From: a virus
Reading direction: 5' to 3' (one strand)
IMG/VR virus record: IMGVR_UViG_3300043438_000807
Coordinates: 1 to 31,005 of that record
DNA: 31,005 nt
In this document: in pieces, positions 1 to 31,005 of the stretch
Layout: the number at the start of each line of letters is the position of its first letter
Numbering within the stretch: position 1 is the first letter of the stretch
The notes under the pieces: generated by a model
Database searches by the model: none
Seen by the model: the letters and a program-made list of their open reading frames with translations, nothing else
Told to the model about the DNA's origin: nothing
Position numbers and translations under genes: made by a program

Positions 1-1
1 T

Positions 2-379
2 GTAGGTGATGCTAATCTAGCATATGGACTAGGTGTTGATGCTGACCGTACCATGCGATTTGGTAATGCCGACGGATCAAGTCCATGGAGTATACAAAAT
101 CCAGGCAACAATGCTGATTGGGCATATCTAACAGCAACTAACTATTACTTAAACGGTACTGTTATTCCAGGAGCAGGGAATTTAGTCACAGGTTGGAATA
201 TACTAGGAGCCGCCAGAACCAATCAATCATGGGGATCTACTCCTTATGTATGGGGGAAAGGTTACATCAGTAGAGGATTCAAAGGCAAACTTGCTGTTAT
301 CCTACTTTACAATAGAGTGCTAACTGAAGCAGAACAACTACAGAACTATGCGGCTCTACGGGCAAGGTTCGGACTATGA
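2..379 (+). CDS. Tail-fibre-like protein, C-terminal fragment (LamG/concanavalin-like)
   Basis: The reading frame is open from base 2, so this is the 3' end of a gene that begins before the window; the ATG at 53 is simply the first internal Met. The last ~30 residues (KLAVILLYNRVLTEAEQ, then ALRARFGL) match the closing strand and helix typical of LamG/concanavalin-like lectin domains ('LYNRALS.EE' type), which bind carbohydrate or other ligands on the tips of phage fibres. It lies directly upstream of a run of fibre genes on the same strand. That it is a virion fibre part is inferred from the fold resemblance and context; the N-terminal part cannot be seen. Confidence 0.6.
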   Translation, partial: VGDANLAYGLGVDADRTMRFGNADGSSPWSIQNPGNNADWAYLTATNYYLNGTVIPGAGNLVTGWNILGAARTNQSWGSTPYVWGKGYISRGFKGKLAVILLYNRVLTEAEQLQNYAALRARFGL

Positions 380-382
380 TAG

Positions 383-390
383 GGTAAATA
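383..390 (+). promoter_or_regulatory. Late-type promoter motif GGTAAATA
   Basis: It resembles the T4 late promoter TATAAATA. It lies in the 17-base gap between two fibre genes and ends 6 bases before the ATG at 397, so a T4-like start site would fall at or one base before the start codon. Confidence 0.5.
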
Positions 391-396
391 CACATT

Positions 397-1539
397 ATGA
401 CAGCAATAACATTTCCAACAACTGCCACAGTGGGCCAAAGTTATGTGGCTACCAACGCGGTAACCTATGTATGGACCGGCAATCGTTGGTCTTCTAGTCA
501 GGCAATCACTAACAATCAAGCAAAATACTATGTAGAAGGTGGCGATTCATCTTTTTCATATAACGAAAACCTTGATGGTTTGTTAGACGGTGGCTTTTCC
601 GACGGTGGAATGGGAGTTTTGTTAACTATAGTATCATCTTTCTTAACCATAGGCGGCTACGGTAATAACGACGGAACTGTTACATACAATATTGACAGCA
701 CTGGGGCAACGGCAGCAGGCATTATTATTAATGGAATAACTGTAAATCATACACAGACAATTACCGGAACTTTTGCCCAAGGCAACAACACAGTAAGTTG
801 GAGTGGCTACGATATAGATAATCCACTATGGGGACAGATGGCATCTGTCACAGCCTATGTTGTGGACAGCAATGGCTATACATTCTACGCACTAGTTGAA
901 GACCTGTGGGATATTCCATATGGTCCATGTCTAATAGCAGGCACAATGATGTCCTTGGCCAACGGCACACAAAAGAAAATTGAAGACATTACCTATGATG
1001 ATGTATTAACAGTATGGAACTTTGATCTCGGTGAACTATCAGAAGCACGACCACTATGGGTCAAGCGTAAGCAAACATCATCAGCATATACTTTATTAAA
1101 GTTCAGCGACGGTACAGAATTACGTACTGTTGGACATCACATATTCAACAAACAAGCAGGCCAGTTTACCAAGATTATCACAGATGACACACCAGTGGGC
1201 ACAGTCACAGTCAACGAGCAAGGTCAAGAGATTACCATAGTCAGCAAAGAACTGGTAAAAGATGTTGTGGACTATTACAACATTTGGACACAGTATCACT
1301 TGAATGCCTATGCCAACGGAGTATTAACTGGTAACAGATACTGTAACATCTACCCTGTGGTAGATATGAAGTATGTAAAGGATGATAGAGCACTGCGTTC
1401 TGTAGAAGAATTTGCGGGCATTGACAGCAAGTATATCTCGGGTATGAGATTACAAGAACAGGTATTCGATCTAGCGTTTATACAAACAATGGTAGATAGA
1501 ATAGAAACATTAGACAGCCATGCTGTCACAACAGCATAA
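397..1539 (+). CDS. Phage structural protein with an intein-like Hint domain
   Basis: 380 aa. The N-terminus (residues 3-32, ending TYVWTGNRW) is a short module also found at the start of the fibre gene at 5065 (TYTWDGTKW), probably a virion-attachment adaptor. Residues 50-170 are Gly/Asn/Thr-rich beta sequence. A Hint (hedgehog/intein) domain begins at Cys178 (PCLIAGTMM), with the typical 'ANGTQKKIEDI..DDVL' block, a GHHIFN block with His247-His248, and a closing ANGVLTGNRYCN near residue 317. The usual terminal His-Asn followed by Cys/Ser/Thr of a splicing intein is not clear, and sequence continues ~65 residues beyond it, so autocleavage is possible but splicing is unproven. No Shine-Dalgarno is visible; the late motif at 383 nearly abuts the start. 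Confidence 0.75.
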   Translation: MTAITFPTTATVGQSYVATNAVTYVWTGNRWSSSQAITNNQAKYYVEGGDSSFSYNENLDGLLDGGFSDGGMGVLLTIVSSFLTIGGYGNNDGTVTYNIDSTGATAAGIIINGITVNHTQTITGTFAQGNNTVSWSGYDIDNPLWGQMASVTAYVVDSNGYTFYALVEDLWDIPYGPCLIAGTMMSLANGTQKKIEDITYDDVLTVWNFDLGELSEARPLWVKRKQTSSAYTLLKFSDGTELRTVGHHIFNKQAGQFTKIITDDTPVGTVTVNEQGQEITIVSKELVKDVVDYYNIWTQYHLNAYANGVLTGNRYCNIYPVVDMKYVKDDRALRSVEEFAGIDSKYISGMRLQEQVFDLAFIQTMVDRIETLDSHAVTTA

Positions 1540-1552
1540 TCGGAGCAGATAA

Positions 1553-3949
1553 ATGACAACAAGAATCAAACTACGTAGAGATACAGCCGCTAATTGGACT
1601 ACTAACGATCCAGTATTGGCCTTGGGTGAAGCAGGCTATGACACTACCAATAATGAACTGAGAGTAGGTGACGGTACTACGGTATGGAGCGGATTAGAAT
1701 CTATTGGCGGCACTGGTGATAAAATAACAGCAGAGAAAACTTATTCAGACAATTACAATGACGGTAGTGAACACACTTTCGCCTATACCACTGGATCTAT
1801 TGCTGTACAGATGGGGAATGATAACGGACTGTATCTCAATGATCTGTTGTCAAGATGGGTGGAGTATTTTGATGGCAATCTTGCCTTTCCCTATAATTAC
1901 AGCAACATCAACCTAGTGATAAATCCCGGCACTGATGATCTCGCATCAACAGTGACCAATGTAATCTCTAGTGGTAATCCACCATTGTACACCATAACAC
2001 TGGGCACAGCACACCCAGAGCCTATAACAATAGATGACATTGATTTTAATTACACCTACGTTAACACCATTGGGTTGGACATAGTTAACGGTGATGGTGA
2101 AAGTAACAGTTACTTTGGCATGGCTACCGGTGACGATGATATAACTATTCGTTCAGGAAGAGATATTACGTTAGACGCCGCAGACGATGTTTACATATCA
2201 GGAGGCAATGAATTTCAGTTAACACTTGTAAACCAAGATGACATGAGTGCCAGTAGCGGAATTGATATTCGCACAGAGACCACATCAACTGACTACACAT
2301 GGACATTTAGGTTTGATGGCAGTCTAGAACTACCGGAAGGCTTGACTCTGCCAACTAAAAATAACAAGGGCTATGATGTCACTACCAACCTTAACGCACC
2401 AACACTACAGTTAAGCAACGACAGTCAAAACCAAGTTATCGTCACAGGACCAACAGCTACAGAAAACAACACCAATGCTCAACGTATTGTGATCCAAGGC
2501 CAGCGTGGCTACGGCTCAACCAGCACCACAGGTGAAGGCGGCGATGTTTATATCTGGGGAGGAGTTGGCGGTGAAACCAACAGTAACAGTAATGGATGGG
2601 GCCAAGGTGGCGGCAGTGGTGGTGATATTAAACTACGCGGTGGCGAAGGCCTTAACGACACAGGTGGTTATGTTAGGATTGAAGGTGGCAATGTTGCTCA
2701 CTTTAACACTTCTACCACAGGCAATCCTGGATTTGTGGAAATCACCGGCGGTGATGTAGTCATTGAGAATGCCGCAGGCAGTAGTTATGGTGGCGATGTT
2801 AGAATCACAGGCGGTCGTGCTTACACAGCAACCACACAGTCTGGAGTTGTACAGGTAATCACAGGCGGCTACGCCAATGGTGATGTTCTTGGTGCCAATA
2901 CTTGGACGTTTGCTAACGATGGTACTCTAACAGTACCGGGCGATATCCTTGACAGTGAAGGCGTTAGTGTATATATCGACACAGCGGATAGTCAATGGAT
3001 TGTCGACCCAACTAATACGGGCACATACACCGCTGATGGCAGTTTACACAAACCTTTCAAAACTATCGCGTCGGCATTGGCCTATATTGAAGCAAGGATT
3101 GCTGATACTAGTTTAGTAATTGACATAAACGGTTCTATCGTTGATAACCCACAGTTTATTTTCCTAATGAGTTCTATCACAGAGGATGTGGCGTTGACTC
3201 GTGGAAATATTTTTATCCGTAGCGAAACTCCCGATGCTGGCCATGTACCTATTTGGATTGAGGGACATGTTACTATTACTCCGGCAAACACCGGCACAAA
3301 CGCTATAAACGTTAATAGATTTGGCCTATTTAATATTGCCGTACGTACAACCAGTTCGAATCACGGTATCGAGTTAACTGGATCTAATCCAGCAAAACTT
3401 TACCTAGACGATGTATACTGTTATCAAAACGATGCCACCAAGAGTTGTGTTTATGCGGATAACACTGGCACAGGTAGCAGAGTGGAAATGAATGATTGTC
3501 ACATGGCTAGAGCCGGTGGCTCTGTATATCTAATAGATATCCAACGTGGATTTTGTATTATAAACAATCTCGAAACTAACGGTACGGGACAAGTACTTAA
3601 CCAAGCAAACGATTCATTAGGAACTATGCTGAGAAGTTCATTGGATGCCAACACTGGCTCCGTTATTACCCTAAGTGGTTCAGTACAATGGGGTATGGGT
3701 GAAGTTATTCTTAACAACACTGGAGCAGGGGCCGATACTCACGGTGTTACTATGAGTGACTCGGCAACCATGCAGTTTGGTGTGTGTACATTTAACATAC
3801 CAGTTGGAGATGGTTCAAATCGTGCTATCAACGGTACTGGTACAAACACGGTACTGTATGCTGATCCAATATTCCAATATGGTTCAACTAACAAGATATC
3901 AACTGAGATTACATTAGTTCCGTTGACTAAAACGTTTACAGCGGTATAA
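1553..3949 (+). CDS. Large tail-fibre protein with Mtd-N-like head and beta-helix C-terminus
   Basis: 798 aa. Residues 1-48 (IKLRRDTAANW, then VLALGEAGYDT and LRVGDGTTVW) match the N-terminal domain of phage receptor-binding proteins of the major-tropism-determinant type, a fibre attachment module. Residues ~300-460 are Gly-rich repeats with 'GGDV..GG' strands. From ~470 to the end (IDTADSQWIVDP, KPFKTIASALAYIEARI) the sequence looks like a right-handed parallel beta-helix, common in tail spikes and fibres. The start is supported by GGAG eight bases upstream. It ends 2 bp from a convergent minus-strand gene with no obvious terminator between. Receptor binding is inferred. Confidence 0.75.
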   Translation: MTTRIKLRRDTAANWTTNDPVLALGEAGYDTTNNELRVGDGTTVWSGLESIGGTGDKITAEKTYSDNYNDGSEHTFAYTTGSIAVQMGNDNGLYLNDLLSRWVEYFDGNLAFPYNYSNINLVINPGTDDLASTVTNVISSGNPPLYTITLGTAHPEPITIDDIDFNYTYVNTIGLDIVNGDGESNSYFGMATGDDDITIRSGRDITLDAADDVYISGGNEFQLTLVNQDDMSASSGIDIRTETTSTDYTWTFRFDGSLELPEGLTLPTKNNKGYDVTTNLNAPTLQLSNDSQNQVIVTGPTATENNTNAQRIVIQGQRGYGSTSTTGEGGDVYIWGGVGGETNSNSNGWGQGGGSGGDIKLRGGEGLNDTGGYVRIEGGNVAHFNTSTTGNPGFVEITGGDVVIENAAGSSYGGDVRITGGRAYTATTQSGVVQVITGGYANGDVLGANTWTFANDGTLTVPGDILDSEGVSVYIDTADSQWIVDPTNTGTYTADGSLHKPFKTIASALAYIEARIADTSLVIDINGSIVDNPQFIFLMSSITEDVALTRGNIFIRSETPDAGHVPIWIEGHVTITPANTGTNAINVNRFGLFNIAVRTTSSNHGIELTGSNPAKLYLDDVYCYQNDATKSCVYADNTGTGSRVEMNDCHMARAGGSVYLIDIQRGFCIINNLETNGTGQVLNQANDSLGTMLRSSLDANTGSVITLSGSVQWGMGEVILNNTGAGADTHGVTMSDSATMQFGVCTFNIPVGDGSNRAINGTGTNTVLYADPIFQYGSTNKISTEITLVPLTKTFTAV

Positions 3950-3951
3950 GT

Positions 3952-4542
3952 TTAACGTATACCCTGCTCACGCAGTTTCACACAAGTATCGCACTTTCCA
4001 CAAGGTGCGATATTTTTTTCACTATACACTGGACGCCGGCACGACCAAAACATGTTACGCAAACCTTCTGGTAACATATCATATATCTCACGCTTGGTCA
4101 TTTCAAGCACAGGATATATTTTCTCCACAGGAGTAAATGCCGCAAGTATAGCATTGGCCCGTTTGCGACGGTCTTCTAATGCGTGGTTATGATCATTGGC
4201 CTGCATACCCATGGCGACTCGTACAATGCGGGGATTAACACTGCAAATATAGCCAGCAAAGAAGTTGATGCTGTCTGTGTCATACATGAACTGCCCATTG
4301 TAGGGCTGTGAACCTATTTCGCTTTCACTGTAGATAAAACTGTGGCCCATGCTTTCTAATTCTTTAAGCACACGATCAACAACTACGGCTTCGGCACGAT
4401 CTCTGTGTTCTACATTGTGATGGTGTATGTGATGTATGTGTAGCACATAGTCTTTATACTCAGGATCTGTGAGTAACTTATATATCATACCCAGGCTGTC
4501 TAGGCCACCTGAATACATGGCTAGGATTATCGGTTGTTCCAT
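3952..4542 (-). CDS. queC: QueC-like PP-loop ATPase (7-cyano-7-deazaguanine synthase family)
   Basis: 196 aa. It carries the PP-loop SGGLDS at residues 11-16, the ATP-pyrophosphatase signature, and near the C-terminus a four-cysteine cluster Cys168 (WSCRRP) and Cys181/184/187 (PCGKCDTC) laid out like the QueC zinc site. QueC makes preQ0 from 7-carboxy-7-deazaguanine with ammonia and ATP. In cells it feeds queuosine tRNA modification; in phages it can feed deazaguanine modification of DNA. At 196 aa it is shorter than typical QueC (~220-230), and no folE, queD, queE or DpdA-like gene is visible here, so the substrate is open; another PP-loop enzyme is possible. The start overlaps the end of the upstream minus-strand gene by 16 bp, so the two are translated as a pair. 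Confidence 0.7.
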   Translation of the reverse strand: MEQPIILAMYSGGLDSLGMIYKLLTDPEYKDYVLHIHHIHHHNVEHRDRAEAVVVDRVLKELESMGHSFIYSESEIGSQPYNGQFMYDTDSINFFAGYICSVNPRIVRVAMGMQANDHNHALEDRRKRANAILAAFTPVEKIYPVLEMTKREIYDMLPEGLRNMFWSCRRPVYSEKNIAPCGKCDTCVKLREQGIR

Positions 4543-4982
4543 ATGTAAAATGTATAAACTTTGTTGATGGGGTGTTCTTGTGGAACAGGTGTTAGTTCGT
4601 GTGCTCTAGGGAAATATTGAGCATACTTCGTGGGCCAGTTGGGATTAAGAAAACTACGAGCGATAAAACGATCACAATTTGGTAAAACTTTTGATATCAA
4701 TTGGGCACAAGTTTCTTTATCAAATATAGTTAACCCGCCATCTATGATGACAGTATCCCAATGCTGATCTAGCGTAAACCAATCTCTGGACTGGATTTTA
4801 GGGTCATCATATACTGGATTTACATCCCACGCTTCTGTACACAACGGCAATAGTAACTTAGTGCTACCCAACAGTAATACACGGCCCGTACAATAGTTAG
4901 AAAATACAGAATAATCGTCTTGATTTGGTGCCGCCGGCCACGTTAATCCAGTCCAATATTCTTTATCTGCGTGTATATTCAT
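4527..4982 (-). CDS. Possible SAM-dependent methyltransferase-like protein
   Basis: 151 aa, minus strand, first gene of a pair with the QueC-like gene. It has a degenerate class I methyltransferase layout: a beta strand with Gly (VLLLGSTK, Gly39) where motif I would be, an acidic residue at the next strand end (WDVNP, Asp53), and a hydrophobic strand ending in Asp (WDTVIIDGG, Asp81). The canonical GxGxG is missing, so cofactor binding is uncertain. Its coupling to a QueC-like enzyme suggests a common nucleobase-related job, which is inference. A GTTAAATA motif ends 5 bases before the ATG and no Shine-Dalgarno is visible. Confidence 0.45.
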   Translation of the reverse strand: MNIHADKEYWTGLTWPAAPNQDDYSVFSNYCTGRVLLLGSTKLLLPLCTEAWDVNPVYDDPKIQSRDWFTLDQHWDTVIIDGGLTIFDKETCAQLISKVLPNCDRFIARSFLNPNWPTKYAQYFPRAHELTPVPQEHPINKVYTFYIWNNR

Positions 4983-4987
4983 GTGAA

Positions 4988-4995
4988 TATTTAAC
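4988..4995 (-). promoter_or_regulatory. Late-type promoter motif GTTAAATA (minus strand)
   Basis: It ends exactly 5 bases before the ATG at 4982, the spacing at which T4-like late transcription would begin on the start codon. It forms a divergent pair with the motif at 5035. Confidence 0.45.
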
Positions 4996-5034
4996 AGCCC
5001 ACAGCCGATTGAGAAATAATTCTGTTTGAGTTAA

Positions 5035-5042
5035 GGTAAATA
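5035..5042 (+). promoter_or_regulatory. Late-type promoter motif GGTAAATA
   Basis: It lies 22 bases upstream of the fibre gene at 5065, giving a short leader that contains an AGGAT ribosome-binding site. It diverges from the minus-strand motif at 4988. Confidence 0.5.
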
Positions 5043-5064
5043 TAGCTAAACAGGATATTTCACT

Positions 5065-6246
5065 ATGGCTTTAAGTTTTCCACCAGATCCAGAACCGGGC
5101 GACACTTATGTAGCACCTAACGGCTACACCTACACCTGGGACGGCACCAAATGGTACGTCAGCAGCAGCGGCACGAGTGCCGGCGGCACAAGCCCTATTA
5201 CCATTAAAGACGAAGGAGTAGCAGTCAACACACAGACTACTACCATTAACTTTATCGGTGCTGCTATCACAGCAACTACTACTGGTAGCCAAGTTAACAT
5301 CACTGTTTCTGCACAAGAATTAACCACTGCTACAACTAGTACATTGGGCGGAGTTAAGATTGGTTCAGGAATTAATATTACCAGTAGCGGAACTATCAGT
5401 GTTCGTGAAGGACTACAATATTGGACAGAAAGTAAAACTGTAGTAGACAGCAGTCAAACAGCAGTGGTCAGCCTAATTGTAACCGGTACACAGACCAACA
5501 TTGATGCAGTGCTAAAAGCACAGGGATTAGGTGCTGTTGCCAACGATGATGCAGGAAATAAGCGTGGTGAATACGCAGTTGACTGGCAACGAATTAGAAG
5601 TACTACAGATCAAGTAGCCAGTGGTAACTACTCTGTTATCGCGGGTGGCAGCTTTAATCAGGCCACGGGATTACACAGTGTAGTTACTGGAGGTAATAAT
5701 AACACTGCTGATGCAGACTATGCATTGGTATTAGGTGGTGTTAACGGTAATGCTAGAGGCATCAAAGGTGCTGTGATTGTTCCGCATTATGCCACAGGTG
5801 GACAGAGCAATTCAAGTGGCAAAATTCAAACAGGGCATTACCTACTAGGTGGTGATACTGTACTCAGTGCTAGTCCTGTGGATTTGACCACAGACAGTTC
5901 GGGTAACATAGATGCAACTAATCAGATTACTTTAGTTGACAATTCGGCAATTTACTTTTCAGGCACAGTTATTGCAAAAGAACTGTATCCTACAGCAAAT
6001 CCAGAAATTGTAGTTTGGGACCTAAAAGGCACAGTGTATAGAAATACAGGTAACAGCACTACTAACTTACTGTCAATTGTGAACCCAACAATTATTAGTG
6101 GCAATACTTCAACTACTTGGCAACTCAGTGTGTCCACTGAAAACAATATTGGATGCCTACTGGTACAGGTACAAGGCCCTAGCGATAAACAAATTCGTTG
6201 GGTAGCTAAGATAGAAACTATTGAAGTAGCCGACTCAGGGATGTAA
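5065..6246 (+). CDS. Tail-fibre protein with YadA-head-like repeats
   Basis: 393 aa. The first ~33 residues (FPPDPEPGDTYVAP, TYTWDGTKW) are the same adaptor module seen at the start of the Hint protein at 397. Residues ~40-115 are Thr/Ser-rich with 'LGGVKIGSGINIT', a segment seen in many phage fibres. Residues ~188-225 (YSVIAGGSFNQATG, HSVVTGGNNNTAD, YALVLGG) are ~14-residue left-handed beta-roll repeats like trimeric autotransporter heads, suggesting a trimeric fibre. The C-terminus is beta-rich. Its TAA stop is part of the next late-promoter motif. A role in adsorption is inferred. Confidence 0.7.
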   Translation: MALSFPPDPEPGDTYVAPNGYTYTWDGTKWYVSSSGTSAGGTSPITIKDEGVAVNTQTTTINFIGAAITATTTGSQVNITVSAQELTTATTSTLGGVKIGSGINITSSGTISVREGLQYWTESKTVVDSSQTAVVSLIVTGTQTNIDAVLKAQGLGAVANDDAGNKRGEYAVDWQRIRSTTDQVASGNYSVIAGGSFNQATGLHSVVTGGNNNTADADYALVLGGVNGNARGIKGAVIVPHYATGGQSNSSGKIQTGHYLLGGDTVLSASPVDLTTDSSGNIDATNQITLVDNSAIYFSGTVIAKELYPTANPEIVVWDLKGTVYRNTGNSTTNLLSIVNPTIISGNTSTTWQLSVSTENNIGCLLVQVQGPSDKQIRWVAKIETIEVADSGM

Positions 6247-6249
6247 ATA
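6242..6249 (+). promoter_or_regulatory. Late-type motif TGTAAATA containing the upstream stop codon
   Basis: The TAA stop of the fibre gene at 5065 (6244-6246) forms the first three bases of TAAATA. The motif ends 5 bases before the ATG at 6255. Confidence 0.45.
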
Positions 6250-6254
6250 ACGTT

Positions 6255-6626
6255 ATGGAATTCTTAAAATCTCTAACTAAAAAACCTGTTAAGGAAAGTA
6301 TCAGCTATGAAGATGCTCTGCTAGCACGTTTGGAAAAAGAAGCTGATCGTGCAGCCAACATAGACAAAATTGACACTGTGACTTTAGATGTTCCTTTGTT
6401 AATCCGTGTGTTTGAACTAGTGCGAGAAGATGTAAAAACAGATATGGATCTACATAATCTTGTTGAACGTATGCTCAGTATCAAAGACAAAGGTGTGTTG
6501 ACCATGGACGATTATGAAACTATCAGTTCAGCACAGGCCAGTGCAGATACTGGACAGCAGCCCAAACCTACAGATGAAAATATAGATGTTAGCATGATTC
6601 GTATGCTAGCAGGACTAAAGAAATAA
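6255..6626 (+). CDS. Conserved-looking phage protein of unknown function
   Basis: 123 aa, mostly helical and charged, with no domain recognised. Residues 1-15 are basic (FLKSLTKKPVK), the middle (residues 40-85) is an amphipathic region rich in Asp, Leu and Val, and the C-terminus ends in MIRMLAGLKK. The late motif ends 5 bases before the ATG and no strong Shine-Dalgarno lies next to the start, so a leaderless transcript is possible. The position among virion genes suggests an assembly or structural accessory role, but nothing in the sequence proves it. Confidence 0.6.
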   Translation: MEFLKSLTKKPVKESISYEDALLARLEKEADRAANIDKIDTVTLDVPLLIRVFELVREDVKTDMDLHNLVERMLSIKDKGVLTMDDYETISSAQASADTGQQPKPTDENIDVSMIRMLAGLKK

Positions 6627-6629
6627 ATA
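6622..6629 (+). promoter_or_regulatory. Late-type motif AATAAATA containing the upstream stop codon
   Basis: The TAA at 6624-6626 ends the gene at 6255 and begins TAAATA. The gene at 6670 follows after a ~35-base leader with an AAAAGGAAAAT ribosome-binding site. Confidence 0.5.
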
Positions 6630-6669
6630 CCAAGTCTAAGAACAATACAGGTCTTAGCAAAAGGAAAAT

Positions 6670-6978
6670 ATGTTATCAAAACCAACCGGAAACACAGGGT
6701 TATATCCCCTAACAACAAGCACAGGAACTGTTAATGTTGCTACATTATTATCAGGACCAGAATACACATCGGCTAAATTGCCAGCAACTAAAGTACGTGT
6801 AGCAGTAACACAACCAGCAGTAATTAATTTTGGAACTAATGTAGCTGATAACAACAGCGATATTCTAGTACCAGCAGGACACGTAGAACATTTCGCTATG
6901 CAGGCAACTACTACAGTAACTTATGTTCTGTTATCTGGAGCTAGTGCAGGTTATATTTCAATTACTCCAGTCGCATAA
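6670..6978 (+). CDS. Small beta-rich virion-type protein, unknown
   Basis: 102 aa, rich in Thr, Val and Ala with alternating beta strands (RVAVTQPAVINFG, TVTYVLLSGASAGYISI), no Cys and few charges. This composition is typical of small phage decoration or fibre-associated proteins. It has its own late-type motif, a leader and a strong AAGGAAAA ribosome-binding site, suggesting good expression. No family is recognised; the structural role is inferred from composition and neighbours. Confidence 0.6.
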   Translation: MLSKPTGNTGLYPLTTSTGTVNVATLLSGPEYTSAKLPATKVRVAVTQPAVINFGTNVADNNSDILVPAGHVEHFAMQATTTVTYVLLSGASAGYISITPVA

Positions 6979-6989
6979 GGAACAACAAC

Positions 6990-7292
6990 ATGAAAGCAAG
7001 TGAAATTTTAAGAGGTCTAGCTGATCTTATTGACAAGGCCAGTGCTACAAGTACTGATCAAACTAGTTCCCAAATCATGCCTATTCAAGAGCCAACTACT
7101 GCTGGGCAAACACCTACAATGGTTCCTCCACTACAGGCCAAATTAGAAATTCTAAAGAAAAGTGTGGGACTAGATAATCATTACGATAATGAGTGCGGTG
7201 AGCCAGACGAAGTAGAGCAACTAAAGAAACACGCAGGTATCAACATTGTAGCACAGCAAGAAGCTGGTGAAGACAACGATTTCTTAGGATAA
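6990..7292 (+). CDS. Small acidic phage protein, unknown
   Basis: 100 aa. The N-terminus is an amphipathic helix (MKASEILRGLADLID), followed by a Thr/Gln/Pro-rich linker (residues 20-48) and a charged helical C-terminal half ending in the acidic tail GEDNDFLG. AAGGA lies 10 bases upstream of the ATG. It sits 11 bp after the previous gene and 4 bp before the next fibre gene, so it is probably cotranscribed with both. No known domain is recognised. Confidence 0.6.
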   Translation: MKASEILRGLADLIDKASATSTDQTSSQIMPIQEPTTAGQTPTMVPPLQAKLEILKKSVGLDNHYDNECGEPDEVEQLKKHAGINIVAQQEAGEDNDFLG

Positions 7293-7296
7293 GCAG

Positions 7297-8847
7297 ATGG
7301 CTATCTATGATTTCTTCCTAAGCCGCAACAATGGTCCCACAGTTGCCAACTATGTTGGTCATGCTGGCAAATTGTTCTATGACTCTTCTGAACGAGTATT
7401 GAGAATTAGCGATGGCACTACTACTGGCGGTGAAGTGCTTAATGGGCTAATCACTGTTAACACAGTTGAACCTACTAATAACTTTCAAGGACAAGTTTGG
7501 CTTAATCCGCAAACATTTGAACTAAGCATTTATCACAGCGGCAACTTTATCCCTACAATTGACACAGCTACATCAACTAAAATAGGTGGTGTTAAACTAG
7601 GGCCAGGCGTTACTACTAACGAAAGCGGCCAGATTATTATTGACAGCACTGGATTAGATTTCTCGTTTGGCGACCTTGCTTCTACAATAGAAACTTACAC
7701 TGATAATAATGATTACGCTGTTCTACAAACAATCAATCTTAATGAAGATTTAATTCTAGCTTCAAATGGCACAGGCGGCATACACGTTGTTGGTGAGTTT
7801 AGAGTCCACGCAACTAACGGAGCACTTCTAGAAACATTAGAAAGTATTCCAGCGTTTGAAATCAAAGCAGACGGACAGGTTAAGATGTTGGTGCCAACGA
7901 TTGACAGCCAAGAAGGTGCTGTGAGTATTGTAGGTAGTTCAACTGGCGAATTTATCTCGCCTGTTAACACAGGTATTATGCTACATGTCACAGGACAGTA
8001 TGCTGTACCAGGTATCCCATCAAGAATATATAATGACGCACAGGGATCATTTGCGGCATTTGTCGCTCGCCGATACAACGGCACAGTGGCAAGTCCCACA
8101 GCAGTATTGGCCAATGAAGAGATCATGCGTCTCAGCGGCACAGCACACAACGGCACGTCAATTCCAGCCGCAGCCAATCAGCGTATTATCTATGTGGCCC
8201 GAGGCAATCAAACAACCAGCAACCAAGGTGGTGCTATAGAGTTTTGGGCTACGCCTATAAACACTACTACCATTGCTAAAGTGGCTAGTGTAGACAGCAC
8301 AGGTATCGCACTTGAATCTGGCAAGGTGTTGACAGGCAATGTTACTGGCAATGTCACAGGCAATGTTACAGGTGATGTCACTGGTAACGCTGGATCAGTA
8401 GCAGCCGCTAACATCACAGGTACAACACTAGCCGCAACCGTGGTCACAAGCAGTTTGACTAGTGTGGGCACATTGGGTAGCCTCTCAGTCACAAACCTAG
8501 TCACTGCTAAAAACTATAGTGGGCAGGTTCGCAACCTTGGAACTATCACTGCCGGTGCTGGTACGGAGATTACCATAGACTTTGCCACTGACCATATGGT
8601 TCGCTTTAACTATACCACTGAACCAGTACAGGTAGCATTTACCAACTATTCAGCAGGCAAGACAGTGACTTTGATTGCTGTTAATACCAATGCGGCCAAT
8701 CGTCAACTTGAAATAGGTATCGCAGCCGCAAACGCACAAGGAGTATCAACATTAGATGTTGATGGTAACGAAACTGCTATCGTGACTTACTACTGTACAG
8801 GTGCCACTGTTAACGATGTATTTGCCAGCACGGTATATACTATATAA
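7297..8847 (+). CDS. Tail-fibre protein with Mtd-N-like head and NVTG repeats
   Basis: 516 aa. Residues 1-50 (VGHAGKLFYDSSERVLRISDGTTTGG) are a divergent version of the fibre attachment domain in the genes at 1553 and 19080. Residues ~85-115 repeat the 'KIGGVKLGPGVTTNESGQI' segment found in the fibre at 5065. Around residue 348 are four tandem Asn-Val-Thr-Gly units, followed by 'TTLAATVVTSSLTSVGTLGSL', common in phage fibre shafts. The C-terminal ~100 residues form a compact beta domain ending in VFASTVYTI. AGGATA precedes the ATG. The role as a fibre subunit is inferred. Confidence 0.7.
   Translation: MAIYDFFLSRNNGPTVANYVGHAGKLFYDSSERVLRISDGTTTGGEVLNGLITVNTVEPTNNFQGQVWLNPQTFELSIYHSGNFIPTIDTATSTKIGGVKLGPGVTTNESGQIIIDSTGLDFSFGDLASTIETYTDNNDYAVLQTINLNEDLILASNGTGGIHVVGEFRVHATNGALLETLESIPAFEIKADGQVKMLVPTIDSQEGAVSIVGSSTGEFISPVNTGIMLHVTGQYAVPGIPSRIYNDAQGSFAAFVARRYNGTVASPTAVLANEEIMRLSGTAHNGTSIPAAANQRIIYVARGNQTTSNQGGAIEFWATPINTTTIAKVASVDSTGIALESGKVLTGNVTGNVTGNVTGDVTGNAGSVAAANITGTTLAATVVTSSLTSVGTLGSLSVTNLVTAKNYSGQVRNLGTITAGAGTEITIDFATDHMVRFNYTTEPVQVAFTNYSAGKTVTLIAVNTNAANRQLEIGIAAANAQGVSTLDVDGNETAIVTYYCTGATVNDVFASTVYTI
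8338..8385 (+). repeat. 12-bp tandem repeat coding (Asn/Asp)-Val-Thr-Gly
   Basis: Four near-identical 12-base units lie in frame within the fibre gene at 7297. They differ mainly at third codon positions (GTT/GTC, ACT/ACA, GGC/GGT), so protein repetition is kept while DNA identity is reduced. The number of units could change by slippage without shifting the frame. Confidence 0.75.
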
Positions 8848-8860
8848 GATAAGTAACATT

Positions 8861-9313
8861 ATGAAAAAACTATTATTAACCCTATTATTAGCAGCCGCAG
8901 CAGTACCTGCTCTGGCACAAAAAACACCACAAGGTGTTACCTATGACGCACAGATTCTGCGTATTACTGATGGCGACACAGTTGTTATTGCAGCACCGTT
9001 CCTACCTAAACCACTAAAACCCGAGTTGGCTATTCGTGTGTTTGGTGTAGACACTCCAGAGAAAGGCTTCCGTGCTCAATGTCCTCAAGAAGCACAGCGT
9101 GGAGAAGCAGCCTCTGCATTTACCAAAAATGCCATTGCACAGGCGGCAGCACAAGGCGGCAAGTTCCAAGTTACTATGTATGGTTGGGACAAGTTTGGCG
9201 GTCGTGTGCTAGGAGACATTCTAGTCAACGGACAGAGCCTACGTGCTGCTCTGATCGCCAACGGTTTCGCCCGTGAGTACTACGGCGAAGCTAAACAAAG
9301 CTGGTGCCAGTAA
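8861..9313 (+). CDS. Exported staphylococcal-nuclease-like protein (thermonuclease family)
   Basis: 150 aa from the ATG at 8861; the frame is open further upstream, but this Met begins a clear signal peptide (KK, then LLLTLLLAAAAVP, cleavage after ALA at 17-19). The mature protein has the SNase fold: ITDGDTVVI (35-43), RVFGVDTPE (59-67) and GGRVLGDI (113-120). Arg59, Glu67 and Arg115 match the catalytic Arg35, Glu43 and Arg87 of staphylococcal nuclease, so it should be an active Ca-dependent nuclease acting on DNA or RNA outside the cytoplasm. Two cysteines (74 and 149) could form a disulfide. It lies 13 bp downstream of a fibre gene and overlaps a 40-codon ORF. A role in degrading extracellular or periplasmic DNA is inference. 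Confidence 0.88.
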   Translation: MKKLLLTLLLAAAAVPALAQKTPQGVTYDAQILRITDGDTVVIAAPFLPKPLKPELAIRVFGVDTPEKGFRAQCPQEAQRGEAASAFTKNAIAQAAAQGGKFQVTMYGWDKFGGRVLGDILVNGQSLRAALIANGFAREYYGEAKQSWCQ

Positions 9314-9435
9314 TGAGATATTTCCTTGATTGTATGATTGAGGGACTAGCAAGATTTGGTTGTGGAATGGCTGGCCTAGCTTATCCACATGACTATGAAG
9401 AACCCACCTTAGGGCCCGTTGATCGTAACGGTTAG
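9313..9435 (+). CDS. Small protein (40 aa), unknown
   Basis: The ATG overlaps the TAA of the nuclease gene (TAATG), so translation would be coupled. The 40-residue product begins MRYFLDCMIEGLARFG, with a short hydrophobic, Gly- and Cys-containing stretch (GCGMAGLAY) and a polar acidic tail (DYEEP, then PVDRNG). It is too short to assign. The junction is of the same kind used by confident genes in this window, which is the main support. Confidence 0.45.
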   Translation: MRYFLDCMIEGLARFGCGMAGLAYPHDYEEPTLGPVDRNG

Positions 9436-9492
9436 GAGCTTGCTCCAGGCGTCCGGATGAATAAGACTGTACCCCGTCAGTGTACGCTGGAG
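9435..9492 (+). promoter_or_regulatory. Structured leader with two mutually exclusive hairpins
   Basis: CTCC at 9443-9446 can pair with GGAG at 9435-9438 (CTTG tetraloop), or as part of CTCCAG-g-CGT (9443-9452) with ACG-CTGGAG (9484-9492), nine pairs with one bulged G. A small ACTG/CAGT hairpin (9466-9469 with 9478-9481) fits inside the larger stem. This looks like a switchable 5' leader for the desaturase at 9542 or an RNA processing site. A 25-codon ORF (9457-9534, beginning MNKTVPRQ) overlaps it and could be a leader peptide or chance. No known riboswitch class is recognised. Confidence 0.4.
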
Positions 9493-9541
9493 AAAGTAAC
9501 CAGCAATAATACTTTAATTTTGATTGTGAGATAACTACACT

Positions 9542-10285
9542 ATGTTCACATTAACTAGAAACTCACTGATAGTATTCCAAATACTAGCACATCTTTCATT
9601 CTTTGTACTGCTTTATTACGGCACACTTGCACAATGGGCCATTACCGCAGGACTGTATCTTTTCTTTGCCACTATCGGTGGTACAGTAACTTATCACAGA
9701 TTACTGACTCACAGATCCTTTAAAGCACCCAAGTGGTTTGAATATTTTGGAACCGTTGTGGGATCAATTGGTGGTGGTGGTTCTAGCCTAGGTTGGGTAG
9801 CTGTGCATAGAGAACATCACAAGTTTACTGATCTCGAGAAGGATCCCCACAGTCCCTGGTTTAAAGGTTTCTTTAGAGTACAATTTTTAAGTATGTTTGA
9901 AGTACCTAATATTCGTTACGTACCGGACCTGTTGCGTTCTAAATTTCATATGTGGATGCATCATTACTACTGGCTAGTAAATTTAATTTATATCACAATC
10001 ATCTGCCTAATCGATCCGTTTGCAATTTTCTATGCATACTTTGTTCCTACCTTATTTGTATGGCATGCCGGCAGTTTTACCAATACAGTAAATCATTCTC
10101 TAGGATATCAAAATTTTGACACCGGTGATCGTAGCACTAATAATCTAATCACAGGATATCTAATTGCCGGAGAAGGATGGCACAATAATCATCATTCTCG
10201 TGCTAGCGATCCGCAATTTGGTAAGAAGTGGTGGGAGTTTGATCTAGGTTGGCAAGTAATTAAGCTCGTGAAAAAGGACTCCTAG
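9542..10285 (+). CDS. Membrane fatty-acid (acyl-CoA/acyl-lipid delta-9 type) desaturase
   Basis: 247 aa. It has the three histidine boxes of membrane di-iron desaturases: HRLLTH (52-57), HREHH (89-93) and HNNHH (214-218), plus the extra His of NHSLG (185) typical of the stearoyl-CoA/DesC group. Hydrophobic segments at about 8-28, 33-50 and 145-175 would be membrane spans. The enzyme inserts a cis double bond into an acyl chain using O2 and two electrons. At 247 aa it is shorter than most bacterial delta-9 desaturases, but no box is missing. The stop codon lies inside the terminator hairpin at 10271. Altering host membrane fluidity during infection is an inferred role. No strong Shine-Dalgarno is seen. 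Confidence 0.92.
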   Translation: MFTLTRNSLIVFQILAHLSFFVLLYYGTLAQWAITAGLYLFFATIGGTVTYHRLLTHRSFKAPKWFEYFGTVVGSIGGGGSSLGWVAVHREHHKFTDLEKDPHSPWFKGFFRVQFLSMFEVPNIRYVPDLLRSKFHMWMHHYYWLVNLIYITIICLIDPFAIFYAYFVPTLFVWHAGSFTNTVNHSLGYQNFDTGDRSTNNLITGYLIAGEGWHNNHHSRASDPQFGKKWWEFDLGWQVIKLVKKDS

Positions 10286-10296
10286 GAGTCCTTTTT
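10271..10296. terminator. Bidirectional intrinsic terminator
   Basis: Five A's, GGACTC, the loop CTAG, GAGTCC, five T's: a symmetric hairpin that can end transcription on both strands. It overlaps the last codons of the desaturase and lies 36 bp beyond the convergent minus-strand gene. Confidence 0.85.
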
Positions 10297-10331
10297 ACAT
10301 CTAACAGTATTTTTGGCTATGCCTTATTATA

Positions 10332-10610
10332 TTATTTTTTATTAGATGCACCAGCATTGACAAAACTATACATTTTTTCCGCTGTCTCAAGAACCTTTTC
10401 TAGTCCTGGAAACTCTGGCATACCAACTTTGGTAACGATCTGACCAGTCTTCTCGTCACGAGTAGCAGTCATTTCCCAACCTTGGAATTTAGAATGAAAT
10501 TCTTCGCTTACTAGTCCCTTTGCCATATCTAGGATATCTGTACGGATTTCGTATCCGTTTTTATTGAATTTAACTTCTGGCAATTTTGGGGTTTCAAATT
10601 TTGTTGACAT
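10332..10610 (-). CDS. Conserved-looking small phage protein, unknown
   Basis: 92 aa. The layout is VKFNKNGYEIRTDILDMAKG, then a WEM strand, a Gly-Gln-Ile-Val-Thr-Lys-Val strand and a C-terminal helix (LEKVLETAEKMYSFVN). The 'FNKNGYEIRT.IL.MAK' opening recalls a small protein found in marine T4-like phages whose function I do not know. The start is supported by GGAG seven bases upstream. A near-consensus sigma70 promoter (10672-10700) and the bidirectional terminator frame it as a monocistronic unit, which suggests early or constitutive expression unlike its neighbours. Confidence 0.65.
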   Translation of the reverse strand: MSTKFETPKLPEVKFNKNGYEIRTDILDMAKGLVSEEFHSKFQGWEMTATRDEKTGQIVTKVGMPEFPGLEKVLETAEKMYSFVNAGASNKK

Positions 10611-10671
10611 ATTATTCTCCTTGTGTGTAATGTCTGTGTAAACAGCAACTAATTTTGCTGTCTAAGTATTT

Positions 10672-10700
10672 ATTATACAGTGTTACAAACTGTGTGTAAA
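10672..10700 (-). promoter_or_regulatory. Sigma70-type promoter TTTACA-17-TATAAT
   Basis: On the minus strand: -35 TTTACA (10700-10695), a 17-base spacer and -10 TATAAT (10677-10672), reading toward the gene at 10610. An AATAAATA late-type motif (10674-10667) overlaps the -10, so the unit might be read both early and late. Confidence 0.65.
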
Positions 10701-10710
10701 GCTGAATGAC

Positions 10711-11286
10711 TTATTTTTTAAACTTGTTTACTCTTTCTTTAACAAGTTTAATAACCACATCACTCAGCACAACTTCATAGTGGTTGCAGTCCACCTCCAC
10801 TAGTTCCATATCTTCGTGATGTTTCTGGCTGGCAATAGTTACTACTCCATCATTGGGCTCGTGCATAAAAGGACTTTGCCCCTTGACTGTGACAATGTTA
10901 GTCCAGGGATGTTGTATCTTAATGTTTCTGGCCTGCTTCATAACCCAACTGCTGGGACCGATGTCACGCATCAGTCTGCTGAATGGTAAGAAGTACTGTG
11001 CATAGTCTGCTACTTCAGCACCACCATATGGTGTACTCAGTGTCACAGCACCTTTAACAGCACCGGGCATTGAATTAGCCAAATGTAGGCTGTAAATGCC
11101 GCCTAGACTATGTGCAACAAACACTAGGTCCTTACGGTCCTGAAGTGTTGACTGCATGTCTATTAGGTTATTTTCAAACCCATTGCGACTGTCATAGTTA
11201 ATGTCTAGGCCAGTGCCCAGTTTACTTTTAATATAGTTGAAGCTTTCGCTGGTGGCATTGGCACCGTGTATATACACTAAGTTCAT
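10711..11286 (-). CDS. Alpha/beta-hydrolase (lipase/esterase-like)
   Basis: 191 aa. The N-terminus YIHGANA (5-11) is an oxyanion-loop HG motif. VAHSLGG (58-63) is the nucleophile elbow with Ser60. Asp146 (PNDGVV) and His169 (CNHYEVV) complete a plausible Ser-Asp-His triad. LSTPYGGA (83-90) is like PGAP1/triacylglycerol-lipase-type proteins. No signal peptide is seen, so it would act in the cytoplasm or on the inner membrane face. It could be a lipase, thioesterase or depolymerising esterase. Two short genes lie immediately upstream on the same strand, and a late-type motif ends 5 bases before its ATG. A desaturase nearby suggests a lipid theme, by inference. Confidence 0.8.
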   Translation of the reverse strand: MNLVYIHGANATSESFNYIKSKLGTGLDINYDSRNGFENNLIDMQSTLQDRKDLVFVAHSLGGIYSLHLANSMPGAVKGAVTLSTPYGGAEVADYAQYFLPFSRLMRDIGPSSWVMKQARNIKIQHPWTNIVTVKGQSPFMHEPNDGVVTIASQKHHEDMELVEVDCNHYEVVLSDVVIKLVKERVNKFKK

Positions 11287-11291
11287 GCCAA

Positions 11292-11299
11292 TATTTATT
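11292..11299 (-). promoter_or_regulatory. Late-type motif AATAAATA (minus strand)
   Basis: It overlaps the TAA stop of the 39-aa gene upstream and ends 5 bases before the ATG of the hydrolase, predicting transcription from the start codon itself. Confidence 0.45.
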
Positions 11300-11417
11300 A
11301 GTTTCTATATACAGCTTTGGCTTCTTCTATACGGCCTTGACGAGCAAGAATAGATGCAGCACGGGCTTCGCCAAATGCTTCTAAAAATGACCAGATTGAG
11401 TTTAAGATTGTTTTCAT
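11298..11417 (-). CDS. Very small phage protein (39 aa), unknown
   Basis: The product starts MKTILNSIWSFLEAFGEARA and continues with a helix (SILARQGRIEEAKAVYRN). It is a two-helix, probably amphipathic, peptide. AAGGAAA lies eight bases upstream of the ATG, and the start overlaps the previous stop as ATGA. The gene is supported by a good ribosome-binding site, coupling and continuity of the minus-strand operon. Similar 'FGEARAA..LAR.G..EEAKAVY' peptides are, as far as I recall, common in marine T4-like phages; function unknown. Confidence 0.6.
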   Translation of the reverse strand: MKTILNSIWSFLEAFGEARAASILARQGRIEEAKAVYRN

Positions 11418-11590
11418 AGATAAGTTTCCTTTTGAGAATTGAATTGTCGGATATAGTTTTCCAACTGTGCGGCATCGGTAATGCCTTTAGTACTTAGATA
11501 AGCATCTAGACTTGATTGATAACTGCTACCTGGAAACATTTCGCTTAGACGTTCCATAATAGCTAGCATTTTTTCTGATATGTATTTCAT
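11414..11590 (-). CDS. Small phage protein (58 aa), unknown
   Basis: 58 aa starting MKYISEKMLAIMERLSEMFP, then 'SSYQSSLDAYLSTKG', then a helix (DAAQLENYIRQFN). It is charged and helical with no membrane segment. AGGAAAA lies next to the ATG. The stop overlaps the start of the 39-aa gene (ATGA). A late-type GCTAAATA lies 44 bases upstream, so this is the first gene of a three-gene minus-strand unit ending in the hydrolase. Confidence 0.55.
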   Translation of the reverse strand: MKYISEKMLAIMERLSEMFPGSSYQSSLDAYLSTKGITDAAQLENYIRQFNSQKETYL

Positions 11591-11634
11591 ATTTTCCTGT
11601 GTGTTAATGTGTAGTACTCATGGTTTCTACTGAG

Positions 11635-11642
11635 TATTTAGC
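11635..11642 (-). promoter_or_regulatory. Late-type motif GCTAAATA (minus strand)
   Basis: It lies upstream of the 58-aa gene with room for a ~40-base leader. The divergent motif at 11717 faces the other way; the ~150 bp between the two starts hold these sites and nothing else that I recognise. Confidence 0.45.
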
Positions 11643-11716
11643 TAGTATATGCTGCGACCGCACAAATTACAAGGTTTTAATATACCAATAAGTGTGCTAT
11701 ACTTGTTAACACTTAC

Positions 11717-11724
11717 GCTAAATA
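11717..11724 (+). promoter_or_regulatory. Late-type motif GCTAAATA
   Basis: It lies 19 bases upstream of the GTG at 11744, with AAAAAGGA between as ribosome-binding site. Confidence 0.45.
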
Positions 11725-11743
11725 TTAAAAAGGATTTACCACT

Positions 11744-12040
11744 GTGAAGAGAAATACTCGTAGTCTACTAGAAGAACTAAACGATATTGCAGTTAAAAAA
11801 GACACTGAAGCAGTTATCGAAAGTCGTGCCACACATGTGATAGACAGTGCTATCAATTTGATTCAGTCTATCAAAGAAAACTTTGATCCTGAAACTGCAT
11901 ACGAACTAGAGCGTAGACTATTAAACAGTATCAAAGCAGCAGATCCTTCCAAATTTACACGCGGTATACGCAAATTACGTGACAGCAAAGAAACAGCCAA
12001 GACTCTGAAGCTGGTCGAAGGCGATGTCAAAGATGACTGA
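11744..12040 (+). CDS. Conserved-looking helical phage protein, unknown
   Basis: 98 aa with a GTG start supported by AAGGA ten bases upstream. It is strongly helical and charged: TRSLLEELNDIAVKKDTEAV, RATHVIDSAINLIQ, YELERRLLNSIKA, then a basic-acidic tail ending VEGDVKDD. The 'RATHVI.SAINLI' segment resembles small proteins next to capsid genes of marine T4-like phages, from memory only. The following gap (12041-12133) has a T-run but no convincing terminator hairpin. Confidence 0.6.
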   Translation: MKRNTRSLLEELNDIAVKKDTEAVIESRATHVIDSAINLIQSIKENFDPETAYELERRLLNSIKAADPSKFTRGIRKLRDSKETAKTLKLVEGDVKDD

Positions 12041-12074
12041 TTTTTGGGCATATCAGGCGTTTTTTTTAAATCGG

Positions 12075-12082
12075 ACTAAATA
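12075..12082 (+). promoter_or_regulatory. Late-type motif ACTAAATA
   Basis: A T4-like start would fall near 12088, placing the hairpin at 12093-12107 almost at the transcript's 5' end. Confidence 0.5.
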
Positions 12083-12092
12083 AAATTACAAT

Positions 12093-12107
12093 GCTCCGGA
12101 GCGGGGC
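12093..12107 (+). promoter_or_regulatory. 5'-leader hairpin before a strong ribosome-binding site
   Basis: GCTCCG pairs with CGGGGC around a GAG loop (six pairs, one G-U); AATGC (12090-12094) can alternatively pair with GCATT (12111-12115). It is followed by AAGGAG (12122-12127) and the ATG at 12134. Such 5'-terminal stem-loops often protect mRNAs from decay. Confidence 0.4.
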
Positions 12108-12133
12108 TTGGCATTACGATTAAGGAGATTATT

Positions 12134-12517
12134 ATGCCTGGTATTAATAGAATTCACGGTGGAGTTACAGCAGAATTTTTGCTAAGTGCTTACCAACAAA
12201 CTTTCATCAAGATCACTGGTACTAACATTGGTACAGCTGACTCTGTAAACGGTACAACTGGTGCTATCACTGACGGTAACTTTTCTAAGTCCATCCGTGC
12301 TATCCAAACTATCGCTACAACTAGCTACATTGGTCCACGTCACAATGATGGTTTCATCATTATGGTTGACGGTGCTACTGCACAACCAACTGGCCCAGCT
12401 TATGACACAGATGCAACACCAACATTTGCTGAACGTCTAGCAGCAGTGCTAGATGCAGCTACTGGCGTAACAACTACTGTTGCTGTTCCAAGTATGTTAG
12501 CAGCTAACGTATCTTAA
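12134..12517 (+). CDS. Probable abundant virion protein, unknown family
   Basis: 127 aa, beta-rich, with no Cys and few Lys (IKITGTNIGTADSVNG, SYIGPRHNDGFIIMVDG). It is a self-contained unit: late motif, 5'-end hairpin, the strongest ribosome-binding site in the window (AAGGAG), then an intrinsic terminator. Codons are skewed to the GGT/GCT/ACT/ATC set more than in neighbouring genes, as in highly expressed phage genes. I do not recognise the family; a decoration, tail-tube or fibre-associated protein would fit. Confidence 0.65.
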   Translation: MPGINRIHGGVTAEFLLSAYQQTFIKITGTNIGTADSVNGTTGAITDGNFSKSIRAIQTIATTSYIGPRHNDGFIIMVDGATAQPTGPAYDTDATPTFAERLAAVLDAATGVTTTVAVPSMLAANVS

Positions 12518-12539
12518 TTCGTTAAGTTACACAGGACAA

Positions 12540-12564
12540 GGGAGTTTTTACTCCCTTTTCTTTT
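12540..12564 (+). terminator. Intrinsic terminator
   Basis: GGGAG, the loop TTTTTA, CTCCC, then TTTTCTTTT: a five-pair stem with a T-rich tail, 23 bases after the stop of the gene at 12134 and just before the next promoter. Confidence 0.8.
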
Positions 12565-12567
12565 GAC

Positions 12568-12575
12568 TATAAATA
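12568..12575 (+). promoter_or_regulatory. Late promoter, exact TATAAATA
   Basis: A perfect match to the T4 late consensus, 21 bases upstream of the ATG at 12597 and directly after the terminator at 12540. Confidence 0.7.
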
Positions 12576-12596
12576 TCTACATAAAGTAGGTACATA

Positions 12597-13019
12597 ATGC
12601 AAGTAATTGAAATAAAAACTCTAATCGATATCACAGATACAGGAGTACGCAGACCTAGTCAAGGAACACAGCAACAGCTTGATCAATTTAAAAATTGGAT
12701 CACATTAAAACAGTGTGTGGAACTACGCAGTGTGGTAGAGTATGATTATGCCCCCACTGTTGACAGTGTGGACATCAAGGGACTAGGGTTTGGCAGAGTA
12801 TATAAAGGCAAGCATTCTGTATGGACATGGAGACTACGCCCGGACCGTGACGGCATTTATGCAGATTCAACTGGACCAATTAGCAGCTTGCTTGGTGATA
12901 TTGATCAGGTTCCGATTATTCAAAAGTTAACTGAAACTATAAATATAGACAAGCCGGTTTTTGATTTAACAGATCCGGAGTTTAAAAATACAACTATCAA
13001 ATTGCTAGGTAGTGATTAA
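12597..13019 (+). CDS. Conserved-looking phage protein, unknown
   Basis: 140 aa, mixed alpha/beta: VIEIKTLIDITDTGVRRP at the N-terminus, a helix (QQQLDQFKNWITLKQ), then strands (KGLGFGRVYKGKHSVWTWRLRPDRDGIYAD) and a C-terminal 'PVFDLTDPEFKNTTI'. The Trp/Arg/Asp-rich centre suggests a folded domain, but no family is recognised. It is transcribed from the exact TATAAATA upstream. A second TATAAATA lies inside the gene (12938-12945). Confidence 0.6.
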   Translation: MQVIEIKTLIDITDTGVRRPSQGTQQQLDQFKNWITLKQCVELRSVVEYDYAPTVDSVDIKGLGFGRVYKGKHSVWTWRLRPDRDGIYADSTGPISSLLGDIDQVPIIQKLTETINIDKPVFDLTDPEFKNTTIKLLGSD

Positions 13020-13045
13020 AAACAATTTAGATAGGATAAACTAAT

Positions 13046-13423
13046 ATGGGGAAAGTTATTAAGATGCCTACTCAAGCAGAACGACTGGGTATAGTCGAAA
13101 CCAAAGTAGAAAATTTAGACAGCAAGATCGATGATCTAAAATCAGATGTCAAAGAAATGCACGATTGTCTAGACAAAACACGTGACCTGCTAGCAGACAA
13201 GCTAGAAAAAATGCAAGAAGAATATCGTGCTAACAGCGGCAAGTTCTTCGATCATGCTGAAAAACTACATGCAGAAGATGTTGAATCACATGGCAAATTG
13301 TCTAATCGCATTGGCGAGCTAGAACAACTTAAAAATAAATGGATATTTATGATCTTAGGCGGTACAGCAGTACTGGGCTGGGTCACAGGACATATTGACC
13401 TAATTGCGGGCTTTCTAAAATGA
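13046..13423 (+). CDS. Coiled-coil protein with C-terminal membrane segment (holin-like)
   Basis: 125 aa. Residues ~10-95 are heptad-rich coiled coil (VETKVENLDSKIDDLKSDVKE, HGKLSNRIGELEQL), followed by one hydrophobic segment at about 98-120 (WIFMILGGTAVLGWVTG) and a short tail. This layout, soluble coiled coil then a C-terminal membrane helix, is that of XhlA-type holin-associated proteins, though the length is greater. A role in lysis or as a membrane-anchored spanin-like factor is inferred; no endolysin is adjacent, but a cell-wall amidase-like gene lies at 29402. It overlaps the next gene by ATGA. Confidence 0.55.
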   Translation: MGKVIKMPTQAERLGIVETKVENLDSKIDDLKSDVKEMHDCLDKTRDLLADKLEKMQEEYRANSGKFFDHAEKLHAEDVESHGKLSNRIGELEQLKNKWIFMILGGTAVLGWVTGHIDLIAGFLK

Positions 13424-13986
13424 GAGCCAGAGAATTCCTACTCAGAGAAGCAGAGCCCACATTGGCAGACGCACTAAGAGCAGCCGCTGCACAACAGCAG
13501 GCAGCACAACAGCCTAAAATAGGTCAGCCTACAGATCCTAATGCTGTTAAACAAGGAGTAGGAGCACAAGCTGCACAGGGTTCTGCTAGCCCTACTCAGG
13601 TCACACCAGGCGGAACACAACCTGCTGCAAAGAAACCAATGGGTATCGGACAGTCATTTATTTCTGGACTGACCAAAGGCAAAGCTGATAGTCTAGGCGG
13701 AATGGCCGGCATGGCCAAGCAGGGTATTAAAAATATGGCTGCAAACCAGTTAGGTATGCAGAACACTGTTTCTGCAATGGGAGGTAAGCCAGTTGATGCA
13801 CCCTTACAAAAACCAGAAGACATAGGAATGGCATTAAAGCCTGGTCAAACTATTGATCTTCCTAATGTGGGCAAAATCAAAGTAACTAAAAGTGGTCCTC
13901 AGGGTATTGAATTAGATACTAGTCAAGCAGCTAGTATTGGAGTACCTAAGCTAACATTGAATCCCAAGGATCTATTGCAAAAATGA
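13420..13986 (+). CDS. Low-complexity Ala/Gln/Gly-rich phage protein, unknown
   Basis: 188 aa. It starts MRAREFLLREAEP, a short basic-acidic N-terminal peptide seen in variants on neighbouring genes (MRLFEVADS at 16211). It is followed by a disordered Ala/Gln/Pro/Gly region (15-75), a Gly/Met-rich amphipathic stretch (SFISGLTKGKADSLGGMAGM) and a small C-terminal beta domain (GQTIDLPNVGKIKVTKSG, LTLNPKDLLQK). It could be a scaffold or core protein. Both ends are ATGA-coupled to neighbours. No family assigned. Confidence 0.55.
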   Translation: MRAREFLLREAEPTLADALRAAAAQQQAAQQPKIGQPTDPNAVKQGVGAQAAQGSASPTQVTPGGTQPAAKKPMGIGQSFISGLTKGKADSLGGMAGMAKQGIKNMAANQLGMQNTVSAMGGKPVDAPLQKPEDIGMALKPGQTIDLPNVGKIKVTKSGPQGIELDTSQAASIGVPKLTLNPKDLLQK

Positions 13987-14189
13987 AAATAGTCCAATTA
14001 TTAGATGTTGCTATGCCGCTCACTAACGAAGAACACAATTTCTTCAAACATCATACAGGCAAAATTAGAATTACCGGTCTAACAGAACGTGATCAAGTCG
14101 TTGCCAGAAACCTAGTGCGTAAAGGAATTTACGAAATAAGTAACGATAATGAACACATTTTCAAAACGACAAATGAAAAAAATTCCTGA
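13983..14189 (+). CDS. Small phage protein (68 aa), unknown
   Basis: 68 aa, starting at the ATGA overlap with the previous gene. It contains 'NEEHNFFKHHTGKIRITGL', 'RDQVVARNLVRKGIYEI' and a polar tail. The middle looks like a small winged-helix or helix-strand unit (a DQVVARNLVRKG helix followed by a strand), but this is not enough to assign. It overlaps the following gene by about 40 bp unless that one starts later. Confidence 0.5.
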   Translation: MKIVQLLDVAMPLTNEEHNFFKHHTGKIRITGLTERDQVVARNLVRKGIYEISNDNEHIFKTTNEKNS

Positions 14190-14634
14190 TAGAGTATTCA
14201 GCAAATTTGAAACTCTGGCCAAACGTGTACTACACGATCTCAAAGCCAAAGGACATATTATACCAATACAACAGGCTGACGGCTCTATTAAATTTGAAAA
14301 ATTTCTTGTTACTAAAAACGCAGACGGTCTGTATTCTGTATCTGGCAGTAGTATTGTTTACAGAGAAAATCTTAATCTTCCGCAATCTGCCGCACTGATC
14401 GCTAACGATCTAGCATTAGGTAGAATACAGGATACAAAGATTATAGAACTAGACAGAGATTACGGATTTAAACTGTTTGAAGAACAGCTATACCTACAGG
14501 CCAGCAAACGTAAAAAGAATACACTAGATCAGTCAATTTTTTACGAAACTCGATGCAGTATTGCAAAAACACAAAAAGATGCACTAAAAACCCGCATCTT
14601 AAGATCCTTTAAGAAATTAATTGATATCACATAA
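14149..14634 (+). CDS. Basic phage protein, unknown
   Basis: 161 aa from the ATG at 14149 (overlap 41 bp) or 153 aa from the ATG at 14173 (overlap 17 bp); neither has a clear ribosome-binding site. It is Lys/Arg-rich throughout: a helical start (VFSKFETLAKRVLHDLKAKG), a central beta segment (FLVTKNADGLYSVSG), a helix (LPQSAALIANDLALG) and a C-terminal basic helical part (ASKRKKNT, KTRILRSFKKLI). A nucleic-acid- or capsid-interior role fits the charge but is inference. Its TAA stop is embedded in the late motif at 14630. Confidence 0.6.
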   Translation: MNTFSKRQMKKIPDRVFSKFETLAKRVLHDLKAKGHIIPIQQADGSIKFEKFLVTKNADGLYSVSGSSIVYRENLNLPQSAALIANDLALGRIQDTKIIELDRDYGFKLFEEQLYLQASKRKKNTLDQSIFYETRCSIAKTQKDALKTRILRSFKKLIDIT

Positions 14635-14637
14635 ATA
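14630..14637 (+). promoter_or_regulatory. Late-type motif CATAAATA containing the upstream stop codon
   Basis: The TAA at 14632-14634 ends the gene at 14149 and begins TAAATA. The gene at 14664 follows with a 26-base gap and a TTTTTGGAAA ribosome-binding site. Confidence 0.5.
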
Positions 14638-14663
14638 ATAGATATAACTTTTTTGGAAATGCC

Positions 14664-16214
14664 ATGAAGACAACCGATTTTAATCAACACACCAGTTCTC
14701 ATAAATTGAATGAGAACCTATACAAGAAGTTTGGCGTAAAAGTCGACTTTAACAAGTATAGCAGAGAGCAGCTAGAAGATGCTCGTAACAAAATTCGCAC
14801 TGAAATTCATCAGGTAGAAGCTAGAAGCAATTTTAATGATCTTCTGACTAATGAAACTTATCAGAAGAACAAACAACTAGTGGGACTGCTAAACACTCGT
14901 ATCAAAGAAATGCTAGGCGAGAGTATCGCTGTTATGGAACGTAAGTTGTCTGAAGCTGAAAAGAAAACAAACGGCTTTGACCCATTGAAGCATGTTAAGA
15001 ATCCTACCAAAGGTGAGAAGACTGCGGCCAAAGACGTTAAGCGTGGTAGCTATGCAGATCGTGCAGCCATGTTGAAATCAGCAGAAGCTGACGGCAGATT
15101 AAAAGAAGGCGAAAAAACTGAAGGCAATGCTTTTGGTGCAGCAGTTCGTAAAGCCAAGTCAGACGGTATCCAAAAAGGTGAAAAAGTTAAAGTGGGCGGA
15201 AAAGAATACGCAGTTAAAGAAGCCGACAAACAAACAATGAGTCGTGCAGCCAAGGGTCATGAAAAATATGGCAAAGCTGGTATGCAGGCATTGGCCAAAG
15301 CAGGTAAGGACGGCAAGGACCTTGATCCTATTAGAAAAAAATACGACAAGTATGACGAGACAGTTGAAGAAGGTTTCCCTACAGTAGCCGATGCTAAAGC
15401 TCGTGCAGAAAAAGAAAAGACTACTGGCAAGTTTGACAAGAAAGAAATTAAACCAGGTGTAACACAATACACACGCAAATCTAATACATTTACCGACGGC
15501 GGCGATGACAGCGATGTAAAGAAAGCTAAAAAGACTGCAAAGGTCAAAGAAGCTACTAAGAACCTTCCAGGTAATCAAGAAAAGATTGATGCTGATCATG
15601 ACGGTAAGATCGAAAAGAGTGATTTTGCAAAACTACGTGCAGGAAAGAAAAAGATGAAAGAAAGTCAACATAGAAAAAATGTCAAGTTAGTTAACGAAAG
15701 TATTCGTAGATTAATGAACGAAGACGAAGAAGGCAAGGCCAAATCCATTACTGCCGGTACAGACATGGTCAACGACTTCACTAGCTGGATGACTCGTGTT
15801 GGGCAATATCAAACAAAGAGTATGATCGAACTAGCAGATGCTATCCGTGCTAACTTTGGTCAAGAGCAAGCTGAAACATTTAAAGGTGCAGTTGCTCCTG
15901 CATTAGAAACAGCCCTAAACACATTAACACAAGCACGTGAGCAGTTGAGCAACGCTGTTGCTGTGTTAGCAGGTGAATCAAGCCCAATGGATACAATGGG
16001 TGCTGATATGGGTGCTGATATGGGTGGAGCAGAAGCAGGCATGGATAGTATGAATGCCGGTAACGAAGAAGTTCCGATGGATGACGAATTCGGTGCAGCA
16101 GATGCAGCCGCAGGCGGTGCAGAAATGGCCGGACGTGAAATGCGTGAAAGCCGTAAATTATTTTCCGCTAAACTAAACGAAGCTCATAGCATTATCGCAA
16201 GACTATCTAAATGA
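14664..16214 (+). CDS. Large charged phage protein with an EF-hand-type loop, unknown
   Basis: 516 aa. Residues 1-90 form a helical domain (NLYKKFGVKVDFNKYSREQLEDARNK). Residues ~95-300 are Lys/Glu/Ala/Gly-rich and probably extended. Residues 309-320 (DADHDGKIEKSD) are a canonical EF-hand/dockerin-type calcium loop with Asp309, 311, 313, Lys315 and Asp320. Residues ~335-440 are helical. The tail holds two exact 12-base repeats (15996-16019, Met-Gly-Ala-Asp), an acidic Gly/Ala/Met region and a final helix (RKLFSAKLNEAHSIIARL). It resembles long charged proteins of marine T4-like phages of unknown role. Calcium binding is predicted from the motif only. It is ATGA-coupled to the next gene. Confidence 0.65.
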   Translation: MKTTDFNQHTSSHKLNENLYKKFGVKVDFNKYSREQLEDARNKIRTEIHQVEARSNFNDLLTNETYQKNKQLVGLLNTRIKEMLGESIAVMERKLSEAEKKTNGFDPLKHVKNPTKGEKTAAKDVKRGSYADRAAMLKSAEADGRLKEGEKTEGNAFGAAVRKAKSDGIQKGEKVKVGGKEYAVKEADKQTMSRAAKGHEKYGKAGMQALAKAGKDGKDLDPIRKKYDKYDETVEEGFPTVADAKARAEKEKTTGKFDKKEIKPGVTQYTRKSNTFTDGGDDSDVKKAKKTAKVKEATKNLPGNQEKIDADHDGKIEKSDFAKLRAGKKKMKESQHRKNVKLVNESIRRLMNEDEEGKAKSITAGTDMVNDFTSWMTRVGQYQTKSMIELADAIRANFGQEQAETFKGAVAPALETALNTLTQAREQLSNAVAVLAGESSPMDTMGADMGADMGGAEAGMDSMNAGNEEVPMDDEFGAADAAAGGAEMAGREMRESRKLFSAKLNEAHSIIARLSK

Positions 16215-16573
16215 GATTGTTTGAAGTCGCAGACTCGTTTCCTGCTGATCTAGAAATGGTCTTAAGGAATCAAATGGGGCGTAGTAATTCAAAGAATTCT
16301 ACGTTGAAACTTACTTGGCCTGCTCTATCAAACATGATGAAGAATATGGGCTACGGTGCTATTGATTCAAAAGGATTCCAAAAAATGTTTGACGGTAATC
16401 CTTCACTACAGGCCATTGTTCGCAACTTTGATGAAAAGGGAATTATCGTATCAACTGAAGTTGACGACCCTGATAAAGAAGCCTCTGGTGCAGCCCCTGC
16501 ACCTGGCGGCCAATCAGTTGATCAAATGGCTGGCTCGGCTGCTGACCAGTTCCTTAACAGTCCGCTTTCTTAA
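16211..16573 (+). CDS. Small phage protein, unknown
   Basis: 120 aa, ATGA-coupled to the 516-aa gene. It has a compact helical domain (LEMVLRNQMGRS, LTWPALSNMMKNMGYGAIDSKG, MFDGNPSLQAIVRNFDEKGI), then a polar Ala/Pro/Gly linker and a short end (AADQFLNSPLS). No recognised family. Coupling suggests it acts with the upstream protein. Its last 20 bp overlap the convergent oxygenase gene. Confidence 0.55.
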   Translation: MRLFEVADSFPADLEMVLRNQMGRSNSKNSTLKLTWPALSNMMKNMGYGAIDSKGFQKMFDGNPSLQAIVRNFDEKGIIVSTEVDDPDKEASGAAPAPGGQSVDQMAGSAADQFLNSPLS

Positions 16574-17102
16574 TCAACAAACTGTCTAACACAGTTTGAT
16601 AATCATGATTAAGCCATTGATAAGAAAAAAACTTTCTAATCTTTAATTTCGGTTTATGCACACTATGCGGCTTACTTACATTTAATAAGTAAGCCGTATT
16701 CTTTTCTGCACTAAATCTACATCGCTCTGTAAGTTGATCTAGATGGAATACATTTTCTCCTTGTTCTTTGATATTGCTGAGATGCTGTGTTTCGGCAGTT
16801 TCGTCAAAGAACACAGTTGACGAGTCGTCAGTTTGAAAATACCAATTTAGATTACAACCCACTCCTAGATCTGTGTGAGGTTGTAAATATCCTCTACCGA
16901 CTATTTCAGAATAGAAAACTCTGTTAGGCGGAATGCTGGATATAGGATTGTAATGCAGGCTTTTGAATAGCTCTATATCGTTAATTTGGTGAAGGAAAAT
17001 AATCACATCCGGGTAGCCGTATTGAAATACTAGCGGGCCTTTTAACTGCTCGTATTCAAATGGTTTAAGTTCGAAATCGAATTTTTGAAAATATTGTTGC
17101 AT
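16554..17102 (-). CDS. 2-oxoglutarate/Fe(II)-dependent oxygenase (prolyl-hydroxylase-like fold)
   Basis: 182 aa from the ATG at 17102. The frame extends upstream, but that part crosses the nuclease start, and the exact TATAAATA sits between. The double-stranded beta-helix signature is present: His76-x-Asp78 (QPHTDLG), distal His146 (NVSKPHSV) and Arg156 (KIRKFF), plus 'NLNWYFQ' and 'AYLLNVSKPH', typical of phage 2OG oxygenases. It would hydroxylate or demethylate an unknown substrate (protein, nucleobase or small molecule) using O2, Fe(II) and 2-oxoglutarate. It faces a convergent gene with a 20-bp overlap and diverges from the PD-(D/E)XK nuclease gene at 17163. Confidence 0.8.
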   Translation of the reverse strand: MQQYFQKFDFELKPFEYEQLKGPLVFQYGYPDVIIFLHQINDIELFKSLHYNPISSIPPNRVFYSEIVGRGYLQPHTDLGVGCNLNWYFQTDDSSTVFFDETAETQHLSNIKEQGENVFHLDQLTERCRFSAEKNTAYLLNVSKPHSVHKPKLKIRKFFSYQWLNHDYQTVLDSLLIKKADC

Positions 17103-17109
17103 TGGCAAA

Positions 17110-17117
17110 TATTTATA
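17110..17117 (-). promoter_or_regulatory. Late promoter, exact TATAAATA (minus strand)
   Basis: A perfect T4-late match ending 7 bases before the oxygenase ATG at 17102. It fixes the likely start and leaves at most a one- or two-base leader. Confidence 0.65.
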
Positions 17118-17126
17118 GTCCTTTAT

Positions 17127-17155
17127 TTGCGTTATGATAAAAACTTTAGTATAAT
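17127..17155 (+). promoter_or_regulatory. Possible sigma70 promoter TTGCGT-17-TATAAT
   Basis: The -10 at 17150-17155 is perfect; the -35 matches three of six. The ATG at 17163 is 7 bases past the -10, at the expected transcription start, and no Shine-Dalgarno precedes it. Confidence 0.5.
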
Positions 17156-17162
17156 TATTACT

Positions 17163-17861
17163 ATGATTTATACTCCACCACCTTTTGTAGAACACATACA
17201 ATATAAGCCCTGCCAACAAATAAACGATCCCATAACTCGTAAAAGAGTTTATCTAACTCCGGACGGAGAAAAGACTCCTAGCGTTACTACCATCCTTGGC
17301 TCAACTAAAGACCAAACTCACTTAATCGAATGGCGTAAGCGAGTAGGTGAAGAAAACGCTGCACAGATAACTAAAGAAGCTTCTGGTGTCGGTACTGCAA
17401 TGCACAACAACCTAGAAAGATTCATAGCCGGACTGGAGCGTCAGCCGGGCAATAACCTAGTTCATGTGCAGGCTAACAAAATGGCCAATGTTATTATCGA
17501 GCAGGGTCTAAAGGATGTTAACGAAGTTTGGGCAATGGAGCAAAGCCTATACTTTCCCGGACTGTATTCGGGTACCACTGACCTTGTGGCAGTGTACAAA
17601 GGCAATCCCAGTGTGTGCGATTATAAACAGACTAACAAGCCTAAGAAAGCAGAATGGGTTGAAGACTACTTCTTACAGCTAATGGCTTACATACTGGCAC
17701 ATAACGAAGTGTACGGGACAGAAATTCGTGAAGGTCATGTGTTCATGTGCAGTAGAGATCTGCAATATCAACAGTTTGATCTAACTCCGGATAACTTTAA
17801 CAAGTATCAAGACATGTGGCTTGCTAAAGTTGAAGACTATTACTTGAATTATCACAAGTGA
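17163..17861 (+). CDS. PD-(D/E)XK nuclease (RecB/Cas4-type exonuclease family)
   Basis: 232 aa from the ATG at 17163, chosen because the upstream in-frame Met lies inside the divergent oxygenase gene and the protein begins naturally at MIYTPPPF. Motifs follow the RecB-family order: GVGTAMHNNLE (His81, Glu85), GTTDLVAV (Asp140), VCDYKQTN (Asp153, Lys155) and QLMAY (Gln172-Tyr176). It should be a metal-dependent DNA exo- or endonuclease acting in host DNA breakdown, recombination or replication; T4-like marine phages often carry such a gene. It overlaps the next gene by GTGA. Leaderless translation is suggested by the -10 position. Confidence 0.85.
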   Translation: MIYTPPPFVEHIQYKPCQQINDPITRKRVYLTPDGEKTPSVTTILGSTKDQTHLIEWRKRVGEENAAQITKEASGVGTAMHNNLERFIAGLERQPGNNLVHVQANKMANVIIEQGLKDVNEVWAMEQSLYFPGLYSGTTDLVAVYKGNPSVCDYKQTNKPKKAEWVEDYFLQLMAYILAHNEVYGTEIREGHVFMCSRDLQYQQFDLTPDNFNKYQDMWLAKVEDYYLNYHK

Positions 17862-18583
17862 AAGCTGAAGACGTTATCTACACACCGTTAGATTTGCCCT
17901 GTTGTCCACAAATAGACTTAGACAAACTAACAGCGTGGATGGCCAAAGTTTACCCGCAGAAGAATCTACTGCAACAAACTGGAAACTATCTCATTGCAGG
18001 TATAAATGAAAAAGATGCATTTCCTTGGGAAGTAGTGTGGGCCAAAGCATTAGACTGGCAATCTAATTTTAATAAAGAGTTTCCAGAGTTAGTAAATTAC
18101 ATTGTCAACGATTGGGGAATACCCGAGAATGAAATAGTTGCAATAACTCTGTTGCCAAAACGTGCAAGTGCTATATCAAAAGACTTTTGGCATAGTGATC
18201 TTGACAAGCTAGGACTGCGATTCTATATAAGTTTTGAAAACAGAGAACAGGACAAGTTATTGTTTAAAAAAACATTGACTAGCGAATGTAAAGAAAACAA
18301 CTTATTTAGAACGTTTCAAACAGATACAGGACTTGAACACACTGTACACACTGCTCATATACTAGGTGATCGACAACCTTATTATTTGAATAATTATCTA
18401 GCAGCACACAATGTAAAAAATACTAGTTTAGATCGTCGTATTGCAGTGATTGTTGCAACTTCGTACGAAGTTAACCAACAGAGCAAATTAAAAGATCGAA
18501 TAGATAACCTAATAGTATCTAGTGCTCAAAAATATCATAAACAGGCTATCTTTTGGCACGATTGGTCCGACGCAATTTCTTGA
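17858..18583 (+). CDS. Second 2OG-Fe(II) oxygenase-like protein (aspartyl-hydroxylase-like)
   Basis: 241 aa with a GTG start overlapping the nuclease stop. The catalytic set of a 2OG oxygenase can be read as His112-x-Asp114 (FWHSDLDKLG), distal His184 (LAAHNV) and Arg193/194 (LDRRIAVIVA). The 'WHSD...LRFYISFENRE' context recalls aspartyl/asparaginyl beta-hydroxylase-like phage proteins rather than the type at 16554. The substrate is unknown. It is translationally coupled to the PD-(D/E)XK nuclease, which may mean a shared pathway. Its last 49 bp overlap a convergent gene. The assignment is less certain because similarity outside the motifs is weak. Confidence 0.6.
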   Translation: MKAEDVIYTPLDLPCCPQIDLDKLTAWMAKVYPQKNLLQQTGNYLIAGINEKDAFPWEVVWAKALDWQSNFNKEFPELVNYIVNDWGIPENEIVAITLLPKRASAISKDFWHSDLDKLGLRFYISFENREQDKLLFKKTLTSECKENNLFRTFQTDTGLEHTVHTAHILGDRQPYYLNNYLAAHNVKNTSLDRRIAVIVATSYEVNQQSKLKDRIDNLIVSSAQKYHKQAIFWHDWSDAIS

Positions 18584-19005
18584 CCGTCTTGCCATAATTT
18601 TTTTACCTTGATAAAGTCTAAGTCTGTGTCCACGCAGTCACGCACTCGAAGACTATCAACCTTCCAATCCATAATATCAGAACAGGTTACTAGTTGATCA
18701 GATAGTTCTCGATATTCTTTGGTACAGATAATCTTCTCTAAGAACTCGTATATGTCACTAGAGCCTACACACACAAAACCTTCTAGAGATTGGTCGTTTT
18801 CCACAAAAAACGTCATGGGAAAGACCTCGTTTTCACTAAAATTCGTCAAAATTCTATACCTAATCTGTTGACTAATCGTTAGGTAGTTGTGCAGTAAACT
18901 TTGTTCAGCAGCAGTCAACGATAGTTCTAGAAATTTCGTGGGATTCCTGAAATAACTAGAATTCACCTTGGGACTAAACTTGATTCGGCGTATAAAGTAA
19001 AACAT
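18535..19005 (-). CDS. Protein of unknown function
   Basis: 156 aa from the ATG at 19005, or 158 from the in-frame ATG at 19011; the late motif at 19014 leaves only 2 bases before the latter, so 19005 is favoured. It is basic at the N-terminus (FYFIRRIKFSPKV), helical in the middle (LTAAEQSLLHNYLTISQQIRYRIL), then beta and helical (PMTFFVENDQSLEGFVCVG, IYEFLEKIICTKEYRELSD). Five Cys lie in the second half without a metal-site pattern. No family is recognised. The 3' end overlaps the oxygenase gene by 49 bp in the convergent direction. Confidence 0.55.
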   Translation of the reverse strand: MFYFIRRIKFSPKVNSSYFRNPTKFLELSLTAAEQSLLHNYLTISQQIRYRILTNFSENEVFPMTFFVENDQSLEGFVCVGSSDIYEFLEKIICTKEYRELSDQLVTCSDIMDWKVDSLRVRDCVDTDLDFIKVKKLWQDGQEIASDQSCQKIACL

Positions 19006-19013
19006 TATCATAG

Positions 19014-19021
19014 TATTTATT
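19014..19021 (-). promoter_or_regulatory. Late-type motif AATAAATA (minus strand)
   Basis: It lies 8 bases upstream of the favoured ATG at 19005, again leaving almost no leader. Confidence 0.45.
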
Positions 19022-19049
19022 TTCCAGGACAGTCAAACCTAAACGACAT

Positions 19050-19057
19050 GATAAATA
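19050..19057 (+). promoter_or_regulatory. Late-type motif GATAAATA
   Basis: It lies 22 bases upstream of the tail-spike ATG at 19080, with CTAGGAA as a likely ribosome-binding site between. Confidence 0.5.
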
Positions 19058-19079
19058 CCCTTATACTAGGAATGTTACC

Positions 19080-20711
19080 ATGGCTGTTATTCAGATTTCA
19101 AAAATTCAATTACGTAGAGGGCAAACTGCTGATCAAGGGATGCCACAGTTAGCCAGCGGAGAAATGGGCTGGTCAGTTGATGAGCAAAGGCTGTTTATTG
19201 GCAACGGCAGTGTTGCAGAAGGTGCTCCTGCGGTGGGCAATACTGAAGTTCTTACTGAAGAAAGAATGTTTGATCTGTTGAGCACGGGCAAGTTTACAGC
19301 AACTAACTATACCTATATCGGCCACACTATTACTGCAACTATTACGGGAGTGTTAGGTGCAAACTTTCCAGTAGTGCGTACACTACAAGAAAAACTAGAC
19401 GACTCTGTTAGTATGTTTGACTTTGGCATATCAGACAACACTGATTGCACAGCCAAGTTCCAAAAAGCAATTGATGAAATCTATTTAAGATCCTTTGACA
19501 AGACATTGCCAAAGAGTCGTGTTCCTGTTAGTGTTCCTGCTGGCACTTACTACGTAACTGGTACAGTATACTTGCCACCATATGTAACTCTAGTAGGTGC
19601 AGGTATTGATAAAACTGTGATCCGTTCAATAGGCACAGGCAACACAACTATTTTTGAAACTATTGGAGGCAACAGTACTCCAAGTGTGCGAGTTACAGGA
19701 ACAAATATTGTTTCTCCTACTAATCCGAGACAAATTAAAATTTCCGGAATGACTTTGGAACACACTGGCACCATGTTGACTACCCAGACAACACCTATGA
19801 TTGTGTTAAACTATGCAGCGGACACCACAATCTCTGATATCAAGTTCTTAGGTACATATGTGTCCGGTGCTACTGCAACCACAGTTAATTCTGCAATTGA
19901 ATTAGGATACCTTAGCAGCGACCTGACTATTGAACACTGCCATTTTGAAGATTTATCCTACCCTGTTGTTTCTAATTGGAATGTGAGTGATGTTAAGATT
20001 GTGAACAATACTTTTGATACACTATATCAAGGTATTACATTGGCCAATGCGTTAACTACTTCTAGTGGAAAGAACATTGGACCAATTCGTGTAGATATTC
20101 AAGAAAACAAGTTTATCAACATCGAACGTCAAGGCATCTTTGCAGGTGCAAATACTTCGACTAACAATCAGATCAACAGTGAGAATAATCACTTTATCAA
20201 CGTTGGTAATAATGGCAACGGTGATGCTGACCCTGCACACCCAATCATTACTTTTGCCAGCCACGGCAACAGTTCAACTAATGACAATTTTGAGCGTCTG
20301 TGGTACATGCAGACCACAGTATTGGATACTCCTCAATATGAGATTATTGAGGGTACTGCCCAGGTTAGATTAAAGTTCACAGACAGACAATCTTTACCGG
20401 AAAGTACCAGTACTCAAACTTTATTGAAGATTCCTTACAACTCCACAGTTACCAGTGTGACTATCGATTACACACTGGAAAAAGCTGGATTGGCAAGAAA
20501 AGGCACATTGAGCGTAGTAGCCAGCGATGTGGGCGTTTCTTATAAAGACTCATATGCTGTAGCGGGCAGCAGTGATGGTGATGTGGTATTCTCCGCTGCC
20601 TTTTTGGATCACGGACCGGTTGATCGCAACGATACATTGACTGTACAATATACTAATCCTGTTGCTGCTGGCACAGGTACTATAATTTTTAACGTAGCGT
20701 ATTACCGATAA
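19080..20711 (+). CDS. Tail-spike/fibre protein with pectate-lyase-type beta-helix
   Basis: 543 aa. Residues 1-45 (KIQLRRGQTADQG, PQLASGEMGWSVDEQRLFIGNG) are the same type of fibre N-terminal domain as at 1553. Residues ~110-185 (SMFDFGISDNTDCTAKFQKA, VSVPAGTYYVTGTVYLPPYV, LVGAGIDKTVIRS) are the entry of the pectate-lyase superfamily beta-helix common in phage tail spikes with depolymerase activity. Residues ~200-380 continue with coils of Asn/Thr/Ile-rich strands (LTIEHCHFEDL, VKIVNNTFDTL). The C-terminal ~120 residues form a separate beta domain. Catalytic residues cannot be fixed by eye, so an enzymatic role against surface polysaccharide is possible but unproven. Confidence 0.8.
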   Translation: MAVIQISKIQLRRGQTADQGMPQLASGEMGWSVDEQRLFIGNGSVAEGAPAVGNTEVLTEERMFDLLSTGKFTATNYTYIGHTITATITGVLGANFPVVRTLQEKLDDSVSMFDFGISDNTDCTAKFQKAIDEIYLRSFDKTLPKSRVPVSVPAGTYYVTGTVYLPPYVTLVGAGIDKTVIRSIGTGNTTIFETIGGNSTPSVRVTGTNIVSPTNPRQIKISGMTLEHTGTMLTTQTTPMIVLNYAADTTISDIKFLGTYVSGATATTVNSAIELGYLSSDLTIEHCHFEDLSYPVVSNWNVSDVKIVNNTFDTLYQGITLANALTTSSGKNIGPIRVDIQENKFINIERQGIFAGANTSTNNQINSENNHFINVGNNGNGDADPAHPIITFASHGNSSTNDNFERLWYMQTTVLDTPQYEIIEGTAQVRLKFTDRQSLPESTSTQTLLKIPYNSTVTSVTIDYTLEKAGLARKGTLSVVASDVGVSYKDSYAVAGSSDGDVVFSAAFLDHGPVDRNDTLTVQYTNPVAAGTGTIIFNVAYYR

Positions 20712-20714
20712 TTT

Positions 20715-21149
20715 ATGTTTAACCTATCTCCGGATGAGAGATTGAGTGCCTGGGCCGATCACAGGCATAGTCTCGACTCTTCTGAAAATCCTTTAGAAAC
20801 ACTAATCGAGTTTTGGGATCACCCTCCATATGTTCCATTCAACAGGAACGTAGATCCTTACAATCAAAGAAGCTGGCCTACACCTTGGGAAATCATTATT
20901 GAAAACAAATACGATGATTTTACCAAAGTATTAATGATAGCCTGGACATTAAAGTTAACTGCCACGTTTAAAGACAGTAAGGTAGAGATAAAAACATATA
21001 CAGATGCACACAGATCTAGACAATATAATCTAGTGTTCATCGATGATGAGTTTGTTATTAACTACACAGATAATGATATAAACAAACCTAGCGATATTCC
21101 TGAGTCATTTCAACTAGAAAATCTAATTGAAGTACAGAGGCCTAGGTAA
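20715..21149 (+). CDS. Conserved-looking phage protein, unknown
   Basis: 144 aa, 3 bp after the tail-spike stop, with no visible ribosome-binding site. It is rich in Trp, Asp and aromatic residues: SPDERLSAWADHRHSLD, 'DPYNQRSWPTPWEIIIENKYDDF', then a helix (KVLMIAWTLKLTATF) and strands with an acidic end. The 'WPTPWE.I..N.YDDF.K.L.IAWTL.LT' pattern recalls a protein widespread in T4-like phages of aquatic bacteria, from memory; function unknown. Its TAA stop is part of the late motif before nrdA. Confidence 0.6.
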   Translation: MFNLSPDERLSAWADHRHSLDSSENPLETLIEFWDHPPYVPFNRNVDPYNQRSWPTPWEIIIENKYDDFTKVLMIAWTLKLTATFKDSKVEIKTYTDAHRSRQYNLVFIDDEFVINYTDNDINKPSDIPESFQLENLIEVQRPR

Positions 21150-21152
21150 ATA
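21145..21152 (+). promoter_or_regulatory. Late-type motif GGTAAATA containing the upstream stop codon
   Basis: The TAA at 21147-21149 ends the gene at 20715. A ~60-base leader follows, with AGGTGG as ribosome-binding site before nrdA. It is the only promoter-like site visible for the nrdA-nrdB operon; an early promoter was not found here. Confidence 0.45.
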
Positions 21153-21217
21153 TCACTCTAAGTAGTAAAAAGAAAAAGCGGGCTCCCGGGCCACAAAATA
21201 AAAAGAACAGGTGGACA

Positions 21218-23563
21218 ATGACTATTCAAGTAGTTAAACGTAGTGGACAACGAGTTCCACTAGATATTTCAAAAATACAAAGACAAGTAGCATTTAGCTG
21301 CCACGGAATAGACGGAGTTAGTCCGTCTATGATCGAGATCAAAGCACAGTTAGAATTTCATGATGGCATGACCACTAATACTATCGACGAATTGCTGTTA
21401 AAGGCAATGGTTGATCTAATTGACGAAGAAGAAAATCCCGAGATTAATAATGTTAACTATCAGTACGTAGCAGGCCGCCAACGTCTAAGTATGTTGCGTA
21501 AAGAAGTATACGGAGCATACGAGCCGCCTAAACTATTCAGCATTGTTAAGAAGAATGTTGAACTAGGCATGTACACTAGCGAACTGCTAGACTGGTACAC
21601 AGAAGACGAATGGAACATTATTGACCTATTCATCGATCATGCAAGAGACGAGCAATATACATTTGCTGCTATTGCACAGCTAGCAGAAAAGTATCTAGTA
21701 CAGAATCGTGCCACTAATACAATATACGAAACTCCGCAGGTACGTTATGCAGTTGCAGCCGCTACGGCATTTCATGCAGAGTCTAAAGATGCTAGACTAA
21801 AGTGGGTAAAAGAATACTACGAGTGTGCTCGAGACGGACACTTTACACTGGCCACTCCTGTTCTCGCCGGTCTAGGTACGACCACCAAACAATTTAGCAG
21901 TTGTGTGCTGATCAGCACTGACGATACACTGGACAGTATCTTTGCAAGCGGCGAAATGATGGCCAAATATGCTTCAAAACGAGCCGGTATCGGTCTAGAA
22001 ATTGGCAGAATCAGACCTTTAGGTGCCCCAATTCGTAACGGTGAGATCAAGCATACAGGAATGATTCCTTTCTTGAAGAAATGGTTCGCAGACCTCCGCA
22101 GTTGCAGCCAGGGTGGTATCCGTAATGCATCATGCACAGTAACATATCCTATTTGGCACGCTCAGTTCGAAGATCTTATTGTGCTAAAGAACAATCAAGG
22201 TACTGAAGAAAATCGTGTACGACAAATGGATTACTCAGTTGTGGTTAACAAGATGTTTTGGAATCGTTATAAGAATGGTGAAATGATGACATTGTTTGAT
22301 CCAGCAGAAGTTCCGGATCTTTACGAAGCATACTATCGCAACTCGGCAGAGTTTGAAACATTGTATTTGAAATACGAGCAAGACAAGACAAAGAAAAAGA
22401 AAGTTGTATCGGCAGATGCGATATTCAAAGCTGGAATACTTAAAGAGCGTACTGATACTGGTCGTATCTATCTTGTTAACATTGACAACGTTATCAACCA
22501 AGGCTCGTTTGATACAACAGTTGATCCAATTTATCAATCCAATCTATGCCAAGAGATACTTTTACCTACCCGTCCTTTCCAGAGAATTGAAGATCCAGAG
22601 GGACGAATTGCTCTTTGCACTCTTGGCAGCATCAACTGGGGAGCATTCCGTAACCCACAAGAGATGAAAAAAGCCTGTCGTGTGTTAGTACGTAGCCTAA
22701 GTAATTTGTTGAACTATCAAGACTTCTTAAGCATACAGAGCAAGCTGGCTAACACAGACTTTGAACCGTTAGGTGTTGGCATTACTAACTTGGCCTATTG
22801 GCATGCCCGTAAAGGATACAAGTACGGTGAAGCAGAAGCACTTGCAGAAGTTAAACGTTGGATGGAACACCAGGCATACTACCTTACCGAAACTAGTGTC
22901 GAGCTTGCCCAAGAACGTGGGCCATGCGGACGTAGTCAGCACACTTATTACGGTAAGGGAGTATTTCCTTGGGAACGCCGCAATCCCGGAGTTAACGAAC
23001 TAACAGATTTCACTCCTAGCCTAGATTGGGAACCATTGCGAGCACGTATGATCAAATACGGTATTCGTAATGCTACACTAATGGCAGTGGCACCAGTTGA
23101 GTCTAGTTCAGTAGTATTAAACAGTACTAATGGAATTGAGATGCCAATGGAATTAATTTCTGTTAAAGAATCTAAAGCTGGATCGTTTGTACAGGTAGTA
23201 CCAGAATATCGTCGCCTAAAGAATCGTTATCAGATGATGTGGGATCAGACCAACTGCGTTGATTATCTGAAGACAGCCGCAGTATTAGCAGCTTACATTG
23301 ATCAATCATTGAGTACTAACACATTCTATAATCCTGCACACTTTGCTAACGGTAAGGTACCTGCTACACTAATTGCCAAGAACTTGATGTTGGCATACAG
23401 GTGGGGCATTAAGACCATTTATTATAGCCTAATTAACAAGGTAGGTGCTAAGACTAACGTCACTGCAACTACACAGGTTAATGGTATAAACGGATTTGCA
23501 ATTAATGCGGCAGACAACGTGATCATTTATGATGACGCCGATTGCGAGGCATGTAAGTTATAA
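21218..23563 (+). CDS. nrdA: Ribonucleoside-diphosphate reductase, class Ia large subunit
   Basis: 781 aa (E. coli NrdA 761). Residues ~1-85 are an ATP-cone allosteric domain ([20 protein letters not shown]). Active-site residues are all present: Cys229 (FSSCVL) and Cys467 ([10 protein letters not shown]) as the redox pair, Cys444 (NLCQEI) as the thiyl radical site with Asn442 and Glu446, and the C-terminal Cys776/Cys779 (CEACKL) that passes electrons from glutaredoxin or thioredoxin. [17 protein letters not shown] is the phosphate-binding segment and TIYYSL holds the radical-transfer tyrosines. It reduces NDPs to dNDPs with NrdB. It is the first gene of a six-gene operon; the stop overlaps the A-type carrier start (TAATG). 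A glutaredoxin at 26619 could be its reductant. Confidence 0.97.
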
Positions 23564-23892
23564 TGGATCAAGTAACAATATCAGAATCGGCTGTTATTAA
23601 AATCACAGACCTACTAGCAGAGGAGAATAATCCTAAGTTAAAACTTAGGACATTTGTCCAAGGTGGCGGATGTTCTGGATTTCAGTACGGATTTACATTT
23701 GACGAAGAACAACACGAAGACGATTTTGTTGTAGAAAAACAAGGTGTAAAAATATTGATTGATGCAATGAGTATGCAGTATCTTAGTGGTGCTGTAATTG
23801 ATTACAAAGAAGATTTGCAAGGTAGTCAATTCAGTATTCAAAATCCTAATGCACAATCAACCTGTGGTTGTGGGAGCAGTTTTTCAGTATGA
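23563..23892 (+). CDS. iscA: A-type iron-sulfur carrier (IscA/ErpA/HesB family)
   Basis: 109 aa, the usual family length. The three conserved cysteines are present: Cys37 ([11 protein letters not shown]) and Cys101/Cys103 (STCGCGSSF). A-type carriers take Fe-S clusters or iron from a scaffold and deliver them to apo-proteins in the cytoplasm. Whether it is closer to IscA, ErpA or SufA cannot be told. The start overlaps the nrdA stop, and the end overlaps the SOD start (ATGA), so it is made in step with NrdA. An 8-9-bp perfect hairpin lies in codons 23-29. Phage A-type proteins are known in cyanophages; placement inside an nrd operon is unusual. Confidence 0.93.
23631..23650 (+). repeat. Perfect inverted repeat inside the A-type carrier gene
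   Basis: TCCTAAGT and ACTTAGGA flank TAAA, an 8-bp perfect stem (9 with a 2-base loop), about 70 bases into the gene. In RNA it would form a stable hairpin in the middle of the nrd operon; it could affect coupling between nrdA and downstream genes or be fortuitous. Confidence 0.6.
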
Positions 23893-24437
23893 CCTATAGT
23901 TTTATTAGACATGTTCTACAAGAAGGCAAACCAGAAAAGTTGGAAATTATAAATCTACCTTATGATACCAATGACCTTGAACCTGTGATCTCAGAAGACA
24001 CCATCAATTACCATTATGGCAAATTAGCAAAAATTTATGCTGAACGGTACAACAAAAATGAAGGTGATTCAGTTTTTAATGAAGCTGGTGTATTCTTACA
24101 CAACATTTTGTTTCAGCAGTATCAAGCACCAACTAACTCCAATAAACCTATTGGTAGTATCTTAGAATTTATTATCAAACATTATAAAGACTTTGACAAA
24201 TTTAAAGAATCCTTTGCTAATGAGGCAATGGCTATTCAAGGCAGTGGTTGGGTCTATCTTGCCAAAGACGGTAAAATTAAAACTATCGTCAATCACCAAA
24301 TTAAAAAAGATATTGTGTTGTTAATTGATTGGTGGGAACATGCGTGGGCATTGGACTACAAACATGACAAAAAGAAATACTTAGATAATCAGTGGAAGAT
24401 TATCAACTGGGAGAAAATAAATGGCATACTCAGATAA
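23889..24437 (+). CDS. sodB: Iron/manganese superoxide dismutase
   Basis: 182 aa from the ATG at 23889, which overlaps the previous stop; the frame extends upstream, but only into the carrier gene. Metal ligands of Fe/Mn SODs are all there: His42 (NYHYGK), His71 (FLHNIL), Asp147 and His151 ([11 protein letters not shown]). '[13 protein letters not shown]' is the family's GSGW segment. The second His of the usual first-helix HYGKHH pattern is Leu here. Sequence cannot tell Fe from Mn; the Trp-rich DWWEHAW does not settle it. It converts superoxide to H2O2 and O2 and may shield the iron clusters or the NrdB radical encoded by its operon partners. It overlaps iscU by 17 bp. Confidence 0.92.
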
Positions 24438-24795
24438 AGTTGTTGATCATTACGAAAACCCACGTAATGTAGGTAAGTTTGAAATTGACGACACAGTTGG
24501 CACAGGTATGGTCGGAGCACCTGCTTGTGGAGATGTGATGAAGTTACAGATAAAGGTAGATGAAGATGGTATTATTAGAGATGCTCGTTTCAAGACATAT
24601 GGATGCGGTTCAGCAATCGCCAGTTCGTCGTTGGTTACAGAGTGGGTTAAGGGTATGCATATTGATGATGCTGTTAACCTTAAAAACTCCCAAATCGCCG
24701 AAGAACTAGCACTACCGCCTGTCAAGATACATTGCTCAATTCTAGCAGAAGATGCTATCAAAGCCGCAGTAGAAGATTATAGAAAGAAACATTAA
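24421..24795 (+). CDS. iscU: Iron-sulfur cluster scaffold IscU
   Basis: 124 aa, full family length (~128). It has the N-terminal VVDHYENPRNVG, Asp38 next to Cys36 (PACGDVM), Cys62 (YGCGSAIASSS), and His104-Cys105 in KIHCSILAEDAIKAA, i.e. all three cluster cysteines, the conserved Asp and the His. HscA-type chaperones recognise an LPPVK motif, which is present here (98-102). It should therefore assemble [2Fe-2S] clusters with sulfur from a host cysteine desulfurase; no iscS or hscAB is in the window. GGAG lies 7 bases before the ATG, and the start lies within the SOD gene. The stop overlaps the next start (TAATG). Confidence 0.97.
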   Translation: MAYSDKVVDHYENPRNVGKFEIDDTVGTGMVGAPACGDVMKLQIKVDEDGIIRDARFKTYGCGSAIASSSLVTEWVKGMHIDDAVNLKNSQIAEELALPPVKIHCSILAEDAIKAAVEDYRKKH

Positions 24796-25445
24796 TGTTA
24801 GAAACAATCTGTGACATAATGGTAGACGCTTATAAGCGTAACTGGATTACTAGCCGAGATGGTAACGTGAGTATTCGTCATCACGACCGTGATCACTTTT
24901 ACATCACACCAAGCGGTGTACGTAAACAAACACTACAACCTGACCAGTTCAAGAAGATTGGCATTGAGAAAGGATTCTGGGATCAGCCTCCTCGACTGTA
25001 TCATGCAACTAAAGAGTTAGACTATACTGAAATTAGTGCTAACCTGAAGCCTAGTGGGGAACTACCATTGCACTTTGGTTTGCAAAAAGAAATGGGACAA
25101 CACACAGGCGACGTTCGTGTAGTTGTACACGTTCACCCAACTTATTGCATTGCGGCAATGCATGCCGGTATTGATTTGAGTACTGTGAGTGCAGCCTTTC
25201 CAGAACTCAATCGTTATACCAAGGTAGCACCTAATGTAGGCGATGTGCCTCCTATTAGCCAAGAACTTGCTGACCAGTGCCATAAGATGTTACAATTAGA
25301 CGACGCTGGAAATATTGCCTACGACATCGTGGGTATAAAAGGACATGGAGTAGTAGCTATTGATACAACACCGTGGCGTGCCTATGAGCACATAGAAAGA
25401 TTAGAACATATTTGCAAGATCGTACTTGCATCAGGAAAATATTAA
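24795..25445 (+). CDS. Class II aldolase/adducin-family protein
   Basis: 216 aa, the length of L-fuculose-phosphate aldolase or ribulose-5-phosphate 4-epimerase. Zinc ligands His112, His114 (VVHVHPTY) and His184 (GHGVV), and catalytic Glu89 (PSGELPLHFG), are present, as are the N-terminal 'SRDGNVSIR' and 'ITPSGVRK' phosphate-binding segments. It would cleave or epimerise a phosphorylated sugar, or be a related dehydratase (MtnB-like). The substrate cannot be read from sequence. Its stop and start overlaps with iscU and nrdB make it a full member of the nrd operon; a link to pentose-phosphate flux toward nucleotides is inference. Confidence 0.88.
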   Translation: MLETICDIMVDAYKRNWITSRDGNVSIRHHDRDHFYITPSGVRKQTLQPDQFKKIGIEKGFWDQPPRLYHATKELDYTEISANLKPSGELPLHFGLQKEMGQHTGDVRVVVHVHPTYCIAAMHAGIDLSTVSAAFPELNRYTKVAPNVGDVPPISQELADQCHKMLQLDDAGNIAYDIVGIKGHGVVAIDTTPWRAYEHIERLEHICKIVLASGKY

Positions 25446-26545
25446 TGAGCAAAGAACAATACAACTTATCAAAACAAACAAACTATCTAAAACGTACAAT
25501 GTTTTTGGATCCTGCCGGTCCGGTAACAGTACAGCGTTTCGAAGAAGTCAAATATCCTAAGATTGCTAAGTATGAAGAACTGGCACGTGGATTCTTTTGG
25601 GTACCAGAAGAAATCAGTCTTACCAAAGACAAGATAGATCACAAGGAAGCTAGTGATGCAGTCAAGCATATCTTTACCAGCAACTTGTTAAGACAAACGG
25701 CATTGGACAGTATTCAAGGTCGTGCTCCTAATCAAGTATTCCAACCCGTAATTAGCTTGCCTGAACTCGAAGCACTTGTGAGTAACTGGAGTTTCTTTGA
25801 AACTAACATTCACAGTAAGAGCTACAGTCATATTATTAGGAACGTATATGGAGTACCTAAAGAAGAGTTTAACAAGATTCACGACACGGCTGAAATTGTT
25901 GGTATGGCTGCTAACATTGGTCGTTACTATGAGGATCTACATCAGCTTAACTGTCGTAAAGAGTTGGGAGAAGTCGTTGATACAATGCTTCACAAGCGAG
26001 CCATTTGGATGGCATTACACGCAAGCTATGCATTGGAGGCTCTACGTTTCATGGTGAGCTTTGCTACCAGTCTGGCCATGGTCGAAAACAAGATCTATAT
26101 CGGCAACGGCAATATTATCAGCTTGATCCTGCAAGACGAGTTGTTACACACAGAATGGACTGCTTGGCTTATCAACAATGTAACCAAAGATGATCCAGAC
26201 TTTGTTAAACTAGAAGAAGAATGTGCAGACGAAGTATATTCACTATACGTAGAAGTTATTCGCGAAGAAAAGGAATGGGCTGAGTTCTTATTTAAGAAAG
26301 GTGTAGTTATCGGATTGAACGCCAACATATTGAAAGACTTTGTAGATTTTACAGCGTTTACTAGACTAAAAGAAATTGGAATCAAGTACCTAGGAGAGCA
26401 TCCTAAATTTAGTCCTATCCCTTGGTTTAACAAACATGTAAACATCAACAAGAAGCAGACTGCACTACAGGAAAATGAATCAACTAACTATGTCATCGGC
26501 GTGATGTCAGACACAGTTGAGTACGAAGAACTACCTGATCTTTAA
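25445..26545 (+). CDS. nrdB: Ribonucleoside-diphosphate reductase, class Ia small subunit
   Basis: 366 aa from the ATG at 25445 (AGGAAAA ribosome-binding site; overlaps the aldolase stop). Di-iron ligands Asp88 (LDSIQGRAP), Glu119 and His123 (FETNIHSKSY), the radical Tyr127, and later Glu and His residues (ALEALRFMVSF, LLHTEWT) are recognisable. It generates the tyrosyl radical for NrdA. One oddity: Glu119 and His123 are four apart (ETNIH), whereas E. coli and T4 have ExxH (ETIH), so there is a one-residue insertion in the ligand helix. The C-terminus (VEYEELPDL) is the acidic NrdA-binding tail. An intrinsic terminator follows directly. Confidence 0.95.
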   Translation: MSKEQYNLSKQTNYLKRTMFLDPAGPVTVQRFEEVKYPKIAKYEELARGFFWVPEEISLTKDKIDHKEASDAVKHIFTSNLLRQTALDSIQGRAPNQVFQPVISLPELEALVSNWSFFETNIHSKSYSHIIRNVYGVPKEEFNKIHDTAEIVGMAANIGRYYEDLHQLNCRKELGEVVDTMLHKRAIWMALHASYALEALRFMVSFATSLAMVENKIYIGNGNIISLILQDELLHTEWTAWLINNVTKDDPDFVKLEEECADEVYSLYVEVIREEKEWAEFLFKKGVVIGLNANILKDFVDFTAFTRLKEIGIKYLGEHPKFSPIPWFNKHVNINKKQTALQENESTNYVIGVMSDTVEYEELPDL

Positions 26546-26559
26546 TTTCACCAAAACAC

Positions 26560-26587
26560 AAAAAGGCCTTGCTATGAGGCCTTTTTT
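26560..26587 (+). terminator. Intrinsic terminator of the nrdA-nrdB operon
   Basis: AAAAA, GGCCT, a 7-base loop, AGGCC, TTTTTT: a five-GC-rich-pair stem, extendable by A-T pairs, 15 bases after the nrdB stop. Confidence 0.88.
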
Positions 26588-26618
26588 CGTCTAAACTTAA
26601 CACAAAGGAATTATAACT

Positions 26619-26861
26619 ATGAAAGTAACCGTATGGAGTAAAACACCCTGTCCGATTTGTGATCAAGCTAAAGCTCTGTTAAAGCAGCGTGGCATTGACT
26701 ATGAAGAACGCAACATCACTGAAGGCACATGGACCAAAGAACAGCTATTAGAAGCTGTGCCCAATGCTAGAACAGTTCCACAGATTTTTATCAATGAACA
26801 ATTAGTAGGCGGATTTAATGAGCTCAGAAATCATTTCCAAAATCAAGCCAGTGGAGTATGA
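26619..26861 (+). CDS. Glutaredoxin
   Basis: 80 aa, a typical small glutaredoxin. Active site Cys11-Pro-Ile-Cys14 (TPCPICDQAK), TVPQIFI with the cis-Pro, and VGGFNEL as the glutathione-binding GG segment. It would pass electrons from glutathione to disulfides, here most likely NrdA's C-terminal Cys pair, the role of phage NrdC/glutaredoxin. The ribosome-binding site is AAAGGAA. It lies just after the nrd operon terminator and overlaps the next gene by 44 bp. Confidence 0.92.
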   Translation: MKVTVWSKTPCPICDQAKALLKQRGIDYEERNITEGTWTKEQLLEAVPNARTVPQIFINEQLVGGFNELRNHFQNQASGV

Positions 26862-27294
26862 GTGGAAAGAGGATGATCTAACAATGAATGTTGGATTCTC
26901 AGCACAAGAAATAGATGATCTCTTAAAAACGTCCATGTCAAGTTATACCACAGGGGCTCAAGGATCGAGTCAAAATTCTTATACTATATCTACAGGTGCT
27001 GGTGCTAACGGCTCGTGGAATTCTAGTCCCTATGTTTTTACTACTAACAATACAAACATAGGAACTATTTCAAATGCAGGACTACATGTTACTAGCGATG
27101 CGGAGTTCGATGGAGACATCAAATGGAAAGGTCGTAGTCTAGGAGACCTGCTAACTACTATTGAAAAGAGGTTAGCCATCCTAACTCCGGATCCTGCTAA
27201 GTTAGCACACTACGAGTCATTACAAAAAGCATATCAACACTACAAGACATTAGAAGCATTGTGTGAAACACCGTCAAAGAAAGAAGATAAATGA
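26818..27294 (+). CDS. Phage structural/assembly protein with S74-chaperone-like start
   Basis: 158 aa from the ATG at 26818 (44 bp inside the glutaredoxin gene), or 136 aa from the ATG at 26884 after AGAGGA. Residues 5-35 (IISKIKPVEYEWKED, NVGFSAQEIDDLL) match the end of intramolecular chaperone (peptidase S74) domains of phage fibres. Residues 100-140 (DAEFDGDIKWKGRSLGDLLTTIEKRLAIL) match a segment common in marine phage structural proteins. The middle is Ser/Thr/Gly/Asn-rich. The first match argues for the earlier start despite the overlap. A role in fibre or baseplate assembly is inferred. It is ATGA-coupled to thyX. Confidence 0.6.
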   Translation: MSSEIISKIKPVEYEWKEDDLTMNVGFSAQEIDDLLKTSMSSYTTGAQGSSQNSYTISTGAGANGSWNSSPYVFTTNNTNIGTISNAGLHVTSDAEFDGDIKWKGRSLGDLLTTIEKRLAILTPDPAKLAHYESLQKAYQHYKTLEALCETPSKKEDK

Positions 27295-27962
27295 AAGTTA
27301 AATTAATTTCGTCAAGCAAGCCCAGTCGCGAAATGTACGACGAAGGTCTGATGGATGCACAAGAGCTGATTGCGTTCTGTGCTCGGGTTAGTAACCCCTC
27401 TAACCAATTCAACATGGATACTGCTGACAAGCTGATCCGTTATTTGATCAAGCATAAACATTGGTCGCCACTTGAAATGGTATCAGCCTGTTTAGAAATC
27501 GAAACTACCCGTGACATTGCTCGACAGATCCTGCGTCACCGTAGTTTCAGCTTCCAGGAGTTTAGTCAACGCTATGCAGATCCAACCAAAGACCTTGACT
27601 TTGTTATCCGTGAAGCACGACTACAGGATACAAAGAATCGCCAGAACAGTGTTACCACTGATGATCATGAATTAATGGCTGAATGGAATCGCAGACAACA
27701 TCAGGTTATCAACCTTGTCAAAGAAAATTATGCATGGGCCATTGAAAACGGCATTGCTAAAGAGCAGGCCCGTGCTATTCTACCAGAAGGCAACACAGTC
27801 AGTCGCTTGTATATGAACGGCACACTACGCTCATGGATTCACTTTATTGATCTACGTAGCGGCAATGGTACCCAGCTAGAGCACATGGAAGTTGCACGTG
27901 AGTGTGCTCGAGTAATTGCTGAAATCTTTCCAATGGCTACTGAGTATGTCCAGCCCCAGTGA
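27291..27962 (+). CDS. thyX: Flavin-dependent thymidylate synthase
   Basis: 223 aa. The ThyX motif RHRSFSFQEFSQRY (82-95) matches RHRxxSxxxxSxRY exactly, and ARAILPEGNTVSRLYM plus SWIHFIDLR supply further FAD/dUMP-binding parts. It methylates dUMP to dTMP with methylene-tetrahydrofolate, FAD and NADPH, so it does not produce dihydrofolate. With dCMP deaminase (30223) and NrdAB it completes dTTP supply. The start overlaps the previous stop; the end overlaps the next gene by 17 bp. Confidence 0.97.
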   Translation: MKVKLISSSKPSREMYDEGLMDAQELIAFCARVSNPSNQFNMDTADKLIRYLIKHKHWSPLEMVSACLEIETTRDIARQILRHRSFSFQEFSQRYADPTKDLDFVIREARLQDTKNRQNSVTTDDHELMAEWNRRQHQVINLVKENYAWAIENGIAKEQARAILPEGNTVSRLYMNGTLRSWIHFIDLRSGNGTQLEHMEVARECARVIAEIFPMATEYVQPQ

Positions 27963-28338
27963 TACGCTGAAAAAGTTTGCGGCTGAACACAATGTTCGAG
28001 TCATTGACTCAAATAAACGTGCCTACAAACATACTCGGGCTAATGTAAATCTATTTCATTATGAGACTGACTATAACAAGTTTCTTCAAGAGCATATAAC
28101 TTTTGAAACTGAAACTCTTTACACAGTTGAGATCAGTGAAAGTGAATTAGAACGCATTGCCGAGTTTGAAAGTCAGGTGTTCAACCATATGAAAAGTAAG
28201 GGTCATTATAATATGTTCGAAACCCTTATGGAACAAAAAGAACGTGAGCGAGCACTGCGTGATACATATCCAGCAGTTCGTAAAGCGTACGAACAATATA
28301 GTCTAATGTTAAAATTAGCTCAGTCTGGAGAACTATGA
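27946..28338 (+). CDS. Conserved-looking phage protein, unknown
   Basis: 130 aa from the ATG at 27946, overlapping thyX by 17 bp; a longer in-frame start would sit deeper in thyX. It is highly charged and helical: SDTLKKFAAEHNVRVID, then a strand-rich part (TLYTVEISESELERIAEFE), and a C-terminal helix (RALRDTYPAVRKAYEQYSLMLKLAQ). It is ATGA-coupled to the next gene. No family is recognised. Confidence 0.55.
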   Translation: MSSPSDTLKKFAAEHNVRVIDSNKRAYKHTRANVNLFHYETDYNKFLQEHITFETETLYTVEISESELERIAEFESQVFNHMKSKGHYNMFETLMEQKERERALRDTYPAVRKAYEQYSLMLKLAQSGEL

Positions 28339-28805
28339 GTAATGTATCTAAGGGAAGAAATAGTTTTGATTCGACATCAACTGACATAACTATTGCTTTC
28401 ATTAATAGGAACATTACTCCGTATCCTACAGAAGCAGGTGGTCCTAAATTTGATCTTGTTCCAGTAACTAAACATAAAGATATTATGCTCAATAACGCTA
28501 GGCATTTTGCCCAGCAAGAGTATAACAGAATTATGGAATTAGTTACTGTGCTACAAAAGCAAGCAAACGAGATTAAACGAAGATTAGAAGTTACTGATGC
28601 TGTTCATGCAGCTGAATATCAGTTTCAACTAAGTATAGGTCAATGTTATTGGTTAGTGTGGGATACAAGAAAACAAAAAACACTGTTGGTTCATTTAGGA
28701 CCTACAGAATGGAGCACAGGAAAACCTGACGATTACGAATATGTAACTCAGGTCAAGTTTATGGGAGACCATACTTGGATAGAAATTAATCAAAAGGAAA
28801 CATAA
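28335..28805 (+). CDS. DUF2452-like conserved protein, unknown
   Basis: 156 aa. After an N-terminal segment (ITPYPTEAGGPKFDLVPV), a long helix follows (ARHFAQQEYNRIMELVTVLQ), then a histidine-containing helix (DAVHAAEYQF), then 'GQCYWLVWDTRKQKTLLVHLGPTEWS'. This order (helix of QA.EI..RL, then 'G..YYLY.R..G...LS.I.P.EW') is that of DUF2452, found in bacteria, phages and eukaryotes, with no known activity. Start and stop are both coupled (ATGA, TAATG). Confidence 0.6.
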   Translation: MSNVSKGRNSFDSTSTDITIAFINRNITPYPTEAGGPKFDLVPVTKHKDIMLNNARHFAQQEYNRIMELVTVLQKQANEIKRRLEVTDAVHAAEYQFQLSIGQCYWLVWDTRKQKTLLVHLGPTEWSTGKPDDYEYVTQVKFMGDHTWIEINQKET

Positions 28806-29092
28806 TGTTAATCGAAAAACCAATGTCCGAAGGGGACGTAGTCAGTATCAAGTTAATCAACGGTGATGAACTAATTGCACGTTTAGAAAAAGATGACCAG
28901 CACGGTTATACCATTAATAGACCGCTTGCACTCACAATGAGTGGCGGCGGCCTAGGTATGATTCCTTGGGTATTTCTTGGTGCAAAAGAAACAATGACTT
29001 TGAAAAAAGAACATGTGTTTATTGTGATGGCAGCTAAGAAAGAAGCAGCAGATCAGTATATGCAAGGCACCACTGGCATTGCATTGATGTAA
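28805..29092 (+). CDS. Sm/LSm-like small phage protein
   Basis: 95 aa. Residues 8-40 (GDVVSIKLINGDELIARLEKDD, YTINRPLAL) follow the Sm1 pattern of bent beta strands with 'NGDEL.A.L', and a later strand set (MTLKKEHVFIVMA) could be Sm2. Such Sm-like proteins are frequent in marine T4-like phages; an RNA-binding ring is assumed from the fold, not shown. The ribosome-binding site is AAGGAAA. Its TAA stop is embedded in the late motif at 29088. Confidence 0.6.
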   Translation: MLIEKPMSEGDVVSIKLINGDELIARLEKDDQHGYTINRPLALTMSGGGLGMIPWVFLGAKETMTLKKEHVFIVMAAKKEAADQYMQGTTGIALM

Positions 29093-29095
29093 ATA
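29088..29095 (+). promoter_or_regulatory. Late-type motif TGTAAATA containing the upstream stop codon
   Basis: The TAA at 29090-29092 ends the Sm-like gene. The gene at 29114 follows after 18 bases with an AGGATATT ribosome-binding site. Confidence 0.5.
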
Positions 29096-29113
29096 CTAGT
29101 TTAGGATATTATT

Positions 29114-29392
29114 ATGGAGCCAACAATCGTTTCTACAAGCACGGGAAGTATATCAATCGCATATGACTACAGTCCGTACCTTGAAAGAATTGCATCATCA
29201 TTAGAAAGAATTGCAACAGCATCTACTACCACTGGCATACGTCATGTCGGCCCGTACGATTGGGTGGCCCCTACAGAAATTTATGATTGGTATAGGCAAG
29301 ATTTAAGTTCGTTGATTTCTTCAACTGCAACTATTAATACATTATTTGCAAATATTAGTACTATAACAAATAATTTGCCTAGATTTTTATAA
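29114..29392 (+). CDS. Small phage protein, unknown
   Basis: 92 aa. It contains an amphipathic helix (YLERIASSLERIATAS), a Trp/Tyr segment (HVGPYDWVAPTEIYDWYRQ) and a Ser/Thr/Ile-rich C-terminus (SSLISSTATINTLFANIST). The helix suggests oligomerisation. It is transcribed from the late motif at 29088 with the amidase-like gene 9 bp downstream, so it may be a virion partner of that gene. No family is recognised. Confidence 0.55.
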   Translation: MEPTIVSTSTGSISIAYDYSPYLERIASSLERIATASTTTGIRHVGPYDWVAPTEIYDWYRQDLSSLISSTATINTLFANISTITNNLPRFL

Positions 29393-29401
29393 GGAATTGA
29401 A

Positions 29402-30223
29402 ATGCCATACGTACAAGGTGCAAGAGTTCACGGAGTAGTACACATTGCTGATGTGTATCGTAGCCCCAATGTTTTTACAAATAATGTTGCAACAGCATTA
29501 TGGTTAGAAGCTGGAACCAGTGCTGGCTTTGTTGGTATTGCTATTAATGCACCGCCATCGTTAGATCCAGCAGAGGCTGCTGCGGCAGTTGACCTTACCA
29601 CTGCCTATACCAGCAATCCTGATAGTTTTTATAATCCAGCGGCTGCGACTGACGGTGTAAAAGCTAACTTTCCCGGTACTCCTGAAGATACTACTACGTC
29701 AACTGGTATTACAGATGTTGCTACTGCTTCAGGTATTGTTCCTTTCTTAGCAGCTACTCTAGAAGAAGCAGGTCGAGGTATGTGGAGAGAAAGTGGCCAG
29801 GCTGGCGGGACCAGTAATAAAAATATCTTAAAGATATGGACAGCACTGGGGTTCTCTGGCAGTCCCTGGAATACCGACCAAACTGCATGGTGTATGGGAT
29901 TTGTTAACTTTGCATTAAAATGCTCAGGTAAACAATATGTGCAAACAGCCAGTGCAAAAGCTATTAAGCAAAATCCAGAGAGATGGGGTGCTACACAAGT
30001 TACACCTGCAACAGCACAGCCGGGTGACATTGTACTTTGGAAGTATAGTCATGTGAACTTTATCTATACCTTGAATGGTGGCAAAGCTACATTTGTTGGT
30101 GGCAATCAAACTCCTACGTCCGGCAAGAATAATAACCCCAGTGACGGAGATGTTACCATCAGTTACGCTGGTGGATCGCCATTAACTAATAACAACATTG
30201 ACAGTATCTGGCGAGTAGCCTAA
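29402..30223 (+). CDS. CHAP/NlpC-P60-like cell-wall hydrolase, probably virion- or lysis-associated
   Basis: 273 aa. The N-terminus (VQGARVHGVVHIADVYRSPNVFTNN) looks like a short beta module of phage baseplate or structural proteins. After a low-complexity Ala/Thr linker, residues ~112-273 form a papain-like peptidoglycan amidase domain: Cys164 (TAWCMGFVNFAL), 'AQPGDIVLW', His217 (YSHVNFIY) and Asn235 (GGNQTP) as the catalytic triad. It would cleave peptide stems of peptidoglycan, either during DNA entry or at lysis. AAGGAATT precedes the ATG. It is coupled (TAATG) to the dCMP deaminase. No signal peptide. Confidence 0.8.
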   Translation: MPYVQGARVHGVVHIADVYRSPNVFTNNVATALWLEAGTSAGFVGIAINAPPSLDPAEAAAAVDLTTAYTSNPDSFYNPAAATDGVKANFPGTPEDTTTSTGITDVATASGIVPFLAATLEEAGRGMWRESGQAGGTSNKNILKIWTALGFSGSPWNTDQTAWCMGFVNFALKCSGKQYVQTASAKAIKQNPERWGATQVTPATAQPGDIVLWKYSHVNFIYTLNGGKATFVGGNQTPTSGKNNNPSDGDVTISYAGGSPLTNNNIDSIWRVA

Positions 30224-30759
30224 TGAAACAAAAATTTATCGATATGTATATGGATTGGGCAGAACGCACTGCTCAACTAAGCCACGCTCGTAGACTACAA
30301 GTCGGTGCTGTGATTGTTAAAGACGATAGTGTTATCAGCTACGGCTATAACGGCATGCCTTCTGGGTGGGACAACGATTGTGAAGACAAAGACTATATGA
30401 GTCGCGATGCGGGTGGCTGGTTAGACCCTGAAGAAATTTACGAAAGATGGCCTTTTGAAGAAACAGTAGTAGTCGCAAACGACAATGAAAGTTTTGAAAC
30501 ATCTATGCGTTATCGACTTAAAACTAAACCAGAGGTCCTTCATGCTGAATCCAATGCAATTGCTAAGTTGGCCAAGTCTATCAACAGTGGTAACGGTGCT
30601 GGTATTTTCATTACTCATGCTCCGTGTATCGATTGTGCAAAACTCATATATCAAAGCGGTATCAGTAGTGTATACTATCGCAGTAGCTATCGTGATATTT
30701 CGGGGATCGAGTTTTTAGAAAAATCCGGAGTAAAAGTAGAACAGGTTGATAATAAATAA
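30223..30759 (+). CDS. dCMP deaminase
   Basis: 178 aa. The zinc-deaminase motifs are His107-Ala-Glu109 (VLHAESNAI) and Pro134-Cys135-Ile-Asp-Cys138 (HAPCIDCAKLI). The N-terminal 'HARRLQVGAVIVKDD..ISYGYNGMPSG' is that of dCMP/ComEB deaminases, and the inserted segment with Cys53 resembles the structural-zinc region of T4 dCMP deaminase. It makes dUMP for ThyX. It is coupled to the upstream hydrolase gene (TAATG). Its TAA stop overlaps an AATAAATA motif. Confidence 0.93.
   Translation: MKQKFIDMYMDWAERTAQLSHARRLQVGAVIVKDDSVISYGYNGMPSGWDNDCEDKDYMSRDAGGWLDPEEIYERWPFEETVVVANDNESFETSMRYRLKTKPEVLHAESNAIAKLAKSINSGNGAGIFITHAPCIDCAKLIYQSGISSVYYRSSYRDISGIEFLEKSGVKVEQVDNK
30751..30758 (+). promoter_or_regulatory. 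Late-type motif AATAAATA at the dCMP deaminase stop
   Basis: It overlaps the TAA stop at 30757-30759. No protein gene follows before the structured RNA, so it may give a late copy of that RNA or be incidental. Confidence 0.35.
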
Positions 30760-30764
30760 TTTGC

Positions 30765-30821
30765 CTGTCAAGCATCTGGACATAGTCCAGTTAGACATGT
30801 TGGGCGAGGACTTCTTGACAG
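30765..30821 (+). repeat. Inverted repeat with nested hairpin upstream of the RNA promoter
   Basis: CTGTCAAG (30765-30772) and CTTGACAG (30814-30821) are perfect 8-bp arms; the right arm contains the -35 TTGACA. Inside lies CTGGAC-ATA-GTCCAG (30776-30790). It could be an operator, or in read-through RNA a structure masking the promoter region. There is no T-tract, so it is not a standard terminator. Confidence 0.55.
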
Positions 30822-30843
30822 CCTCGTCAAAATGTAGTATAAT
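30815..30843 (+). promoter_or_regulatory. Consensus sigma70 promoter TTGACA-17-TATAAT
   Basis: Both hexamers are perfect (30815-30820 and 30838-30843) with the ideal 17-base spacing. The expected start is near 30850-30851, right before the structured RNA. It is the strongest promoter in the window. Confidence 0.85.
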
Positions 30844-30850
30844 TTAAGTT

Positions 30851-31005
30851 AAGACTGTATGAAGTAGACAGAAAAGGATTCAAGACGCGGGGGCAGTGCC
30901 CGCCAGGTCCACCATAAAACACATTAGCCTGACTGAAACGGGCATCGAGTACGTGGAACGTGGAAGAAGGTTCGATTCCTTCATACTCAATTTCAGTAGT
31001 GTGTT
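30851..31005 (+). ncRNA. ssrA: tmRNA-like RNA, apparently circularly permuted, cut by the window end
   Basis: After the promoter, 30880-30914 reads like the 3' end of tmRNA: GACGCGGG, a 7-base loop, CCCGC, CAGGTCC, ACCA (T-arm-like stem 30887-30891 with 30899-30903, then an acceptor strand and an encoded CCA). The loop GGCAGTG is not a standard T-loop. Downstream, GCCTG (30927-30931) can pair with CAGGT, followed by TGAAACGGGCATCGAG, similar to the start of tmRNA. GTATGAAG (30857-30864) pairs with CTTCATAC (30979-30986), as helix P2 would. An acceptor piece before a 5' piece is the layout of two-piece tmRNAs. The tag ORF would lie beyond 31005. Against it: the outer acceptor pairs are missing, and 30918-31005 can fold into a rival long stem with a tRNA-like T-arm hairpin (30966-30982). 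Confidence 0.5.

Follow-up and report, generated by a model that had tools for sequence, protein, structure and literature searches.

In phage T4, the gap between nrdA and nrdB is occupied by mobE, a homing endonuclease gene that lacks its own promoter and uses a UAAUG junction (UAAUGA), and nrdB is separated from mobE by a middle promoter (PMC2988022). Separately, marine T4-like phages encode IscU and A-type carriers as well as many radical-SAM genes (12 in one genome), and Nishimura et al. (2017) already proposed that the assembly proteins serve viral Fe-S enzymes (PMC5332604). So, the phage carriers and the idea that they have Fe-S clients are both known. However, "superoxide" and "ribonucleotide" have 0 occurrences each in the main text of that paper, and it includes no superoxide dismutase (SOD) or ribonucleotide reductase (RNR) setting. 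Fe/Mn SODs are encoded by Pseudomonas phage MIJ3 and its kin and by Vibrio phage 2.275. These proteins are 41% and 36% identical to the SOD described here (tblastn) and have the same conserved residues, but their genes have clpS and rpsU nearby, and none of the genes annotated in the 6-kb flanks is an nrd or Fe-S gene. Among open-licence PMC papers, we found no title or abstract start that names a SOD between nrdA and nrdB.

We analyzed 31,005 bp of phage DNA (the window), which form the start of a phage contig of 228,849 bp and are identical (0 mismatches) to IMGVR_UViG_3300034117_001294 from base 1 to base 31005. As in T4, the nrdA-nrdB gap is filled, and the same UAAUG junction is used, but where T4 has a homing endonuclease, this phage has metabolic and redox genes:

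21218..23563, + strand: nrdA, class Ia RNR large subunit (781 aa), left-hand border of the slot (NF006578, 819.4 bits, cut-off 813)
23563..23892, + strand: erpA, ErpA-type A-type Fe-S carrier, 109 aa (NCBIfam equivalog NF010147, 174.7 bits, cut-off 117)
23889..24437, + strand: SOD, Fe/Mn superoxide dismutase of phage type, 182 aa (PF00081 and PF02777, both above cut-off)
24421..24795, + strand: iscU, IscU scaffold, 124 aa (TIGR01999, 215.3, cut-off 192.4)
24795..25445, + strand: class II aldolase/adducin-family gene, 216 aa (PF00596, 96.6, cut-off 22.2)
25445..26545, + strand: nrdB, class Ia-like small subunit (366 aa, radical residue Tyr127), right-hand border of the slot (PF00268, 126.3, cut-off 33.6)
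26560..26586, no strand assigned: palindrome with T tail, resembling an intrinsic terminator (scan and by eye)
26619..26861, + strand: glutaredoxin, the next gene after the operon
27291..27962, + strand: thyX, flavin-dependent thymidylate synthase (context gene)
30223..30759, + strand: dCMP deaminase (context gene)

A preliminary description of this locus had reported this gene order with an overlap at each of the five junctions, and the letters agree throughout: TAATG between nrdA and erpA (23561-23565), ATGA between erpA and SOD (23889-23892), a 17-bp overlap between SOD and iscU (24421-24437), and TAATG again between iscU and the aldolase (24793-24797) and between the aldolase and nrdB (25443-25447). 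(We start SOD at the ATG at 23889; ORF calling prefers an upstream TTG at 23868.) The promoter that had been placed before nrdA was not recovered: a sigma-70 scan of 20650-27350 gave 9 sites as compared to 18.1 expected from shuffles, and none was just 5' of nrdA, although a phage-specific promoter may be present there. As for the terminator described after nrdB, the palindrome at 26560-26586 and its flanking T's are present, but the scan calls it on the minus strand only, and the plus-strand terminator was identified by eye. In relatives, too, glutaredoxin is often the next gene after nrdB. The gp23 major capsid gene, a marker of T4-like phages, scored above its cut-off in 17/27 large records but was not found in the 229-kb record to which the window belongs, although that record may be incomplete.

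The catalytic and metal ligands had been described as intact, and we agree. In the SOD, the metal ligands (H41, H70, D146, and H150), the active-site tyrosine (Y49), and the residue at the Gln/His position (H135) are invariant in 13 phage SODs. (Residue numbers exclude the initial Met, and searches used 23892-24434.) The structure predicted without the initial Met has a pLDDT of 91.0 and a TM score of 0.83 to 8avm. With both Pfam domains, all four metal ligands, and a SOD fold, the protein belongs to the Fe/Mn SODs and is predicted to be an active dismutase, but it falls below the NCBIfam equivalog cut-offs for SodB (85.4 vs. 348) and SodA (36.3 vs. 363). The six diiron ligands and the radical tyrosine of NrdB are kept in 164/164 NrdB rows, which include the window copies; the nrdB product itself is below the class Ia beta equivalog cut-off (NF006576, 302.5 vs. 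346). By eye, the translations contain Cys37, Asp39, Cys63, His105, Cys106, and an LPPVK motif in IscU and three cysteines in ErpA, which we take to be the functional residues of these proteins. IscU, ErpA, the aldolase, and NrdB are under purifying selection wherever dS could be measured (dN/dS of 0.03-0.18, with measurable dS in 9 of 18 pairs), while dS was saturated in 4/4 SOD pairs, so this result covers no SOD.

The aldolase is harder to place. H112, H114, and H184, presumably the metal-site histidines, are invariant in 18 sequences. Its best named model is MtnB, but the match is weak (52.1 vs. a cut-off of 137.05), and all 18 of the models listed were under their cut-offs. The structure model was not used (pLDDT 36.6). 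We considered whether it might be a 5'-deoxyadenosine-salvage enzyme that clears the radical-SAM by-product, but this is a guess only: the nucleosidase PF01048 was present in 0/15 large phage records, and there was no equivalog match.

To place the locus among its relatives, we kept 80 NrdB and 80 SOD relatives from IMG/VR, the latter out of at least 409. The NrdB query gave 58 complete nrdA-nrdB gaps, of which 24 were empty and 34 carried cargo. SOD was in 2/58 of these gaps, IscU in 7/58, and an A-type carrier in 6/58 (ErpA-like and IscA-like carriers are counted together under the label erpA). Across all of the sets examined, 132 of 163 unique gaps contain cargo, with up to six inserts in a row by ORF calling. 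The other cargo includes alternative oxidase (AOX), isocitrate lyase (ICL), SHMT, 2OG-oxygenases, a nuclease, and endonuclease-like genes (a SegE-type GIY-YIG gene above cut-off in locus L272, and HNH-like genes identified by eye in loci L139 and L052, the one in L139 without a Pfam match). Out of 428 junctions, 108 were at −4, 75 were at −1, and 49 were far apart, but these counts are biased towards overlaps, as we chose the start nearest to an overlap. Relatives thus differ in what they carry between nrdA and nrdB, and the gap is a variable cargo slot, not a fixed cassette. A regex scan with a tail-fibre motif for a second docking site gave few matches.

The SOD is tied to this slot more closely than IscU or the aldolase. 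In all 80 of the kept SOD loci, SOD is beside or near nrd genes: 73/80 have nrdA and nrdB on both sides and 7/80 are cut by a contig end (the locus class near_incomplete mixes such loci with those downstream of nrdB), and 3/80 are the window's own phage. After deduplication, 56/56 slot SODs are within 1.5 kb of nrd. In a tree that sampled every fourth locus from each of two other SOD sets, the slot label requires 2 changes, as compared to 30.9 when shuffled, so the slot SODs appear to form nearly one lineage. On the NrdB tree, SOD presence requires 22 changes (vs. 44.4 shuffled). This patchy distribution looks like exchange or loss of the SOD inside the slot, and identity to the window is not correlated between SOD and NrdB (rho 0.02). 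Together with the single lineage, this suggests that the SOD was transferred between phages inside the slot. Alternatively, its faithfulness to the slot may reflect a single capture that was inherited with its flanks, not repeated selection. As SOD is missing from 56 of the 58 gaps in the NrdB query, this type of NrdB does not require it. The preliminary description had asked for trees of whether these proteins travel together, and had stated that scatter among unrelated genes would undo the functional link. By the latter measure, IscU is largely scattered and the aldolase partly, but the slot SOD is not.

Away from the slot, IscU is in an nrd gap in just 8/80 IscU loci, and 39/80 have no nrd gene in the available flank (up to 8 kb); the aldolase, too, is often located elsewhere. 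Two other phage SOD lineages are mostly away from nrd (0/65 SODs near nrd in one and 5/35 in the other), yet 51 of these 100 SODs adjoin IscU or A-type genes (18/65 and 33/35, respectively). Similarly, SOD is present in 20 of 47 large records, in the gap in 11 and elsewhere in 9, and 7 of those 9 SODs are beside IscU and/or an A-type carrier (two of them in identical stretches). Hence, the pairing of SOD with Fe-S assembly can occur without nrd. SOD also precedes SUF genes in one locus (L517), and there is a broken copy of that order in another (L350). From these pairings, it seems that certain phages combine the building of Fe-S clusters with their protection.

Potential clients for the Fe-S proteins are plentiful. 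Radical-SAM proteins are encoded in all 15 of the large phage records (above the cut-off in 14), and this phage has 7 matches (6 above the cut-off), including a radical-SAM cluster with a Rieske protein between 104 and 119 kb on this contig, in which the Rieske protein and five radical-SAM genes were confirmed. Phage IscU and ErpA pass the cut-offs for their bacterial families, but unlike the bacterial Isc system (iscSUA) and ErpA, no IscS-family gene was found in 15/15 large records, so host IscS would be needed. Similarly, the 2Fe-2S ferredoxin family (Fer2) was found in 0/15, which means that the host would need to supply the known YfaE route. The radical-SAM load was not associated with the presence of IscU or SOD. 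Across 46 records (incomplete contigs, with counts that include matches below the family cut-off), radical-SAM density did not differ between 29 records with IscU and 17 without it (P = 0.89) or with the presence of SOD (P = 0.43), and any radical-SAM gene was found in 23/29 and 12/17 of the records with and without IscU (P = 0.72).

We propose, with moderate confidence, that the slot carries docked cargo with two jobs, and that the aldolase is separate, carbon-metabolism cargo. Cargo genes would dock between nrdA and nrdB without promoters of their own, joined head to tail and often with stop/start overlaps. Given this order and these overlaps, the cargo is probably made together with the reductase, during dNTP synthesis, although the T4 middle promoter between mobE and nrdB makes a single shared transcript uncertain. 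In this phage, the slot holds the slot-faithful SOD, the ErpA carrier, IscU, and the class II aldolase. The SOD would shield NrdB from superoxide while oxygen builds or rebuilds the diferric-tyrosyl radical, and might shield other iron enzymes made at that time. The class Ia site is kept in 164/164 NrdB rows, and a SOD suits an oxygen-activated class Ia enzyme, unlike class Id RNR, whose assembly is inhibited by SOD (PMC8463856). Indeed, that close relatives of the SOD share the nrdA-nrdB spot suggests that phages protect an oxygen-activated RNR while DNA is copied. IscU and ErpA, working with the cysteine desulfurase and chaperones of the host, would make more Fe-S clusters available to phage enzymes (the radical-SAM cluster and the Rieske protein) and to host Fe-S proteins. 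The lack of association between radical-SAM genes and IscU counts against this second job.

A stronger version is that this SOD is dedicated to the RNR, i.e., that its lineage resides in the nrdA-nrdB gap, is expressed in time with the two RNR genes, and is a partner in the radical maturation of the class Ia NrdB. We consider this unlikely, but it would provide a genetic parallel in nature to an old finding in vitro (a 1986 paper), namely that SOD reportedly participates in tyrosyl-radical formation in E. coli RNR. Superoxide reportedly inactivates RNR (a 1996 paper). A genuine partnership between this SOD and NrdB would link the control of superoxide to the supply of dNTPs during phage infection, and would allow the old question of the role of SOD in class Ia radical formation to be tested with a co-resident pair.

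The preliminary description went further and proposed a radical-enzyme maintenance cassette that loads and shields NrdB or iron enzymes of host and phage; in its strict form, NrdB would be the target of each of the four inserted genes. The gene order and the overlaps fit this idea, as does the dependence of class Ia NrdB on iron and oxygen, and for the SOD the claim is supported by its constant place near nrd, its near-single lineage, and the class Ia site. However, the low counts of SOD, IscU, and A-type carriers in the gaps of the NrdB query do not support a fixed unit, and IscU is rarely in the gap. Also, NrdB carries a diiron-oxo center and not an Fe-S cluster, the YfaE route would be the host's, the aldolase has no apparent role with NrdB, and the gap accepts cargo without any iron logic (isocitrate lyase, SHMT, a nuclease, and endonuclease-like genes). 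A cassette of this kind is therefore very improbable. A more credible alternative, which we regard as a definite but lesser possibility, is that SOD and Fe-S assembly are one transferable oxidative-stress module for host and phage Fe-S proteins, that it has no special tie to NrdB, and that the nrd gap is just one of its landing sites. The SODs beside IscU or A-type genes outside of nrd, in most of those large records and in nearly all of one lineage, and the SOD before SUF genes, all fit. On the other hand, in the slot it is more common for SOD to lack an Fe-S gene (32/47 gaps, or 37/56 within 1.5 kb), 47/65 SODs of the larger lineage have neither an IscU nor an A-type neighbor, and SOD is next to SufB in just 1/40 viral SufB loci. 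Over 46 records, SOD and IscU co-occur at the chance level (IscU in 14/19 records with SOD and 15/27 without it, P = 0.24).

It is also conceivable, but somewhat doubtful, that the gap is a neutral hotspot, where homing endonucleases and recombination deliver arbitrary genes that persist owing to good expression at the site and to tolerant junctions, and the functions of the neighbors are unrelated to RNR. The mixed cargo with its endonuclease-like genes, the mobE precedent, and the 24/58 empty gaps are what this would predict, and earlier work had noted that other genes can be interspersed among RNR genes (PMC3653736). The near confinement of the slot SOD lineage to the gap argues against it. 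So does the composition of the gaps: those with SOD are richer than those without it in Fe-S genes (15/47 vs. 7/56, P = 0.03) and in the aldolase (24/47 vs. 7/56, P = 3 × 10−5), in comparisons between sets from different queries that ignore kinship. (Tests of SOD against IscU, A-type carriers, and the aldolase on independent pairs had just 6 supported pairs, too few to give any power.) Even without a partnership between SOD and NrdB, the gap is a defined site where uncultured phages swap metabolic genes, and a source of new ones such as AOX, ICL, and SHMT.

The six genes of the operon, all on the + strand, run from nrdA (21218-23563) through an ErpA-type carrier, an Fe/Mn superoxide dismutase (SOD), iscU and a class II aldolase to nrdB, which ends at 26545. 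A recheck of the sequence bore out this gene set, its order, its frames and all five overlapping junctions. The preliminary description had also inferred a cassette that loads and protects NrdB, or host and phage Fe enzymes. As a fixed unit, this cassette did not hold up, because the contents of the gap between nrdA and nrdB vary among relatives: the operon is real and well built, but it represents a single configuration of a modular slot for cargo. The window matches the first 31,005 bases of its 228,849-bp IMG/VR contig exactly (0 mismatches), and a search of 50,697 phage records with bases 18000-27500 found no near DNA match. The neighboring genes (an exonuclease, tail-fibre-like and baseplate-like proteins, glutaredoxin, ThyX, and dCMP deaminase) are consistent with a large tailed phage. 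Of 27 related large records, 17 carry the gp23 capsid gene of T4; in the same comparison it was not found in the window's own record, which is possibly incomplete.

To compare gaps, we used four IMG/VR scans (with SOD, NrdB, IscU, and aldolase as queries) and kept 80 loci from each, which for NrdB, IscU, and aldolase were the best 80 among more. Among the matches listed for NrdB, 58 gaps were complete and deduplicated. Of these, 24 were empty, and the others held unknown ORFs (24), aldolase (8), IscU (7), or A-type carriers (6), with SOD in just two (the window's own phage and locus L145). Pooling all loci, which weights the counts by the queries used, gave 163 unique gaps (31 empty; aldolase in 76, unknown ORFs in 60, SOD in 52, IscU in 25, and A-type carriers in 20). 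The nrdA-nrdB gap is thus a cargo slot, and its cargo would be co-expressed with ribonucleotide reductase (RNR). The cargo counted here as unknown includes, by IMG/VR locus:

L290, 7265-7894: alternative oxidase (PF01786, 249.5 bits), in a gap of a phage contig that also holds aldolase and further genes
L271, 9291-10436: serine hydroxymethyltransferase (SHMT)
L131, 1014-2216: isocitrate lyase
L272: SegE-type GIY-YIG protein
L251 and L106: 2OG-Fe oxygenase and Asp/Asn hydroxylase
L141: FAD oxidoreductase
L310: nuclease

The alternative oxidase is a diiron quinol oxidase. In two loci (L054, 5735-7998; L271, 5700-7998), nrdA appears as two overlapping ORFs, which are possibly split genes or sequencing errors. 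T4 likewise carries cargo in this gap: the mobE endonuclease lies there with a UAAUGA overlap and without its own promoter, and a middle promoter follows it, before nrdB (PMC2988022). That other genes are interspersed with phage nrdA and nrdB was already noted in 2013 (PMC3653736).

What is new and testable is the link between SOD and nrd. SOD is flanked on both sides by nrdA and nrdB in 73 of the 80 SOD loci kept (3 of the 80 being the window's own phage), and the remaining 7 are cut by contig ends, yet lie beside or near nrd. After deduplication of these 80, all 56 SOD loci are within 1.5 kb of nrd, and SOD comes directly after nrdA in 36 of 45. On a tree of 94 SODs (built by a quick method that left 37 of its 91 inner branches open), the 53 gap SODs require 2 changes, as compared to a shuffled mean of 30.9, which suggests an old and almost closed slot lineage. 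The presence of each gene was also mapped on an NrdB tree of the 163 gaps, in which many branches lack support. SOD requires 22 changes there, against a mean of 44.4 and a minimum of 38 over 200 shuffles; the figures are 29 for aldolase (shuffled mean 54.0), 19 for IscU (23.7), and 14 for A-type carriers (19.2). Among the 80 IscU loci listed, 8 are in the gap, 33 have nrd in the flank without being enclosed by it, and 39 have none in the flank examined (up to 8 kb); for the 80 aldolase loci listed, 52 are in the gap, 2 at its edge, 7 near it, and 19 without nrd in the flank examined. SOD thus keeps to the slot, and IscU and aldolase are less faithful to it. Identity to the window is uncorrelated between SOD and NrdB (rho 0.02, n = 52, one being the window's own record); for example, locus L005 has 83% for SOD and 72% for NrdB, and L015 has 78% and 91%. 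This pattern suggests that, inside the slot, phages have swapped SOD with one another or lost it, and there may still have been one original capture.

Other SODs lie outside the slot, often with Fe-S genes. SOD is present in 20 of 47 large records (11 in the gap and 9 outside). Ten of those in the gap are in records retrieved with SOD as the query; the other 37 records have SOD in 10, with one in the gap. Among the 9 outside, 7 lie next to IscU, an A-type carrier, or both (two of these stretches being identical), and 2 stand alone. One further SOD lineage (n = 65) is with an A-type carrier in 18, near nrd in 0, and with neither in 47; another (n = 35) is with IscU or an A-type carrier in 33 and near nrd in 5. 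In L517 (7378-13146), phage SUF genes directly follow SOD: SufB and SufC score over their cut-offs, and a SufS-like desulfurase scores under its own. Next come what looks like a SufE-SufT fusion (12098-12790), an A-type carrier, and a tail protein. In L350 (6073-12207, on a contig binned to Methylophilaceae), SUF genes directly follow a broken SOD. SOD adjoins SufB in 1 of 40 viral contigs with SufB loci. SOD gaps hold Fe-S genes more often than SOD-less gaps (15/47 vs. 7/56, P = 0.03) and likewise aldolase (24/47 vs. 7/56, P = 3e-5), with the two sets of gaps drawn from different queries and no correction for kinship in either comparison. Over 46 whole records, co-occurrence of SOD and IscU was not beyond chance (P = 0.24). 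On a Polaromonas MAG contig (L349, 3-673), a fragment of a phage-like SOD immediately precedes an A-type carrier, and a gene that is AnmK-like by eye comes next.

The encoded proteins look intact. The window's ErpA and IscU pass NCBIfam cut-offs, and both Pfam domains of its SOD are over cut-off. The SOD falls well short of the equivalog cut-offs for SodA and SodB, which makes it an Fe/Mn SOD outside the named subtypes; its structure model (without the initial Met) has a mean pLDDT of 91.0, and in the PDB it matches a Bacteroides fragilis SodFM2 mutant best (TM 0.83, 31% identity). In 164/164 aligned rows, NrdB retains all six diiron ligands together with its radical Tyr. The aldolase is a class II superfamily member, but it stays under the cut-off of each of the 18 listed models for named families. 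Seventeen phage copies share 76-96% identity with it; the phage protein is highly conserved, except that one stretch (about residues 57-78; window 24966-25028; alignment columns 58-77) is hypervariable in length and sequence.

Might the Fe-S genes serve viral Fe-S enzymes? This has already been proposed for marine T4-like phages (PMC5332604). Among candidate clients, radical-SAM matches occur in 15/15 large records (14 over cut-off), in 20/31 further records (17 over cut-off), and at least once in all 18 records of at least 100 kb among the 46. The window's phage has 7 (6 over cut-off), of which five genes at 105-119 kb have a Rieske-type protein and an acyl-carrier protein as neighbors; two of the five have B12-binding matches under cut-off. 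The region at 104-122 kb looks like a putative biosynthetic cluster. (Desaturase-like ORFs are also visible there by eye.) However, radical-SAM density does not differ by presence of IscU (P = 0.89) or SOD (P = 0.43) across the 46 records, which counts against the idea. Also, neither an IscS-family gene nor a Fer2 ferredoxin gene was found in any of the 15 large records, so the host would have to supply the sulfur donors and reductants.

As for SOD, it may shield or assist NrdB. The chemistry fits class Ia RNR, the radical of which is made with O2. E. coli SOD is said to have once been identified as a factor in tyrosyl radical formation, and E. coli RNR is reportedly inactivated by superoxide. 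Assembly of the class Id enzyme is inhibited by SOD, and the class Ib enzyme makes use of superoxide (PMC8463856), so an SOD in the operon suits an O2-activated enzyme.

Elsewhere in the window, an ORF at 397-1539 has a Hint/intein-like stretch by eye (CLIAGT...); at E 0.001 it matched nothing in PHROG or Pfam. The window also encodes a fatty acid desaturase (9542-10285, Pfam match to PF00487), a further iron enzyme.
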